From Leucothrix arctica (GTDB taxonomy: Bacteria; Pseudomonadota; Gammaproteobacteria; Thiotrichales; Thiotrichaceae), in assembly GCF_003172895.1 (NCBI RefSeq), contig NZ_QGKL01000039.1, positions 248,001 through 312,000 of the forward strand: a stretch of 64,000 bases of DNA, in the 5' to 3' direction. Position 1 is the first letter of the stretch; the number at the start of each line of letters is the position of its first letter. A program made the translations under genes and the position numbers. The notes beneath the pieces are model-generated. The model searched no databases. It was not told the origin of the DNA and saw only the letters and a program-made list of their open reading frames with translations. Positions 1 through 64,000 of this stretch are shown in pieces.

Positions 1-238
1 GAAGCATCAAAGAACTGCCGTCGGGCATAGGGAACTCTAAAAGTGTGTTACTTGATTCTGAAAGTTGTAGCGCAAGACTTTCATAGTTCAGTGTTAACTT
101 TCGAGAAGTATGTATAGAGTCGACTGTTATTTGGTTGCTTCTAGATTGATAGTCAGGGGAAATATCAGTCCAAAGTGACTCTCCGGCGATCAGAGTCTGC
201 GAAACAAACAAGCAGGGTAGCAAGAGTATTTTACGCAT
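1..238 (-). CDS. Secreted reprolysin-like metallopeptidase, N-terminal part (cut by window edge)
   Basis: Only the first 79 codons lie in the window, read leftward from an ATG at 238; the gene continues past position 1. The start encodes a signal peptide (MRKILLLPCLFVSQTLIAG), then SLWTDI, SRKLTLNYESL and LLEFPMPDGSSL. These line up in order with SMWQDQ, TRSLTLDHEAM and LSVEVPLPDGSN near the N-terminus of the complete metalloprotease downstream on the same strand. That makes it a probable tandem paralogue. The catalytic domain lies outside the window, so peptidase activity is inferred only from this N-terminal similarity. Confidence 0.6.
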   Translation of the reverse strand, partial: MRKILLLPCLFVSQTLIAGESLWTDISPDYQSRSNQITVDSIHTSRKLTLNYESLALQLSESSNTLLEFPMPDGSSLML

Positions 239-338
239 AAGTAATGTGCTTATTTTAATTTTTATCGGGGGTTTCTTATTCTTAAATAACACCCTATCAC
301 ACGTAAACTGAACCAAAACTAAATAAAGAATGAACGGT

Positions 339-2456
339 TTATTTTGTAAAGTATTGTTTCCTAAGTAAAAACAATAACAATGTCGTAAAAGCAAACAAAG
401 GAGGTGTGCTCCCGCCGCCACTAGCAGACGAAGGGTTGTTGGTAGTAGCTGTATTTGTGCTTCGTGTATTTATCTCGACCAATGAGGCATCTGAGTTTAG
501 TGAAAATGCACTGGCGGATAGGCTGAAAAAAACATTATCGCTACAGCTGAGTTTGAAGCGACCAGATGAGCTATTTGGGATTTCACTGGGGATGTAAACG
601 CTAGCTACGCCATTATTGGGGATTGAATCTGCTATTAAATAATCAAAATTCCCACCGTTATCTGTCGATAAATTTAGGTCTACGGTCGCACAATTAATGG
701 GTGAATCTTGGGTGTTGGCTGACTCCCAGTAAATAGTCGATTGTGCACCTGTCGCATAAGCTTCTGCGTGATTTTCTAAGGTAAACGTTTTACCCGTATT
801 GACGATATTTAGCTGGACTTGATCCATACTTGGTGAATTATAGCTGTCATATACAGATACTTGGAAATTCAGCTTTCGGTCGGTTGAAGGTAATGTTTCA
901 CCTGCTAAAGCAGTTCCTCCCAATAGCGTTGTTAGTGCTGGAAAGCTGCGGCTTGCTTTGGCGGTTGCAGGTAGTACCCGAAATAGTGGATTGTCACCTG
1001 TATCAAGGTCAATGGATGAGCTGCTTCCCGCATCTAATTGATCCCAACTATAGAGTAGTGAGTCATCGTCAATATCACTAGCGGTTGCCGTCAATTCAAA
1101 GGGTGTATTGGCAGGAATTGAATGACTAGTGCCAGCGAAAACAACGGGTGCTAGGTTGTCGTGACTGACATGGACACCACAGGCATTAGCAGCACCGGTA
1201 GTAATGTTTTGTCTAATCTGTTGAATGTTACCACTGTGAAACATGGAATCAGCAAAGGCTTGTACATCGTCAGTGCCACAACCACCCGCATAAGACATGA
1301 TGGTTGAGCCGCTGCCTGGTTCAAAAGCAGTACTCGCAGTACGTGCGCCCGATGTGCAAATACCTTGGTCTGCGTTGAATGTGTGAGTTGCACCTAATTG
1401 GTGGCCAAGCTCATGAGCGACAAAGTCGATATTAAAAAACTCACCATAAGGTCGGCTAATACCCGATGCGCCTTTTGCTTTACTTGACTCGTTACATAGG
1501 CTGCTTATGTAAGCTAAACCGCCGCCTGAAGTGCCGAATACATGGCCAATATCATAGTTGTCACTTCCGATGACTTGGTCGATATTGATTTGGTTTTCGT
1601 TGAGAAGGTCTTCAATTTGGTAGTTTGTGTAAGGGTCAGTTGAGGTATTAGTGTAAATAAGTAAGTCATTATTTTCGACTAACTTAAATCTAACGCCGAG
1701 ACTGTGCTCATACACATTATTCACGCGACTCAGTGACGTTACAATTGCGCTTAATGCATCTTCAACAGTACCGCCTTGAGCTTGCGTGTATTCAGCGGTT
1801 GCTGCCACCGCTATCTTGTACTCGACTATACCACCTGAACTACTCCGAGCAGCGATGAATGAACGTGCTTGAATGGGTGAAAAGCTGGCGTGGTCGTGAG
1901 CTTCAGGGGTGCTGCATTGATAAGGCTGGTCATTAAATAAGTCTGCTTTTGCATAACTAACATACTGACCTAGATTACCTTGTTCTTCTGGGTCGACAAG
2001 TAGTGTCTGGCCATCTCGAGTGTGTAGTAATGCATGAAAGCCATGACTAGTAAAATCAACACGGCCAGAAACAATAAGGCCGACAGGCTGAGTTACTTTA
2101 TAGGTTTGGATAGACGGATAGGCAGATGATAATTGTGTAGGTAGTAAGTCTGTTTTCTCTAGCGCTACAGTGACATTACTTCCGTCTGGTAAAGGTACTT
2201 CGACAGATAAAGTATTGATACTGCGTGCTTGGATATTATCGCCAGACGTTGTTTGTAATAACAAAGCAGCCATGGCTTCATGGTCTAATGTTAATGAGCG
2301 AGTTTTACCAATTTGTTCAACCACCTCTAGCGATCTCGCTGCTAGAGAGCTTGATTGATCCTGCCACATGGAGTCTGCGAAGCTGCTATTAGTGCAGATG
2401 CAAAATCCTAATGCAGTCACTAGCCTGAAATACGTCCTTGTTATACCCATCTCCAC
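339..2456 (-). CDS. Secreted reprolysin-like zinc metalloprotease with GlyGly-CTERM tag
   Basis: 705 residues. A signal peptide covers about residues 1-27, followed by a propeptide-like region to about 200. The metalloprotease domain (about 205-430) has the zinc motif HELGHQLGATH (H348, E349, H352, H358) and a Met-turn (TIMSYAG, M387), which places it in the metzincin/reprolysin-like group. A beta-rich region follows. The last 28 residues read as a GlyGly-CTERM sorting tag: a glycine run at 680-682, a hydrophobic helix, then a basic tail (LLRKQYFTK). In known systems this tag is cut by rhombosortase on type II-secreted proteins. The predicted start is a GTG with AAGGA about nine bases upstream; an in-frame ATG lies two codons later. 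A truncated paralogue lies downstream on the same strand. Confidence 0.88.
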   Translation of the reverse strand: MEMGITRTYFRLVTALGFCICTNSSFADSMWQDQSSSLAARSLEVVEQIGKTRSLTLDHEAMAALLLQTTSGDNIQARSINTLSVEVPLPDGSNVTVALEKTDLLPTQLSSAYPSIQTYKVTQPVGLIVSGRVDFTSHGFHALLHTRDGQTLLVDPEEQGNLGQYVSYAKADLFNDQPYQCSTPEAHDHASFSPIQARSFIAARSSSGGIVEYKIAVAATAEYTQAQGGTVEDALSAIVTSLSRVNNVYEHSLGVRFKLVENNDLLIYTNTSTDPYTNYQIEDLLNENQINIDQVIGSDNYDIGHVFGTSGGGLAYISSLCNESSKAKGASGISRPYGEFFNIDFVAHELGHQLGATHTFNADQGICTSGARTASTAFEPGSGSTIMSYAGGCGTDDVQAFADSMFHSGNIQQIRQNITTGAANACGVHVSHDNLAPVVFAGTSHSIPANTPFELTATASDIDDDSLLYSWDQLDAGSSSSIDLDTGDNPLFRVLPATAKASRSFPALTTLLGGTALAGETLPSTDRKLNFQVSVYDSYNSPSMDQVQLNIVNTGKTFTLENHAEAYATGAQSTIYWESANTQDSPINCATVDLNLSTDNGGNFDYLIADSIPNNGVASVYIPSEIPNSSSGRFKLSCSDNVFFSLSASAFSLNSDASLVEINTRSTNTATTNNPSSASGGGSTPPLFAFTTLLLFLLRKQYFTK

Positions 2457-2598
2457 TACCAGAATCCTTGGTTAAGTTGAGGTTAACCTTAGGTAGATTG
2501 GTATGTCAGGGATAGGATGTAACTGCTAGGTGGTGTTTTTTATCAGTTTAAAATTAGTGGTTTAGGCTCTATCTGCCGTATTTTACCGTTGGTCGTAC

Positions 2599-3735
2599 TT
2601 ATAAAAATAACGTAAGGGTATTGTCTAAAAAGCGCCAGCCTTGCTCAGTACAGCTAATGTTTTGACCATCTAAATGTATCAAGTTAGAGCGCTGTGCATC
2701 ATCAAGAGTTGCTTGAATACTGCTTAATGGTTGACCTGTTCTTTGTTCATAAAAGTCTGAATTAACACCTGTTTTTAGACGTAATGCATTAAGCATAAAT
2801 TCAAAAGGTAAGTCATTAACGTTTAGATCTGTTGTTGATGAATAAAACAGATTTTTCTCAGCCTGATCTAAATACTGCTTCGGTTGACGGAATTTTGTCG
2901 TCCGAGTGATAGTGCCTTGAGCGTTGGTTATTTTGCCGTGAGCGCCTGCGCCAATCCCAATATAATCACCAAACTCCCAGTAGTTTCTGTTGTGCTGACA
3001 CTGCTTGCCTGTCCGTGAATATGCTGACACTTCATACTGCTGATATTGCTCAGCACTTAGGAGTTGTTGTCCTGCTTGTTGCATATCCCACAAGGCTTCA
3101 TGGTCTGGCAGTTTCTTGGGTGGCTGATTGTGAAATAGGGTGTTTGGCTCAAGCGTGAGCTGATACCACGACAAGTGTGTCGGGTTGCAGTCGATCGCTT
3201 GTTGTAAGTCACTCAGCGCATCCTCGGTACTTTGCTCTGGCAGTCCAAACATTAAGTCGAGGTTGAAATTGTCAAAGCCTGCTTGTCTGGCAATATCCGC
3301 TGCAACCAGTGCCTCATCGCCATCATGTATACGACCTAGCGCCTTCAAGTGTGATGAGTTAAAGCTTTGAATGCCGATTGATAAACGATTGATGCCGGCT
3401 TTACGAAAGTCAGTAAACCGTTGTTGTTCAAAGGTGCCCGGGTTTGCTTCCAAGGTGATTTCAGTATCGTCCGCTAGCGGGGAGATCTTGTTTATACCTT
3501 GTAATAGCTGGTCGATTGACTCTGCGGTAAACAAACTTGGTGTACCACCACCGATAAAAATAGTCGAAATAGGTCGTCCATTCGCTAGTTTAATATCGGC
3601 TTCGAAGTCTTTTAGCAGTGCTTCTATATAGGCTTTCTCTGGTAGAGCCTCAGGCGCTTGGTGCGAATTAAAGTCACAGTACGGGCACTTACGCACACAC
3701 CAAGGGATATGAATATAGAGGCTTAGAGGTATCAT
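2599..3735 (-). CDS. hemW: Radical SAM heme chaperone HemW
   Basis: 378 residues, normal for the family. The radical SAM cluster motif is near the N-terminus (C13-x3-C17-x2-C20 in WCVRKCPYCDF), followed by GGGTPSLF for SAM binding. The order and spacing match HemW (formerly called coproporphyrinogen III oxidase-like HemN), which binds heme and is implicated in delivering it to respiratory proteins, rather than true HemN. It is translated from an ATG that overlaps the rsmA stop codon (ATGA, 3732-3735), so the two are probably translationally coupled. The cytoplasmic location is inferred from the absence of a signal peptide. Confidence 0.93.
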   Translation of the reverse strand: MIPLSLYIHIPWCVRKCPYCDFNSHQAPEALPEKAYIEALLKDFEADIKLANGRPISTIFIGGGTPSLFTAESIDQLLQGINKISPLADDTEITLEANPGTFEQQRFTDFRKAGINRLSIGIQSFNSSHLKALGRIHDGDEALVAADIARQAGFDNFNLDLMFGLPEQSTEDALSDLQQAIDCNPTHLSWYQLTLEPNTLFHNQPPKKLPDHEALWDMQQAGQQLLSAEQYQQYEVSAYSRTGKQCQHNRNYWEFGDYIGIGAGAHGKITNAQGTITRTTKFRQPKQYLDQAEKNLFYSSTTDLNVNDLPFEFMLNALRLKTGVNSDFYEQRTGQPLSSIQATLDDAQRSNLIHLDGQNISCTEQGWRFLDNTLTLFL

Positions 3736-4532
3736 TCTGCTAACTGGTTGACCTTGTTACTGATGTTGACGAACTGCTCAACACTGAGTGTTTCAGCGCG
3801 GGCCGTTGGGTCGATACCAAGTTCAATTAAATACTCAGCATCAATCACTTTTTTAAGGGTGTTGCGGAGTGTTTTACGACGTTGAGAGAATGCTTGTCGT
3901 ACTACGTCTGCAAAGACTTTTTCGTCATCTGCAACAAAAGGCTTTTTGTCCCAAGGAATGATACGAACCACTGCAGAGTCTACTCTTGGCGGCGGGCTGA
4001 ATGACTCTGGGCCAACAAAGAATAAGTATTCCGTCTGGCATTGATATTGAACCATGACCGATAAGCGACCAAAACTCTTACCACCTGGCTCTGAGGTTAT
4101 GCGGTCAACGACTTCTTTTTGCAGCATGAAGTGCATGTCTTTAATGCACGGTGCAGCGTCAAGAAGGTGGAAAATTAGGGGAGTAGAGATGTTGTAAGGC
4201 AGGTTACCCACGACGCGTAGTGGACGTGTGACATCAATAATTTCACTGAAGTTGACACGTAGTGCATCGACATTGTGAATCGTGATTTTATCGCCACCTA
4301 GGTGTGTCAGGTGAGTAATTACATCACGGTCTATTTCGATAACTTGTAGGTGATCTACAAGCGGTAAAATTGGTTTGGTCATCGCGCCTAAGCCGGGACC
4401 AATTTCAAGCATTTGGTCGTCTTTTTTAGGGGCGATATTATTAACGAGTAAGTTGATGATGTAAGCGTCTGTCAGGAAGTGTTGTCCGAAGCGCTTCTTA
4501 GCTAGATGTTTTGCCATATTTTCATGTTGCAC
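3732..4532 (-). CDS. rsmA: 16S rRNA (adenine(1518)-N(6)/adenine(1519)-N(6)) dimethyltransferase RsmA
   Basis: 266 residues from a GTG; an internal ATG at 4517 (MAKHLAKKRFGQHFL) is an equally good or better start. The family signature KKRFGQHFL is followed by the SAM-binding glycine motif LEIGPGLGAMT and the catalytic NLPYN motif of RNA adenine dimethylases. It methylates the two adjacent adenines in the 3' hairpin of 16S rRNA (KsgA function). It overlaps hemW by four bases instead of lying in the pdxA-rsmA-apaG order seen in enterobacteria. A terminator-like hairpin separates it from the upstream repeat-protein gene. Confidence 0.95.
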   Translation of the reverse strand: MQHENMAKHLAKKRFGQHFLTDAYIINLLVNNIAPKKDDQMLEIGPGLGAMTKPILPLVDHLQVIEIDRDVITHLTHLGGDKITIHNVDALRVNFSEIIDVTRPLRVVGNLPYNISTPLIFHLLDAAPCIKDMHFMLQKEVVDRITSEPGGKSFGRLSVMVQYQCQTEYLFFVGPESFSPPPRVDSAVVRIIPWDKKPFVADDEKVFADVVRQAFSQRRKTLRNTLKKVIDAEYLIELGIDPTARAETLSVEQFVNISNKVNQLAE

Positions 4533-4540
4533 AAATAAAG

Positions 4541-4566
4541 AAGCCTCCCCCGTTAGGGAGAGGCCG
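4541..4566 (-). terminator. Hairpin between the TSP3/OmpA gene and rsmA
   Basis: Positions 4543-4551 pair with 4556-4564 (GCCTCCCCC against GGGAGAGGC, one mismatch, loop GTTA). Read leftward, the hairpin is followed by a moderately T-rich stretch (CTTCTTTATTT). It is suitable as a terminator for the long gene ending at 4585, with possible read-through to rsmA. Confidence 0.55.
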
Positions 4567-4584
4567 CTTAGGGTTAGCGATTAT

Positions 4585-7500
4585 TTATCGCAAAATTTTC
4601 AACTCAACGCGACGGTTTTCTGCGCGACCTGCTGCTGTCGTATTGACTGCAATAGGTGTTACTTCTCCGTAGCCTTTCGCCGTTAGGTTGCTTGCGTTTA
4701 CGTTTTTGCTGATTAGGTATGTACGTACAGATTCAGCGCGACGTTGTGACAAACGTTGGTTAGATGCTGCTCCACCAGCACTATCAGTATGACCTGCTAC
4801 TTCGATTTTTAGCTCTGGGAAGCGGTTAAGCTTCGTTGCAGCTTCATCAAGGATAGGCAGTGACTGATTCGTTAACTGAGCAGAACCACTTCTAAAGTTC
4901 ACACCTTCAAGTGTGATGTTCTGAATCTCAGCACAACCAACTTCGTTTACGACATTACCCAAGGCAGTTGCTGGACATAAGTCACTCTTGTCACTTACAC
5001 CATCATTATCTGCATCTGGATCGCCACAACCTTTCACGTCAACCTTCTGACCTGCAGGAGAGCTTGGGCAGCTGTCTAGTCTGTCAGCAACACCATCAGC
5101 GTCACTGTCAGGCTCACAACCTTTGTCGTTCACGCTACGGCCTTCGTCAGTCGATAGGCAGCTGTCTAGTCTGTCGACTACACCATCGTTGTCAGTATCA
5201 AACTCACAACCAGTGTCATAGACTGCTGCGCCAGCAAATGTACCAGGACATTTATCGGCACTATCTTTTACGCCGTCATCATCACTATCAACTTCACAGC
5301 CTTTAGCATTGACGCTTGAGCCTGCAGGAGAAGTGGGGCATTCGTCAGCGCTATCTTTCACGCCATCGTTGTCCGTATCAACTTCACAACCTTTGCTATC
5401 TACCGTTGCGCCTTCAGCTGTGTCAAGACATGAGTCCTTACTATTAACAACAAGGTCTTTGTCATCATCTAGCTCACAACCGCTAGCATTAACAGAAGCA
5501 CCTGCCGGCGTTGTTAGACAAGCATCAGATCCGTTAACAACACCATCAGCATCGTCATCTAACTGACAACCTTTGTCATTAACTGTCACGCCTTCAGGAG
5601 AAGTAGGACATTCGTCAGCGCTATCTTTCACGCCATCTTTGTCTGTATCCACTTCACAACCTTTGAAGTCAACATCTACGCCTGCTGGAGTAGTTAGGCA
5701 AGAGTCAGAGCCGTTAACAACACCATCAGCGTCGTCATCTAACTGACAACCTTTGTCATTGACTGTAACGCCTTCAGGAGAAGTAGGACATTCGTCAGCG
5801 CTATCTTTCACGCCATCTTTGTCTGTATCAACTTCACAGCCTTTACTGTCAACTGTTGCGCCTTCAGCAGTTGCAGGGCATTGGTCAGCACTGTCTTTAA
5901 CACCGTCTTTATCTGTGTCTAATTCACAACCAGTTGCATCAACAGAAGCACCCGCTGTCGTTGTTAGACAAGAGTCAGAACCATTAACAACACCATCAAC
6001 GTCATCATCTAACTGACAACCTTTGTCATTAACAGTAACGCCTTCAGGAGAAGTAGGACATTCGTCAGCGCTATCTTTCACGCCATCTTTGTCTGTATCA
6101 ACTTCACAGCCTTTACTGTCAACCGTAGCACCTTCAACCGTAGTAGGGCATTCATCGCTACTATCTAGGATAAGGTCTTTATCACCGTCGCCTTCACAAC
6201 CTTTAGCGTCAACTTTCGCGCCTGAAACAGTTGTAGGGCATTGGTCAGCACTGTCTTTAACACCGTCTTTATCTGTGTCTAATTCACAACCAGTTGTATC
6301 AACAGAAGCACCCGCTGTCGTTGTTAGACAAGAGTCAGAGCCATTAACAACACCATCAGCGTCATCATCTAACTGACAACCTTTGTCATTAACCGTCACG
6401 CCTTCAGGAGAAGTAGGACATTCGTCAGCGCTATCTTTCACGCCATCTTTGTCTGTATCAACTTCACAGCCTTTACTGTCAACGGTAGCGCCTTCAACAG
6501 TAGTAGGACACTCATCACGACTATCTAAGATGAAGTCTTTATCACCGTCGCCTTCACAACCTTTAGCGTCAACTTTCGCGCCCTCAGCAGTTTCAGGACA
6601 TTGGTCAGCACTGTCTTTCACGCTGTCTTTATCAGTATCTAACTCACAACCAGTTGCATCAACAGAAGCACCTGCTGGAGTCGTTAGGCAAGAGTCAGAG
6701 CCGTTAACAATACCATCAGCGTCATCATCTAACTGACAACCTTTGTCGTTAACCGTCACGCCTTCAGGAGAAGTAGGACATTCGTCAGCGCTATCTTTCA
6801 CGCCATCTTTGTCTGTATCCACTTCACAACCTTTGAAGTCAACATCTACGCCTGCTGGAGTCGTTAGGCAAGAGTCAGAGCCGTTAACAACACCATCAGC
6901 GTCATCATCTAACTGGCAACCTTTGTCGTTAACTGTAACGCCTTCAGGAGAAGTAGGGCATTCGTCAGCGCTATCTTTCACGCCATCTTTGTCGGTATCA
7001 ACTTCACAGCCTTTACTATCAATCGTTGCGCCTTCAACAGTAGCAGGACATTCATCACGACTATCTAGGATGAAGTCTTTATCACTGTCGCCTTCACAAC
7101 CTTTAGCGTCAACTTTCGCGCCTTCAGCAGTTTCAGGGCATTGGTCAGCGCTGTCGATAACAGTGTCTTTATCTGTATCTAGTTCACAACCTGTTGCATC
7201 AACGACTGCCTCAGCAACTGATGTTGGGCAAGAGTCAGATTCATTAACAACACCGTCAGCATCATCATCTAACTGACAGCCTTTGTCGTTAACCGTCACG
7301 CCTTCAGGAGAAGCAGGACATTCGTCAGCGCTATCTTTCACGCCATCTTTGTCTGAATCAACTTCACAACCTTTGAAGTCAACATCAATGCCTTCTGGAG
7401 TCGTTGGACAATTGTCAGCGCTATCTTTCACGCCATCTTTGTCTGAATCAACTTCACAGCCTTTGAAGTCAACATCAATGCCTTCTGGAGTCGTTGGACA

Positions 7501-9300
7501 ATTGTCAGCGCTATCTTTCACGCCATCTTTGTCTGAATCAACTTCACAGCCTTTGAAGTCAACATCAACGCCTTCTGGAGTCGTTGGACAGTTATCAACG
7601 CTATCTTTCACGCCGTCTTTGTCAGAATCAACTTCACAGCCTTTGAAGTCAACATCAACGCCTTCTGGAGTTGTTGGACAGTTGTCAGCGCTATCTTTCA
7701 CGCCATCCTTATCTGTATCAACTTCACAACCTTTAGCATCAATTGTTGCACCAGCTACTGTATCTGGGCAGCTGTCGATACTGTTACGGATGTAGTCTTT
7801 GTCATCATCAAGCTCACAACCTAGTGAGTTAACTTTGGCACCTTCTACAGTCGTAGGGCATGTATCTGCACTATCTACTACGTCATCAGCGTCAGTATCT
7901 AGTTCACAACCCATTGCATTAACGCTAATGCCGAATGCTGTTTCAGAGCACTGATCTTTACTGTCAACAACCGTGTCACCGTCAGAGTCAATCTCGCAAC
8001 CTGTAATACTAATGGTTACGCCAGCCGGTGTAGCAGGGCATTGGTCTTTACTGTCTAGTACGCCATCAGCGTCAGTATCAACTTCACAACCTACTGTATT
8101 TACTGAAATACCTTCTTCTGTACCTGGGCACTGATCAGAGCCGTCTAAAATGCCATCTTTATCAGAATCGATTTGGCAACCTTTCGCATCAACCGGTAAG
8201 CCTGCTGGTGTTACAGGGCAACGATCTAATCGATCTGCTACGCCATCAGCATCAGTATCAATTTCACAGCCAGTTTCGTTAACCGCTGCGCCTGCTAGTG
8301 TAGTAGGGCATTGGTCTTTACTGTCTAGTACACCGTCAGCATCGGTATCAACTTCACAACCGTCTGCATTAACTGTTAGGCCAGTTGGTGTTGATGGGCA
8401 ACGATCTAGTAGCTCAATAACACCATCTTTATCTGTATCTAAGTCACAACCTTGGCTATCAACGATTGTGCCGAGCTTAGTTGCTGGACAACGATCTGAA
8501 GGGTTAAGTACGCCATCTACATCGCCATCAGCTGTTGCTTCGGCTAGTGCTAGCTGAAGCTTTTCATTGTCACTCAGTAAACCATTCTTTTCTTGAGTAG
8601 CCGCTTGTTCAAAGGTAGCAAACTGTTGAGTCATGTTGCCGCTTAGGCCACTCAATGTTTTTTCTAGGTCTTTGTTTTGCGACGCAAGTTGCGCTGCCAT
8701 GCCACCGGTTAAGCCAGATAGCTTTTCTTGCAGGCCTTGGTTTTGGCTAGTCAGCTGTGAGGTCAGTGCGTTAGTCATTGCATCTAAACTAGCGAATTGC
8801 TTCTCTAGTTGACCAATGCGTGACAGTAAACGTGCACGTTCCTTCATTAGTTCCGCTACTTTCTGCTTATCATCAGCAGAAGTTTGTGCGGCTATATTCT
8901 CGATATCTGCCAGTTCAGCACGTAGCGCATTGATCTGCTCTAGGTCTTCTTCTGGTAGCGGAATATCAACAATGTAGAAAGGTGCTGGTGGCATGCTCAT
9001 CAATGTTGATGGCGCATACTTTGGCAAACTTTCAGGTGGGATATTAAGAAGAGCATCCGGAACAATGGGCATGAATTGTTGCATTGGTAAGAAACCAAAA
9101 TTCATTCCCATTGATGGATCTAGTGTCACAGCGTCGGGCATGACTGACGGCATCATTGTTGTCGTCGGTGCAGTTGTGCTGTGTATTTCGCTAGCGTTTA
9201 CTTGAGTCGTACCTGTTGCATTTACCTGATCAGCAAATGCGGGCAACGACCCATATATGAGTAAACTAGCGAAAATCAGAGGTCTTATGGTGCTATGCAT
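4585..9300 (-). CDS. Giant OmpA-family protein with about 40 thrombospondin type-3 repeats
   Basis: 1571 residues. It has a signal peptide (1-23), a Met/Pro-rich segment, and a coiled coil at about 118-250. About 40 repeats of roughly 30 residues follow (255-1450), each of the form DxDxDGVxDSxDxCPxTxxG...GCE. This is the thrombospondin type-3 fold, where Asp side chains bind calcium and paired cysteines can lock each unit. The C-terminal OmpA domain (about 1460-1571) keeps HTDSAGG, LSQRRAESV and NRRVEL, so it should bind peptidoglycan. The whole would be a long calcium-dependent rod anchored at the cell wall. Several units are nearly identical in DNA, indicating recent expansion. It lies 30 bases downstream of a small membrane-protein gene on the same strand. 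Confidence 0.92.
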   Translation of the reverse strand: MHSTIRPLIFASLLIYGSLPAFADQVNATGTTQVNASEIHSTTAPTTTMMPSVMPDAVTLDPSMGMNFGFLPMQQFMPIVPDALLNIPPESLPKYAPSTLMSMPPAPFYIVDIPLPEEDLEQINALRAELADIENIAAQTSADDKQKVAELMKERARLLSRIGQLEKQFASLDAMTNALTSQLTSQNQGLQEKLSGLTGGMAAQLASQNKDLEKTLSGLSGNMTQQFATFEQAATQEKNGLLSDNEKLQLALAEATADGDVDGVLNPSDRCPATKLGTIVDSQGCDLDTDKDGVIELLDRCPSTPTGLTVNADGCEVDTDADGVLDSKDQCPTTLAGAAVNETGCEIDTDADGVADRLDRCPVTPAGLPVDAKGCQIDSDKDGILDGSDQCPGTEEGISVNTVGCEVDTDADGVLDSKDQCPATPAGVTISITGCEIDSDGDTVVDSKDQCSETAFGISVNAMGCELDTDADDVVDSADTCPTTVEGAKVNSLGCELDDDKDYIRNSIDSCPDTVAGATIDAKGCEVDTDKDGVKDSADNCPTTPEGVDVDFKGCEVDSDKDGVKDSVDNCPTTPEGVDVDFKGCEVDSDKDGVKDSADNCPTTPEGIDVDFKGCEVDSDKDGVKDSADNCPTTPEGIDVDFKGCEVDSDKDGVKDSADECPASPEGVTVNDKGCQLDDDADGVVNESDSCPTSVAEAVVDATGCELDTDKDTVIDSADQCPETAEGAKVDAKGCEGDSDKDFILDSRDECPATVEGATIDSKGCEVDTDKDGVKDSADECPTSPEGVTVNDKGCQLDDDADGVVNGSDSCLTTPAGVDVDFKGCEVDTDKDGVKDSADECPTSPEGVTVNDKGCQLDDDADGIVNGSDSCLTTPAGASVDATGCELDTDKDSVKDSADQCPETAEGAKVDAKGCEGDGDKDFILDSRDECPTTVEGATVDSKGCEVDTDKDGVKDSADECPTSPEGVTVNDKGCQLDDDADGVVNGSDSCLTTTAGASVDTTGCELDTDKDGVKDSADQCPTTVSGAKVDAKGCEGDGDKDLILDSSDECPTTVEGATVDSKGCEVDTDKDGVKDSADECPTSPEGVTVNDKGCQLDDDVDGVVNGSDSCLTTTAGASVDATGCELDTDKDGVKDSADQCPATAEGATVDSKGCEVDTDKDGVKDSADECPTSPEGVTVNDKGCQLDDDADGVVNGSDSCLTTPAGVDVDFKGCEVDTDKDGVKDSADECPTSPEGVTVNDKGCQLDDDADGVVNGSDACLTTPAGASVNASGCELDDDKDLVVNSKDSCLDTAEGATVDSKGCEVDTDNDGVKDSADECPTSPAGSSVNAKGCEVDSDDDGVKDSADKCPGTFAGAAVYDTGCEFDTDNDGVVDRLDSCLSTDEGRSVNDKGCEPDSDADGVADRLDSCPSSPAGQKVDVKGCGDPDADNDGVSDKSDLCPATALGNVVNEVGCAEIQNITLEGVNFRSGSAQLTNQSLPILDEAATKLNRFPELKIEVAGHTDSAGGAASNQRLSQRRAESVRTYLISKNVNASNLTAKGYGEVTPIAVNTTAAGRAENRRVELKILR
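4960..8530 (-). repeat. Coding tandem repeat array, 90-bp units with higher-order copies
   Basis: The TSP3 region is built from 90-bp units (30 codons). Four successive units at about 7381-7740 are almost identical. Groups of four units recur at a 360-bp period between about 5570 and 6740, seen as the same phrase (ccttcaggagaagtaggaca) at matching offsets. Units nearer both ends are more diverged, as expected if the centre is the most recently amplified part. Such an array is prone to collapse or expansion in assembly and in replication. Confidence 0.9.
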
Positions 9301-9330
9301 CGTTCTAATATCTCCGAGAGTTCAATATTT

Positions 9331-9741
9331 TCATTGATTACCGCCTAGCGAGAAGTCGCGTCTAGCGGAGGCGATAGTAATTGTGAATCCAGCAATTACG
9401 TCGAGAAAGGACATGGTTGTAAGAATGAGGAAGGTTGAGTTCCCGGCCCATTCAAAGATCAGCCATGTCACCATGAAGGCAACTAATACAAAGGTCGACA
9501 GTATGTGGTCAATGATCGATACGCTGGAAGTGCGGGTTGACTTAAACAGTTCAATAAAAAGCGCGACCAATCCAAATAAAATAACCATCACAGCTAAGCT
9601 TGGTTTCCATAGTATGCCTGAGGGTAAGTTGACTTCAAATACTACATGGTTCAATTCATTAGGAAAGATCCCTACCAAGGCTAGTACGAAATAGCCTATG
9701 TAAAAGAAGCCAAAGAGGGGAAAGAAACTTAAAATTGCCAT
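9331..9741 (-). CDS. Small inner-membrane protein of unknown function
   Basis: 136 residues with about four hydrophobic segments (roughly 4-25, 45-65, 78-98 and 103-125) and a short polar C-terminus. I do not recognise a family. It is read in the same direction as the TSP3/OmpA gene and ends 30 bases before it, so the two are probably cotranscribed. A role in export or anchoring of the large protein would be a guess from position only. Confidence 0.6.
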   Translation of the reverse strand: MAILSFFPLFGFFYIGYFVLALVGIFPNELNHVVFEVNLPSGILWKPSLAVMVILFGLVALFIELFKSTRTSSVSIIDHILSTFVLVAFMVTWLIFEWAGNSTFLILTTMSFLDVIAGFTITIASARRDFSLGGNQ

Positions 9742-10099
9742 TTAATATACGTCTTATCCATAAAGTATAAATAATGAGTGCCTGCAAGATCACAGCCCAC
9801 TAGCTGCCCTTGCGTAATTTTCTCCATCGAGTATAGCCGAATCTTCACATTAGCGGCAGGGTTTACCCCAATAAAAATCTTATCGAAATAACATGTCTAA
9901 AATCAACGGCATTTAAATTAGGAAGAGTGGCATTAGTTGTATCTATCCGCTGATAGGTGGGAATTCTATTCAGCGATACTTTCTTCATACTTAACTCATG
10001 ATTTATTGGCTTTATCAATAGGCCATTTATTCGAGCTGCAGAGCGAGGGTTCAGCAGATAGATAAATATTAAAACAATGATACGTATAGAGAAAATATT
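9742..10099. other. Divergent intergenic region without recognised gene
   Basis: 358 bases between two divergently read genes for OmpA-type proteins. It is AT-rich toward the right end. No open frame, tRNA or convincing promoter pair was recognised. It must contain the promoters for both directions. Confidence 0.5.
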
Positions 10100-13000
10100 A
10101 TGATATCTAAAAATAGAAATAGCTTCAAATGGGTTTATTTGCCTGTTGTTATTAGTTCAGCAGCAATCCTTACTTCTCAGTTAAGTGCGGGTGAATATCA
10201 GGCGCAAGATGCGCAGCAAGTACAAAGTATTGGTCATCAATATGTGGGTGGTCGTACACGTATTGGAGTAAGTGTTACAGATGATGGTGATGCAAGTGCA
10301 GACATCAATCATGTCTTCTCTGAGACTCAAAATAGTTCTACAAGCGGTGGCTTATGGGCAGGTGTTGAGTTAGACGGTGACGACAAAGGTATCGATGAAG
10401 GCGGCGTGCAGATTAATCATAACTGGGTTGCTCGTGACGGTCAGGGTAACGCTACTCATGTAAATAAGGCATTTGCTGCGTACGATCGTAATAGTGAAGA
10501 TGATGCTAAGGTAACTGTCGGTTACGGACAAGAAAGACAGAGCGGTTTCTGGGAAGGCCATGTAAGTAAGGGGGTATCTGACAAGCGTCTAGTGCAAGCG
10601 GCAACCGCGACAACTAAAGCTGTTTACGAGAAGGCTTTTGATTACGGTGTTGGTGCAAGTGTCGGAACACACCTAGCAAGTACAAATACTAAAATCACTG
10701 CAGGACTTGATCACCAATGGGGTGATGAGATGGCTTCTGATGAAGACACTGCAATGATGACGACACTTTCAGCAGGTGTTCAGCAGTACTTCCAAGGCAC
10801 ACCTCACAGTGTCGGTCTTAATGTAGCTGCATCCCGCACCAAAGGTGGTTATGACGGTGATGGTGATACAGAAACATCTGCAAACTTAAACTATAACTAT
10901 GAGTTTGGTGGCGGAAGTATCTACCAGCCAGATCAGCGCTACCGTCGTGTAAGAGTTGAGATTCCGGGTAAAGGTCGTGCAGCGACTTATGCTAAGAAGC
11001 CTGTTTACACTAAGCAGCCAATCTACAAAGATCAGCCTGTTTACAAGAACCAGCCTATCTATAAGAAAGAGCCTGTTTATACAAGTAAAACAGTGCGTGT
11101 TCCAACGGGTGGAACAATGGCTAAGAGTACAGTTGAGCTAGAAGGCCAAACGTTCTTCAAGCACGGCAGTGCGGTACTTATTCCATCAGCTCAGCAGCGT
11201 TTACGTCAAATTTCTGCTGAGATTAGAAAGCATGGTTACAAAGGTAATATTCGTATTACTGGAAACAGCTGTGGTCTACCAGATATGCACCAGGATAAAG
11301 TGCTATCTGAGCAGCGCGCATCAGCAGTACGTAACTTTATGATTGCTCAAGGCTTTAATCCTGCTCACCTTCAAGCTCGTGGTTTAGGTGCAACGCATCC
11401 TAAGTACTCTGCAGCTGCAGGTCAGGACTTTAAGAACCGTCGTGTAGATATCGAATACGTAACTGAGCGTCAGCAACGTATTAATGGTGGTGGTTTCCGT
11501 AACGAAACTAAGCAAGTGCAAAATGGTTTCCGTAACGTAATCACTGGTTACAAGCGTATTCAAACGGGTACTAAGAACGTTCAAGTGGGTGTGCGTAATG
11601 TACAGACTGGAACAACAGATATCCTAGTATCTCAAGGTGTCCCTGGTACTCCACGTGTTATCTGGAGAACTGAAGCGATCGCAACAACGCCAGCATGGAT
11701 TACACGAGCGCTACGTAGTAACTTTGATCACAACCGTTCTGTAGATACTTACCGTACAACAGCAGGTCAGGATGATCTATTTAATACGGATAGTAACTCA
11801 GCTCCGACAGCTAATAGTGACTCAGTTACTGTAGGTCAGGGTAAGGGCGCTTACATCAGTGTGCTAGATAACGATAGTGACTCAGAGAGTACAGTAAGTA
11901 TTCACGAGTTCGGCCAAGGTATGTATGGTTCTGTAACTCAAGACGGTGATCAGCTAATTTACACGGCAAATAGTGATTATGTTGGTAACGACAGTTTCAC
12001 ATACACAATTGTTGATGCAGGTGGTTTGAAGTCTGAAGCAACGGTCTTTGTAACGGTTACAGCTAACTCTACTTCGACGGGTAATACAGCTCCATCAGCA
12101 ACTAACGACATGGCGTCTACGACAGAAGATCAGAACGTATTGATTGATGTTGTTGCTAATGACACGGATGCTGAAAGTGACGTTAGTATTCAAAGTGTTT
12201 CAGCTGCAGGTAATGGTTCAGCTGTTATTGAGAATGGACAGGTACGTTATGCGCCAAACTCTGGATATGTTGGTGTTGACTCATTCACTTACACCATCGT
12301 TGATGCAGATGGCTTAACTGATACCGCGACGGTTACAGTAACAGTCAGCGGTAACGGTACTGTTAACACAGCACCTGTTGCACAAGATGATACTGCAACT
12401 ACAAATGCTGGTGAGGCTGTGACGATTCATGTAACGGGCAATGACTCGGATAATGAAAGCGCATTTAATATCGATAGCTTCGGCCAAGGCAGTAACGGTT
12501 CAGTAGTGAACGATAATGGTAAGCTTGTTTATACGCCTAACGCTGATTTCTCGGGTACTGATTCATTCACTTACACGATTATTGATGACAGTGGTTTGAC
12601 GGCTACAGCAACAGTGACGGTAACGGTTGTTAAAGCTGCTTCAGCAAATAATGCGCCGATCGCACTAGATGACAATGCAAGTACGACCGCTAATAACTCT
12701 GTAACAATCAACGTGCTTGGAAATGACTTTGACTATGATGAGGGTGACTTAGCATCACTTAAGAGTCACGCTACAAGTAGTAACAAAGGTGGAACGATTG
12801 CTACTGTAAATGGCCAGCTAGTGTATACACCAGCGGCAGGTTTTACTGGAACTGATACCTTCACTTACGTTATCGAAGATAACTACGGCCTTACAAGTAC
12901 AGCGACAGTAACTGTTGTTGTTTCAGCAGGTGGCGTAGTGTGTAACACAGACTGTACAGTTGCTCACATTGATGACGAACTAACGAGCAAGAACATTGCT

Positions 13001-13225
13001 GTTACTATCGATGTGTTGGCTAACGATTCAGGTACTGGTCTTAACATCGTTGAAGTAAGCCAAGGCGCTAGCGGCCAAGTTACAATAAGCGGTAACAAGG
13101 TTGTTTACACTCCAGCGACTGACTTTGTTGGTAACGATGTGTTTTGGTACAAGATTGTTGATGCAAGTGGTTATGCAACAAGTAACCAAGTAATGGTTTA
13201 CGTAGTAGATGACTCTAAGAAATAA
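10100..13225 (+). CDS. Outer-membrane protein with central OmpA domain and five cadherin/Big_9-like repeats
   Basis: 1041 residues. A signal peptide (about 1-31) is followed by a beta-strand-rich region (40-275) that may form a barrel. A run of six-residue repeats follows (KKPVYT, KQPIYK, KDQPVY...). The OmpA-like domain is at about 345-455 (LSEQRASAV, NRRVDIEY), with a second short-repeat run (NVQTGT, RNVITG) directly after it. Five modules of about 90 residues then extend to the C-terminus, each with an NDxD turn and a FTYTIVDxxGL strand, typical of tandem-95/cadherin-like surface proteins. In the OmpA domain the usual GHTDS is GNSCG, so the Asp that contacts diaminopimelate is missing. A clear terminator follows. 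Confidence 0.85.
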   Translation: MISKNRNSFKWVYLPVVISSAAILTSQLSAGEYQAQDAQQVQSIGHQYVGGRTRIGVSVTDDGDASADINHVFSETQNSSTSGGLWAGVELDGDDKGIDEGGVQINHNWVARDGQGNATHVNKAFAAYDRNSEDDAKVTVGYGQERQSGFWEGHVSKGVSDKRLVQAATATTKAVYEKAFDYGVGASVGTHLASTNTKITAGLDHQWGDEMASDEDTAMMTTLSAGVQQYFQGTPHSVGLNVAASRTKGGYDGDGDTETSANLNYNYEFGGGSIYQPDQRYRRVRVEIPGKGRAATYAKKPVYTKQPIYKDQPVYKNQPIYKKEPVYTSKTVRVPTGGTMAKSTVELEGQTFFKHGSAVLIPSAQQRLRQISAEIRKHGYKGNIRITGNSCGLPDMHQDKVLSEQRASAVRNFMIAQGFNPAHLQARGLGATHPKYSAAAGQDFKNRRVDIEYVTERQQRINGGGFRNETKQVQNGFRNVITGYKRIQTGTKNVQVGVRNVQTGTTDILVSQGVPGTPRVIWRTEAIATTPAWITRALRSNFDHNRSVDTYRTTAGQDDLFNTDSNSAPTANSDSVTVGQGKGAYISVLDNDSDSESTVSIHEFGQGMYGSVTQDGDQLIYTANSDYVGNDSFTYTIVDAGGLKSEATVFVTVTANSTSTGNTAPSATNDMASTTEDQNVLIDVVANDTDAESDVSIQSVSAAGNGSAVIENGQVRYAPNSGYVGVDSFTYTIVDADGLTDTATVTVTVSGNGTVNTAPVAQDDTATTNAGEAVTIHVTGNDSDNESAFNIDSFGQGSNGSVVNDNGKLVYTPNADFSGTDSFTYTIIDDSGLTATATVTVTVVKAASANNAPIALDDNASTTANNSVTINVLGNDFDYDEGDLASLKSHATSSNKGGTIATVNGQLVYTPAAGFTGTDTFTYVIEDNYGLTSTATVTVVVSAGGVVCNTDCTVAHIDDELTSKNIAVTIDVLANDSGTGLNIVEVSQGASGQVTISGNKVVYTPATDFVGNDVFWYKIVDASGYATSNQVMVYVVDDSKK

Positions 13226-13261
13226 GTCTTCTGTAAACCTAGCTTAGGCTAAGGATGGCCT

Positions 13262-13295
13262 CAAAAAAACCGCGACTTGTTCGCGGTTTTTTTGT
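13262..13295 (+). terminator. Rho-independent terminator after the OmpA/tandem-repeat gene
   Basis: A GC stem CCGCGA / TCGCGG with loop CTTGT, preceded by an A-run and followed by TTTTTTT. The A-run and T-run extend the stem, and the hairpin could work in both directions. Confidence 0.9.
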
Positions 13296-13435
13296 ATCTG
13301 TTACTTTTTCATCAAGGGTTCAAGGTGTGCCACTTATCAATAGGAGTCTCCCGCCTACGATGTATTGCATGGCTGTTACAGCGGCTTTTATTTTATACCT
13401 AAGTGTTACATATTCTTTATTACTAAGGTGTCTAG

Positions 13436-16201
13436 ATGAAAGCTGAACTGTTAAGCAGGATGTTAGTTTTGCTTCCTCTGCTACTTCCGATGTCTGCGAT
13501 GGCAGAAAATTCGGAAACGGGTAGTTGGACGGATGTTATTCCAATGGAGATTGTTCCAGTGGCGGTGGCGAACTTGCCGAATGGAAATTTGCTAACTTGG
13601 TCAGCAAGAGACCGTTACGCTTTCGGCGGAAACCTCGGACGTACTTACACGTCTATCTTTGACCCCTATAATCTTTCCTCATCCACCGTTGTTGTGAGTA
13701 ATACGCAGCACGACATGTTTTGTCCTGGTATCAGTAACTTGCCCGATGGGCGTGTGTTGGTGAATGGTGGTTCAGGTAATGATCAAACCAGTCTTTACAA
13801 CCCTGTTACCGACCTATGGGAGTCGGGCGATAAGATGAATACGGTGCGTGGCTATCAAGGAAACGTAACCTTATCTGATGGTTCAGTGTTTACCGTAGGT
13901 GGCTCATGGAGTGGCGCACGGGGTAATAAAAACGCAGAGGTTTGGACCGAAGCGACAGGTTGGGTGGCTTATCCAGAAATAACGGCAGATGAAACAGTAC
14001 GTGATGGTTCTGAAATAGAGCCACAAGGTAACTATCGTGATGATAACCATGCATGGCTTTGGGCTGCTCCGAATGGGAAGATTTTCCATGCAGGGCCAAG
14101 TCAAAACATGCACTGGATTGATCCTGACGGTGAAGTCAAAGTAACAGCCGCTGGCACACGTGGGTCAGACCCTTACTCCATGAATGGCACCACCGTCATG
14201 TATGACATTGGTAAAATCCTAAAAGTAGGTGGCGCGCAAGCTTACGGTGGTGGTTTCCTCGGAAGTAAACGCGCGCACATTATCGATATCAACCAAGATA
14301 CCCCGGCTGTTGAAGAAGTGCAGAACACTGCCTATAACCGAACCTTGCACAGCTCCGTTGTGTTGCCTAACGGTGAAGTGTTTCTTGTTGGCGGTATGAA
14401 AAATACCATCATATTCTCCGACCTTGATGCGGTATTGACGCCAGAGCTTTGGAATCCAGAGACAAAAACTTGGAAGCAACTCAGCGCAATGGCGATACCG
14501 CGTACTTATCATAGTACGGCGATATTACTTAATGATGGTCGTGTGTTTGTTGGTGGAGGAGGGTTGTGCGGTACATGTACGGTCAATCATCCCGATGCGG
14601 AAATTTACTCACCCCCGTATTTGTTTGTTGATGGTACCGATACGCTTGCGACACGCCCTGTGATAAATAGCGCACCAAGCACTGCTAATTACGATAGTTA
14701 TATCAATGTACTCACTAACTCAGCAGTCACTAACATGTCATTATTACGCGCTAGCTCTGCGACCCACAGCGTAAACAATGAACAGCGTAGAATACCGCTA
14801 ACGTTTGATACTAATGCGGCAAACAACTACTCCGTAAAAATGCCGTCTCGCAACTTAGCACCTCCGGGTAATTACATGTTATTCGTGATGAATGCAGCGG
14901 GAGTGCCAAGTGTGTCTAAAGTTGTTTTAGTCGGTAGCGCAGAAGTTAAGTCTTTAGTGACGGATGGTGATTATTGGTTAGAGTCACCATCATTTGGTGA
15001 GCGCCTAACATCTCAAGCAAACAACCAAACGTTAATGGCAGTCGCTGGCACGCAAGATACTCAGAAGTGGAGCATAAGACATTTAGGTGATCGAATTTAT
15101 ACGTTACAAAATGTTGCATCAGGCCGTTACCTTGAAGTTGAAAACTCAGCCTGTGCAAACTTAAGTGTTGTTTCTAGTGCCACGACCGACGTAGGTGACA
15201 ACCGTCGTTGGGTCATGACACGTAATGGCGACAGTTTTAACTTCCGTCCATTGCACTGCAAAACTCAATCACTTGACCGAGAAGCTGGTCGCGCGGGTGC
15301 CGCAGCAATTAGCTATACATTCCAAGCTAACCACACACCTCAACTTTGGAATGTAACGAGTGCTGGAGCGGTAGCCCCTTATCCTGTGGCGATTACTGAA
15401 ACGGTGAGTACGCCAGTCAATACAGCACTAACGATAGATGTTTTAAGTAATGATATCGGTAGCGGTCTGACAATATCCAGTGTCAATGATTGGACTGAAA
15501 ATGCAGGTAGAGCATCGGTCGTTAATAATCAAATTAGCTACACACCGGATACAGGCTTTGCAGGTACAGATGCCTTTTGGTATGTGATTGCTGATAGCCA
15601 AGGTCGTAGTAATAGTGTCCGAGTTATTGTCGAAGTCACGGGTGAAGGAAGTCCAAACCCAGTTGGTGTTGCAGATAACGCAACGACGCTAATCAATACG
15701 ACGATTACGATTGATGTATTGGCAAACGATATAGGGTCAGGTTTAACGATTCCAGAGCTAGGCGCTTGGTCGCTTAAAGGTGGCTCGTTGGTGTTGGTGA
15801 ATAACCAAGTCCAATATTCACCTGCACAAGACTTCACCGGTGAAGACAAGCTTTGGTACAACTTTGCAGACTCACAAGGCCGCACAAACTATGGTGAGGT
15901 AACGATTAATGTTGAAGCGTCAACAGATGCCGCTTACCCAGTTGCAGTGAGTGAAACCGTGAATACGCCAACAAATACACCAATCACAATAGACGTATTA
16001 GCCAATGATACAGGTCTTGGGTTAAGTATTTTAGAAGTGAATGCTTATGCGGTGAATGGCGGAACAGTAATTCAAAGTGGGAGTCGTTTAATTTACACAC
16101 CTGCTAGCAATTACTCAGGGCAAGACAGTTTTTGGTACGCCGTTACTGACTCACTTGGTAGAGCAAATGCTATACAGGTGTTTGTAAATGTAGGTAGTTA
16201 A
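13436..16201 (+). CDS. Secreted galactose oxidase-like copper radical oxidase with ricin-type and Big_9-like domains
   Basis: 921 residues with a signal peptide (1-23, cut near AMA-EN). Residues about 30-395 form a kelch-type propeller and about 405-500 the galactose oxidase early-set domain (DUF1929). Compared with fungal galactose oxidase from memory, every active-site residue has a counterpart: C96 (FCPGIS) and Y140 (RGYQ) for the thioether cofactor, W158 (GGSWSG) stacking on it, and Y358/H359 (RTYHS) plus H444 (ATHSVN) as copper ligands. Spacings of 44, 18 and 86 residues equal those in the fungal enzyme. A ricin-like beta-trefoil (about 508-643) and three repeats of about 90 residues follow. 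It probably oxidises a primary alcohol or aldehyde on a sugar, giving hydrogen peroxide; the substrate is unknown. AAGGTG lies before the ATG. Confidence 0.9.
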   Translation: MKAELLSRMLVLLPLLLPMSAMAENSETGSWTDVIPMEIVPVAVANLPNGNLLTWSARDRYAFGGNLGRTYTSIFDPYNLSSSTVVVSNTQHDMFCPGISNLPDGRVLVNGGSGNDQTSLYNPVTDLWESGDKMNTVRGYQGNVTLSDGSVFTVGGSWSGARGNKNAEVWTEATGWVAYPEITADETVRDGSEIEPQGNYRDDNHAWLWAAPNGKIFHAGPSQNMHWIDPDGEVKVTAAGTRGSDPYSMNGTTVMYDIGKILKVGGAQAYGGGFLGSKRAHIIDINQDTPAVEEVQNTAYNRTLHSSVVLPNGEVFLVGGMKNTIIFSDLDAVLTPELWNPETKTWKQLSAMAIPRTYHSTAILLNDGRVFVGGGGLCGTCTVNHPDAEIYSPPYLFVDGTDTLATRPVINSAPSTANYDSYINVLTNSAVTNMSLLRASSATHSVNNEQRRIPLTFDTNAANNYSVKMPSRNLAPPGNYMLFVMNAAGVPSVSKVVLVGSAEVKSLVTDGDYWLESPSFGERLTSQANNQTLMAVAGTQDTQKWSIRHLGDRIYTLQNVASGRYLEVENSACANLSVVSSATTDVGDNRRWVMTRNGDSFNFRPLHCKTQSLDREAGRAGAAAISYTFQANHTPQLWNVTSAGAVAPYPVAITETVSTPVNTALTIDVLSNDIGSGLTISSVNDWTENAGRASVVNNQISYTPDTGFAGTDAFWYVIADSQGRSNSVRVIVEVTGEGSPNPVGVADNATTLINTTITIDVLANDIGSGLTIPELGAWSLKGGSLVLVNNQVQYSPAQDFTGEDKLWYNFADSQGRTNYGEVTINVEASTDAAYPVAVSETVNTPTNTPITIDVLANDTGLGLSILEVNAYAVNGGTVIQSGSRLIYTPASNYSGQDSFWYAVTDSLGRANAIQVFVNVGS

Positions 16202-17154
16202 ACCTTGCTGTTAGCGGTCATGGTGCTTTCATATAAGTCCATGACTGCTTCTGCATTGACGCTCATGCAAACGCTTGAGTCAGAAATATTTTCCCAATGA
16301 TCAAAAGCATAGTCATAACCCGTACGCTTAAGGATCGTTTGTCCCAATGCAACGCCTTCAGTCGCGACGCGTACTGGGCCAACTTCAACACCAAACAGGC
16401 TTGGGTCAATCACGTAGGCAATCGCCGAAGAGTCATGCACATAGCAGCCATCAGCACCACGTGATGCTTTATAAAAGTCAGAATAAAAACGCCCAGCCTT
16501 ATACAGAAACTCACCGCACATAGGGTTTTTATCGCGAATGTTTGCTTGAACCTGATCTGACATCACCACTTTGTGAGTCACGTCTAAGCCGACCATGTGA
16601 ACGTGCCAGTCAGCAGTAAATACCTTATCTGCTGCATGAGGGTCGCCTACAATATTAGCTTCTGCCACAGGGGACATATTGCCACCTTCGAGCACTGTGC
16701 CACCCATGATCACGACATTCTTAACTAAAGATGCAATTTTTGGTTCTAGTTGCAACGCTAACGCAAGATTACCCAAAGGCCCGATAGCGACCAACGTCAC
16801 TTCATGTGGGTTTTCCAATACCATCTGAACAATAAATTCAGCAGCTGACGGTTCAATAGCCTCGCCTTTTGGTGCGGGTAAATTAACATTGCCGAAGCCA
16901 TCTTTACCGTGTACAAAATCAGGGAATGGCAGACCCTTTTGTACCATTGGTTTTGCTACGCCACGCGCAACAGGAATATCATGACCGCTCATTTCAACGA
17001 GTCTAAGTGCGTTGTCTGTGGCCATATCGACCGACACATTACCAAAGGTTGTGGTCAGTCCTAAGATCTCTAATTTCGGAGATGCCATCGCAAAAAATAT
17101 TGCCATTGCATCATCAATGCCGGGATCCGTATCTATAATTATCTTTTCAGGCAT
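16198..17154 (-). CDS. Nucleoside hydrolase (IUNH family)
   Basis: 318 residues. The N-terminal IIDTDPGIDDAMAI motif supplies the calcium-binding aspartates typical of inosine-uridine nucleoside hydrolases, and VHDSSAIAYV near residue 240 carries the conserved His-Asp. It splits a ribonucleoside into base and ribose. It overlaps the ribokinase gene upstream by eight bases, so the released ribose can be phosphorylated by the partner. Its stop overlaps that of the convergent oxidase gene in TTAA, with no terminator visible between them. The preferred base cannot be told from sequence alone. Confidence 0.93.
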   Translation of the reverse strand: MPEKIIIDTDPGIDDAMAIFFAMASPKLEILGLTTTFGNVSVDMATDNALRLVEMSGHDIPVARGVAKPMVQKGLPFPDFVHGKDGFGNVNLPAPKGEAIEPSAAEFIVQMVLENPHEVTLVAIGPLGNLALALQLEPKIASLVKNVVIMGGTVLEGGNMSPVAEANIVGDPHAADKVFTADWHVHMVGLDVTHKVVMSDQVQANIRDKNPMCGEFLYKAGRFYSDFYKASRGADGCYVHDSSAIAYVIDPSLFGVEVGPVRVATEGVALGQTILKRTGYDYAFDHWENISDSSVCMSVNAEAVMDLYESTMTANSKV

Positions 17155-18055
17155 CTATAATTCCTTGGTCGATCAATTGCTGAGAGGTCGGGATACTATC
17201 AGAAGCACCCAAAGCCTGAACGGTTACTGCTGCCGCCTTGCAGGCAACACTTAGCGCTGTTTCTATATCTTTACCAGTAATGCACTGTTGAACAAAGTAA
17301 CCAATAAAAGTATCACCCGCAGCAGTTGTGTCAACTGCGACAACACGTTCAGCAGGTTGTTTGATTAAGTTCTCAGCATCCTTATACACTACACCTTGCT
17401 TGCCTAGTGTTAGTATGATTTTTAAGTGGGGGTTCTTTTGGTGTAAATACTCGACCAACTCATCCGGTCGATCTTTGCTTAGCGCATCGTTTGCTGCGAA
17501 CTGTAAGGCTTCTACTTCGTTCATGACCAAGTAATCAACACAGTCTAGCGGGACACTCGCAATATCTGCTGGCATTGGGGCCGGGTTATAAACGACGGTC
17601 ATGTCATGATCTTTTGCGAGCTTCATGACTTCAGTTGTTAGGTTACATTCGTGTTGTAATAGTAACCAATCATCTCGTTCGGCATTGCTCAAGCATTCTG
17701 CGACATTGGAGATCGAGAAGCTTTGGTTGGCACCACCAAATAGCAAAATCGAGTTTTCACCAGCATCACTCACTTGAATAATTGCGTGGCCTGTTGGTTC
17801 TTCGACGTGCTCAACGCAGTAAACACCGATACCATCTGCTTGCAGTTTACGAAAAATCCAATCGTCAAAAGAACTAACCCTACCAATGTGCTGAACACTA
17901 GCGCCAGCACGTGCGAGTGCGATAGACTGGTTAGCCCCTTTTCCGCCGAGCATCATTTGGTAGTGATCGCTAGCTAGAGTTTCACCTGGTTGTATAAAGC
18001 GTGGAACGCGGTAGATATGATCAATGTTAATTGAGCCATAGTTGAATACTTTCAT
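17147..18055 (-). CDS. rbsK: Ribokinase (PfkB family)
   Basis: 302 residues. It has the PfkB N-terminal signature (GGKGANQSIALARAGA) and the C-terminal VDTTAAGDTFIGYF anion-hole motif with the catalytic Asp. It phosphorylates ribose at O5 using ATP. It is the first gene of a two-gene unit with nucleoside hydrolase (eight-base overlap), a nucleoside-ribose salvage pair. AAGGAGGTTTC precedes the ATG. The gene is divergent from the 2OG oxygenase gene across 82 bases. Confidence 0.92.
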   Translation of the reverse strand: MKVFNYGSINIDHIYRVPRFIQPGETLASDHYQMMLGGKGANQSIALARAGASVQHIGRVSSFDDWIFRKLQADGIGVYCVEHVEEPTGHAIIQVSDAGENSILLFGGANQSFSISNVAECLSNAERDDWLLLQHECNLTTEVMKLAKDHDMTVVYNPAPMPADIASVPLDCVDYLVMNEVEALQFAANDALSKDRPDELVEYLHQKNPHLKIILTLGKQGVVYKDAENLIKQPAERVVAVDTTAAGDTFIGYFVQQCITGKDIETALSVACKAAAVTVQALGASDSIPTSQQLIDQGIIDA

Positions 18056-18137
18056 GAAACCTCCTTGTAGCTTAATTAACTCAAAATATCTTATGATAGA
18101 TAGTAATAATAAATAATGCCAAAAGGATAATGGAATT

Positions 18138-18974
18138 ATGCAAGTTTCAAAAATTGATTGTCGGTCAGATCACGCAGCTAAAAACTTCGTGGAATCTTTA
18201 CGAAATACGGGCTTTGCTATTTTGCAATTTCATCCTATTGACTCAGATTTAGTATCGCAGGTGTATTCCGATTGGGCACGTTTTTTTTCGAGCGAAGGTA
18301 AGCACGAATATCACTTCAACGCGAAGACTCAGGATGGCTTCTTTCCATTCTTGAGTGAAAATGCAAAAGGCGCAAAGGCGAAGGATTTAAAAGAGTTCTA
18401 TCATTACTACCCTTGGGGTCAGTGCCCTGACTTTTTAGAAGAAGCGACATCGCGTCTTTATAAGCAACTAAATGGCTTAGCCATGTTGTTGCTCGACTGG
18501 GTTGAGCAGGAAAGTCCTGAGGCCATTCGTAAAAACTACTCTATGCGCTTGAGTGATATGGTTAACCCAAGCGATGGCACGCTAATGCGTATTTTGAATT
18601 ACCCAGCAATGAAGGGTGATGAAGTACCCAGTGCCATTCGTGCAGCAGCGCATGAAGACATTAACTTACTGACTTGCTTAGTGGCGAGTACTGAGCCAGG
18701 TCTTCAGGTTAAAGACTTGGACGGTAACTGGCATGATGTAGATTGTGATCCGGGCAGTATTGCAGTCAATGTGGGTGATATGTTACAGATGTGTTCGGAT
18801 AACTACTTCCCATCGACGACCCATCGAGTGATCAACCCTGATACGGGTACTGAAAATAAGGCGCGTTTGTCGATTCCTTTATTCTTGCACCCACGACCAG
18901 AAGTGGTACTTTCTGATGATCACACGGCAGGAACATTCTTATTGCAGCGTCTAAAAGAAATAGGTTTGAAGTAA
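18138..18974 (+). CDS. 2-oxoglutarate/Fe(II)-dependent oxygenase, isopenicillin N synthase-like
   Basis: 278 residues. The iron triad is visible as H172-x-D174 (AHEDINLL) and H229 (TTHRV), and the 2-oxoglutarate clamp as R243-L-S245 (ARLSIPLF). The N-terminal half matches the non-haem dioxygenase region of the isopenicillin N synthase-like group. Substrate unknown: members hydroxylate or cyclise amino acids, nucleobases or secondary metabolites. It stands alone, divergent from the nucleoside salvage pair and upstream of a DsbA-like gene. A link to nucleoside or base metabolism is possible but rests only on position. Confidence 0.82.
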   Translation: MQVSKIDCRSDHAAKNFVESLRNTGFAILQFHPIDSDLVSQVYSDWARFFSSEGKHEYHFNAKTQDGFFPFLSENAKGAKAKDLKEFYHYYPWGQCPDFLEEATSRLYKQLNGLAMLLLDWVEQESPEAIRKNYSMRLSDMVNPSDGTLMRILNYPAMKGDEVPSAIRAAAHEDINLLTCLVASTEPGLQVKDLDGNWHDVDCDPGSIAVNVGDMLQMCSDNYFPSTTHRVINPDTGTENKARLSIPLFLHPRPEVVLSDDHTAGTFLLQRLKEIGLK

Positions 18975-19057
18975 GTCTTTTTTGTTAGAATATTGTGCAA
19001 CCAATACGTCTTTATAAACGTCTAGATATAAGTCCAATAATTTATTAGGTCATAATA

Positions 19058-19531
19058 ATGAGCATAAAAAAACAACAGCGAGAGATTCGTGCACAAAAAC
19101 AAGCAGAAGCTGAGAAAAAGGCTAATCAAAAAGCTAAGTTAATGCGCTTTACATTACTAGGTGTTGCTGGTTTTGCAGTTGCTTTAATACTGTTTACAGC
19201 CTTCCGTAGCGTCACGATGGCACCGCCAAGTGTGACAGAGATTGTTGCTAGTGATCATGTTAAAGGTAACCCGGATGCGCCTTTAACGATTGTCGAATAC
19301 TCTGACCTTCAGTGTCCGGCTTGTCGTGCGCAACACGAGTCGATCCAGAAAGTGTGGGCACCAATTAAAGGTAGCGTCCGTTTTGTTTATCGCCACTTCC
19401 CATTAACTAACATTCACCCGCATGCCTTAACGGCAGCGTATTACTCTGAAGCGGCGGCAAAGCAGGATAAGTTTTGGGAAATGCATGACTTAATGTTTGC
19501 CACTCAAACAATTTGGAGCGGTACTAAATGA
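19058..19531 (+). CDS. DsbA-family thiol oxidoreductase, N-terminal part (gene split by frameshift)
   Basis: 157 residues. A basic, helical N-terminus is followed by one membrane anchor (about 29-48) and then a thioredoxin-fold start with active site CPAC (LQCPACRAQH). The frame ends at TGA after IWSGTK, in the middle of the fold. The missing half is encoded at once in the next frame. Homologous proteins are single chains of about 230 residues. One lost A in the run before the stop (AAAA to AAA) would explain it. Expected role: periplasmic disulfide exchange, membrane-anchored. Confidence 0.75.
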   Translation: MSIKKQQREIRAQKQAEAEKKANQKAKLMRFTLLGVAGFAVALILFTAFRSVTMAPPSVTEIVASDHVKGNPDAPLTIVEYSDLQCPACRAQHESIQKVWAPIKGSVRFVYRHFPLTNIHPHALTAAYYSEAAAKQDKFWEMHDLMFATQTIWSGTK

Positions 19532-19767
19532 TCGAACCCGTGTTTGATGGTTTTGTAACGCAGCTTGGACTTGATGTTGCTCAGTTTGAGAAAGACTTAG
19601 CGTCAGACGAAGTGCGTGCCAAGGTTGCGACCGATGCACAGAGTGCAAAGAAAGCTCAAGCAGCATCAACACCCAGTTTATTCTTAAACGGTAAGTTGAT
19701 GACAAACGTGCGTGGCCCTGAGCAATTCAAAGAAGCCATTCGCGAAGCGCTGAAGACTGTTAAGTAA
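19528..19767 (+). CDS. DsbA-family thiol oxidoreductase, C-terminal part (gene split by frameshift)
   Basis: 79 residues starting at an ATG that overlaps the previous stop (ATGA). It contains the helical segment and the cis-proline loop (STPSLFLNGK) followed by the last strand and helix ([15 protein letters not shown]) of a thioredoxin-like fold, so it completes the protein begun upstream. By itself it lacks the CPAC site and an export signal. Either a sequencing or natural frameshift broke one gene, or termination-reinitiation makes two fragments. Confidence 0.65.
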   Translation: MIEPVFDGFVTQLGLDVAQFEKDLASDEVRAKVATDAQSAKKAQAASTPSLFLNGKLMTNVRGPEQFKEAIREALKTVK

Positions 19768-21517
19768 AGTATGTAACCCACTGCGTAATGACAATGATTA
19801 GGAGCAGCGCGCTAGTCACTTGCCAGAAGCGTAGTGGGTTTCGTTCGATGAGTGGCACAGATTTAGCCGACGCTATTAATGTTGAGCTAGGTTTGCGTAA
19901 GTCAGCTTGAAACTCCGACATCACTTGATAACGATATAAAGGATTGGGCGCGAGCGCTTTCTTTAATACGGTATCTACCCAGCTTGGAATATTCTCTGGC
20001 GGCTTGGCCAGTTTAAGTATCGACTGATACTCCCACTTGCCAAACTGTTTAGGGTAGTCACGGGTAGACTTAATCGCATTATAAGGTAGCTTGCCGGTAA
20101 TCATTTCATAGATGATCGTAGCCACTGAAAACAAGTCCGATCCAGAGTCAACTACGTTGTGAATGATGTACTCAGGTGCAATATAATTCGTATCCCCAAG
20201 CGGTAGCTCGTCTATTTTAACCGGTGTAATTTCTTCGATACCGGTGATTTTCATCGTTCCAAAATCGATCAGTTTCACTACACCATCGCGGTTGATGATG
20301 AAGTTTTCTGGCTTCAGGTCACGATGTACCATTTTAGCCCGATGCAACGCTCGCACGGGAATGATCATCGCATCTAACAAGCTTCGTACTTTATCTAACG
20401 CGGGTTGTGGGTGGTCTATCATCCACTGGCGGAGCGTTTGACCTTCCACATATTCACAGACGTTATATAAAAACTGGCTGCCTTCTGGTGGTGGGAATAT
20501 CTGCATAACTTGCGGATGCGATAGCTTGCGGCCAATCCATTGCTCACGGGCAAAGGCTTCTAAGTAATCGGTATCATCTGAGAAGTTTAGCGATGGCATT
20601 TTTAAAACACGTAGTTCATCAGTGTGCTTATCACGTGCTAAGTAAACGTGACTACGAGTACCACTGTGTAACACTTGCGTGATTTCAAATTGATCAATTT
20701 TTTGTCCAACGCTTAATGCAGGTGGGATCTTAAGTGTATCAAGGTGCTTGTATAACTCATCAACACGCTCGATAGGTAGGGAAGTGACGTCGACAATTAG
20801 ACAGCTGATGTTGTCATTACTGCCTGCTTCTAGGGCGACATTCCCGATATGGGTAGCGACTTCTTCTAAGCTACTACCTTTTTGGCTAGCCAGTTCAGTC
20901 AGGTCTTTGTGATTGAGTGTGTCATGCACACCATCGGTCGTCAGAAGGAAGCGGTCTCCTACTTGTACTTTGAGCGACTTATAGTCGAGGTCTAAGTGCC
21001 GCTCAATACCAAGGGCTCGGGTCAAATAACTTTCACCACCGCCTTGGTAAGAATGATCTTGTGTTAATAGCTCCAGCTCATTATTTCGAAGTAAGTAAAT
21101 ACGACTATCACCGGCATGAAGCAAGTGTGCGGTATGTGACTTTATAATGAGTGAACTAAAGGTTGTTATCCAACCGTCTGATTTGGTGCTACTGCTATGG
21201 CCTTGCTGGTACAGCCATGAATTGATTGAGCCAATGACTTTTGCCGCAGACTGTTGGACGTTCCAAAAGTCGGGCGTACTGTAATAGTCAGACATGAAGT
21301 TGGTTACAGCCGTTTGGCTAGCAAGCTGCGCATGTGAGCTACAGCTGACACCATCGGCAATACATGCGACGGCCCCTTTGTACTTACGAACGGATGTTTC
21401 GGTCGGTAACATCGCAGTAAAGGCGTCCTCATTGGACGCTTTTACACCTGCGACAGAATAGCCGCCAAAATTAAGGTGCAGCTTAGCTGCACCTTTTTCG
21501 TCTTGATTAGGTAACAT
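19760..21517 (-). CDS. Bifunctional PP2C phosphatase and Ser/Thr protein kinase, membrane-anchored
   Basis: 585 residues. Residues about 15-245 form a PP2C-type phosphatase ([45 protein letters not shown]), with the metal-binding aspartates present. Residues about 275-540 form a Hanks-type kinase: K306 in [13 protein letters not shown] (398-405) and DFG (418-420). A single hydrophobic helix near 562-582 anchors the C-terminus. Kinase and phosphatase in one chain suggest self-balanced signalling. The start overlaps the end of the nitrate/nitrite transporter gene by 11 bases, so it probably acts in nitrate assimilation control. The 3' end overlaps the convergent dsbA-like fragment by eight bases. 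Confidence 0.92.
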
Positions 21518-22973
21518 TAATTAATTGTACATTACCTTGCTCATCAACTTCAGTCATATGACCCTCTGGCTCTTCTAAAAATAGCAGCGCCACAAAGCCA
21601 AGTACTGCAGTAGCAGCGATAACTAAGAAGAACGTTGAAGGCTCAACCATTGCGAAGATAGTTAAGTAAACAACCGCACCTACGTTACCGTAAGCACCTG
21701 TCATACCTGCAATCTGTCCCGTCAAACGTCGTTTGATAAGCGGCACAACAGCAAATACTGCACCTTCACCGGCTTGCACAAAGAATGAACACGCCATCGC
21801 TGCAACAACCGCTAACCATAGTGGCCACTCGCTGCCTACCAATGACATTACATAGTAACCAACCGCAAGACCCGCCGTTAGAATAAGCAACGTAGGACGA
21901 CGACCAAAACGGTCAGAAATCCATCCGCCACCTGGGCGCGACATAAGGTTCATGAAGGCATAAGCCGACGCAACCATACCCGCTTTAACGGGGTCTAGTG
22001 TGAATGTATCCGCAAAGAATAATGGAAGCATTGATACAACCGCAAGCTCAGAACCAAACGTTGCGAAGTACAAAATGTTAAGTACTGCAACTTGTTTGAA
22101 TTTGTAACGATGCGCTTCAGGTACTTCTTCTGTTAGGACTTTCTTATTCGCAGAATAAGCGCGGTAAGAGTCATAGAAAAACAGGATAGTAAGGAATATG
22201 TAGATACCCACAGCCGCTGTTGGAGAAATAAGGCCTGTGCTTGCAGAGGCTAATTTCCATGCTAGTAACGCCAGTGCCGCATACAATGGGATTTTCATGA
22301 ATATAAGGAAGTATAGGTCGCCCTTACTGGTCACTTCCATCGCACCTGGGTGCTTAGGTTTGAAGTAAGTCGCGCCTTTCGGTGTGTCTTCTACATTGAA
22401 GTAGAAGATAAAACTGAAGACAAAACACAGTGCACCAGTTGCCATGATTGCGTAACGCCAGCCGTCTTCGCCACCAAACCATAGTGCGATTGTTGGCAGT
22501 AGGAATGCCGCAGCAGCAGAACCAAAGTTACCCCAACCGCCGTAAATACCTTCTGCAGTACCCAGCTCATTAGCTGGGAACCACTCACTCACTAAGCGGA
22601 TACCGACAACGAAACCTGCACCGACAAAGCCTAATAAGAAACGTGCGATCGCTGCTTGCTCAAAGTTATCTGCCAAAGCAAACATCAAACAAGGAATTGC
22701 ACTTAAAAAGAGCAGACCCGAATAAATCTTTCGAGGCCCGAAGGAGTCAGTGAGCATTCCGACTATAATTCGTGCAGGAATTGCCAGTGAAACGTTTAGC
22801 AGTAGCAGTGTCTTAATCTCAGCGTTGCTAAGGTTAAGTGATTGAGCAATTGCTTGGAGCATTGGCGCTAAGTTAAACCAAACCACGAAAGTGATAAAGA
22901 AAGCCATCCAGCTTAGGTGAAGAGTTTTCATTTTTCCGCTGAAGGCGAAAATATTGAAACGTTCAGTAGACAT
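21507..22973 (-). CDS. Nitrate/nitrite transporter, NarK/NasA family (MFS)
   Basis: 488 residues with about 12 membrane helices. It begins with [26 protein letters not shown], characteristic of NarK/NasA proteins, and carries glycine-rich nitrate-signature stretches ([17 protein letters not shown]-like and [13 protein letters not shown]). It imports nitrate or exchanges nitrite. It is cotranscribed with the kinase-phosphatase. No nitrate or nitrite reductase is in the window, so the reductases must be elsewhere. Confidence 0.9.
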
Positions 22974-23228
22974 TATGTCTCCAGTTTTTAAATAGTGAGG
23001 AATGTTTATTTATAAAGCAAAAATCAAGCCACTTTATTAATATGGAGTTAAGCTGTTGTTTTAACTGTGTTTAAAAAAATAACCAAATGAAATATCATGG
23101 TGCTGCCTGTCCATAATGATGCGTAGCGCACCGATTTGGTTCTTTGTTTGAGTTTTTGATAAGTCCACGAGAGTGTGGTTTACTTTGGTGCTTCGTACAT
23201 TGATCCATATCGACACTACAGGCAGACA

Positions 23229-23507
23229 ATGAAACAGTTTTTTCGCAGCGTTTTTGCAAGCATCTTAGTTATTTTCGAAAAAGGCACAGAGCCATATCAC
23301 TATAAACCGTTAAATCGCACTATTTTAAATGTGATGGGTGTGTTGTTTTCAGGCTTAGCTATCGTAGTTGCTTTTATGGTGCCTGCTGGTGGTGGCTTTA
23401 GTTACATGTTGCCCGTGGTTGTTTTCTTGGGGCTTGGAGTGACGTGCTTAGTTGTCGGTATATTGGGTAACGAGCGAGCAGTTTGCAAAATTTGGGGCAA
23501 TCGATAA
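23229..23507 (+). CDS. Small membrane protein of unknown function
   Basis: 92 residues from the ATG at 23229; an upstream GTG at 23175 would add 18 residues. Two hydrophobic segments (about 37-55 and 61-82) follow a polar N-terminus (MKQFFRSVFASILVIFEKG). No family recognised. It lies between a nitrate transporter gene (divergent) and an LRR-kinase gene, with no visible operon partner. Confidence 0.55.
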   Translation: MKQFFRSVFASILVIFEKGTEPYHYKPLNRTILNVMGVLFSGLAIVVAFMVPAGGGFSYMLPVVVFLGLGVTCLVVGILGNERAVCKIWGNR

Positions 23508-23557
23508 CTGGGACTGTGACGTATTGTGTTCTATGATAGCGGGACCCCAAATACTGA

Positions 23558-24898
23558 TTGGAAACCGCTATTTTGCACACTATTGCTGATCTCAAAGCCG
23601 GAAAATATGACGGCCAAACACACCTAAAAATATCAGAAAACCTATCTGAGTTTCCTACTGAAATTTTTCAGCTTGCTGAAACCTTAGAGGTTTTAGATCT
23701 GTTTGGTAATAAGCTAAGCGAGTTACCTGCTGACTTTGGCTGCTTGAAAAAGCTTAAGATTGTTTTTCTTTCAAATAACGACTTTGAAGAAGTGCCTTCA
23801 GTATTAGCTGACTGTCCAGAACTAACGATGATCGGCATCAAGTCTAATAAAGTAAAAACAGTGCCTGAAAATTCACTCCCTGTGAATACGCGTTGGCTAA
23901 TCCTAACGGATAATCAAATTACTAAGCTGCCCGACTCAATGGGCCAGCTGACCAAACTACAAAAATTAGCACTCGCAGGAAACCAGTTAACCGAACTGCC
24001 TGAGTCGATGGCTAACTGTCGTGCGTTACAATTGGCGCGTTTATCTGCTAATAACCTGACTGCTTTACCTGACTTTTTATTACAGTTACCAAAACTGGCA
24101 TGGGTCGCTTTTTCTGGCAATCCATTTTGCAAAGAGTTTGAATTAGAAGACAGCTTGCCTGTTGTTAGCATGGATGACCTTGAAACCCACGAAGTGCTAG
24201 GGCAGGGCGCGTCAGGTGTCATTTCTCGTGCGACATGGACTAAACCACAGCAAGGTTTAGCTAATTCAGACCGTACCGTGGCATTGAAAGCTTACAAAGG
24301 TGAAGTCACCAGTGACGGTTACGCGCTTGATGAGTTGAGTGCTTGCGTTGCTGCTGGAAGTCACCAAAACTTAGTTGAAGTCATTGCTAAAGTTGAAAGC
24401 GACAAGCAGTTAGGCTTAGTCATGGCGTTGATTAACCCTGAGTATACCAACTTAGGCGAGCCACCTACCTTGCAAAGCTGTACCCGTGACCATTTTGATG
24501 ATGAGTTCATGGTGACGGTATCAGCAGTCGTTAAAATCGCTAAAAGTATCGCTGATGTCATGTTGCACCTGCTAGATAAGGGCATCAGCCACGGTGACTT
24601 ATACGCACACAATACCTTGGTTAATCCAGATGCAGATGTGCTGTTTAGTGACTTTGGAGCAGCATCGAACTATGCCTCATTACCAGAAGCTCAAGCAGCT
24701 TCATTACAAGGTGTTGAAGTACGTGCATTTGGTTGCTTGTTGGAAGATTTATTAGGCAGTAGTTGTGACAGTGACGAGTGTCCTGAGTTATTTGAGCCAC
24801 TAGTGTTACTGAAAAATCGCTGCATGCACCCTAAAGGACTTTCACGTCCTAGCTTTGCCGAAATCAAAGCTGACCTCGATGCAATTGAATTAACCTAA
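23558..24898 (+). CDS. Leucine-rich-repeat protein with C-terminal kinase-like domain
   Basis: 446 residues. Residues about 15-200 contain six or seven leucine-rich repeats (LEVLDLFGNKLSELP, LQKLALAGNQLTELP). From about 210 there is a protein kinase-like fold: a glycine loop (GQGASGV), VALKAY, the catalytic-loop variant HGDLYAHN and SDFGAAS. The HGD form in place of HRD is typical of this bacterial LRR-kinase group. No signal peptide, so probably cytoplasmic. The predicted start is TTG; another TTG at 23573 gives LHTIADLKAG, close to the family start, and may be the true one. Confidence 0.85.
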   Translation: METAILHTIADLKAGKYDGQTHLKISENLSEFPTEIFQLAETLEVLDLFGNKLSELPADFGCLKKLKIVFLSNNDFEEVPSVLADCPELTMIGIKSNKVKTVPENSLPVNTRWLILTDNQITKLPDSMGQLTKLQKLALAGNQLTELPESMANCRALQLARLSANNLTALPDFLLQLPKLAWVAFSGNPFCKEFELEDSLPVVSMDDLETHEVLGQGASGVISRATWTKPQQGLANSDRTVALKAYKGEVTSDGYALDELSACVAAGSHQNLVEVIAKVESDKQLGLVMALINPEYTNLGEPPTLQSCTRDHFDDEFMVTVSAVVKIAKSIADVMLHLLDKGISHGDLYAHNTLVNPDADVLFSDFGAASNYASLPEAQAASLQGVEVRAFGCLLEDLLGSSCDSDECPELFEPLVLLKNRCMHPKGLSRPSFAEIKADLDAIELT

Positions 24899-24934
24899 GA
24901 ACGACAGATTACGTCGCTAAAATAAGAGAAGATT

Positions 24935-25144
24935 ATGGAAGAGTTTAAGTTAGAAAAAGATGACTATATCGAGTTAAACAACCTATTAAAAGTGACTGGC
25001 TTAGTTGATAGTGGTGGTTTAGCTAAAAGCTTGATCGCTGACGGTTATGTCAAAGTAAACGGTGAAACTGAGTTGCGTAAGCGCTGCAAAATTTATCGTG
25101 GTATGGAAATCGAGTTTGAAGGGCAAAAGGTCTCTGTTGTTTAG
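24935..25144 (+). CDS. S4-domain RNA-binding protein, YbcJ-like
   Basis: 69 residues, essentially a lone S4 domain: LNNLLKVTGLVDSGGLAKSLI, then GYVKVNGETELRKRCKIYRGMEIEF. This matches the small YbcJ family of putative RNA-binding proteins. Its TAG stop shares a base with the GTG start of the next gene, suggesting coupling to the Crp-like regulator. Confidence 0.88.
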   Translation: MEEFKLEKDDYIELNNLLKVTGLVDSGGLAKSLIADGYVKVNGETELRKRCKIYRGMEIEFEGQKVSVV

Positions 25145-25743
25145 TGAGTGATGGACTCGAACGTTCTTTAGCGCTCGCTCAACTGGAGAAAAGCCTTAAT
25201 GGTTATTACCCCTTGAGTGAGGGAACGTGGTTAGAAGTGCAGGACATTTGTCGTGTCAGGCACTTAGAAAAGCACGACGTCTTATATCAAATGGGCGTTG
25301 TTCCAACGACGTTTGCAGTGGTTTATAAAGGTCTATTTCGTGCGTTTGCTAGCGACGTGAAAGGTCACCAATATAATAAAACGTTCTTTGAAGAAGGGCA
25401 GTGGCCTGCTGCAATATCGGCGCTACTCAAAACAGAAGCCTCATTGGTCACCGTTGAAGCTTTAGAAAACTCGGTTATTTTAGAGATTAACTTTGCTGAC
25501 TATCGTCGCTTATTAGAAAGTCATCATGACTTAGCGCTCATGCAAGTTCACTACCTTGAGCGCAACTGGCTACTCGCCAAAGATGCGCGTGAGATTGCAC
25601 TTGTTCAAGAAGATGCGGGTCAGCGTTATCAACAGTTTTTACAAGACTTCCCTCGATTGGCAAAACGTCTCACGCAGTATCATATTGCGTCGCACCTCGG
25701 TATTACGCCGACACAGCTCAGCCGCATTCGAAAAAACCAATAA
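25144..25743 (+). CDS. Crp/Fnr-family transcriptional regulator
   Basis: 199 residues from GTG. An N-terminal cyclic-nucleotide-binding-type barrel (about 20-125; HDVLYQMGVVPTTFAVVYKGLFRAF) is followed by a long helix and a short winged-helix region (RLTQYHIASHLGITPTQLSRIRKN). There are no cysteines arranged as in Fnr, so it does not look like an oxygen sensor. The ligand is unknown. It follows the S4 gene directly and precedes a nitroreductase gene. Confidence 0.85.
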   Translation: MSDGLERSLALAQLEKSLNGYYPLSEGTWLEVQDICRVRHLEKHDVLYQMGVVPTTFAVVYKGLFRAFASDVKGHQYNKTFFEEGQWPAAISALLKTEASLVTVEALENSVILEINFADYRRLLESHHDLALMQVHYLERNWLLAKDAREIALVQEDAGQRYQQFLQDFPRLAKRLTQYHIASHLGITPTQLSRIRKNQ

Positions 25744-25822
25744 TTATCAACCTATGTAAATGATCGGCAGTGTCAGTCTAGTTATGCTTCTTTCATCGAA
25801 ACCATGAAAGAGAATACAGACG

Positions 25823-26449
25823 ATGGATATTTTAAACGCATTACAGTGGCGTTATGCCGTACAGCAGTTTTCAAATGAAATATTGGATGATGCTGAGGTT
25901 ACGTCGTTATTGGAAGCGACTCGCTTATCGGCGTCATCATTCGGCTTGCAACCGTATCGTATTTTGCTTGTCACCTCGCAAGCACTTAAGCAGCAACTCC
26001 TTGAGCACTCCTATGGTCAAGACAAGGTTGTGAATAACTCACATCTGTTGGTCTTTGCTGCTCAAACATCGACAGCTGACTCATTGGTAAATGACTATGT
26101 GGCGCGTGTTAGCGAAACCCGTCAAATACCAACATCCGATTTAGCAGGTATGGAAAAAGCATTCAAATCAACACTTGGGTATAAGACACCCGAGCAGTTG
26201 TTAGAGTGGGCGCATCACCAAGTTAATATCGCCTTAGGTAACCTACTAACCTGTGCTGCGATAATGAAGATAGATACTTGTCCAATGGGCGGGTTTATTC
26301 CTGAAGCTTACGACGACGTGTTGGGGCTTAAAGCGCAAGGGCTGACAGCATCGGTCGTGTGCGCGTTAGGTAAGCGTCATGAAGCAGATAAGGTCGCGGC
26401 TATACCCAAGGTGCGTGTTCCTTATGCTGATATGGTGATCGAGGTATGA
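25823..26449 (+). CDS. Nitroreductase-family NAD(P)H oxidoreductase
   Basis: 208 residues with the NfsB-like layout: MDILNALQWRYAVQQF at the N-terminus for FMN binding, LEATRLSASSFGLQPYRI, and the C-terminal AAIMKIDTCPMGGF...VVCALGKR. It should reduce nitro or quinone compounds with FMN. Its end overlaps the start of the DMT transporter gene in ATGA, so the two are one unit, probably continuing into the GNAT gene. Confidence 0.9.
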   Translation: MDILNALQWRYAVQQFSNEILDDAEVTSLLEATRLSASSFGLQPYRILLVTSQALKQQLLEHSYGQDKVVNNSHLLVFAAQTSTADSLVNDYVARVSETRQIPTSDLAGMEKAFKSTLGYKTPEQLLEWAHHQVNIALGNLLTCAAIMKIDTCPMGGFIPEAYDDVLGLKAQGLTASVVCALGKRHEADKVAAIPKVRVPYADMVIEV

Positions 26450-26895
26450 ATATGTCGGTATTACCTGTGTTTGCCTTTACAGCTGGGGCTGCGATTGCGG
26501 TTCAAGCAGCTATTAATGCACAACTTGGCGTGGCCTTAAAAAACACCTTATTGGGCACGTCGGTTGCCTTTCTTTGTAGCTTTTTCTTATGTGCGTTGGC
26601 AGTCATGTTTTTTACTAAGCAGTTTCCATCAATGGCGCTTCTTACTAGTGTGCCTAGATATTTGTGGTTTGGTGGCGTCTTGAGTGCGACTGGTGTTGGG
26701 TTGTTTTACTTTTTAATACCGAAAATGGGTGTTGGTTCGCTGATGTCTTACGCACTAACAGGGCAGATTATGATGGCAATGTTAGTTGGTCATTTTGGGT
26801 GGTTTGAGTTACCTGTAAAAGAAATAACAACGACGAAGTTTATCGGAACGGCAGTGTTAATTGCAGGTGTATTACTTGTGAACTGGGAGTCTTAA
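26446..26895 (+). CDS. DMT-family transporter, YdcZ (DUF606) type
   Basis: 149 residues, five hydrophobic segments. The N-terminal half-repeat FTAGAAIAVQAAINAQLG and the C-terminal GTAVLIAGVLLVNWES are typical of the short YdcZ/DUF606 branch of the drug/metabolite transporters. Overlaps the nitroreductase stop by four bases and precedes the GNAT gene by one base. Substrate unknown. Confidence 0.88.
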   Translation: MNMSVLPVFAFTAGAAIAVQAAINAQLGVALKNTLLGTSVAFLCSFFLCALAVMFFTKQFPSMALLTSVPRYLWFGGVLSATGVGLFYFLIPKMGVGSLMSYALTGQIMMAMLVGHFGWFELPVKEITTTKFIGTAVLIAGVLLVNWES

Positions 26896-26896
26896 A

Positions 26897-27625
26897 ATGA
26901 TAGATCAAGATGCGCTTAAAAAATTGAATATTGATAACTTAACTAGTCTTTGGAAAAAGATGAGCGGTGAGGTTTCATCTCAAGAACCTTTAAGGAAATG
27001 TACTGAATGGCCATATCGAGTTTGGGTAGATTGGGGTGACTCTACTACTCATTTAGAAACGTCCTTTGTTGATTTACCTAAGAATGCGGTTGTCACTGTT
27101 TGGGGTAACGTAGATAAGCCAAGTACCTTGGAAGAACTGCTGCTGAAAGCATCTTGGCCCATTTTATTTACACAAGTGGCAATGGTATTAGCGTTGGATG
27201 AATACGCTGTGCCTGAGTCTAAAGTGATGCCATTACGAGAGGTTAAAACTACCTATGACCTTAGGCGTTGGGTAGCAGTGGCTAGTGCATCATTTGGTTA
27301 TCAAGTTTCAGAGTCAGTTATTGAGAAACTGACGAATGATGACAGTATTAAGTTATTGTTTTTAGAGCGTGAAGGGGAAGTGGTAGCGACGGCTTTATTA
27401 TATAAAACAGGCGGTGTCATCGGTATTCATCAAGTGGGCGTGTTACCAAGTGAGCGTGGTCAGGGTTTGGCTTATGAGGTGATGTTGCAGGTGATCAAGG
27501 TCTGTAAAGAGTGGAGGGGGCAGTATATTTCGTTACAAGCTTCAGCGATGGGCTTGTCTACTTATCAACGACTGGGCTTTGAAAGTCAGTTTGAAATACG
27601 AAATTACTCGCGAGCACAAATTTAA
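26897..27625 (+). CDS. GNAT-family N-acetyltransferase
   Basis: 242 residues. The C-terminal half carries the acetyl-CoA motif (GVLPSERGQGLAYEVMLQ, about 178-195) and the closing strand LSTYQRLGFES. The N-terminal 110 residues are less typical and may set substrate choice. Last gene of the nitroreductase-transporter unit. Its final 60 bases recur in degraded form near 30540, and an IS element sits just after its stop. Confidence 0.85.
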   Translation: MIDQDALKKLNIDNLTSLWKKMSGEVSSQEPLRKCTEWPYRVWVDWGDSTTHLETSFVDLPKNAVVTVWGNVDKPSTLEELLLKASWPILFTQVAMVLALDEYAVPESKVMPLREVKTTYDLRRWVAVASASFGYQVSESVIEKLTNDDSIKLLFLEREGEVVATALLYKTGGVIGIHQVGVLPSERGQGLAYEVMLQVIKVCKEWRGQYISLQASAMGLSTYQRLGFESQFEIRNYSRAQI

Positions 27626-27636
27626 TGGCAGTCTAG

Positions 27637-28477
27637 GCTCCGTTGACGTTTTATCTAAGCCATAAAAACACAGAGGCTAAACACAGCATCCCCTTGTAGT
27701 TTATAGCTTTTTTCTCGTACCTGGTCGAAATTCGACGATAGTATTTCAGCTTTCCAAACAGGCACTCAACCGTATGTCGCTCTTTGTAATGCCAAAAATC
27801 GCAGGAAATATCATCTTTCCTGTTCGATTTGGGTGGAATGACTGCTTTTATTCTATGCACTTTTAGCCACTCCCTAAGTTCATTAGTATCATAGGCTTTA
27901 TCGGCTAAAACAGCCGCTGCACCAACACCTGTAAGCAATGGGATAGCTTGAGTGCATTCTGCCGTTTGACCGCCAGTCAAAATGAAATTAAGTGGTAAGC
28001 CATGAGCGTCACAAATAGCATGAACTTTACAGCTAAAGCCACCTTTTGAGCGGCCTAATGCTTCCTCATCAGCCGAGTTTTTCTTATATCCTGCGGCACA
28101 AGCATGAGCACGATTGACGGTTCCATCAATAGAGACATCCTGTAAATCAGCCTGTTGAGAGAAAGTTTTTAATAGTAAATCCCAAGCCCCATGGGCACAC
28201 CAACGGGAATAACGTTTGAAAACGCTATTCCATTTACCTTGCTCGGGTGGCAGCATCCGCCACTCCATTCCGCCTCGTAAAATCCATAACACAGCACTAA
28301 TAAACGTCCGACACTTATCTAAATTGCCGACTTGTATTTTAGGTAATGTCAATAATACTGGATTGATCAACGCCCACTCTTCGTCGCTGATTGTGGCTCT
28401 TTCTATGCTCATTTTTCTGCCTAAATAAATGGCATTTTAGTACCTAAATAGTTTATTTGGTAAAACGTCAACGGAGC
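27637..28477 (-). mobile_element. IS5-family insertion sequence, complete
   Basis: Terminal inverted repeats are GCTCCGTTGACGTTTTA at the left end (27637-27653) and its complement at 28461-28477, identical for 17 bases. The element is flanked by a four-base direct repeat CTAG (27633-27636 and 28478-28481), the target-site type used by several IS5-family groups. It holds one intact transposase on the minus strand. About 841 bp. Perfect ends and an intact gene suggest a recent insertion. Confidence 0.9.
27651..28412 (-). CDS. IS5-family transposase
   Basis: 253 residues, single frame. An N-terminal DUF4096-type region (LPKIQVGNLDKCRTFISAVLWILRGGMEWR) is followed by a DDE catalytic core: SIDGT, AVLADKAYD and HTVECLFGKLK supply the D, D and E. 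The stop lies inside the left terminal repeat. Similar elements often split this frame in two with a programmed frameshift; here it is continuous. Confidence 0.93.
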   Translation of the reverse strand: MSIERATISDEEWALINPVLLTLPKIQVGNLDKCRTFISAVLWILRGGMEWRMLPPEQGKWNSVFKRYSRWCAHGAWDLLLKTFSQQADLQDVSIDGTVNRAHACAAGYKKNSADEEALGRSKGGFSCKVHAICDAHGLPLNFILTGGQTAECTQAIPLLTGVGAAAVLADKAYDTNELREWLKVHRIKAVIPPKSNRKDDISCDFWHYKERHTVECLFGKLKYYRRISTRYEKKAINYKGMLCLASVFLWLR

Positions 28478-28723
28478 CTAGGCTTGGTAAGGATAAAAAT
28501 TTCTAGAATTGAAAGTGTTGGGGGATAACCGTATACAAGCTAATGAGCGAAATAGTGCCTAAGTCTCTACCTCACTGTAAGCGATGAGAGGTATTATAAA
28601 TAGGGTTAGAAGTAACATGCCGAAGTGTTAACCACCAGTTACGCACTTGTTTTGCTCTATATGAGGAAGAGTGTTTATAAATCCAATTATGTTTAGTCAT
28701 TTGAATAATTAACAGGTGAAAAA

Positions 28724-29314
28724 ATGAGTTACACAGCTAAATTAATCGTTAATGAGATAGAATTTTCTGTCGACCTACCAGAAGATTTGGTTGATTCGTT
28801 GTCGGAAAATTTTAAAAAAGGTGATGTAGTAGAGTTAGACTATTGGAAGTCAAAAGGAGTTGCTAAAAGCTTAGCCTTAGCAATACCAACACCGGATCGC
28901 CCAGCATCATATAGCCAGATTAATTATGCTGAAAGCATAGCTAAAGCACTAGATATAGATCTCCCTGAAGATATATCAAAAGCAAAGTCCTGCAGAAACT
29001 TTTTAGATAAATATGTTGAAGCTTTTCAGGAGCAGTTAAATCAAAAAAAGACATTGCAAAAGTTAGTAAGTAAGGCAGTTCGGACTAGTAGACTACTAGA
29101 AGCCAGTAAACTGGTCGATTCTGGGTTAAGCCTTGAAAGCGTAGCTGAACAAATGGAAGTGAAATTGACCAAAACCATTGAAGACTATCTTAGTGAGTTG
29201 ATGGCTTGGGAGAAAACAGCATCTGAAACTGAGGAGTATAGGATTGTTATGAAACTAATTGCTGAAAAAGAGACTGGCGTAGACTTACACAAAAAATATG
29301 TGCCTTACCCCTAA
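28724..29314 (+). CDS. Hypothetical protein in accessory patch
   Basis: 196 residues, no recognised family, no signal peptide or membrane helix. The N-terminal 55 residues look beta-rich; the rest is helical and charged, with a likely coiled coil (EAFQEQLNQKKTLQKLVSKA) and a segment like a small helix-turn-helix (LLEASKLVDSGLSLESVAEQM). AGGTG lies before the ATG. AT-rich, between an IS element and a CoiA-like gene, so probably acquired. Confidence 0.6.
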   Translation: MSYTAKLIVNEIEFSVDLPEDLVDSLSENFKKGDVVELDYWKSKGVAKSLALAIPTPDRPASYSQINYAESIAKALDIDLPEDISKAKSCRNFLDKYVEAFQEQLNQKKTLQKLVSKAVRTSRLLEASKLVDSGLSLESVAEQMEVKLTKTIEDYLSELMAWEKTASETEEYRIVMKLIAEKETGVDLHKKYVPYP

Positions 29315-29481
29315 CAAAATACGTCAACTATGCCTATGCATTACAGAATTATATCCGTAAGAAACGCGAAAACCCTGCGACAGTCACGCGAATAGTTGTT
29401 TTTTAGCCTATAACTGAAGACAAACCGTCTTTTAATGGCGGACGGGCGTGTAGGATACGCATTTTTTATTACAAAATTTTC

Positions 29482-30252
29482 TCACCACCATCGACCTTGT
29501 TTGTCGATGTAAATATAGCAATCAGGGACGTTCACAGTACCTCCTGACCAGGAGCCTTTATGTCTTCTTTCAAAGTCAGTATCAAGTTGCACAGGTGCCC
29601 CGAGCCTAGGCGTTTTTACGCTCTTTAAGGTTTTATAATAACCTCCCGCAGAGCACTCTTCTCCTCCTGATCCGAACCACGATGAAGGTTCTACATAAGT
29701 CTTATATTCTGTGAAATGAGCAGGGACTATAGTTAATCCCTGCTGCCAGTAATAAACTCTTCCGTAATAAGTGGCGTGACACCATTTTTCCCATGCTTTC
29801 GGTTTGTACTTATCGCTTCTTAGGTTGTCATTAAATAACGCCAGCCATAAAACATGAATGCCTAGTTTTTTATACCTCACAGTGCGTTCAATGATTTTAT
29901 TAACAGTGAGATTGCTTCGTTGAATTTCAACTGCGACAGGTACATTGTTTATTTTGAAAAAAACGTCTGAAATAACGGTTCCGAAATGTTTTTCAACATC
30001 AACATCAGTTACATTTTCTGACTTTGAAAGCAGGTCGTAAATTTCTTCTTTACACCTCCTATGAGCATCTGATTCACCTTTACCATGCTCGCACGTGGAG
30101 GGAGGCTTATGTGCAAAATGATGAGCTTTAATGCTTCCTTTCCTTAAACTCACTTCCCTTCCGCAATCTGGACAAGTAAAGGGGGTATCAAGTTTGTTGC
30201 TACTTCTAGCAAACACCTTCTCACCATCTATCTTTCTAATTCCACATAACAT
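29482..30252 (-). CDS. Competence protein CoiA-like nuclease-domain protein
   Basis: 256 residues. The N-terminal zinc-finger-like segment FTCPDCGREVSLRKG is followed by KAHHFAHK and then a restriction-like core: ESDAHRRCKEEIYDLL, a conserved Asp in VISDVFFK, VAVEIQRSNL and HVLWLALF. This is the CoiA layout. CoiA itself is needed for transformation in streptococci; in proteobacteria such proteins are mostly uncharacterised and often lie in accessory regions. GGAGAAC precedes the ATG. It stands alone here with no competence genes nearby. Confidence 0.75.
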   Translation of the reverse strand: MLCGIRKIDGEKVFARSSNKLDTPFTCPDCGREVSLRKGSIKAHHFAHKPPSTCEHGKGESDAHRRCKEEIYDLLSKSENVTDVDVEKHFGTVISDVFFKINNVPVAVEIQRSNLTVNKIIERTVRYKKLGIHVLWLALFNDNLRSDKYKPKAWEKWCHATYYGRVYYWQQGLTIVPAHFTEYKTYVEPSSWFGSGGEECSAGGYYKTLKSVKTPRLGAPVQLDTDFERRHKGSWSGGTVNVPDCYIYIDKQGRWW

Positions 30253-30529
30253 GTTATGTTCTCCATAAATTAATAAATGGTTTTAACTAAATTTCTAATG
30301 CCGATTATATCTAGCTCTGAACGTTATTTGCACTATGTTTGTTGGTATCTCGTAGGGCGCTCTCAATGGCTTTAGTCATCAGCGATGCCTTAAAATTACC
30401 GCTTTGTAGGTATATCAGAGCCGATCTCAGTTCAACATAATTCAGGTTATACGAAGTTGTTATGTCGAGTTTAGTTCCGTACTTTAGTGGTCTGGACAAA
30501 AGCAACACAGCCCCAAAAGCGCATCTCGC

Positions 30530-30610
30530 TTTCATCGCTTATCACTTTGAAAGTCGGCTTGAAATACGAAGTTACTCTCGAGCACAAGAGCACAGACTTA
30601 ATGACAGTCT
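30530..30610 (+). pseudogene. Remnant of a GNAT gene 3' end
   Basis: The stretch encoding HFESRLEIRSYSRAQ matches the last residues of the GNAT protein ending at 27625 (GFESQFEIRNYSRAQ). The DNA is alike over about 43 bases, with a ten-base gap before it and further agreement after it (TTAATGACAGTCT against TTTAATGGCAGTCT). No acetyl-CoA motif remains upstream. It looks like a decayed second copy bounding the accessory patch. Confidence 0.65.
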
Positions 30611-30627
30611 TCACTCGACTAAGTTAA

Positions 30628-31803
30628 TCAACGTGCGATATAACCAAGCGTAGAAACCAGCGTTTGTTTCAACCGAGAAATACCCTCCCGAATAACCTCC
30701 GGTTCGTTATGACTAAAGTTAAGTCGTAACGCTGTTTGAGGTTTGGAGCTAGACGGATAAAACTCAGCACTAGGAACAACCGTCACACCATTTTCAATAG
30801 CCGCTTTCGCCACTTGATAAGTATCGCAATCAGGCAGTTTTAACCATATGAACATGCCTCCTTCAACAGGATCAAACTGGTAGCCACTACCTAGTTCGCG
30901 GCAAAGCACATCAAGCTCATTAGCTAAGGCTTCATAATGTGTTGAGTAGCGTGCGACGGTATCAGCAAGGTGTTGCTCAAATGCCGAATGCTCAAGCACA
31001 GCCAAAGCCACGCTTTGTGTTAATGACGCTGAGTGTAAGTCGGTTGCTTGCTTAACTTTGTCAAACAAGGGTAGCCAGCGTTTGGGCATGATCAGTGCCG
31101 CAACTCTTAAGCCAGGCGCAAGTATTTTTGAGAACGAGCGTAAACAAATGGCTACCTCAGGGCAGAAGCTAGAAACCAATGGCAAACTCGTTCCAGAAAA
31201 GCGTATGTCACGATAAGGCGCATCTTCAATTAACAATACTTGATAGCGTATGCACAGCGCGGCAACGGCTTGGCGTTTCTCTAGCGACCAGCAGCAACCC
31301 GTAGGATTATGAAAGTCGGGCACAGTATAAAAGCACTTCACATCGCCTGCTTTAAAGAGGTCTTCGAGTTGTTGTAAGTTTGGCCCGTCTGACTCTTGAG
31401 TGACGCTCAGTACAGTTGCCTGAGCGATAGCAAATACTTGCAAAGCACCTAAGTAGCTTGGGCTTTCGGTCACGACCTTATCGCCATGCCCTAAAAACAC
31501 CCGAGCACACAAATCAATCCCTTGTTGTGAGCCAGTAGTAATCATGATTCCATGTGTTTCAGGAACTTGAAAACGTGCGTGTAAGCACGAAATTAGCGGT
31601 GCATAACCGACGGTGGGTGCGTATTGGAGTAGTTGCTTATCCGCAGCGATTGCAGGCATTACTTCTTCAAGTATCTGTGTTGGAAACGTCTCGGGGCAGG
31701 GTAAGCCGCCCGCTAAGGATATGATGTCGACATGGTTCGCAAGGTTAAGTATTTCACGAATATAAGACGGTTTTAAATCGGCGATAGCAGTTACGGGTGT
31801 CAT
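30628..31803 (-). CDS. PLP-dependent aminotransferase, class I/II fold (MocR/LysN-like)
   Basis: 391 residues. The N-terminal ISLAGGLPCPETFP and GSQQGIDLCARV, the NPTGCCWS loop and the SFSKILAPGLR motif with the PLP-binding lysine match the 2-aminoadipate/multi-substrate aminotransferase group related to the MocR catalytic domain. It lacks a GntR DNA-binding domain, so it is an enzyme. It is divergent from an AraC-type gene that may control it. Substrate unknown, probably an amino acid. Confidence 0.87.
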   Translation of the reverse strand: MTPVTAIADLKPSYIREILNLANHVDIISLAGGLPCPETFPTQILEEVMPAIAADKQLLQYAPTVGYAPLISCLHARFQVPETHGIMITTGSQQGIDLCARVFLGHGDKVVTESPSYLGALQVFAIAQATVLSVTQESDGPNLQQLEDLFKAGDVKCFYTVPDFHNPTGCCWSLEKRQAVAALCIRYQVLLIEDAPYRDIRFSGTSLPLVSSFCPEVAICLRSFSKILAPGLRVAALIMPKRWLPLFDKVKQATDLHSASLTQSVALAVLEHSAFEQHLADTVARYSTHYEALANELDVLCRELGSGYQFDPVEGGMFIWLKLPDCDTYQVAKAAIENGVTVVPSAEFYPSSSKPQTALRLNFSHNEPEVIREGISRLKQTLVSTLGYIAR

Positions 31804-31913
31804 AGGTTTTTGTCGGTCATTGTTGTTCGGTGACGACTAATACTACGCCTGACTAGCGTTATCAGTATGTCTGTCTATGCTGTTTGATTTGTCCATTTAT
31901 GCTTTAATAAGAT

Positions 31914-32783
31914 ATGACAAATACCGATCATGTTTTTCGAATCAATGAAGTTTTAAGTTTTATCCATCGAGATATTACGGCTGACTTACAGGCAAAAAAG
32001 CTTGCTGAAATTGCTGCGTATTCTGAACAACACTTTCATCGTTTGTTTAAGCAAGTGGTTGGTGAGCCTGTACATCAATATGTACGGCGTACTCGTTTAG
32101 AAACTGCTGCAAACCAATTGATATTTTCGCCTCAACTCACTGTGTTAGAGGTTGCAGAGAACTGCGGTTTTCAGTCTTTATCTTCATTTAGCCGTGCTTT
32201 TCGCGAGGTTTATAATGTGCCGCCGGGGCGTTGGCGTTTGGGGAATCGAGATGATAAACAGCGTCATTACTTATCCGACCCTGAGCTTCATGAGGCTTAT
32301 CAGCGTTTAGCGCAGGTCGAGTTACCGACAGCGGAAATCGTGAATATTCCAGCGTGTCATGTGGCTTATGTTCGTCACCTTGGCTATGGGCGCTCGATAC
32401 GTCAGTCATGGCAAATGCTTAAGGCATGGGCGGATAGTGAAGGGCGCTCGGTCGATGTTCAGATTGGCTTACACCACTCTAATCCTGCGTTAGTGCCGCT
32501 AGAACAATGTCATTATGTGGCGTGCATTGGAATTGATGAGCCAGTGATTCGTCGCGGGAGAGTGAATAGTGTGACTATTCCAGGGGGCTTGCATGCGACA
32601 TTCGCAGTTCAGGGAAAGTTTGGTGAGCTGCTGCCGCGCATTAGTAAAATTTGGGAAGAGTGGCTGCCTCAGTCAGGCTATGTGGCAAGAACAACACCTG
32701 CGTTTGCTCGGTATACAAAGAACCAGTTTTTAAGGACAGATGATCAATTTGACCTCGTGTTTTATTTGCCGATTGGTTTTTAG
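31914..32783 (+). CDS. AraC-family regulator with GyrI-like effector domain
   Basis: 289 residues. The N-terminal AraC/XylS DNA-binding domain (about 8-110) contains both helix-turn-helix units (LAEIAAYSEQHFHRLFK, VAENCGFQSLSSFSRAF and the NVPPGRWR end). The C-terminal GyrI/Rob-like ligand domain (about 130-289) begins AEIVNIPACHVAYVRHLG. Such regulators respond to small amphipathic molecules or drugs. Divergent from the aminotransferase gene, 110 bases apart. Confidence 0.9.
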   Translation: MTNTDHVFRINEVLSFIHRDITADLQAKKLAEIAAYSEQHFHRLFKQVVGEPVHQYVRRTRLETAANQLIFSPQLTVLEVAENCGFQSLSSFSRAFREVYNVPPGRWRLGNRDDKQRHYLSDPELHEAYQRLAQVELPTAEIVNIPACHVAYVRHLGYGRSIRQSWQMLKAWADSEGRSVDVQIGLHHSNPALVPLEQCHYVACIGIDEPVIRRGRVNSVTIPGGLHATFAVQGKFGELLPRISKIWEEWLPQSGYVARTTPAFARYTKNQFLRTDDQFDLVFYLPIGF

Positions 32784-33082
32784 CAGGCAGTTCTTATTTC
32801 ATGCTGCTTGAAGTTGGTAACGCTTACTTCGTGTATATGTTGCTGTAGATGGAAAAGTGAAGCCACTTATCTCTTTTATTTCATTCTTGGTCAGTCCCAC
32901 GGTGGTTGAAATTAGCCACTCGGCTATCGTCACGGATTAGTGCTTAATGAGTGCTAATCACGAGTGCCGCAAAGTCGATAACAAATACAAGGCTGTCGGT
33001 ACTTACCTAAAACTATGAGCGACAAGGTTGTCGTTTAGATGGCTCTGCGAGTGTCATCACCAAGGATGGAAGTAAAAAAAGA

Positions 33083-35476
33083 ATGAAAAGATTCAATCTA
33101 TCGATCAAGTTGAATTGGATGTGCTCGCTGGGTTTATCTCTACTACTCACAGCGCCAGCCTCTCATGCTGCTCTGACCGATTATACTGAGGTACAGCAGC
33201 AAGCTTATCAAACCATTGCACAGTCACTGTCTGAGCAAAATGAGACGGCTTTAACCGCTGAACTTATCGAACCTGTTACTTATTGGGTTGATGCCGTTAA
33301 CGGTATTGATGATTTTGCGCGAACTGGGCAAATTGATCAGCCATGGAAGTCTATTACATGGGCGTTTAACAATATTCCATTTGCTAATGATACTGCGAAT
33401 ATTGTTGTGAGAGCCGGTACTTACTCTCCAGCCGTGCTGTACGTCGGTCAAGAGCGTGGAGGTAATGCTGAAGAGACGTTACCCTTTAACCTCATCGCTT
33501 ACCCAGCTGATACCGTCGTGCTTGATGGTACGAATGTCGCAGACAATGGCGCAATGATCTCAATTGCTAGCGCGAGTAATGTCAGTATTTCAGGTCTACA
33601 AATCAGTAACATTACGGGTACTGGTAAGTCGGCTATTTACATTGCTAACAGCGATAAGATAACGATTTCAAACAACAGTATCCATGATTCACAGTGGACG
33701 ACAGATACTGTCGCTGCGATTTCACCAACACTCGCTGATCGCTTAAATGGTGTGGCTGTTGTTGGTACGAGTACTGACATCACTGTTGAAAATAACAACC
33801 TATACAACCTTGTAACAGGTTACGGCGAGCCGATTTTGGTGCTTTCGCCAGCGGTCGCAACGGTTAGTAACAACATCACTTATGGTAATGATCCTGAGTT
33901 CTTTGAAAATCAACAGTACTACGTAAGTACGGCAGGTGATGATGACTTAGGTATCGGTACCTTAGAACAGCCTTGGCAGACAGTTCATAAAGCATTGTTT
34001 AGCATTCCTTTTGGTGAAGATAACGCAACGATCAATATTCGCGAAGGTACTTACCAAATACCAACGGCGATGTATTTCGATGTTTCACGTGGTGGTGCTG
34101 ATGGTAAATACTTCACCGTAAAATCTTATGAAGGTGAAACTGCGGTTATTGATGGTGGTTTGCTAACGACTGATTTCGGCGCAATGGTGTCGGTGAGTAG
34201 TGGCGCGTATGTTCGCATTGAAGGTTTAAGCTTTACTAACTTAACGGGACCAAAGTCGGGTATTTACATTACTGGCTCTAGTCACCATGTTGCATTAATC
34301 GATAACAAAATTTTCGGTATGACATGGGCAGATGATGAGGGTGAAGATGAGTCTGCACCAACGCCATCAGACAACTTAAACCCAATTGCGGTGATTGGTA
34401 ATAACGCGACGACACCACTCAGTGACATCATCATTCGTGGAAACGAAATGTACGATATCGTGCCGGGTTATAGCGAAGGTATTAAGATTGTTGGTAACGT
34501 GACTAACTTCCTTGTTGAAGATAACGAAGTCCGTGACATCGCTAATATAGGTATTGTTGCCGCAGGTAATTACACGTGGGTATTGGATGACGCGGGTGTG
34601 TTGATTCCAGCAGACGTAAACCATGCTCGTAACGGTATTATCCGTAATAACGTCGTGTCTAATGCGGTGTCACCGATTGCTAACTCAGCGGGTATTTACC
34701 TTGATGGCGCACATAACGTGTTGGTTGAAGGGAATACCTCTCACAGCAACTCTGTGGGTTACTCGATAGGTAGTGAGCAGCCAGGAACAGCGCAAGATAA
34801 TACGCTTAAAAACAACGTTGCGTATGACAATAGCGATGCTGGTTTAGTAGTTGGAACAGTACATGCTGATGCAACTGTTGTGGCGACGTTGGTCGAAGGT
34901 AACGAGTTTAAAAATAACTATCGTAAAGGTGGTTATGGTGGTGAAGTAACTATTCAGCAAGTTGATGGTCTAGTTATCCAGCAAAACAGTTTTGAGTCAT
35001 TAACGGATGTAGTTATCGTGGCGTCACAGCCTGCGACTAACATCACTATGAATAACAATACTTATAGCAGTTTGTCTGCTGACCCTGATGCCTTGGTCTT
35101 TGATTGGGGTGGTATTACGGGTACTTCGTATATTGGTTTAGATCAGTTCCAAGCTCAGACATGTTTGGACTTAAATAGTGCTTATGAAGGTTCGTTGACG
35201 GAAGCGACTAATACGACACTGACTCAGTGCTCGACCGGTGAAACTGATGATGAGGTGGTTGAAGAGGTCATTGAAGAAGAGGTTACCGAAGAGGAAACTA
35301 CTGATGAAGTAGTGGACGACTCAGATGATCATAAAAACAAGCACAATAAAAAACATAAAAATAAGAACAAAGATAAGAAGAATAGAAAGAACGGAAAAAA
35401 TAAAGCTAATCGTGCGAAGAATGATGCAGAGTGGGATGAGCGCTGGGAAAAACGCCAGAGCCAGAACAGTAAATAA
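33083..35476 (+). CDS. Secreted right-handed parallel beta-helix protein with acidic-basic tail
   Basis: 797 residues. A signal peptide (about 1-29) is followed by two related halves, each opening with YWVDAVNG/YYVSTAGD ... QPWKSI/QPWQTV (DUF1565 start) and continuing into beta-helix coils (NVSISGLQISN, YVRIEGLSFTN). More coils run to about 690. The C-terminus changes sharply: a Glu/Asp-rich stretch (about 715-745) and then a Lys/Asn-rich tail (about 745-790). The helix is the fold of polysaccharide lyases and surface adhesins; no catalytic residues could be assigned. A strong terminator follows. Confidence 0.8.
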   Translation: MKRFNLSIKLNWMCSLGLSLLLTAPASHAALTDYTEVQQQAYQTIAQSLSEQNETALTAELIEPVTYWVDAVNGIDDFARTGQIDQPWKSITWAFNNIPFANDTANIVVRAGTYSPAVLYVGQERGGNAEETLPFNLIAYPADTVVLDGTNVADNGAMISIASASNVSISGLQISNITGTGKSAIYIANSDKITISNNSIHDSQWTTDTVAAISPTLADRLNGVAVVGTSTDITVENNNLYNLVTGYGEPILVLSPAVATVSNNITYGNDPEFFENQQYYVSTAGDDDLGIGTLEQPWQTVHKALFSIPFGEDNATINIREGTYQIPTAMYFDVSRGGADGKYFTVKSYEGETAVIDGGLLTTDFGAMVSVSSGAYVRIEGLSFTNLTGPKSGIYITGSSHHVALIDNKIFGMTWADDEGEDESAPTPSDNLNPIAVIGNNATTPLSDIIIRGNEMYDIVPGYSEGIKIVGNVTNFLVEDNEVRDIANIGIVAAGNYTWVLDDAGVLIPADVNHARNGIIRNNVVSNAVSPIANSAGIYLDGAHNVLVEGNTSHSNSVGYSIGSEQPGTAQDNTLKNNVAYDNSDAGLVVGTVHADATVVATLVEGNEFKNNYRKGGYGGEVTIQQVDGLVIQQNSFESLTDVVIVASQPATNITMNNNTYSSLSADPDALVFDWGGITGTSYIGLDQFQAQTCLDLNSAYEGSLTEATNTTLTQCSTGETDDEVVEEVIEEEVTEEETTDEVVDDSDDHKNKHNKKHKNKNKDKKNRKNGKNKANRAKNDAEWDERWEKRQSQNSK

Positions 35477-35487
35477 GTAGCCGCTTT

Positions 35488-35523
35488 AGTTGCCTACAAC
35501 AGCTTTGTTGTAGGCAACTTTTC
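35488..35523 (+). terminator. Rho-independent terminator between convergent genes
   Basis: A 14-base perfect stem (35488-35501 with 35106+400 region, that is 35506-35519), loop GCTT, followed by TTTTC. It serves the beta-helix gene and may also act leftward for the convergent kinase gene. Confidence 0.9.
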
Positions 35524-35537
35524 ATTATCGTTGGTAA

Positions 35538-37418
35538 CTAGTTACTATTTTTTTCGTATCGTCTGATCATCTCAAAAAGAGTAGGTGGGTCGAATGGCTT
35601 ACTTAAAAAATCATTCATTCCTGCTTCAAGGCACGCATCTCGATCTGAGTTTTGAGCGTTGGCCGTCAGTGCAATAATCGGAATATCATTCCCTGATTGA
35701 CGAATGTTACGGGTTGCTTCAAAGCCGTCCATAATGGGCATTTGGCAGTCCATCAGAACCAAGTCGAACTCACTATTTTGGATCTCATCCAATGCCTCAA
35801 TGCCATTATTAGCAATAGTCACTTTACAGCCTTGTTTTTCCAGAAGTTTACGAGCAACCATCTGATTAATCTTATTATCTTCGACTAATAGTATGTCTGT
35901 AGACAAACCATCTAAATTTTCTGCGTGCATCGATTGCTTGGTTTGGTTCTGCTCGTTATAAGCTTCACGAGTTGATGTCTTAAGTTTGAGAGTTGCCCAG
36001 AAACAAGAGCCTTCACCAAACTGGCTTTTGACACCAACTGCGCCATCCATTAATGCTGCCATACGTTTTGAAATGGCTAAACCCAAACCCGTACCACCAA
36101 AGCTACGATTGGATCCGGTATTAACTTGAGAGAAGTCAGTAAACAACTTACCCAAGTCTTCAGGATTAATACCAATACCTGTATCAGAAACACTAAGTTT
36201 GATGGAGGAGCCATTCTTTTGCTCAAGCTTTAGAGACACCATCCCACGAGACGTAAATTTGAGTGCGTTGTTAAGGTAGTTATTCAGTATTTGTTTAATT
36301 CGAATATCGTCGCCTATGAGGTAGCGTTGCTCCAAATTGACTATTTTTACGTCCAGTAGCAGGCCTTTGTCTTCCATTATAGGCCGATAAAATAACGCTA
36401 CATCTTTGATAAGAGCTTCTATGTCAATGACATGGCTATTCAAAGAGAACTGCCCTGCTTCGATTTTAGAGAAGTCCAAAATATCATTAATGATGGTCGT
36501 TAGAAGCCCAGATGACTTACGAACAGTGTCTAAATGCTCTGCATCTTCTTTACTAAGTTGGTCCTGATCCATGAGGTTTAACGAGCCGATCATACCGTTT
36601 AATGGTGTACGAATTTCGTGACTCATCAATGCCAAAAACTCCGACTTTGCGCTACTCGCGACTTGAGCTCGTTTACGTGCTGCTGTCATTTCCTTGGTGC
36701 GATCAATAATTTTATTCTGCATCGTTTTCATAGCGTAATGCAGGTGTTTTAGTTCATCACCACGAAAGCTGCTTTTATTTGTATTTATAGGATTTTCGTG
36801 GGCAATTTCATTGGCCGTTTTAGTTAGATCATTTAACTGTCGGGTAATTCTATACCCCAAAATAATCGCAAATAGAGTACTGATCACCAGCGCTAAGAAA
36901 GCCAAAATATAGGTAATGAAGCTGCTTTCCCTAACTGTTTGTACACTTTTACTTATGTCATAAATGAATCTAACTTCACCTATAATTTCGTCATCGATTG
37001 TTATCTTACGGCTAAATCGAATGAAGTTTCGACCAGCAGCGACCAAACTACTGTAGAGGTTAAAGTTAGTATCGCTTAAAAAATCAGGTATGTTTTCGTC
37101 AACTTTGTCAAAGTGAACAACGTCTGCATCGTTTATTTGCTCTGACAGTATCTCGCCTGACACCCCAAGTACCTGTACCGCGGCAATGCTTTCAATTTTA
37201 GTGAAATTAGTTGAGACATCATCAAGAGTAGCTGTGTCGTTAACCAGAAGAGGGGTCTTGATAATCTCTATAAAAATATCGGTCGCAGCATGAATTTTTT
37301 GTGTGACGAGTGCTTCTGAAGTACTTTTTAGCGAAGAGGTGTTGTACATCACAATCAATAAAATAAAAAATGCTTCAATCAGAATGAACGACAGAACAAA
37401 TTTATAGCGAAAAGACAT
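35538..37418 (-). CDS. Hybrid sensor histidine kinase with receiver domain
   Basis: 626 residues. Two membrane helices (about 6-25 and 168-188) enclose a periplasmic sensor region. A HAMP-like linker, HisKA (H267 in MSHEIRTPLNG) and the ATPase boxes (FGGTGLGLAISK) follow, then a receiver domain with D557 (LMDCQMP) and the conserved lysine in SKPF. There is no output domain, so the phosphate must pass to another protein not seen here. It lies three bases after a PhnD-like binding-protein gene, which probably serves as its sensor. Confidence 0.92.
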   Translation of the reverse strand: MSFRYKFVLSFILIEAFFILLIVMYNTSSLKSTSEALVTQKIHAATDIFIEIIKTPLLVNDTATLDDVSTNFTKIESIAAVQVLGVSGEILSEQINDADVVHFDKVDENIPDFLSDTNFNLYSSLVAAGRNFIRFSRKITIDDEIIGEVRFIYDISKSVQTVRESSFITYILAFLALVISTLFAIILGYRITRQLNDLTKTANEIAHENPINTNKSSFRGDELKHLHYAMKTMQNKIIDRTKEMTAARKRAQVASSAKSEFLALMSHEIRTPLNGMIGSLNLMDQDQLSKEDAEHLDTVRKSSGLLTTIINDILDFSKIEAGQFSLNSHVIDIEALIKDVALFYRPIMEDKGLLLDVKIVNLEQRYLIGDDIRIKQILNNYLNNALKFTSRGMVSLKLEQKNGSSIKLSVSDTGIGINPEDLGKLFTDFSQVNTGSNRSFGGTGLGLAISKRMAALMDGAVGVKSQFGEGSCFWATLKLKTSTREAYNEQNQTKQSMHAENLDGLSTDILLVEDNKINQMVARKLLEKQGCKVTIANNGIEALDEIQNSEFDLVLMDCQMPIMDGFEATRNIRQSGNDIPIIALTANAQNSDRDACLEAGMNDFLSKPFDPPTLFEMIRRYEKNSN

Positions 37419-37421
37419 AGT

Positions 37422-38243
37422 TTAATCTCTGTCGACAATATCAAGCTTTGCAGATAGCTCGCGAATGACTGAGAACTCATCATTGCTAGTACTGATTAGC
37501 TCTTTAATGTTTAATAAGGATTTCAACTCAAGAGGCATCACCAATAGCGCTTCAACGATTTTCTCGCGGTCTGCATCAGGCATTGCCGGATTAACTGCGA
37601 TTGGATGGCTAGGGTAAGCAGCAGTGTGATAAACCGCCGTTACTTTGTTCTTATCAGGCCCAGCTTTGAAGCTATTAAATGTTCGTTGAATACCCCCGCC
37701 CAGCTGACCAATGTCCCTTGCCACACCTTTGTAGACTGAGTCGTGAGAGTTAACGTATTTGATCTTTCCTGACGTTGCTAAGTTAATACCAAACTTAGTC
37801 AGTAGTTCATATTTGATCAACAACGTTGCTGCAAAAGCGTTTGGTGACGGAAACAAAAACTGCGTCTTTTCATCCATGATCAACGCTTTCATATCGGGCT
37901 GATCCTTTTTCATAACGATGATGCCTTTAATGTTTTTAGCAGCACGAACAACGGCACGATAGTCTTGACGCTCATTGGCAATAGTGAAGTGATAAGGATT
38001 CATATAAGCAAGGTCATAACCACCCGAGTAGAGTACCTTTTCAAACTCACTAATCGACTTTTCAGTTTTTAGAGATACTTTAAATCCAGTTGTTTCAGAT
38101 AGGTAAGTGACAACTGGTTTCCACGATTTAAATATTTTCACTGGGCTTTGCTGTGGCACGATACCTAGTGTGTATTCTTTTGCTTGCACTGACAATGACC
38201 ATGCAAAGCAGCACGATAAAATACCTAAGAAGATAAGTTTCAT
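37422..38243 (-). CDS. PhnD-like periplasmic binding protein, sensor partner
   Basis: 273 residues with a signal peptide (about 1-21). The body matches the phosphate/phosphite/phosphonate binding-protein family (YTLGIVPQQSP...WKPVVTYLSETTGF, GGYDLAYMNPYHF). No ABC ATPase or permease gene accompanies it. Together with the adjacent hybrid kinase this indicates ligand sensing, as in other PhnD-kinase pairs, rather than transport. The ligand need not be a phosphonate. Confidence 0.87.
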   Translation of the reverse strand: MKLIFLGILSCCFAWSLSVQAKEYTLGIVPQQSPVKIFKSWKPVVTYLSETTGFKVSLKTEKSISEFEKVLYSGGYDLAYMNPYHFTIANERQDYRAVVRAAKNIKGIIVMKKDQPDMKALIMDEKTQFLFPSPNAFAATLLIKYELLTKFGINLATSGKIKYVNSHDSVYKGVARDIGQLGGGIQRTFNSFKAGPDKNKVTAVYHTAAYPSHPIAVNPAMPDADREKIVEALLVMPLELKSLLNIKELISTSNDEFSVIRELSAKLDIVDRD

Positions 38244-38606
38244 AGTTCCTTTATCCTGATTTTTATAATTTTGTGGAGAGGCCAGTTTTCTCTAAGCCTT
38301 CGTTTCAGTATCAGTGAACAATGACAGCTTGCGCCATGCTATGGCCTGAATGAAGGTACTTTTTATAAACAAATTAGGTGATTAAAATTGAGTTAATGGC
38401 TTTAATTAATGGTTTTTTATTGAAGAGGTAAGCTATTTTTTTAACCAGTAATTTCTGCTTCAAAATAGTGCTTTATTTTTATACTTATTTTTAATTGTTT
38501 TCAGTGGCCTGAGAATCTTACTAAAAACGCTATAGTTTATGTGTAAATTGTATGCTATTTTTCAGCACTATAGACTGAAAAAAGGCCATAGAGGAGGTGC
38601 TGATTT
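38244..38606. other. AT-rich divergent intergenic region
   Basis: 363 bases between the PhnD-like gene (leftward) and a small membrane-protein gene (rightward). Very AT-rich in the middle. No gene or RNA recognised. AGAGGAGGTG just before 38607 is a strong ribosome site for the small gene. Confidence 0.5.
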
Positions 38607-38852
38607 ATGGGTTATAAAGTAAGCACTAAAAGTGGGCGAACTTACCGTGCTTCAAAAATAGAACACAAACCGGGCTTTCTAGAAATGCACTGCTGGGACG
38701 GTGAACACCGCATACCAGCAGGTGAAGTGACTTACATAAAATCAACAGGTTTTGGCCAATCTGCCAAGAGCGTTTTTCCAGGTTTTTTAATGTTTTTTAT
38801 CTTATTTGTCATTTTTTTCTTAGTGATTGTTAAAATTTTTGCACCGTATTAA
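38607..38852 (+). CDS. Small protein with C-terminal membrane helix, unknown function
   Basis: 81 residues. The first 50 are soluble and rich in Cys, His and Lys (GYKVSTKSGRTYRASKIEH, LEMHCWDGEHRIPAGEV); one strongly hydrophobic helix fills about 56-78. A strong site AGGAGGTG lies before the ATG, which supports that it is expressed. No family recognised. Confidence 0.6.
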   Translation: MGYKVSTKSGRTYRASKIEHKPGFLEMHCWDGEHRIPAGEVTYIKSTGFGQSAKSVFPGFLMFFILFVIFFLVIVKIFAPY

Positions 38853-38910
38853 CTGTCCTCTGGCATTCAAAGCCGTTTATCTTGCTGCATAATTAATTAA
38901 AAAACTTTAC

Positions 38911-38938
38911 TTGCATGCATTTCTGAAATTGTTATAGT
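38911..38938 (+). promoter_or_regulatory. Likely sigma-70 promoter of the DAHP synthase leader
   Basis: TTGCAT (38911-38916), 16 bases, then TATAGT (38933-38938). Transcription would start at about 38945. That start point favours the internal leader-peptide ATG at 38972 over the one at 38945. Confidence 0.45.
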
Positions 38939-38971
38939 CGAAGCATGAACACATTAAACACACAGCGATTT

Positions 38972-39049
38972 ATGAAGCCAGTCGAGCAATCTGCCCTTAA
39001 CGGGACGGGTTATTTCTGGCTGGGTTATTTTTACGTATTTAACGAATAG
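38972..39049 (+). CDS. Aromatic-rich leader peptide of the DAHP synthase attenuator
   Basis: A 25-codon frame starting MKPVEQS and ending GYFWLGYFYVFNE. An in-frame ATG at 38945 would make it 34 codons. Eight of its last 13 codons specify Tyr, Phe or Trp. A cluster like this, just before a terminator and a gene of aromatic amino acid synthesis, is the hallmark of ribosome-mediated attenuation. Neither start has a strong ribosome site. Confidence 0.75.
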   Translation: MKPVEQSALNGTGYFWLGYFYVFNE

Positions 39050-39132
39050 ATCGCTACGTAAATTGTGTAGGCGGTCCTGGACCGCCTAAGAGAGAACCCC
39101 GATAGGCAGTCTGCTTATCGGGGTTTTTTTTG
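39030..39132 (+). promoter_or_regulatory. Transcription attenuator upstream of DAHP synthase
   Basis: Segments in order: 39030-39037 can pair with 39055-39062 (TTTACGTA/TACGTAAA); 39069-39075 pairs with 39081-39087 (AGGCGGT/ACCGCCT); 39095-39108 pairs with 39112-39125 as a strong terminator (AACCCCGAT/ATCGGGGTT), followed by eight T in all. The second arm of the middle hairpin (GCCTA) can instead pair with TAGGC at 39103-39107, which would break the terminator. These are the parts needed for a switch between terminator and antiterminator, governed by ribosome stalling at the aromatic codons. Confidence 0.75.
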
Positions 39133-39148
39133 GATTGAGGAAAAGGAA

Positions 39149-40243
39149 ATGAACAACAATATTTTAGAGGACTTGAACGTGCTAAGTACAGAACGACTAG
39201 TTACACCAGCTGAGCTTAAAGAGATTATTCCAGTCTCAGAAGCGGGCATGAAAACCGTCACAGAAGGTCGTAAAACGATCAAACGTATTTTGGACCGTAC
39301 CGATCCGCGTTTATTCCTAGTGGTTGGGCCTTGCTCTATCCATGACCCAGAAGCTGCAATTGACTACGCAAAACGACTGCAAGTTCTGGCAGAAGAAGTC
39401 TCTGATACCCTCTACTTAGTTATGCGTGTTTACTTCGAAAAACCTCGTACTACGGTAGGTTGGAAAGGTCTGATTAATGATCCACACTTAGATAACTCTT
39501 TCGATATTGCTGAAGGCTTAAGTACAGGACGTAGACTTCTGACTGACCTTGCTGAGATGGGAATACCAACATCGACAGAAGCGCTTGACCCTGTTTCACC
39601 TCAATACTTGCAAGACTTGATCAGCTGGAGCGCAATTGGTGCACGTACGACCGAGTCACAAACTCACCGTGAAATGGCATCTGGTTTATCGTCTGCAGTT
39701 GGTTTCAAAAATGGCACGGATGGTGGTTTAACCGTCGCCCTGAATGCACTTCAGTCAGCTTCTGCACCGCACCGCTTCCTTGGTATTGACCATGAAGGCC
39801 AAGTTTCTGTGGTTCATACTCGCGGTAATCAACACGCACACATTGTATTGCGCGGTGGTAACAAGGGTAGTAACTACGATGCAGCAAGTGTTGCAGAGTG
39901 TGAAACGGCAATGGAAAATGCAGGTCATACCGCCAACATTATGATTGATTGCAGTCATGCAAATTCTGATAAAGACCACAACCGTCAGCGTAATGTTATG
40001 CAAGATGTAGGACAACAGATTGAAGAGGGTAACGACTCCGTGATCGGCTTCATGGTCGAAAGTAATATCGGCGAGGGTAATCAGAAGTTGACTGATAATC
40101 TGGACGATCTTAAATATGGCGTATCGATTACCGATGCTTGCGTAGATTGGGAAACGACTGAAACGATGATTCGTGACTTACGTGTGCAAGTGAAGGATGT
40201 TTTGACATCACGCACAGTTCAGTTGGCGAAGAAGGTTGCTTGA
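39149..40243 (+). CDS. 3-deoxy-7-phosphoheptulonate (DAHP) synthase, AroF/G/H type
   Basis: 364 residues, the usual length of class I alpha DAHP synthases. Clear motifs are LFLVVGPCSIHDPEAA, MRVYFEKPRTTVGWKG, GARTTESQTHRE and MIDCSHANSDK. It condenses phosphoenolpyruvate and erythrose-4-phosphate in the first step of aromatic synthesis. The isozyme class (which amino acid inhibits it) cannot be read with confidence. Control is by an aromatic-codon leader and terminator just upstream. GAGGAAAAGGAA precedes the ATG. Confidence 0.95.
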   Translation: MNNNILEDLNVLSTERLVTPAELKEIIPVSEAGMKTVTEGRKTIKRILDRTDPRLFLVVGPCSIHDPEAAIDYAKRLQVLAEEVSDTLYLVMRVYFEKPRTTVGWKGLINDPHLDNSFDIAEGLSTGRRLLTDLAEMGIPTSTEALDPVSPQYLQDLISWSAIGARTTESQTHREMASGLSSAVGFKNGTDGGLTVALNALQSASAPHRFLGIDHEGQVSVVHTRGNQHAHIVLRGGNKGSNYDAASVAECETAMENAGHTANIMIDCSHANSDKDHNRQRNVMQDVGQQIEEGNDSVIGFMVESNIGEGNQKLTDNLDDLKYGVSITDACVDWETTETMIRDLRVQVKDVLTSRTVQLAKKVA

Positions 40244-40264
40244 TTTAACCTGACATTTACATTG

Positions 40265-40301
40265 AAAGCACCCGCATACCACTTGGCCTAGCGGGTGCTT
40301 T
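40265..40301 (+). terminator. Terminator after DAHP synthase
   Basis: An 11-base stem AAAGCACCCGC (40265-40275) with GCGGGTGCTTT (40291-40301), T-ended. It also faces the end of the convergent alaE gene and may work in both directions. Confidence 0.85.
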
Positions 40302-40344
40302 ATCAATTTAATACCAGTCATTTTAGGTGTGTTTTTAAACGTAC

Positions 40345-40758
40345 TTAGGGTGTTGTAACCCCAGTCCAAGCACGAACCTTCTCAAGGTAGAGACCAAAAG
40401 GACGGCTGATGACCAACATAATGAGCGACACTGATGCCATTAGAGTGAGTATTTCACTGCCATCTGCACCCGCTATGACAAGCGTTATCGCATAGATAGG
40501 AAGTTGGAAAGACATGAATGCAAGGCTATCGATAAGGGTCTTGCTCCAGACGTTTGTTGGGTTGGTGACTTTGAAGGCCCAGTCACGCCATACCCCATAA
40601 GGGCGGCCTGTTAATACCATCATTGGGATCATGATCAGGCGCGTTGTCAACATTTCGCTAAAGGCCATGCCGGCAATAAATATTTCTGTGGTTGCTGCGA
40701 GAATAGTGAAGAAGACGACTGTGGCGACAGTGTCGATGATGAAGCTGCGCATTTTCAT
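40345..40758 (-). CDS. alaE: L-alanine exporter AlaE
   Basis: 137 residues, four hydrophobic segments. It opens with FIIDTVATVVFFTILAA and carries GRPYGVWRDW and SRPFGLYLEKVRAW, typical of the AlaE family, which exports L-alanine when it builds up in the cell. Single gene, convergent with DAHP synthase. Confidence 0.9.
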   Translation of the reverse strand: MKMRSFIIDTVATVVFFTILAATTEIFIAGMAFSEMLTTRLIMIPMMVLTGRPYGVWRDWAFKVTNPTNVWSKTLIDSLAFMSFQLPIYAITLVIAGADGSEILTLMASVSLIMLVISRPFGLYLEKVRAWTGVTTP

Positions 40759-40949
40759 TGAGTTGGTTCATTTGAGGTGTTTAGAGTCGCGAGGCTATCG
40801 ACTCTCTAAATTGCTCAAACCCTATCATGCCCATTAGGTGATAAGTAGTCTCATCAATTTAATGCTGATTTTGCAGCACGATATTCTGTTACGGCTGGCG
40901 AAATGCTTACTCGATCCGCTTGTTACTCTTTGGTTACTTATTAAATATA

Positions 40950-40964
40950 GAGCGGTAACCGCTC
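40950..40964. promoter_or_regulatory. Palindrome GAGCGGTAACCGCTC, candidate activator site 1
   Basis: A 15-base palindrome about 100 bases before the histidine kinase gene. Two closely related palindromes lie before the ABC operon at 45373 and 45405. No sigma-54 promoter was seen next to this copy, so here it may mediate autoregulation. Confidence 0.65.
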
Positions 40965-41055
40965 ATGTCTTGTGTTAGTGTTAGCTTGAACTTGGTGTTT
41001 TCTGTCTTTTATACCCCGTTAATAAGATGTTACACCGAATACTTGGAGATGATTC

Positions 41056-42732
41056 TTGAAATCTTACTTACACCAATTAACGTTGGTGAAACGTTATTTG
41101 TGGGTGTCTTTAAGTCTCACAGTCATTCCACTCGTCATTATTGTTGCGTTGTATGATGGCCACAATGCCTCCCTTGCTAATCGTCTGCTGCTTGAAAAAA
41201 CAGAGGGAGAGATTCAAGCAACCGTTGTAAAGCTAGAAAGTTTTATCGACGTTCAAATCAAAAGGCTAAATGACCTAGCAGACCTGCAAGTGTTTGATAG
41301 TGTGTTTAACCGACAACTTCAAACACCTATTTTTTCTGAACAGTTGTTAGATTTTTTATATTTTGAAACTAGTGATGTCGATATATATAGCATTGAATTC
41401 TATGATGACAATGGGCTGTTTTTGTCATCCCTACCAAAGTCTAATGAAAAGGTTAACTACCTTCGTGAGTCAGGAACTCAAGTCGACCTAGTCACTGTGT
41501 CTGACCCAGTTTTACCGAGTTCTGGAAAGCCTGGGTGGTTTCATATTTATAAACGTGTGATTCGTAGAGCTGAAACGATTGGAACTATAGCCTTGAAGGT
41601 TAGGTTGAGTTCATTAACTGAAAAAACAGCCTCTCTTTATCATGCTGGTATCTACGAACCTGTCATTTTTACGCCTAATAAGAAGTCATTAAATACAGTC
41701 GGCACTGTCATAAATCATGAAGTTTCGCTCATTAACTCCCAGACCTTTATGGCTGGTTGGCATATTGGTTTAAAACAAAATAGTCAGCCGGTTGTGAAAA
41801 CAGGAGTTAGGCATTGGTTACTATTTTTAGTGCTGCTAATGGCGGTCGGCATTATTTCACTTTTTTTAAGTATGTCCCGACGATTGGCTAGCTGGGTAAT
41901 TCCGTTAAGTGATGGTGCTAGAGCGATCTCAAGAGGAGAGCTAAACGTCAAAGTAGCAGAGGATGGACCGGGAGAGTTAGGTATGTTGGCACGTTCGTTT
42001 AATGATATGAGTGATCAGCTAAGCTCAATGATCGAATCACGAGTAGATGTAGAACGAAGAGCGGCACTGGGTAATTTAGCGACTGGAATAGCGCATGAAA
42101 TTCGTAATCCATTAGCGACCATAGGGACAACGGTTCATGGTTTGATTGGTTCTGAAAAGAGCCCAGAACGAAAAAAAATGTTAGAGGCCGTGGATGACGA
42201 AATCATACGTACGGATGCAATCGTAGAAGAGTTCATGAACTATGCGCGTCCACGTGAACCAAAAATGGAAACAGTCTCGATCAGTGACGTCTTTGATCAT
42301 GTAAAAATATTGGTTTCAGCAACCGCTTTAGAGTCAGACGTTGAAATTAATTTGTTAGGCCAACGGTCTTTAATGGTGTTTGCTGACTTAGGGCACTTAA
42401 GGCAAGTATTGATGAACATTATTTTCAATGCATTGCAGGCTATGCCAAATGGGGGGCATTTACGCTTAAGAGCGGTGGCCAAAGGAGATGTTGCTGAGAT
42501 TACTATTTCTGACACAGGTATCGGTATAGACGCTGATAAGTTAGCAAGCGTACAGCAGCCATTTTTCACCACTAAAAGAAGTGGTACAGGTTTAGGTTTA
42601 TCAATATGTGCCCAATTGATTCAGTCCAATAATGGCTCATTAGATATTGATAGCCACCCAGGGGTCGGTACAACCGTCACCATAAGCCTCCCTTTGTTAA
42701 ACAGTAATGATTTAGAAGGTGGCAATAAATGA
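41056..42732 (+). CDS. Sensor histidine kinase (NtrB-like) of a three-component system
   Basis: 558 residues from a TTG with GGAGAT eight bases before it. Two membrane helices (about 14-33 and 253-272) flank a periplasmic sensor region of some 220 residues. Then come HAMP, HisKA (H347 in GIAHEIRNPLATIG) and the ATPase domain (NALQAMPNGG, SDTGIGI, GTGLGLSICAQL). The stop overlaps the next start in ATGA. It should phosphorylate the neighbouring sigma-54 activator. Confidence 0.92.
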   Translation: MKSYLHQLTLVKRYLWVSLSLTVIPLVIIVALYDGHNASLANRLLLEKTEGEIQATVVKLESFIDVQIKRLNDLADLQVFDSVFNRQLQTPIFSEQLLDFLYFETSDVDIYSIEFYDDNGLFLSSLPKSNEKVNYLRESGTQVDLVTVSDPVLPSSGKPGWFHIYKRVIRRAETIGTIALKVRLSSLTEKTASLYHAGIYEPVIFTPNKKSLNTVGTVINHEVSLINSQTFMAGWHIGLKQNSQPVVKTGVRHWLLFLVLLMAVGIISLFLSMSRRLASWVIPLSDGARAISRGELNVKVAEDGPGELGMLARSFNDMSDQLSSMIESRVDVERRAALGNLATGIAHEIRNPLATIGTTVHGLIGSEKSPERKKMLEAVDDEIIRTDAIVEEFMNYARPREPKMETVSISDVFDHVKILVSATALESDVEINLLGQRSLMVFADLGHLRQVLMNIIFNALQAMPNGGHLRLRAVAKGDVAEITISDTGIGIDADKLASVQQPFFTTKRSGTGLGLSICAQLIQSNNGSLDIDSHPGVGTTVTISLPLLNSNDLEGGNK

Positions 42733-44063
42733 GTTCAATAAAATGCTTAATTATTGATGATGAAGTTCAGTTGGCAAAGTCACTGTCTTACACGTTAAAT
42801 TTGTCTGATATTAGTTGTATTGAGGCATATGACGGGAGTAGTGGTTTAGAGGCGTTGCAAGAGCATCGACCAGATATTGTTTTATTAGATTTAAGATTAC
42901 CTGATATGTCGGGCTTGGAAGTATTAGCAAAAATAACTCAGTTGAGTTTAGACATTCCTGTGATCATGATTTCGGCTCATGGACAAACCAAAGATGCGGT
43001 CAGTGCGATAAAACAAGGTGCTGTTGATTACTTAACTAAACCATTTGATGTTGAGGATCTTGTGCGGTTAATCAATAGAACCTTGACTCAAAAGCGTTTG
43101 ACTAAAGAGGTTCAGTATCATCGTAAGAAAGTAATATCTTCACAAACCTTAATTGGTGAAAGTCAGATTATGCGAACGTTGGTTGCTGACCTAGAAAATA
43201 TAGCGAAAAGTAAGGCTAGAACCATTTTACTCAGTGGAGAAACGGGGGTTGGTAAAACTATTGTTGCTAAAGAAATCCATAATAAATCAGACAACAAAAA
43301 CTCACCCTTTGTAGAGATTAACTGTTCATCATTACCCGAAAACCTCATTGAAGCAGAGTTATTCGGTGTAGAAAAAGGTGCTTACACCGGAGCCAATTCA
43401 ACGCGTGTTGGATTAGTTGAAGTAGCAGAAAAAGGCACACTATTCTTAGATGAAATAGGTGAGCTCCCCTTAAATTTACAAGCTAAGTTATTAACGTTAT
43501 TGGAGTCTTGGACCTACAGAGCCGTTGGTTCAACGCGAGAAAAAAAGGCCGATATTCGTGTCATTGTAGCGACAAATCGAAACCTTGAAGAAAGTGTAGA
43601 GAAAGGTGAGTTTCGGAAAGATCTATTTTTCAGGTTAAATATTATTCCTATTGAAGTACCTGCATTACGCTATCGAGGTGATGATATTTGGTTGCTTGCA
43701 AACTGCTTTGCCGAGCGTTTATCAAGTCGTGAAGGGTGTTTGCCTTTGGTGATGCCTAATAATATTCGAGTCATTTTTGAAAAATATGATTGGCCTGGAA
43801 ACGTTAGAGAACTAAAAAATATTATTGAAAGATTAACGATCTTATACCCGAATAAAACGATCATACCGGCATGGTTGCCGATAGATCTAAGAGGCTCTCC
43901 CAGTAAGAGCGATAACATTAAAGATGCCATCCATGATGCTGAAAGGGAGTTAGTGCAGAGAGCGTTAGGAGAATGCGATGGCAAAAAAGGGTTAACGGCT
44001 GAAAAACTAGGTATCTCTCGTCATGCATTGAAGCGTCGTATACAAAAACTAGGTCTAGAGTGA
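42729..44063 (+). CDS. NtrC-family sigma-54-dependent response regulator
   Basis: 444 residues. The receiver domain has D54 (VLLDLRLPD). The AAA+ domain has Walker A (SGETGVGKT), the sigma-54 contact loop GAYTGA and Walker B (LFLDEIGEL). A Fis-type helix-turn-helix ends the protein (KKGLTAEKLGISRHALKRRI). The GAYTGA loop indicates activation of -24/-12 promoters, and one lies before the ABC operon downstream. Overlaps both neighbours, so kinase, regulator and binding protein form one unit. Confidence 0.94.
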   Translation: MSSIKCLIIDDEVQLAKSLSYTLNLSDISCIEAYDGSSGLEALQEHRPDIVLLDLRLPDMSGLEVLAKITQLSLDIPVIMISAHGQTKDAVSAIKQGAVDYLTKPFDVEDLVRLINRTLTQKRLTKEVQYHRKKVISSQTLIGESQIMRTLVADLENIAKSKARTILLSGETGVGKTIVAKEIHNKSDNKNSPFVEINCSSLPENLIEAELFGVEKGAYTGANSTRVGLVEVAEKGTLFLDEIGELPLNLQAKLLTLLESWTYRAVGSTREKKADIRVIVATNRNLEESVEKGEFRKDLFFRLNIIPIEVPALRYRGDDIWLLANCFAERLSSREGCLPLVMPNNIRVIFEKYDWPGNVRELKNIIERLTILYPNKTIIPAWLPIDLRGSPSKSDNIKDAIHDAERELVQRALGECDGKKGLTAEKLGISRHALKRRIQKLGLE

Positions 44064-45325
44064 TTTATCCGATGATGAAACTAAGAAATCAAAACTGTCT
44101 GAGGTTGCTTCTGTATTGTTTGATGACATTTCAATTATTAACAAATGCTGTAGCTGCTACCGATACAACCACTGATGTTGTGAAAGTCGGCTGCTTGTAT
44201 CCGCTGATAGGGCCCGGCGGACTATACGGTCGAGACAGTGTTGCCGCGATTAAAATTGCTTTAGACGACTTAAAAAATTCAACTCAATATGATTATCCGA
44301 CGTTAGAAGTTTTGCTGGGTGATACCCGTTCCAAGTCATTGCGAGCGGTACACATTGCCCGTGGTTTTATCAAGGATGACAATGTCGACTTTTTGTGTGG
44401 TGTAGTGAGTTCAAAAATCGCATTAGAAGTGACTGAAGTTGCAAAAGAAAATGAGGTGTTTTTTATTGGTACAGACCATGCATCACCGCGTTTGATTGAT
44501 GAAATGTTACATCCTTATTATTTTCGAGTTAGCAATGGAACAAGGCAATCCATGCAAGCTGGGGCAAAATATATTAAACAAAACTATTCTCACAAACCTA
44601 ACTTAAAAATTGCTTTTATTGGCCCAGATTATGATTACGGTTATCAGGCATGGGAAGACTTGCGGTTTTTCTTAAAAAAAGAAAAAGTACCGTTTGAAAT
44701 TGTAGGTGAATACTGGCCAAAATTATTTGAAACAGACTACTCAATCTATGTACATGAGTTGAACGCAAGTCAGCCTGACATCGTTGTAAATGGTCATTGG
44801 GGACAAGACTTTGTTACCTTTATTAAACAAGCTAAGCCTTTAGGTTTGTTTGATAATGCCAACATTATGAATTTTGATGCGGGTGGTAACTACGCAACCT
44901 TAGTGGCGATGGGAGACGATATGCCAATAGGTTTGGTTTTGTCCGCTAGGCATCATGTTAATTGGCCTGAAACAGAAAAAAACCGACATTTTGTAGAAAC
45001 CTTTAGAGAGCGAGTAGGGCGATACCCAAGCTATGCCGCAGAAGGTGCTTATGCCGGTATCATTGCTATTGCTGAGTCTGTGCGCTTAGCGTCCAATAAG
45101 AATGATAAAGATCAGATACGGCATAACTTAGAAAACTTAGTCGTTAATTTGCCTGAGGATCCCGCTGGATTTTCTTCTCATATGGATCCTGTTAGTCACC
45201 AAATACTACAAGTCCAAGCTATAGGGAAAACGGTTCTCAATAATGAATATAAACCCGCCAAAGTACTTTTGGGTGATTGGTTTATACACTTTCCTAGTAA
45301 GCAGCTTCCTGCTGTATCCAACTAA
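44060..45325 (+). CDS. Branched-chain-type periplasmic binding protein linked to the two-component system
   Basis: 421 residues from a GTG overlapping the regulator stop (GTGA); an ATG at 44072 is an alternative. The signal peptide ends near VAA. The body is a type I periplasmic fold (VKVGCLYPLIGPGGLYGRDS, RVSNGTRQSMQAGAKYI, AFIGPDYDYGYQ). It sits in the kinase-regulator operon, and the ABC operon has its own binding protein. It may therefore present ligand to the kinase; a role in transport is not excluded. Confidence 0.85.
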   Translation: MIYPMMKLRNQNCLRLLLYCLMTFQLLTNAVAATDTTTDVVKVGCLYPLIGPGGLYGRDSVAAIKIALDDLKNSTQYDYPTLEVLLGDTRSKSLRAVHIARGFIKDDNVDFLCGVVSSKIALEVTEVAKENEVFFIGTDHASPRLIDEMLHPYYFRVSNGTRQSMQAGAKYIKQNYSHKPNLKIAFIGPDYDYGYQAWEDLRFFLKKEKVPFEIVGEYWPKLFETDYSIYVHELNASQPDIVVNGHWGQDFVTFIKQAKPLGLFDNANIMNFDAGGNYATLVAMGDDMPIGLVLSARHHVNWPETEKNRHFVETFRERVGRYPSYAAEGAYAGIIAIAESVRLASNKNDKDQIRHNLENLVVNLPEDPAGFSSHMDPVSHQILQVQAIGKTVLNNEYKPAKVLLGDWFIHFPSKQLPAVSN

Positions 45326-45372
45326 ATAACTCCCTTTTTAAGAAGCAGCGCTCGCTTTATATAATCTCAGAT

Positions 45373-45387
45373 GAGCGGCTACCGCTC
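45373..45387. promoter_or_regulatory. Palindrome GAGCGGCTACCGCTC, candidate activator site 2
   Basis: Matches the palindrome at 40950 except in the central bases. Its centre is about 32 bases from the next copy, close to three helical turns, so both lie on the same face. It sits upstream of the sigma-54 promoter, as enhancer sites usually do. Confidence 0.75.
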
Positions 45388-45404
45388 GTACATAATTATA
45401 TTTC

Positions 45405-45419
45405 GAGCGATAACCGCTC
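45405..45419. promoter_or_regulatory. Palindrome GAGCGATAACCGCTC, candidate activator site 3
   Basis: The third copy, extended by one base on each side (C...G). Its centre is about 105 bases upstream of the expected transcription start, a typical distance for an NtrC-type enhancer. Confidence 0.75.
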
Positions 45420-45491
45420 GCACTTATTCTTCTTTTAGCTCAATGTAATAATAAGTTATTTTAAATCAGTGGTTTATGTTTTTATTACTGG

Positions 45492-45508
45492 TTGGCATGT
45501 TGTTTGCA
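45492..45508 (+). promoter_or_regulatory. Sigma-54 (-24/-12) promoter of the ABC importer operon
   Basis: TTGGCATGTTGTTTGCA matches the consensus TTGGCACG-N4-TTGCW at nearly every position. GG (45494) and GC (45506) are exactly 12 bases apart. Transcription should start near 45519, giving a leader of about 77 bases before the binding-protein gene. Confidence 0.85.
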
Positions 45509-45595
45509 ATGTTTATTAGTAGTACAGAAAAGAGCCGTAAAAAGCTGTTTATTATTTTCAGTATGAAGACAACATATTCCGAGGAGGAATTGATC

Positions 45596-46903
45596 ATGCA
45601 AAACAATACTCAAGTCTTGTCAAAGCGCACATCAATCTGGCTAGCCATTTTGGCTGTTTCGAGTGTCGCTGCCACTTTTTCAACGCAAGCTGTCGCAGAT
45701 GATAAAGAAGTGAAGCTCGGCATAGTTACATTCTTGTCTGGTGGAGCCGCTGGTCCTTTTGGTATTCCGGCTCGTAACGCTGCCGAGTTAATGGTCGAAT
45801 CAATTAACGCGGGTACAGTCCCAGCGCCATACTCGGCTAAAGGATTAGCGGGAGCAATGGTGACGCCGATTTATGTCGATGAGGCGAGTAAGCAGAAAGT
45901 TGCTGATTATAAAAAATTAGTCCAGAAAGATAGCGTTGACGCAATTGTTGGCTATATTTCTTCTGGAAGTTGTAAAGCTATTGCGCCAGTCGCTGAAGAA
46001 GAGAAAAAACTAACGGTACTCTTTGACTGTGGCACACCGCAAATCTTTGAAGATATTGTGACAGAGCCGAAGTACGTTTTCAGAACAGCAGCACACGCGA
46101 CAATGGATAACGTCGCCGCCGCTAAATATGTTTTGGATACGCACCCCGATGCAAAATCGATTGCCGGTATCAATCAAAACTACGCGTGGGGACAAGATTC
46201 TTGGCGTGATTTCTCAGCATCAATGGCTGTACTTAAAACTGATGTGACCACCACAACGGAACAATTTCCTAAAATATATGCAGGTCAGTACGGCTCAGAA
46301 ATTTCTGCATTATTGACGAAAAAGTCAGACATTGTTCACTCTAGTTTTTGGGGTGGAGATATGGAAGCGTTGGTTATTCAAGGTGGCGGTAGAAGCTTGT
46401 TTAAACGTAGTCAGGTAGTGCTCACTGCAGGTGAAACGGCTATTGAAGGCTTAGGCGCACAGATGCCTGATGGCACAATCATTGGTGCTCGTGGTCCCAA
46501 TGGTCCGTTAGCGCCAGATAATGCGTTAAATGATTGGTTCCAAAAAGCGTATTCAGATCGTTATGGATCAAGCCCAACATACCCTTCATACCATATGGCA
46601 CAGGCGATTTTAGGTGTTAAAGCAGCAATGGATAAAGCTGGTTCAACGGATCAAGAAGCAGTAATAGCAGCACTAAAAGGCTCTACGTTTGAATCTCCAA
46701 GCGGCACGGTTTCTATGGCGTTATCTGATGGTCATCAAGCGATTCAAGAAACGGCTTACGGTACTTATAAGTTTGATAAAGAGACTGGTAAGAGCACGTT
46801 AGTTAACATCAAACGTTATGCCGCAAACTGTGTTAATCCTCCTGAAGGCACTAAAAGTATCGACTGGATCAAATCTGGTTTTAAAGGTGCTGACTGCAAG
46901 TAA
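45596..46903 (+). CDS. ABC importer substrate-binding protein, branched-chain amino acid type
   Basis: 435 residues from the ATG at 45596, preceded by GAGGAGGAATTGATC. The frame is open further upstream to 45476, but that part holds the sigma-54 promoter and is not coding. The signal peptide ends near AVA-DD. The fold is type I (VKLGIVTFLSGGAAGPFGIPARNAAEL, GYISSGSCKAIAP, NQNYAWGQDSWRDF). The ligand is unknown; the family takes amino acids, amides, urea and aromatic acids. First gene of a five-gene importer operon. Confidence 0.9.
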   Translation: MQNNTQVLSKRTSIWLAILAVSSVAATFSTQAVADDKEVKLGIVTFLSGGAAGPFGIPARNAAELMVESINAGTVPAPYSAKGLAGAMVTPIYVDEASKQKVADYKKLVQKDSVDAIVGYISSGSCKAIAPVAEEEKKLTVLFDCGTPQIFEDIVTEPKYVFRTAAHATMDNVAAAKYVLDTHPDAKSIAGINQNYAWGQDSWRDFSASMAVLKTDVTTTTEQFPKIYAGQYGSEISALLTKKSDIVHSSFWGGDMEALVIQGGGRSLFKRSQVVLTAGETAIEGLGAQMPDGTIIGARGPNGPLAPDNALNDWFQKAYSDRYGSSPTYPSYHMAQAILGVKAAMDKAGSTDQEAVIAALKGSTFESPSGTVSMALSDGHQAIQETAYGTYKFDKETGKSTLVNIKRYAANCVNPPEGTKSIDWIKSGFKGADCK

Positions 46904-46924
46904 ATAAATGTTCGCATTTTAGAG

Positions 46925-46988
46925 CCTCTCTTTCATCAGCAGTTATTTCATTTTTACGATGTAACTGCTGACGAGTTTTACTGAGAGG
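46925..46988 (+). other. Long hairpin between binding-protein and permease genes
   Basis: CCTCTC (46925-46930) pairs with GAGAGG (46983-46988), and TCAGCAGTTA (46936-46945) with TAACTGCTGA (46962-46971). No T-run follows, so it is unlikely to be a full terminator. Its place suggests mRNA stabilisation or partial termination, giving more binding protein than permease. Confidence 0.65.
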
Positions 46989-47029
46989 TCTCTTCTCGAC
47001 TTCTATCTTATTACTTTTCAGGAGAGCAT

Positions 47030-47926
47030 ATGTTAACTGCAGTCGCTATAGCGGTAGATGGCTTGGGCTTTGCCGCCTGGCTTTTTCTATCCTCCGTTGG
47101 TTTAACACTGATTTATGGTGTTATGCGTATTTTGAACATTGCTCACGGTGGGTTTTACGCACTGGGTGCCTACTCGTCGGCATGGGCTATTGGTTTGTAT
47201 ACACAAACTGGATCAACAATCGCTTTAACTTATTTAATTATTCCATTAGCAGCTCTTGCGGTGGGTGTTATCGCTGGCTTGCTTATTGAGCGGGGCATTT
47301 TGCGCTTCATGTATGGCCGTGATGAAGTGTTAATGGTGCTAGTGACTTATGCAATTTTTCTTATCTTAGAAGATGTGACTAAGTTGATTTGGGGGACAGG
47401 TTCAATGGTCGCTTATCAACCGGCATACTTCCTAGGAACCATCGAGATTTTTGGTATCCCATACACCATCTATAAACTTTGTTTGGTTGGATTAGCCATC
47501 GTCGTCGGCGCCGTACTTTGGTGGGGATTGAACCGCACTCGTATAGGTAAACTTTTGCTCGTGGTTATTGAGGACCGAGAAATAAGTCGTGCATTAGGCA
47601 TTAATGTCACATTGTTTTTTACGGTGACCTTTGTCATCGGCGTCACCTTAGGTGCTTTGGGAGGGGCTGTGACCGCACCTCAGATTTCAGTCGTTCCAGG
47701 GATTGGTGCCGAAATTATCGTTATGGCTTTTGCCGTCATCGTGATTGGTGGAATGGGCAGTATCGGAGGCGCAATCATCGGAGCCATCTTTGTTGGTTTT
47801 GCTAGAGCCTTGTCCGTTCACCTCTACCCGCCTGCTGAACTATTTTCCATCTACCTTGTGATGGCAGTCGTCTTAGCCTTTAAACCTTATGGTCTGTTCT
47901 CATTAGCAGAAGGGAGAAAGATATGA
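47030..47926 (+). CDS. Branched-chain-type ABC importer permease, LivH family
   Basis: 298 residues, about eight membrane helices. LTLIYGVMRILNIAHGGFYALGAY is the LivH start, and EDREISRALGINV marks the ATPase-contact loop. It forms the inner-membrane channel with the next gene product. AGGAGAGCAT precedes the ATG. Overlaps the LivM-type gene in ATGA. Confidence 0.93.
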   Translation: MLTAVAIAVDGLGFAAWLFLSSVGLTLIYGVMRILNIAHGGFYALGAYSSAWAIGLYTQTGSTIALTYLIIPLAALAVGVIAGLLIERGILRFMYGRDEVLMVLVTYAIFLILEDVTKLIWGTGSMVAYQPAYFLGTIEIFGIPYTIYKLCLVGLAIVVGAVLWWGLNRTRIGKLLLVVIEDREISRALGINVTLFFTVTFVIGVTLGALGGAVTAPQISVVPGIGAEIIVMAFAVIVIGGMGSIGGAIIGAIFVGFARALSVHLYPPAELFSIYLVMAVVLAFKPYGLFSLAEGRKI

Positions 47927-48885
47927 GGTCTCAATTAGATCGTACTGAAAAACTCCTAATCGTTGGTCTTCCCATTTTGATTGCCTTAGGTTTTATATTA
48001 CCTGAGTGGATCGTTAATTATATTCAAGTGTCGCTAGGCACAGGTCTAGTTGCTCTGGGTGTCATGATTCAAATGCGAGCGGGTTTAGTGAGTTTTGGCC
48101 AAGGTTTGTATTTCTGTATCGGTGGATATGCTGCGGGAATGGCGGGTAAGTTCTTAGGTATTTCAGATATCTTTCTGCTACTTGCTTGTGGTCTTATCGC
48201 GAGTGTCACGATTGCTTTTGCGGCGGGTTTTTTATTACGTCGTTATCGTGAAATTTTCTTTGCCATGCTGTCACTAGCACTATCAATGATCCTATTTGGT
48301 CTGCTCTCGAAGTTAGAGATGTTAGGAAGTACTGATGGATTTAATCTACCTAGCGCGACTTATCTTGGATGGGCGCCAGAAGGTGATACGGCCAAACATG
48401 CGCTTTATGTCGCAACCTGCATCCCAACGATTATTTGTGCCTTCTTACTAAACCGCTATCTTCGCAGCCCTATGGGTTACATCGGTGAAGCGTTGCGTGA
48501 AAATGAAATTCGTTTGGAGTATTTAGGGACTTCTGCGCACCGAGCGGTACATATTAAATATGTCATCGCAGCGGGTGTGTCTGGTATCGGTGGGGTTTTA
48601 TGGGCGTTAGCACTGGGCCATGTCGACCCAGAAATGACAAACTGGACGACCTCCGGTCAATTTGTATTTATCTCCATATTGAGTGGTACGGGTAATATTG
48701 TTGCACCCTTGTTTGGTACTTTTATCCTAGAAATTGTGCGTGTCTATGCGGTTGAGTTATCACCCAATACTTGGCAAATGATTCTCGGCACATTGATGCT
48801 GTTAACCATCATCTTTTTACCAAGAGGACTTTGGTCCTTGATACAAGAAAAGAAGCATGCCAAAAAGAGTGGAGGTGAAAAGTGA
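47923..48885 (+). CDS. Branched-chain-type ABC importer permease, LivM family
   Basis: 320 residues, about nine membrane helices. Typical LivM features are MIQMRAGLVSFGQGLYFCIGGYAAG and the coupling loop GYIGEALRENEIRLEYLG. Partner of the LivH-type permease; overlaps both neighbours by four bases. Confidence 0.92.
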   Translation: MRSQLDRTEKLLIVGLPILIALGFILPEWIVNYIQVSLGTGLVALGVMIQMRAGLVSFGQGLYFCIGGYAAGMAGKFLGISDIFLLLACGLIASVTIAFAAGFLLRRYREIFFAMLSLALSMILFGLLSKLEMLGSTDGFNLPSATYLGWAPEGDTAKHALYVATCIPTIICAFLLNRYLRSPMGYIGEALRENEIRLEYLGTSAHRAVHIKYVIAAGVSGIGGVLWALALGHVDPEMTNWTTSGQFVFISILSGTGNIVAPLFGTFILEIVRVYAVELSPNTWQMILGTLMLLTIIFLPRGLWSLIQEKKHAKKSGGEK

Positions 48886-49670
48886 GTACTATTCTTGAAA
48901 CGGTCAACTTAGAACGAACGTTCGGTGCGGTTGTTGCCGCCTCAAATATTAATATAAAAATATCTGCTGGCGAAATACTGGGTGTTATCGGCTCTAATGG
49001 TGCGGGTAAAACGACTTTCGTCAACATGGTAACGGGCTATTTAAAGCCTAGCTCTGGAAAGATTTTATACCGTGGTGAAGATATTACAGGTAAGCCAACC
49101 CGCGATATAACTCGCTTAGGTATCTGTCGTTCATTTCAGATACCACAGCTATTCCTTGAGTTGCCCGTCATAGACAACATCATTATCGCTTTGACCATCG
49201 CAAAGGAGGTTAAGCCATCATTATTGAAACCTGCTATCACGCCTGAAATAGTTGATGAGGCGATGGAGATTCTAAAGCGTTTTGAAGTGGCCCAATATGC
49301 AGAGAGTGAAGTTGGTGTATTGGCACAGGGGATTCGTAAGTTAGTCGATATTGCCATGGCTACCGTTAATAACCCCGACTTACTCTTTTTGGATGAACCA
49401 ACCAGTGGTGTTAGTGCTGAAGAAAAAATCCAGATTATGGATGTTTTAATGGCTGCGTTAAAGACCACTAAAACAGCAGTACTGTTTATAGAGCATGATA
49501 TGGAAATCGTTGAAAAATACGCTCCTCGTGTCGCGGCATTTTATGAGGGTACCATCCTAGCTGATGGCCCAACAGGGGAGGTTTTGGATGACCCGAAAGT
49601 GCGCGAGTTTGTAATAGGAACAGAATTTCATCGGAAAGTAGAAGAGAATCAAGTAGGAGGGTCAGTCTGA
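48882..49670 (+). CDS. Branched-chain-type ABC importer ATPase, LivG family
   Basis: 262 residues. Walker A is GSNGAGKTTFVNM, the Q-loop region is GICRSFQIPQLF, Walker B is LLFLDEPTSGVS, and the His switch is IEHDMEIVE. The signature is LAQGIRKLVDIA in place of LSxGQ, a variation seen in the urea/amide branch of this family. GTG start overlapping the LivM stop, with GGAGGTGAAAA upstream. Confidence 0.93.
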   Translation: MSTILETVNLERTFGAVVAASNINIKISAGEILGVIGSNGAGKTTFVNMVTGYLKPSSGKILYRGEDITGKPTRDITRLGICRSFQIPQLFLELPVIDNIIIALTIAKEVKPSLLKPAITPEIVDEAMEILKRFEVAQYAESEVGVLAQGIRKLVDIAMATVNNPDLLFLDEPTSGVSAEEKIQIMDVLMAALKTTKTAVLFIEHDMEIVEKYAPRVAAFYEGTILADGPTGEVLDDPKVREFVIGTEFHRKVEENQVGGSV

Positions 49671-50332
49671 TGTTGACGATTAATAATTTGAGTTTGTCGA
49701 TTCAAAAAGTCCCTATCTTGAATGATATTGAGTTATCAATTGAGAAGGGGCAGACCGTGGGTTTGATAGGCCGTAATGGTGCTGGAAAAACTACATTGAT
49801 GCGCGCAATTATGGGACTGATCGAGCTGGAGTCTGGTGAGATTTTTTATAAGGACACCGCTCTTCATCAGTCTAAAGCCTTTAAACACGCGCTTCTCGGT
49901 ATTGGTTATTTGCCCGAGGATCGACGCTTAGTGCCCCACTTTACTGTCGAAGAAAACATTATGGTGCCGCTGTGGGCTAATAAAAATGCTGACTTGAAGC
50001 GCGTTAAATGGGTGTATGAACTGATGCCCGAGATAGGGCGTTTTGCTGATCGGCGCGCACTGACGTTAAGTGGTGGACAACAAAAGCTAGTGGCGTTAGC
50101 GAGAGCCTTAGTGGTTGGCTCTGACTTGTTGTTATTAGACGAACCTTTTGAAGGTGTGGCACCCGCACTGGCTCAACGTTTGATGGAAGTTATTTCTAGC
50201 CTTAAACAAGAGCACTTATCGGTACTTATTTCAGAGTCAGATTATTCACATTCTGAAAAAGTGGTGGATAAAGTGTACTCCATTGAGCGAGGATCAATTA
50301 GTACATTTAATCATGATGCGGTAGTCGCATAA
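49670..50332 (+). CDS. Branched-chain-type ABC importer ATPase, LivF family
   Basis: 220 residues. Walker A is GRNGAGKTTLMRA, the signature LSGGQQKLVALARAL, and Walker B LLLLDEPFEGVAP. GIGYLPEDRRLVPHFTVEEN is the typical LivF stretch. It shares one base with the LivG stop. Last gene of the operon, followed by a strong terminator. Confidence 0.93.
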   Translation: MLTINNLSLSIQKVPILNDIELSIEKGQTVGLIGRNGAGKTTLMRAIMGLIELESGEIFYKDTALHQSKAFKHALLGIGYLPEDRRLVPHFTVEENIMVPLWANKNADLKRVKWVYELMPEIGRFADRRALTLSGGQQKLVALARALVVGSDLLLLDEPFEGVAPALAQRLMEVISSLKQEHLSVLISESDYSHSEKVVDKVYSIERGSISTFNHDAVVA

Positions 50333-50364
50333 TAGGCTAAGAAGATAGCTGGTAGGTGTTTAAC

Positions 50365-50399
50365 AACGGGGTGATTTCAATCGAAATCACCCCGTTTGG
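50365..50399 (+). terminator. Terminator of the ABC importer operon
   Basis: A 14-base perfect stem, AACGGGGTGATTTC (50365-50378) with GAAATCACCCCGTT (50383-50396), loop AATC, then a short T stretch. It may also act for the convergent efpL gene. Confidence 0.85.
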
Positions 50400-50462
50400 T
50401 GTAACGAATTTATCAGGAATAAAGCTACACAAGCGGCATAGCTTCACCCCAATCAAAACTCC

Positions 50463-51035
50463 TTACTTATCCCCACGTCCTAAGAACTTACGCTCTTCAA
50501 CATGTACTTTAATAATGTCACCTGTAGAAATATGCTCAGGCACATTCACTGTCAAACCTGTCGACAAAATAGCAGGCTTAGTACGTGCAGTAGCAGAACC
50601 ACCTTTTAGCGAAGGATCTGTTTCTGTGATCTCAAGCTCAACGTGCGTTGGCAGCTCTAGTCCAACAGCGACATCGTTGACAATAACTACCTGAATGCCC
50701 GGCGTTGACTCGGTAATAAACAGTAGCTCATCTTCGATAGCGTCTTTGCTTAGATTGTACTGCGAATAATCTTCAGAGTTCATGAAGACATACTCTTCAC
50801 CATCAATGTAAGAAAACGTCACTGGCTCGCGTGATAAGTCAGCTAGGTCCAACATCACTGAGTCTTTAAATGTTTCGTCAATCTTGGCATTAGTTACAAC
50901 GTCGTACATACGCATACGGTATAGGCTTCCGCCCGAACGACCTTGTGGTACAGAGCGCTCTATGTCACGAACGATATAAGTTTGGCCGTTAAAATCGACC
51001 GCCATATTCTTTTTGATTTCACTTGCTTTAGGCAT
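50463..51035 (-). CDS. yeiP: Elongation factor P-like protein EfpL (YeiP)
   Basis: 190 residues, three OB-type domains as in EF-P. The opening [17 protein letters not shown] and the C-terminal [18 protein letters not shown] match YeiP. The tip loop ([16 protein letters not shown]) carries Arg where EF-P has its modified Lys, and family work assigns it a role in relieving ribosome stalling. Single gene, convergent with the ABC operon. Confidence 0.93.
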
Positions 51036-51252
51036 GTTTCTCGACCCTGAATGTGTGTAATAAATATTGTAATGACAAGCATTGTAGCTGATTCATGGGG
51101 TGTGGTGTACAGACGCTTGTAAAGATGTGTCTAGATAAACGACGAAACAAAAAATTCCAACAAATGGCAAAAATGTCATTTTCCTGAAAGATTCATGTCA
51201 ATGTTCAGGTGCAATACTGGCCTCACTTAAACGAAACATGAAAGGTTATCCC

Positions 51253-51615
51253 ATGACAACACTATCAGAGCTTATTGCAACGTCAGCGTTAATCATTGGT
51301 TCGACTGCAGCGAATGCAGCGTACTTTGGCCCATCGTCAGACACAAAAAGTGAGCTAAGAACTGAGGTTAAAACGAGCCGTGAAGATGCTTATGAAGCAG
51401 CTGCAGCAAAGCTACATTCACTTAAGTCAGAATCTTCTCGAGAGCTAGCTAGCGAGCTAGAGCTATACTCTTCAAGCATAGACAAGAACACTGTCCAGCT
51501 AGATGAAGGTGCTTACATCACGATCGAAGAGCGTGTGACATTAAAAGGTGAGCTACGTTTCGTCGGCGTCATCCATGTACACGTTAGCTACGCGATGATG
51601 GATATGGTTAGCTAA
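51253..51615 (+). CDS. Small exported protein, DUF3316-like
   Basis: 120 residues from the ATG at 51253 (an ATG at 51238 adds five). Signal peptide to about residue 22 (ATSALIIGSTAANA-AY). The mature part reads ELRTEVKTSREDAYEAAAAKL...YITIEERVTLKGELRFVGVIHVHVSY, resembling small periplasmic DUF3316-type proteins of marine gammaproteobacteria. Function unknown. Followed by a terminator. Confidence 0.7.
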   Translation: MTTLSELIATSALIIGSTAANAAYFGPSSDTKSELRTEVKTSREDAYEAAAAKLHSLKSESSRELASELELYSSSIDKNTVQLDEGAYITIEERVTLKGELRFVGVIHVHVSYAMMDMVS

Positions 51616-51635
51616 TGAGCCACTACAATACACAA

Positions 51636-51668
51636 CAAAAAGCTCCGGCCAGTGGTCGGAGCTTTTTT
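51636..51668 (+). terminator. Bidirectional rho-independent terminator
   Basis: AAAAAGCTCCG (51637-51647) pairs with CGGAGCTTTTT (51657-51667) around a GCCAGTGGT loop region, followed by T. It separates the small exported protein gene from the convergent catabolic operon. Confidence 0.88.
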
Positions 51669-51703
51669 GTTTGTGGCCTAAGCGCTTATTAAAAATAAGT
51701 CGG

Positions 51704-52570
51704 TTAAAGCTTCTCTAACTTCAAATCGAAGTGAACACTAATATAGTCTTCTTTGACCTTACCCGAAATTTCATAACCATCAGGGAAGTCAGCAGCCTTT
51801 TGCGGTACATAAGTCATCACCAAATCTTCACGCACCCCAAACACGGTATCTTGGTTTAAATAAGGATCATCTGACGGGAATACTTCTGTTACCAATGTCT
51901 TGAAGCCTGGAGCTTTAACGATGTAATGAAGGTGAGACGGACGCCAAGGATGTCTGCCAGCCGCTTCAAGAATCTTACCAACAGGGCCATCAGTAGGCAC
52001 GGTATATTCCACAGGCTTGACCGTCGTAAAACAATACCAACCATTATCTTCTGGCGTCATTAGACCGTGAAAATCATAGATCTCCTGATCAGGGTCTTGG
52101 CTTGAGTACAGGCCATTAGGCGCTGTTTGCCATAGATCAACCGTGACACCTTGAATAGCGTTGCCTTCAGTATCAGTTACATAGCCTTCGACCAATAAAA
52201 CTTCACCACCGAAGTCCTTCTTCATGTCGCCACCGACAGCTAAAGGTGGCGCGTTTGAAACATGGAATGGTCCAAGTACGCTTGAGCTAGTTGCGTCATC
52301 ATTGGAGTGAAGCATATCAACCAGTGATGACAGACCAAGCACATCCGACATCAATACAAACTCATTGCGCTCTGGCGTGGTGATGTCACCTGTCCACTTC
52401 ATCAGTTCAAGACCAGCTTGCCACTCATCATGAGTCAAATTAACGTCACGAGCAAAGTCATGCAAATGACTGGCAAGGCTCGTCATGATTTCTTTAACAC
52501 GAGGGTCAGTGTCCTCACCGAAGTAGCTGGCATAAACCTCGGTGATATTGTCTTTAGTTACGTTACGCAT
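51704..52570 (-). CDS. Intradiol ring-cleavage dioxygenase, hydroxyquinol 1,2-dioxygenase-like
   Basis: 288 residues. An N-terminal dioxygenase linker domain (about 20-100) precedes the catalytic beta-sandwich. Iron(III) ligands are seen as Tyr in GLYSSQDP, Tyr in VEYTVPTDGPVG, and the two His of RPSHLHYIV. GRHPWRPSHLHYIVKAPG and DTVFGVREDLV are closer to hydroxyquinol 1,2-dioxygenases than to catechol enzymes. It would open hydroxyquinol or a relative to a maleylacetate-type product. Last gene of the leftward operon, 12 bases after the TRAP permease. Confidence 0.87.
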   Translation of the reverse strand: MRNVTKDNITEVYASYFGEDTDPRVKEIMTSLASHLHDFARDVNLTHDEWQAGLELMKWTGDITTPERNEFVLMSDVLGLSSLVDMLHSNDDATSSSVLGPFHVSNAPPLAVGGDMKKDFGGEVLLVEGYVTDTEGNAIQGVTVDLWQTAPNGLYSSQDPDQEIYDFHGLMTPEDNGWYCFTTVKPVEYTVPTDGPVGKILEAAGRHPWRPSHLHYIVKAPGFKTLVTEVFPSDDPYLNQDTVFGVREDLVMTYVPQKAADFPDGYEISGKVKEDYISVHFDLKLEKL

Positions 52571-52582
52571 TGGGAGAAAACC

Positions 52583-53890
52583 TTAATTGAGGAGAACCAA
52601 ACTGAGTTGCGGATAAGCAATCAGGATTATAAGTACAACAAGCATCACTGCTGCAAACGGAAGCGCACCCAGAAATACATCCTTGAGCGTTATTCGATCA
52701 TCATTAAGTGAGGCCTTAATAACGAAGCAGGAGATGCCCAGTGGCGGGGTGAGGAGACCGATTTCAGCACCGACAACCGTCACGATACCGAACCAAACAA
52801 GTGATAAACCCATTGGCTCAATCAGTGGTAAGAACAGCGGAACAACGATCAAAATGATAGAAGCGGTATCCAGCAGTGTTCCTAAAAACAGCATCAGTAA
52901 TACATAGAAAACCATGATCTGGAATAGCGCGAAATCACTGTTCGTCATGTACTCGCCCAGTTGATTAGGCAAGCCTGCTAAACCAAGCATTCGACTATAA
53001 ATAGACGCAGCGGTGATCAAGAACAAGATAGTCGCGGTGATATGACCGGTCTCTATCAGTACTTCCCAAAAGCCTTTCAACGTCATGCTGCGACGCAAAA
53101 CCGCGATCACTAAACCGGCTAACGACCCAGCGGCACCCGCTTCAACCGGTGTCATCCAACCCGTATAAATACCACCTAATACAATCGTAATAAGTGACAG
53201 TGTTGGCAGTGTTTTTGAGGCTATTTCTTTCCACGGCATGCGCTCGTAGTCAGAGGCTGGTCTGCCGCCAACAAACTTAGGAAATAGCTTACCCATTCCC
53301 CAGATTGCACCGATGTAAGCAATGGCCAACATAATGCCAGGCACAACACCTGCTAAGAACATATCGCCCACTGACTGCTCAGCGACAAACGAATAGATAA
53401 TGAGCATAGCAGATGGTGGAATGATCATCCCTAGTACCGATGATCCAGCAACAACACCAACGGCAAAGCGTGGGTTGTAGCCATTCTTCAACATCTGTGG
53501 GACGGAGACTTTTGCAAACACAGACGCAGAGGCAATAGAGGAGCCTGTTACCGCAGCAAAGACTGCATTTGCACCAACAGTTGCCATACCGATACCACCT
53601 TTAACACGACGGAAACCGGTACTCATTACTTCATAGATGTCTGACCCTAGTCTGGCCTTGGAGACTATGAGCCCCATAAAGGTAAACAAGGGGATGGTGG
53701 CAAACGCGTACTCCATTGCGCTATCGCCAATGGCGACTTTAAGTAAGTTAACGGAAAGGTCGAAGTTATCACGCATCAGCCAAATCGAAACAAACGATAC
53801 AGCGGCTAGTGCAATGGGAATGTAGACGCCTATATAAATCAGCAGGACAATCGCTACAACTGAAATGGCACCAATTTCAATAGGAGACAT
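52583..53890 (-). CDS. TRAP transporter large permease (DctM)
   Basis: 435 residues, about 12 membrane helices. Typical DctM stretches are FATIPLFTFMGLIVSKARLG, GANAVFAAVTGSSIASASVFA, GSSVLGMIIPPSAMLIIYSFV and EIGLLTPPLGI. It moves the substrate with sodium after delivery by the binding protein. Shares one base with the small permease gene. Confidence 0.94.
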   Translation of the reverse strand: MSPIEIGAISVVAIVLLIYIGVYIPIALAAVSFVSIWLMRDNFDLSVNLLKVAIGDSAMEYAFATIPLFTFMGLIVSKARLGSDIYEVMSTGFRRVKGGIGMATVGANAVFAAVTGSSIASASVFAKVSVPQMLKNGYNPRFAVGVVAGSSVLGMIIPPSAMLIIYSFVAEQSVGDMFLAGVVPGIMLAIAYIGAIWGMGKLFPKFVGGRPASDYERMPWKEIASKTLPTLSLITIVLGGIYTGWMTPVEAGAAGSLAGLVIAVLRRSMTLKGFWEVLIETGHITATILFLITAASIYSRMLGLAGLPNQLGEYMTNSDFALFQIMVFYVLLMLFLGTLLDTASIILIVVPLFLPLIEPMGLSLVWFGIVTVVGAEIGLLTPPLGISCFVIKASLNDDRITLKDVFLGALPFAAVMLVVLIILIAYPQLSLVLLN

Positions 53891-54417
53891 TATTTGCTTC
53901 CTCCTGCTTTAGGAATCAATATTTTAAGAATAAACAACACAGTACACAGTGCCGCACTGCCCAGAATAATGAGTTTGATAGGCCACCAAGGTGCGGTAAA
54001 TACACCGGGTATGCCGAAGTAATCTTTGCTTTCCCACATTTCAATAAATTCAGGAAACATCGCTAAAACGATGAGAGACATGACCGCTGCCGAGAGCAAG
54101 TTGATAAAGAAGTGAATGACGCGTGCGACTTTTGGTACTTTGTGCTCCAACAGTAGCAACATACCGTCTGAGCGAGTCAGTCGACCCACTCGGACAACGT
54201 CGGGGAGTTGTAAGAAAACGATTAACACCATCGAAAATTGAACAACTTCGACGGCGCCACGAAAGGGCGAATTAAACAACCCTCTCGCGAAGACGTCGTA
54301 GTTGATAATAATCACTAAGCCCAACACCACCAATGTGCCGATGACGTTGGCTAATTTGGAAATACTATTAGCGATCTTTGAGATACCATGAAAGGTGCTC
54401 TGAAACATACTTTCCAT
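53890..54417 (-). CDS. TRAP transporter small permease (DctQ)
   Basis: 175 residues, four membrane helices. The loop NYDVFARGLFNSPFRGAVEVVQFSMV is the DctQ signature, and FTAPWWPIKLII is also typical. Partner of DctM; lies 36 bases after the binding-protein gene. Confidence 0.92.
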   Translation of the reverse strand: MESMFQSTFHGISKIANSISKLANVIGTLVVLGLVIIINYDVFARGLFNSPFRGAVEVVQFSMVLIVFLQLPDVVRVGRLTRSDGMLLLLEHKVPKVARVIHFFINLLSAAVMSLIVLAMFPEFIEMWESKDYFGIPGVFTAPWWPIKLIILGSAALCTVLFILKILIPKAGGSK

Positions 54418-54453
54418 CCTCCTTTCAGGGATTTCAGTGTTTAATAGTAGGGG

Positions 54454-55533
54454 TTACTTAGCCGTCCAGTCGCGAACGCCAACGTGGCCAGCATCTTTCA
54501 ACTTACCCAGGTAGGCATTCAGCATTTTTGTGCCGTCTTCGCCACGCTTGTTTAAGTTTTCAGCCCACTCAGTCGCAATATCAGGAATCGAATCGACCCA
54601 AGCTTTACGCTCTTCATCACTTAGCTTGGTAACTTTTCCGCCAGCTGCTTCATACGCTTTGATACTCTCAGCCGCTCGGTCCATTGCAAGTCCTGCAAGG
54701 TGATCACGGTAGTCAACTGCGACTGTTTGTAGTGCTGTTTTGACTTCGTCAGGTAGCTTTTTCCAGTAGTCTGCGTTTACTGTGACTGTTTTAGAGTTCA
54801 CTGCTCCGAGACTCACATCCAACATGAACGGCGCAACTTCTGCCATTTTGAATGTCGCCGCCGCTTCAGGCCAAAGCATCGCGTGGTCAACAAGTCCTGT
54901 TTGAACCATGTTGTAGAAGTTAGTTAGACCACCACGAACACCCGCAGCATCTTTGATTCCTTCTAAATAACGCAGATTCATACCTGCACCAGCAACCTTG
55001 CTACCTTCCAAGTCTTTTACAGAGGTGATCTCTTTCTTACTAAAGATTTGGTAAGTGTCTAAAACAACACCTGTTGCTAGATACACTTGGTTTTGCTTTT
55101 TGAATTCGTTCTGCATTGCCGGAAATTCTTTAGCAATCTCATCAACAGCTTTAGACACTGCACGAGCATCACTAGAGACAAAAGGTGTCACCGCTGCAAT
55201 AGCTTGGCTAGGTAATTTAGATGAATGAAAAATAGTAGTAACAATACCGATGTCACCTAATCCTAGCTTTACACCTTCTAATACACCTTTAGGTTTTACG
55301 ATGGATCCACCGTAACTTTCCTGCCAATCCATTTTGTAATTGCCCGTCTTAGCAAGGCGAGCATCAACCGCAGGTATAAAGAAGTTAGTAAACTCCTTAA
55401 CCCACAGTGCGCGAGAAGGGTAGCCGTCGATAACAACTGCTTTAATCGTGTCAGTCGCAAAGGCAGGCGCTGTTGTTATACAGCAAGCAGCCACACTTAG
55501 GCCTACCAAGGTTTTCTTGATCCAATGATTCAT
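54454..55533 (-). CDS. TRAP transporter substrate-binding protein (DctP)
   Basis: 359 residues from the ATG at 55533, which has TTGGAGGAAGAA just before it; the longer frame from 55569 lacks a site. The signal peptide ends near AFA-TD. The DctP fold is shown by KLGLGDIGIVTT, the LEGSKVAGAGMNLRYLEG region and MVQTGLVDHAMLWPEAA. In DctP proteins a conserved Arg binds the carboxylate of the ligand. The substrate is thus probably an organic acid, likely related to the adjacent dioxygenase pathway. Confidence 0.9.
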   Translation of the reverse strand: MNHWIKKTLVGLSVAACCITTAPAFATDTIKAVVIDGYPSRALWVKEFTNFFIPAVDARLAKTGNYKMDWQESYGGSIVKPKGVLEGVKLGLGDIGIVTTIFHSSKLPSQAIAAVTPFVSSDARAVSKAVDEIAKEFPAMQNEFKKQNQVYLATGVVLDTYQIFSKKEITSVKDLEGSKVAGAGMNLRYLEGIKDAAGVRGGLTNFYNMVQTGLVDHAMLWPEAAATFKMAEVAPFMLDVSLGAVNSKTVTVNADYWKKLPDEVKTALQTVAVDYRDHLAGLAMDRAAESIKAYEAAGGKVTKLSDEERKAWVDSIPDIATEWAENLNKRGEDGTKMLNAYLGKLKDAGHVGVRDWTAK

Positions 55534-55590
55534 TTCTTCCTCCAAGTGGGGCGATATGCCCCGTTTCAAGCGGTTCGTTTAATTCATGAT

Positions 55591-56253
55591 TTAAATAAAA
55601 CGACAGGCTTGTTCAAAACTAAATCGTGGCAACTTTTGAAACAGTGCCGTTTCATCCGCGTAGCCAAAGTTACAAAGAAAATTTGATTTCCAACCGTTCT
55701 CAGAGAAAAACTCCTCGTCAACGATTTGATTTGAGAATCCAGACATCGCACCCACATCTAAACCCAATGCACGAGCGGCAATCATGAAATACCCACCTTG
55801 CAATGTAGAGTTACGATAAGCAGTGTCATAGGCATAAGCTTCATTGCCATCAAACATAGGCATACGGTTTTCATGTGGGAATAAGAATGGCAGTTGCTTC
55901 CAGAACTCAGGGTCCCAAGCAATGATGACGGTAGCAGGTGCATCCATCATTTTGTCTATGTTCTTAGCCTTAAGCGACTTTGCTAGTCGTTGCTTCGCTT
56001 CGTCGCTTTGTACGAATATGAATCGTGCAGGGCAAGTGTTCATGCTGGTAGGACCAGCGATCGTAATGTCAAAAAGGGTGCGAATGATGTCGTCAGACAC
56101 CGGTTTATCTTGCCAAGCGTAATGAGAGCGAGCATCTGTGAGTATTAAATCGAGTGAAGCCTGATCTAGGCATTGCTTATTAGCGCGTACTTTGCGGACA
56201 GCTTCCTGTGCAAAAAGTCGTGCCTCAGCTAACTGTTCGGTATTCATTTCCAT
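55591..56253 (-). CDS. RutE/HadB-family nitroreductase-fold reductase
   Basis: 220 residues. The core LDLILTDARSHYAWQDKPVSD, GPTSMNTCPARFIFV, LGLDVGAMSGF and WKSNFLCNFGY match the malonic semialdehyde reductase RutE/HadB group. Members include quinone reductases paired with hydroxyquinol dioxygenases in chlorophenol pathways (HadB, TcpB). With a hydroxyquinol-type dioxygenase in the same operon, reduction of a hydroxyquinone is the most likely job; reduction of malonic semialdehyde is the alternative. First gene of the leftward operon. Confidence 0.87.
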   Translation of the reverse strand: MEMNTEQLAEARLFAQEAVRKVRANKQCLDQASLDLILTDARSHYAWQDKPVSDDIIRTLFDITIAGPTSMNTCPARFIFVQSDEAKQRLAKSLKAKNIDKMMDAPATVIIAWDPEFWKQLPFLFPHENRMPMFDGNEAYAYDTAYRNSTLQGGYFMIAARALGLDVGAMSGFSNQIVDEEFFSENGWKSNFLCNFGYADETALFQKLPRFSFEQACRFI

Positions 56254-56328
56254 CGGTGACTCTCTCCTCTAATGACAAACACTTTTAAGCGACGTTGAAA
56301 ATGTTCATTTGAAAATCTCACTTATATT

Positions 56329-56382
56329 TAACGATAAAATGATGTATTGTCAAATAATATCGATTTTATTATTTATCGTTAA
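56329..56382. promoter_or_regulatory. Inverted pair TAACGATAA / TTATCGTTA, candidate operator of the catabolic cluster
   Basis: TAACGATAA at 56329-56337 and its complement at 56373-56381, extended to TTAACGATAAA and TTTATCGTTAA. They lie in the 148-base divergent region. The right copy overlaps the -10 of a possible promoter (TTGTCA at 56347, 17 bases, TATTTA at 56370). A third copy lies before the FAH gene. The GntR regulator encoded nearby is the obvious candidate to bind them. Confidence 0.6.
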
Positions 56383-56401
56383 CTTAAAAGGAAGGAAACC
56401 A

Positions 56402-56788
56402 ATGCCAGCATGGAATGATTATAAAAAAGAGGCTAAGGACAGAGGCTGCCTAGCTCATGAATTGTATGTAGTAGATACCGTGGTAGCGTCTTCACCAGAG
56501 CTTGTGAAGGCGACGTTAATGGAGCACTTGGCGTATCAACAAGAGATGGAGACTCAGGGGAAGTTAGCGTTTGCAGGGCCAGTATCGGACGAGTCTGGTG
56601 AGCTTATGCAGGGTAATGGATTAATCATTTATAAAGCCTCTTCACTAGAAGAAGCACGTGAGTTCGCTGAAAATGATCCAATGCATCAATCAGGAGCAAG
56701 AACGTATACACTGCGTCGCTGGTTGATAAATGAAGGCTCACTTTCAATAAATGTAGGGTTATCAACAGGAAAAATCAGTCTAAGCTAA
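56402..56788 (+). CDS. YciI-family protein
   Basis: 128 residues from the ATG at 56402, preceded by AAAGGAAGGAAACCA; the frame upstream of this is promoter DNA. The YciI fold is a dimeric ferredoxin-like barrel with a His-Asp pair; here HLAYQQEMETQGKLAFAGPV and GLIIYKASSLEEAREFAENDP match. One YciI member, TftG, removes chloride from chlorohydroxyquinol in 2,4,5-T degradation. An enzyme role on a hydroxylated aromatic is therefore plausible in this cluster. Confidence 0.85.
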   Translation: MPAWNDYKKEAKDRGCLAHELYVVDTVVASSPELVKATLMEHLAYQQEMETQGKLAFAGPVSDESGELMQGNGLIIYKASSLEEAREFAENDPMHQSGARTYTLRRWLINEGSLSINVGLSTGKISLS

Positions 56789-56895
56789 TATCTTTTGGTG
56801 ATATGCTGTTAGATCCTCCAAAAACGTTTACCTTTTCAGTTTGTTAGAAAGCAGACTAGAATCCTTGAAAATTGATTTAGAGAAGTCGCCAAAAC

Positions 56896-57588
56896 ATGCC
56901 AAATGAAACAACCGCCAGCACAGAAAATACATCCCTGACGAACCAAACCTATCAGCGTATTTACACGATGATTATTCAGGGGGACTTAAAGCCGGGGGTT
57001 AAACTCAAGATCGAAGAGTTACGCAAAAATCTTGGGACAGGCGCAAGCCCAGTGCGTGAAGCGCTAAGCTTACTAACGTCTGATCATTTGGTTGATCGTA
57101 TCGATCAGCGCGGTTTCAGGGTGTCTCATATCAGCGCAGACGGCTTCACTGAGCTACTCAAGACACGCTGTTGGCTGGAGGAGCGAGCACTGAGAGAGTC
57201 AATGGGGGCTAAAGACGTGCACTGGGAAGAACGCTTGGTGTTGGCTCATCATCGTTTGAAGCGTGAACACCGTATGCTTGAAGATAAGAAAACCCCTAAC
57301 CCGGTTTGGGAGAGCAAACACAAGGAGTTCCATATGACCCTTCTGTCTGTTTGTGGCTCTTCTATTCTTATCAAGATCTGCGATCAGCTTTATGATCAGA
57401 ACATTCGTTACCGAAATGCGGCTAAGACAATGGCCTACCCAACACGTGATGTAACGGCAGAACACGACACTATTCTTGAACATGTGTTGAATCATAATGT
57501 CGATAAAGCAGTTGAAGAATTAATTTCTCACTACACGAAGACAGGTGAGTTTTTGTCTATGCACCTAAAGCAGCTGGTCTTCTCTTAA
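56896..57588 (+). CDS. GntR-family regulator, FCD (FadR-like) subfamily
   Basis: 230 residues. The winged helix-turn-helix (about 18-78; IQGDLKPGVKLKIEELRKNLGTGASPVREALSLL) is followed by an all-helical FCD ligand domain (about 90-220) with the metal-binding Asp/His residues expected (KEFHMTLL, ...AEHDTILEHVL). This subfamily senses organic acids. It sits inside the rightward arm, about 105 bases after the YciI gene, and probably controls both arms. Confidence 0.92.
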   Translation: MPNETTASTENTSLTNQTYQRIYTMIIQGDLKPGVKLKIEELRKNLGTGASPVREALSLLTSDHLVDRIDQRGFRVSHISADGFTELLKTRCWLEERALRESMGAKDVHWEERLVLAHHRLKREHRMLEDKKTPNPVWESKHKEFHMTLLSVCGSSILIKICDQLYDQNIRYRNAAKTMAYPTRDVTAEHDTILEHVLNHNVDKAVEELISHYTKTGEFLSMHLKQLVFS

Positions 57589-57651
57589 CCTTTTATGAAC
57601 AAATAAACGACGTAAAAAATCTCAAAACTTAAAATATCGATATTTTTATAA

Positions 57652-57695
57652 TTGACAAGTATAAAACGATTATTTAGGATGATCTCTAACGATAA
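57652..57695 (+). promoter_or_regulatory. Promoter with TAACGATAA operator before the FAH gene
   Basis: TTGACA (57652-57657), 17 bases, TAGGAT (57675-57680), then TAACGATAA at 57687-57695 over the expected start point. The arrangement (-10 followed directly by this nonamer) resembles the one before the YciI gene, supporting repression by one regulator. Confidence 0.6.
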
Positions 57696-57715
57696 CTCAC
57701 AAAAAAGAGATGATT

Positions 57716-58585
57716 ATGAGATTGGTATCCTTTTTGCACAATGGAAAACAGCGTATTGGTTGCCCTGACGGCGATCAAATTATTGACCTTTCAATTGCGA
57801 ACCCTGAGCTACCAACAGACTTACTGAGCCTTCTTGAAGCAGGCCCAGAAGCAATGACTCAAGCTAAAGCGGCTGCAGCTGATGCCGGTATGGATGCACG
57901 AGTGCCAAGCGCTGAGGTGACATACCTTCCTTTGATTGGACGCGCACCAAAAGTGATCTGCATTGGTCGTAACTATGCAGCACACGCCAAAGAAGGCGGG
58001 GTAGAACCACCGTCTTACCCAGAAATTTTCTACCGTGGAAATACATCTCTCATCGGTCACAACCAACCTATCATTCGTCCAGAATGCTCTGATAAATTAG
58101 ATTACGAAGCTGAGTTAGTGGCTATCGTAGGTAAGCGTGCACGTCACGTATCGAGAGAGAACGGTTTGGATTATGTTGCAGGTTACTCAATCTTTAACGA
58201 TGCAACACTGCGTGACTACCAGCGTAAAAGCTCACAGTGGACAATCGGTAAAAACTTTGACGACACCGGTGCCTTTGGTCCTGAGTTCGTCAGTGCAGAT
58301 GAACTTCCCGCTGGCGCAGACGGTCTTAGAATACAAAGCCGTCTAAATGGCGAAATCATGCAAGATGCGAATACAAGTGATTTTATCTTTCCAATTGACG
58401 ATCTTATTGCCAAGTTAAGTGAGTGCATGACGTTAGAGCCAGGTGACGTGATCGTTACTGGTACACCAGCAGGTGTTGGTTATGTGCGTAAGCCGCCAGT
58501 ATTTATGAAGGAAGGCGATGTCTGCGAAGTTGAAATCGAAGGGCTTGGTATTCTAAGTAATCCTATACTCAACGAAGTTAGATAG
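57716..58585 (+). CDS. Fumarylacetoacetate hydrolase-family protein
   Basis: 289 residues from ATG at 57716 (MRLVSFLHNG). The N-terminal cap is followed by the catalytic barrel: VICIGRNYAAHAKEGG, the metal-binding YEAELVAIVGKRAR, and GDVIVTGTPAGVGYVRKPP. The family includes acylpyruvate hydrolases, isomerases and decarboxylases of ring-cleavage products. It probably acts after the dioxygenase, but its exact reaction is open. Confidence 0.9.
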   Translation: MRLVSFLHNGKQRIGCPDGDQIIDLSIANPELPTDLLSLLEAGPEAMTQAKAAAADAGMDARVPSAEVTYLPLIGRAPKVICIGRNYAAHAKEGGVEPPSYPEIFYRGNTSLIGHNQPIIRPECSDKLDYEAELVAIVGKRARHVSRENGLDYVAGYSIFNDATLRDYQRKSSQWTIGKNFDDTGAFGPEFVSADELPAGADGLRIQSRLNGEIMQDANTSDFIFPIDDLIAKLSECMTLEPGDVIVTGTPAGVGYVRKPPVFMKEGDVCEVEIEGLGILSNPILNEVR

Positions 58586-58677
58586 TATTATCTGGCGTAG
58601 CCCAAGTGGTTGCGCCAATATGAGTTTAAATATAGTACGATGATTATATTAGTTGGCCAAAAGGGAAGACTTTAACG

Positions 58678-60549
58678 ATGAAAAAGCTAGCAATGTTGGT
58701 TGCTGCAGGAATTCCTCTGCTAAGCATACTTTGGGCATTAGATGTTCCTCTTATGTTGGGACTGGCAGTGGCTAAAACGCAATTCCTTGCCGTGTTGTTT
58801 GGCTTGGGTGTCGCGCTGGTTTATTTGTCTAATATGTCCGCGGCCGTGACTAAGAAAAGTTACCTCGATATGGCTGCAGCGGCGGCATCGGTGCTTGTCT
58901 TTGGTTGGATTGGTGTTGAGTATCAGCGTTTTCTTGAAGACTTTGCGTATCTAACCATGGAAATGACGGTGCTAGGTGCAATCGCCGTCGTACTTACACT
59001 AGAAGCGCTTCGTCGGGCAACCGGTTGGATTTTACTCTGCTTGATTGCTACGTTTGTTTTATACGCATTGTTTGGTGGCAACATTCCAGCCCCATTAACA
59101 GGGACAAGCGTTACCCCACAAGAGCTAGCGGTTTACTTAGCGTTTGATCCAAATGCGCTATTAGGTACACCACTGAGTGTGGTTGCAACGATTGTCGTTG
59201 TGTTTATCTTCTTTGGTAAAATCTTGGTCAAAACAGGCTGCGGTGAGTTTTTCATCGACCTAGCAATGGCAGGAATGGGTAAGAAACGAGGTGGTGCGGC
59301 AAAGATATCAATTGTTGGCTCTGCACTGTTCGGTTCTATCTCAGGTAGTGCAGTGTCAAACGTTGTCACAACAGGTGTGATGACGATTCCTTTGATGCGT
59401 CGCTCAGGTTACACCGGTGTTCAAGCGGGCGCGATTGAGGCTATTGCCTCAACAGGTGGCCAGCTTATGCCGCCCATCATGGGTGCTGCGGCATTCTTGA
59501 TGGCCCAGTCGCTAGAAATTCCTTATGCAGAAGTCGTTATGGCGGCATTGATTCCCGCGATACTGTATTACATCTCAGTATTCATTCAGGTCGACTTGAT
59601 CGCTGCGCGTGATGATATTTCAGCGGTTGAAAGCGAGTACCGTTCGGTGGGACGAGTCATGCGTGAAGGCTGGCATTTCATCATCCCATTCGCAATTTTG
59701 TTATACGCAATGTTTGCACTCAACAGCTCAGCGGCGATGGCCGCGTTATACGGCACAGCGGCCATTATTATTGCAGGCTTCATCCGTAGTTACCGTGGTC
59801 ACAAGTTAGATATCAGTGGTTTATTTAACGCATTGCCAGATACAGGAAAGTCAGTGGTAGAGCTGATTATGATTGTTGGTGGTGCAGGTTTAGTGATTGG
59901 TTTGTTGAATATCTCTTCAGGTGGTTTTGCATTAACACTAGCGTTAGTTCAGCTAGGTAGTGCCAGTATTGCCATCCTGTTATTGGTGTCGGCAGGTGTC
60001 TGTATCTTGTTAGGAATGGGGATGCCAACGTCAGGCGTGTATGTACTACTTGCTGCCTTAGTTGCACCATCGCTTATCGAGACAGGTATTGATCCAATGG
60101 CTGCTCACATGTTCATTCTTTACTTCGGAATGATGTCGATGATCACCCCACCGATTGCGCTGGCAGCCTTTGCCGCCGCAACCATCAGTGAAGAAAAGCC
60201 AATGAAGACAGGCTTTGAAGCGATGCGTTTAGGTTGGGTTGCTTATGTCATTCCTATGTTATTTATATTTACCCCTGCTTTAATTATGAAAGGGAATACC
60301 TTTGAGATCTTGCTAGCCTTTGTGCTCGCGGTGGTCGGTATTTACTTTATATCCGTGGCGATTGTTGGATTCTTTCAGAAAAAAGTGGGTGCATTGATTC
60401 GTTGGGCGCTACTGCTTGCTGGCGTATTGGCCATGCTGCCAGAGCAAGTGTTTGAGTTGGGTTACTTGCCAACAGTAGCAGGAGTTATTGCAGGAATAGG
60501 GTTGCTGTATGTCATGAAGCAACAGGCTAGAACAGTAGTGAGTATCTGA
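58678..60549 (+). CDS. TRAP transporter fused permease (TAXI type), first copy
   Basis: 623 residues, many membrane helices. The small and large permease parts are fused, as usual with TAXI binding proteins. Diagnostic stretches are FGSISGSAVSNVVTTGVMTIP, IEAIASTGGQLMPPIMGAAAFLMAQ and GMGMPTSGVYVLLAA. Paired with the TAXI binding protein right after it. AAGGGAAGAC lies before the ATG. Confidence 0.93.
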   Translation: MKKLAMLVAAGIPLLSILWALDVPLMLGLAVAKTQFLAVLFGLGVALVYLSNMSAAVTKKSYLDMAAAAASVLVFGWIGVEYQRFLEDFAYLTMEMTVLGAIAVVLTLEALRRATGWILLCLIATFVLYALFGGNIPAPLTGTSVTPQELAVYLAFDPNALLGTPLSVVATIVVVFIFFGKILVKTGCGEFFIDLAMAGMGKKRGGAAKISIVGSALFGSISGSAVSNVVTTGVMTIPLMRRSGYTGVQAGAIEAIASTGGQLMPPIMGAAAFLMAQSLEIPYAEVVMAALIPAILYYISVFIQVDLIAARDDISAVESEYRSVGRVMREGWHFIIPFAILLYAMFALNSSAAMAALYGTAAIIIAGFIRSYRGHKLDISGLFNALPDTGKSVVELIMIVGGAGLVIGLLNISSGGFALTLALVQLGSASIAILLLVSAGVCILLGMGMPTSGVYVLLAALVAPSLIETGIDPMAAHMFILYFGMMSMITPPIALAAFAAATISEEKPMKTGFEAMRLGWVAYVIPMLFIFTPALIMKGNTFEILLAFVLAVVGIYFISVAIVGFFQKKVGALIRWALLLAGVLAMLPEQVFELGYLPTVAGVIAGIGLLYVMKQQARTVVSI

Positions 60550-60627
60550 CATCGCTAATTATATAAGTTAATTATCTAGATTAATGACCATGGTCAAATA
60601 ATGGCCACGGCACTCAGGAGGAACATC

Positions 60628-61590
60628 ATGAACAAACTAACAAAAATTTCAATGGTAGTCGCACTAGGTCTTGGAATCAGTAGTGTCGCTTCGGCAGAGG
60701 TTTATACGGTCGGAACTAATCCACAGGGGTCTCTGTTCTACTCAATGGGAACAGCCATGGCTAAAGTCATGGTTGAAAAAACGGATAAGCAATATCGTGT
60801 GTCGCCTTATGCGGGTTCATCGACGTTTATTCCTATGCTTAACACAGGTCGTTTAGCGTTCGGTTTTGCTAATGGTGGTGAAGCGACATTTGCCCACCAA
60901 GGTAAGGGTAACTTTAAGCGCGCTAACCCAAACTTACGTCTTGTGGGTGTTGCAATTGCCACACAAACGTCGTTTGCAGTACCGACTAATTCACCCGCTA
61001 AAACGGTTGAAGACTTAAAAGGTTTGCGTCTAGCGTCTGGGTATAACTCTGGTCGTACTTTCCACTTCTATTCAAATGCGGCACTTTCATCGGGCGGCAT
61101 GACAATTGATGACGCTAAAAAAGTACCAATGCCTAACTTTGTTAAAGCAATCAACGGTATGTCAGAAGGGCGTATTGATGCGGCACTTGTACCAATGAAT
61201 GCCGGTGTGGGTAAGAAAGCAATGGCAACCATGAAAGATGGCTGGCGCTATGTGTCATTGAATAACTCTGACGAAGCAAAAGCAGCAGTCACAGAAAATC
61301 TACCTTCTGCACGTATCGTGAGTGTGAAGCCAAGTGCAAGTAAGACGGGTGTTGTTACTGACCCAACAAACATGATCGAAGTTGATTTCTACATTCTAAC
61401 CGGCGCGCACATGTCAGATGACGCAGTGTATGAGCTAGTTATGTCGATGAAAGATAATAAAGAAGCACTAGGTAACGCGTTTGCAGCTTATAAGCGTTTT
61501 GACCCGATGGGAATGGTTCAGCCAAACCCTGTTCCATACCATCCTGGTGCGATCAAAGCTTACAAAGAAATGGGGATTTGGAAAGAGTAA
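60628..61590 (+). CDS. TAXI-family TRAP substrate-binding protein, first copy
   Basis: 320 residues from the ATG at 60628, which has AGGAGGAACATC before it; the frame from 60601 is an extension without a site. Signal peptide to about ASA-EV. TAXI features: YTVGTNPQGSLFYSMGTAMA, FIPMLNTGRLAFGFANGGEA, LKGLRLASGYNSG. Ligand unknown; described TAXI proteins bind glutamate or other acids. Partner of the permease just upstream. Confidence 0.92.
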   Translation: MNKLTKISMVVALGLGISSVASAEVYTVGTNPQGSLFYSMGTAMAKVMVEKTDKQYRVSPYAGSSTFIPMLNTGRLAFGFANGGEATFAHQGKGNFKRANPNLRLVGVAIATQTSFAVPTNSPAKTVEDLKGLRLASGYNSGRTFHFYSNAALSSGGMTIDDAKKVPMPNFVKAINGMSEGRIDAALVPMNAGVGKKAMATMKDGWRYVSLNNSDEAKAAVTENLPSARIVSVKPSASKTGVVTDPTNMIEVDFYILTGAHMSDDAVYELVMSMKDNKEALGNAFAAYKRFDPMGMVQPNPVPYHPGAIKAYKEMGIWKE

Positions 61591-61612
61591 TTTCTCGACC
61601 AAAGCCTAAAAA

Positions 61613-61646
61613 TAATGCGCCTTAACCTTTCTATTTAGGCGCATTA
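61613..61646 (+). other. Hairpin between the two TAXI binding-protein genes
   Basis: TAATGCGCCT (61613-61622) pairs with AGGCGCATTA (61637-61646), followed by GTTAAAAT. It may be a weak terminator ending the first TAXI unit or an mRNA-stabilising element. Confidence 0.65.
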
Positions 61647-61677
61647 GTTAAAATACTTAATCCTTGAGGAGGGAAAT

Positions 61678-62607
61678 ATGAGTATGTCAAAAATTAAAAT
61701 AGCATTAGCGGTAACAGCATTAATCGGCTTTAGCAGCAGCGTGACCGCTGAAGAGCTTCGTGTTGGTACAGCGAGTCAGGGTGGTGCATTTTACCCAGTA
61801 GGTCAGGCTGTTTCGACGCTGGTAAATTCGCATGCTAAAGACTTAACGATGGTGCCTGTTGTAACGCAAGGTTCTGTTCAAAACCCTAAGCTAGTGAACA
61901 ACGGCGAAGTTGATGTTGGTATCACTAACAACAACTTAGCGGTATTTGCTAACAAAGGCATCCTTGCTTATAAGAAAGATGGCGCGATGGAACTACGCGG
62001 TCTGGGTGCATTGCATTTCAGTATTTTGCACATGGTGACGTTGGCTGATTCAGACATCAATACCGTTGCTGATCTAAAGGGTAAGAAAATCGCAATTGGC
62101 CCAGCTGGTGGTGGAACGATTCCATTCACAAAGCAGGTGCTAGGCTTACATGGTGTTGATATTAAAGATATTACGCCAAGCTTCCTGTCTTACTCAGACG
62201 GTTTTAGCCAATTGTCAGATGGTAATGTTGACGCAGCATTTGCACTGAGTGGTTTCCCAGCAGGTGCGGTGATGCAAGCACGCGTGAACAAGAAACTGAA
62301 GTTCATCAAGATCACGCCTGAAGCATTAGCAACAGCACTCGGCAAGTATGAAAACTATAACGAAGTGACTGTGCCGAAAGATGTTTATGACATGGATGAT
62401 GACAGCGTAGTACTTGGCGTAAATAACTTGTTATTTGTTCGTGCTGACATGGACGACGAAAAAGCATACCAAATCACTAAAGCGGTTTACGGTAACTTAG
62501 GTGAATTTCAGGAGCTGAACTCTCATGCGAAGCAGATCAATCCTGAAAACTCTAAAAAGCTAAAGATTCCACTACATCCTGGTGCAGCACGTTTCCATAA
62601 CGAATAA
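61678..62607 (+). CDS. TAXI-family TRAP substrate-binding protein, second copy
   Basis: 309 residues, GAGGAGGGAAAT before the ATG. Signal peptide to about VTA-EE. TAXI features: LRVGTASQGGAFYPVGQAVS, VTQGSVQNPKLVNNGEVDVG, LKGKKIAIGPAGGG. Clearly diverged from the first copy, so probably another ligand. Followed at 103 bases by its own permease gene. Confidence 0.92.
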   Translation: MSMSKIKIALAVTALIGFSSSVTAEELRVGTASQGGAFYPVGQAVSTLVNSHAKDLTMVPVVTQGSVQNPKLVNNGEVDVGITNNNLAVFANKGILAYKKDGAMELRGLGALHFSILHMVTLADSDINTVADLKGKKIAIGPAGGGTIPFTKQVLGLHGVDIKDITPSFLSYSDGFSQLSDGNVDAAFALSGFPAGAVMQARVNKKLKFIKITPEALATALGKYENYNEVTVPKDVYDMDDDSVVLGVNNLLFVRADMDDEKAYQITKAVYGNLGEFQELNSHAKQINPENSKKLKIPLHPGAARFHNE

Positions 62608-62653
62608 GCGGTACTTGGTCTCATGAAGCACTAGTGAGACTCCCCAAGAAAGT

Positions 62654-62684
62654 CCTAGCGTACCGCGATCAGTGGCGCGCTAGG
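62654..62684 (+). other. Hairpin between second TAXI binding protein and its permease
   Basis: CCTAGCG (62654-62660) pairs with CGCTAGG (62678-62684), GC-rich inside. No T-run follows. As in the ABC operon, a hairpin between binding-protein and permease genes may raise binding-protein output. Confidence 0.55.
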
Positions 62685-62710
62685 CACCCCTAATATTCTA
62701 AGGTTAAAGT

Positions 62711-64000
62711 ATGTCATTCTCTTCTGAACGGGCGACAAAAGCCCTGATTGTCATTTTTGCGTTTTCCATTGGTTTGTTTCATCTCGCCAATGTGTCTGGT
62801 GTCTTTGTATTGTCGACGCAGAGCATTCGTATTTATCACCTGATGATGATGTTGGCACTGCTATTTTTATCCAAGCCGTCTTTTCCAAGTTTTAAAGACA
62901 AGGTCGTGGATAAGTGGGTCAGTGGTTTCCTGACTGTTGCATCCTTAGGGACAGGTCTTTACATGCTGTCGCGCTGGCAAGATATTGCGATGTCAGGTGG
63001 TGAGACTGAGTTGTTAGACGCAATCGTTGGTGTCGCAATATTGGCACTGGTACTTGAAGGCGCAAGGCGTGCGGTAGGTAATATTCTTGCCATCATCTGC
63101 CTAATGTTCTTTATCTACCCATTTGTAAGTCCGTATTTACCGGGCGTACTAGAAAGTCGTGGTTACTCACTACTGCGTATTTCTGAGATCTTGACGACAA
63201 CATCTCAAGGTTTGTACGGCATCCCACTGGGTGTATCGGCAACCTACATCATTCTATTTTCTATCTACGGGGCCTTCCTAACTCAGTTTGGTGCTGGAGA
63301 GTTCTTTTTCAAAATAGCCAGCCGTGTCACGCAAAACATGCGTGCGGCGGGTGCTAAAACAGCCGTTATTTTCTCAACACTATTGGGAATGGTTTCTGGC
63401 TCAGCCGCTGGAAACGTGGCAGTTACCGGTACGCTCACCATCCCAATGATGAAGCGTGAAGGTTACAAAGGACATCAGGCAGGCGCGATTGAAGCGGTTG
63501 TGTCTACTGGTGGTCAGTTGATGCCACCTGTCATGGGTGCTGCGGCATTTATTATGGCCGAGATCATCGGTACGCCTTACACCAACATCATGAAAGCAGC
63601 GATTGTGCCTGCGTGTTTATTCTTCTTATCGATCTTTTTAGTGGTGCATTTACAAGCGTGTAAAGCCGATCTAAAACCGATGGAAGTGGACAGTGATGAT
63701 CGCCCAATGTGGAAAGTGTTGTTAAGTGGTGGTCAGTACATCATCCCATTTGCAACGCTAGTGATTATGATCATTCAAGGTTATTCACCGTTTAAAGCGT
63801 GCTTCTACTCGATCCTTATCTTGCTGGCTTGCAACGTCATTTGGGAGCGTAAGATAAACAAAACGTTCTTTATTAAGTCGTTTAATGCGATCACCCAAGG
63901 TGCGAAGTCTGTTATCCCGATTGCAGTTGCATGTGCGGCGGCAGGTATTATCGCGGGTACATTAGGCATCACTGGTCTTGGCTCGAAAATCTCAGGCATC
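62711..64000 (+). CDS. TRAP transporter fused permease (TAXI type), second copy (cut by window edge)
   Basis: The first 430 codons are in the window, open at 64000. It has many membrane helices and the same landmarks as the first copy (LLGMVSGSAAGNVAVTGTLTIP, IEAVVSTGGQLMPPVMGAAAF), but clearly different sequence, so this is an older duplication. Forms a unit with the binding protein upstream. Confidence 0.92.
   Translation, partial: MSFSSERATKALIVIFAFSIGLFHLANVSGVFVLSTQSIRIYHLMMMLALLFLSKPSFPSFKDKVVDKWVSGFLTVASLGTGLYMLSRWQDIAMSGGETELLDAIVGVAILALVLEGARRAVGNILAIICLMFFIYPFVSPYLPGVLESRGYSLLRISEILTTTSQGLYGIPLGVSATYIILFSIYGAFLTQFGAGEFFFKIASRVTQNMRAAGAKTAVIFSTLLGMVSGSAAGNVAVTGTLTIPMMKREGYKGHQAGAIEAVVSTGGQLMPPVMGAAAFIMAEIIGTPYTNIMKAAIVPACLFFLSIFLVVHLQACKADLKPMEVDSDDRPMWKVLLSGGQYIIPFATLVIMIIQGYSPFKACFYSILILLACNVIWERKINKTFFIKSFNAITQGAKSVIPIAVACAAAGIIAGTLGITGLGSKISGI

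Follow-up and report, generated by a model that had tools for sequence, protein, structure and literature searches.

A one-locus, substrate-induced sigma-54 circuit very probably drives the operon of an ABC importer in Leucothrix arctica, judging from its sequence and that of its relatives. We analysed a stretch of 64,000 nucleotides (the window; contig NZ_QGKL01000039.1, positions 248,001 to 312,000), in which a neighbouring sensor system seems to turn on a nutrient importer via two DNA sites and a special promoter. A preliminary description of this DNA had proposed a sigma-54 circuit with sites, activator and target all within 10 kb. Each of these is present, and the proposal is supported by the relatives: the pair of palindromic sites recurs in all 17 further loci compared and the -24/-12 promoter element in 15 of them, and RpoN is encoded in the genome. 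Absent from that earlier account were the second binding protein, SBP2 (44060-45325), and the question of the substrate.

The sensor side of the locus consists of three genes on the forward strand. A sensor histidine kinase (41056..42732) carries HAMP, HisKA and HATPase_c domains, and its residue 347 is probably the phospho-accepting histidine. The N-terminal sensor region of the kinase has no Pfam match, and the structure model of the protein reaches a pLDDT of 75.7 and a pTM of 0.44. A fold match for the sensor region was dropped, as the top 50 Foldseek matches were mostly kinase domains. The second gene encodes an NtrC-type response regulator (42729..44063) with a receiver, a Sigma54_activat AAA+ domain and a Fis-type HTH (PF00072, PF00158 and PF02954, all above cut-off). 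It is not NtrC proper: the TIGR01818 equivalog scores 379.7 bits against a cut-off of 558.6. The GAYTGA sigma-54 contact loop, which had been read in the activator before, is confirmed at residues 217-222 (43377..43394, + strand), and the same loop variant is also given for Ralstonia activators (PMC4676750). Part of the Fis-type HTH, GLTAEKLGISRHALKRRIQKLGL, lies at 43989..44057 (+ strand). SBP2, the third gene product (44060..45325), is a type I periplasmic binding protein (Peripla_BP_6) and the proposed signalling receptor. Both the kinase/regulator and the regulator/SBP2 junction overlap by 4 bases, and the three genes look like one operon. In front of them, between the DAHP synthase and kinase genes, lies a gene for an AlaE L-alanine exporter (window 40345-40758, reverse strand, PF06610).

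The target operon, also on the forward strand, encodes the substrate-binding protein of the importer (SBP1, Peripla_BP_6, 45596..46903), two permeases of the BPD_transp_2 family (47030..47926 and 47923..48885) and two ATPases. The best NCBIfam matches are UrtD and LivG for ATPase 1 (48882..49670) and UrtE for ATPase 2 (49670..50332), all below cut-off. The importer as a whole is not Urt by cut-off, with 83.4 bits against 492.75 for UrtA, 152.9 against 250.3 for UrtB and 122.4 against 296.2 for UrtC; for the ATPases the figures are 191.9 against 304.1 (UrtD) and 189 against 285.8 (UrtE). The likely first codon of SBP1 is the ATG at 45596, which follows GAGGAGG and lies 87 nt past the -12 element. 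We regard the start chosen by the ORF caller (ATG 45476) as unlikely: it precedes the -24/-12 element, so that the promoter would fall within the SBP1 gene.

Three palindromes had been reported for this locus, and direct reading of the sequence finds them where they were placed. Putative enhancer palindrome 1, GAGCGGCTACCGCTC, is found at 45373..45387 and palindrome 2, GAGCGATAACCGCTC, at 45405..45419, 32 bp apart from start to start. They are centred at about -139 and -107, reckoned from an assumed transcript start near 45519, a figure from the preliminary description. The third, GAGCGGTAACCGCTC, lies at 40950..40964 ahead of the kinase gene and is a candidate autoregulatory site. A motif scan of the window with up to two mismatches gave 18 matches against a shuffle mean of 7.93, and none of 100 shuffles reached 18. 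In the whole genome of 4.75 Mb, GAGCGNNNNCCGCTC occurs without mismatch at these three sites only (3 forward and 2 reverse rows in the search, against 1 and 0 for the reversed control). As for the question whether the palindrome is scattered over the genome, the strict motif is thus confined to the locus, but looser versions are not enriched: GAGCGGTWACCGCTC with up to two mismatches has 7 places, including the three sites, against 12 for the reversed control, and the relaxed GAKCGNNNNNCGMTC has 16 against 11. Only this locus has two sites close together; at none of the other GAKCGNNNNNCGMTC places genome-wide is there a second one close by. The four further GAGCGGTWACCGCTC places are C2:42928, C2:105411, C11:98982 and C37:556585 (contig and position), of which the two on C2 were rejected as further operator sites, being within ORFs and having no partner nearby. 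Two of the 13 further GAKCGNNNNNCGMTC places were examined, namely C2:42928 and C33:300685; the latter corresponds to window position 52685, inside the ORF at 52583-53890.

The sigma-54 promoter consensus is TGGCAYR-N4-TTGCW. A near-consensus -24/-12 element of the form TTGGCATG-N4-TTGCA had been noted before the importer operon, and it can be read directly at 45492..45508 (+ strand) as TTGGCATG-TTGT-TTGCA, with GG and GC 12 bases apart. Searching the whole genome for the string gave 2 exact places; when up to two mismatches were allowed, there were 183 rows, compared with 119 for the reversed control. On its own the string is therefore only mildly over-represented and not remarkable; its weight comes from its position and conservation. 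RpoN is encoded in the genome (PF04552, E = 1.2e-67), and rpoN was found in 7 of 8 genomes checked, this one included.

A search for the regulator in 57 related genomes returned one clear orthologue besides the genome's own (G010, 74%; the next match 45%). SBP2 orthologues were collected as six loci from one public scan and by profile searches at E up to 1e-80. Among genomes of the window's class the profile matched in 1 of 369, and among those of its order in 2 of 63; it also matched in 12 of 116 genomes in the family of genome G405, and in 3 of 385 and 2 of 25 genomes in the class and family, respectively, of G403; these genome sets overlap and the class sets are samples. We compared 18 distinct loci (the window, L044-L050 and L068-L077). 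L048 and L050 belong to the cultured relatives Neptuniibacter marinus and Neptuniibacter pectenicola. Left out were L078, which is the same place as L046, and L051-L055, L064, L065 and L084, which duplicate counted loci, while L056-L063, L066 and L067 were replaced by longer stretches before counting. The loci are not independent, as several are near copies, and they represent about a dozen lineages.

The gene order kinase, regulator, SBP2 is found in all 18 loci; since these were found through SBP2, the neighbouring kinase and regulator are what this count tests. The relaxed motif GAKCG-N5-CGMTC was defined on the first eight loci, and a pair of palindromes 30-34 bp apart is present in 18 of 18. 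In 13 loci the two sites each match at 9 or more of the 10 arm positions; in L044 and L047-L050 a perfect site is paired with a degenerate one (7 or 8 of 10). All ten loci fetched after the motif was set have the pair at 30-33 bp with both sites at 9/10 or better. In no locus of the 18 did any of 300 dinucleotide shuffles score as high as the observed pair; this test allowed spacings of 31-34 bp only and in L075 scored a poorer pair (6 and 10). The better pair in L075 is 30 bp apart, a spacing that the first eight loci (31-34) did not predict. Across 311,351 bases there are 22 pairs of sites (at least 9/10) lying 16-120 bp apart; all precede the kinase or the target operon, and 18 are spaced 31-33 bp. 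Perfect sites are likewise concentrated, with 43 of 48 in the zones in front of the kinase or target operon and 5 outside. In 16 of 18 loci the pair is followed by a -24/-12 element that deviates at no more than one of 12 positions and lies 68-101 nt past the start of the nearer site (about 83 in L075). The HTH motif SRHALKRR is conserved in 17 loci and reads SRHAFKRR in L075.

Other arrangements than that of the window also occur. In L076 and L077 the palindrome pair lies between regulator and SBP2, upstream of SBP2, which would therefore join the regulated operon. In L075 (reverse strand) the ABC operon behind the sensor cassette, the pair and the -24/-12 element is another one of branched-chain type, which includes carbamoylase-like and amidase genes, and therefore the cassette can pair with other transporters.

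Eight of the 18 loci also have palindromes (at least 9/10) within 420 nt ahead of the kinase. The window has one; L044, L046-L050 and L068 have two each. Behind them, a weak -24/-12 element (2-3 off) is present in L047-L050 and L068 only. In the window, the third palindrome lies before the kinase as described; no -24/-12 element is found behind 40950 when searching up to 3/12 off with GG and GC in place, so sigma-54 autoactivation through this site finds no support in this genome, and it may act on another promoter.

The loop loss in two of the relatives is the part that a specialist would look at twice. The regulators of L045 and L046 read GAIPGI in place of the sigma-54 loop, which is GAYTGA in 15 loci and GSYTGA in L076. 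These are also the only loci in which the -24/-12 element is missing (best match 4 off in L045 and 3 off in L046); no element with GG and GC in place, up to 3 off, exists in their SBP2-SBP1 intervals. Loop loss and promoter loss thus coincide in both loci and in none of the other 16. Both retain SRHALKRR in the DNA-binding helix, and their paired palindromes still match at 9 or 10 of 10. In a tree of the 18 regulators and six outgroups, rooted at the midpoint and with a program warning of long outgroup branches, L045 and L046 form one clade (100/100), sister to the window plus L044 (96/99). The outgroup loops read GAFTGA in four of six cases, with GAFTNA in L016 and GAFTSA in L017. Because the clade is nested within the family, the loss looks derived and like a single co-loss, that is, one event seen in two metagenome assemblies. 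The genome of L046 contains rpoN; in that of L045, assembled from a metagenome and of unstated completeness, no rpoN was found. No sigma-70 promoter is claimed for these loci: the best -35/-10 candidates are weak (8/12 each) and at different places. The two loci share TAATTGTTG shortly after the nearer palindrome and at equal distance from it, and also TGGGAGGA further down.

NtrC proteins without GAFTGA occur in Caulobacter and Rhodobacter and are reported to act at sigma-70 promoters (PMC10274813). The L045/L046 regulator resembles them in being NtrC-type and lacking the sigma-54 loop. Unlike in those proteins, from which the motif is deleted, the loop is substituted here (GAIPGI), and at one orthologous locus the operator pair is kept with the -24/-12 element missing (comparison with the cases described in PMC10274813).

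Taken together, the circuit would work as follows. SBP2 would bind the nutrient in the periplasm and signal to the kinase, which would phosphorylate the NtrC-type regulator. Phosphorylation by the partner kinase is general for regulators of this family. The regulator would then bind the two palindromes, which are conserved about three helical turns apart, and its AAA+ assembly would reach over a short loop of DNA to make contact, via the GAYTGA loop, with sigma-54 polymerase at the -24/-12 element. This contact would open the promoter of the SBP1-permease-permease-ATPase-ATPase operon, a step that the joint loss in L045 and L046 supports. The kinase operon may be tuned through the single site at 40950. 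Once imported, the compound would be oxidised by an Fe-alcohol dehydrogenase (Fe-ADH) and a succinate-semialdehyde dehydrogenase (SSADH), both encoded in or beside the operon in relatives, with candidates elsewhere in the genome of L. arctica.

E. coli NtrC commands a wide regulon and, unlike here, its kinase is not encoded with a binding protein. At E. coli glnA, NtrC sites lie about 90 and about 140 bp upstream of the start and activation proceeds by looping (PMC7408454). The tandem activator sites upstream of a sigma-54 promoter are thus alike in the two systems; E. coli NtrC differs in answering a nitrogen signal, whereas the present regulator serves one locus through another operator sequence (PMC7408454).

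It might be argued that the palindromes are indeed sites of the regulator, with the importer transcribed from some other promoter and the -24/-12 string there by coincidence. The mild over-representation of the string (183 against 119 control rows) and the two loci, L045 and L046, that keep palindromes without the element would agree with this. Against it stand the narrow placing of the element in 16 of 18 loci and its absence only where the sigma-54 loop is absent too; moreover, we estimate, assuming equal base frequencies, that a match with at most one of 12 positions off would turn up by chance about 0.002 times in a stretch of 140 nt. We consider coincidence very improbable. As loop and element are lost together, the link between activator and promoter is supported, and the sigma-54 promoter remains our preferred reading. 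A second objection concerns SBP2, which could instead be a second, spare transport protein, using the importer together with SBP1. Both belong to one Pfam family; the SBP2 model (type I binding protein, pLDDT 88) has as nearest PDB folds binders of amino acids, urea, aromatic acids and amides, mostly transport proteins; and in L076 and L077 SBP2 is on the importer side of the enhancer pair. Nonetheless, SBP2 adjoins kinase and regulator in 18 of 18 loci. It is also retained in L069-L072 (4 of 18, viewed at locus level), where SSADH, Fe-ADH and a permease replace the ABC importer. With a permease of this kind, a binding protein of the SBP2 fold serves no obvious purpose, which makes a receptor likely. 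Experimental precedent exists in CuaDSR of Ruminiclostridium cellulolyticum, in which a second binding protein acts with kinase and regulator and controls an ABC importer (PMC10384115). There too, a dedicated binding protein, kinase and regulator share one operon and control a neighbouring ABC importer (CuaABC-CbpA) that has its own binding protein and a catabolic gene; the differences are an AraC-type HTH regulator against the NtrC-type one here, the cellobiose ligand and the Gram-positive host (PMC10384115). In the window a binding-protein gene lies beside those of kinase and regulator in a conserved arrangement, which is what marks a three-component system. SBP2 is probably a signalling receptor, as in CuaDSR, and its role as a spare transport protein is unlikely.

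With respect to the substrate, the downstream genes give a clue. Fe-ADH is encoded there in 15 of 18 loci (lacking in the window, in L045, where the contig ends, and in L075) and SSADH in 14; the window's locus and L075 have neither. All nine SSADH proteins scanned (L044, L048, L068, L069, L070, L072, L073, L076 and L077) are above the TIGR01780 cut-off, but that of the PRK11241 equivalog is attained by none of those scanned. Of the Fe-ADH proteins, those of L048, L069 and L. arctica itself were scanned and fell short of every NCBIfam cut-off; with the 4-hydroxybutyrate dehydrogenase model they score 264, 215 and 234 bits, respectively, where 500 is required. Therefore the family does not settle the substrate of this enzyme. 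L046 adds a homologue of vinylacetyl-CoA isomerase 6vjr (716 bits), which also matches the GABA-pathway dehydratase/isomerase 1u8v (536 bits). The genome of L. arctica has an Fe-ADH of its own elsewhere (59% to that of L044), near an SSADH-like gene that scores 645.7 against the TIGR01780 cut-off of 646.35, and both are near PHA-regulator, phasin, PhaE and PhaC-like genes. In this stretch (C29:163500-177500), SSADH-like, PHA regulator, phasin, acetolactate synthase, Fe-ADH, PhaE, PhaC-like synthase and CoA-transferase genes are clustered, which possibly represents a polymer pathway using 4-hydroxybutyrate. The cluster holds no relaxed palindrome without mismatch and one with a single mismatch, inside the PhaR gene.

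The enzymes of blcABC belong to gamma-butyrolactone and 4-hydroxybutyrate catabolism. In Pseudomonas putida the Fe-ADH PP_2049 (of PP_2046-2051) is required for growth on 4-hydroxybutyrate (PMC7090098). The present loci resemble blcABC of Agrobacterium (PMC4231840) and PP_2046-2051 (PMC7090098) in pointing to this catabolism; they differ from blcABC, which is under the repressor BlcR (PMC4231840), and no sigma-54 enhancer system figures for either in the portions of text covered (PMC4231840, PMC7090098). No paper on 4-hydroxybutyrate uptake was found in the literature searched. Overall, 4-hydroxybutyrate or something converted to it is the likeliest imported compound, with about an even chance. 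As the window's own locus is without Fe-ADH and SSADH, this substrate is one that we infer, and the same lack suits a urea-, amide- or nucleobase-like compound instead. The importer subunits find their best NCBIfam matches among Urt models, none of which reaches cut-off, and this fits such a compound too, as do the genes for an amidase and carbamoylase-like proteins beside the same sensors in L075. The permease of L069-L072 points in that direction as well: this hydrophobic protein (L069:11999-13366, L070:11846-13243, L072:11869-13233, and also in L071; the four are 85-100% alike) has no Pfam match above cut-off and, in those scanned, no NCBIfam match, and the one searched (L070) gives 382 bits to PDB 7tak, named PurT. 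The frequency of Fe-ADH and SSADH among the loci, the SSADH scores (that of L. arctica just below the cut-off) and the homologue of 4-hydroxybutyryl-CoA dehydratase/vinylacetyl-CoA isomerase in L046 all speak against such a compound, and we rate it a real contender at somewhat less than an even chance.

Every step of the proposed mechanism has precedents; the system itself belongs to a known kind of circuit. Among the titles and abstracts listed, our literature searches returned no description of such a system. Going further, we tentatively suggest that the activator of L045 and L046 moved from sigma-54 to another form of polymerase by substitution of its loop, with operators and helix kept and the -24/-12 element gone, and that the system is a dedicated 4-hydroxybutyrate sensor and importer; on balance we lean slightly against this combined proposal being right in full. 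If it is true, both halves of a sigma-factor switch would be visible at one locus. Since loop and promoter element disappear together, nature supplies a comparison by which the evolution of activator-sigma pairing can be tested directly. If the substrate is 4-hydroxybutyrate, the locus would name an uptake and sensing system for that compound. As the circuit has its sites, activator, likely receptor and target within 10 kb and recurs in about a dozen lineages, it provides an operator code for one family of activators.
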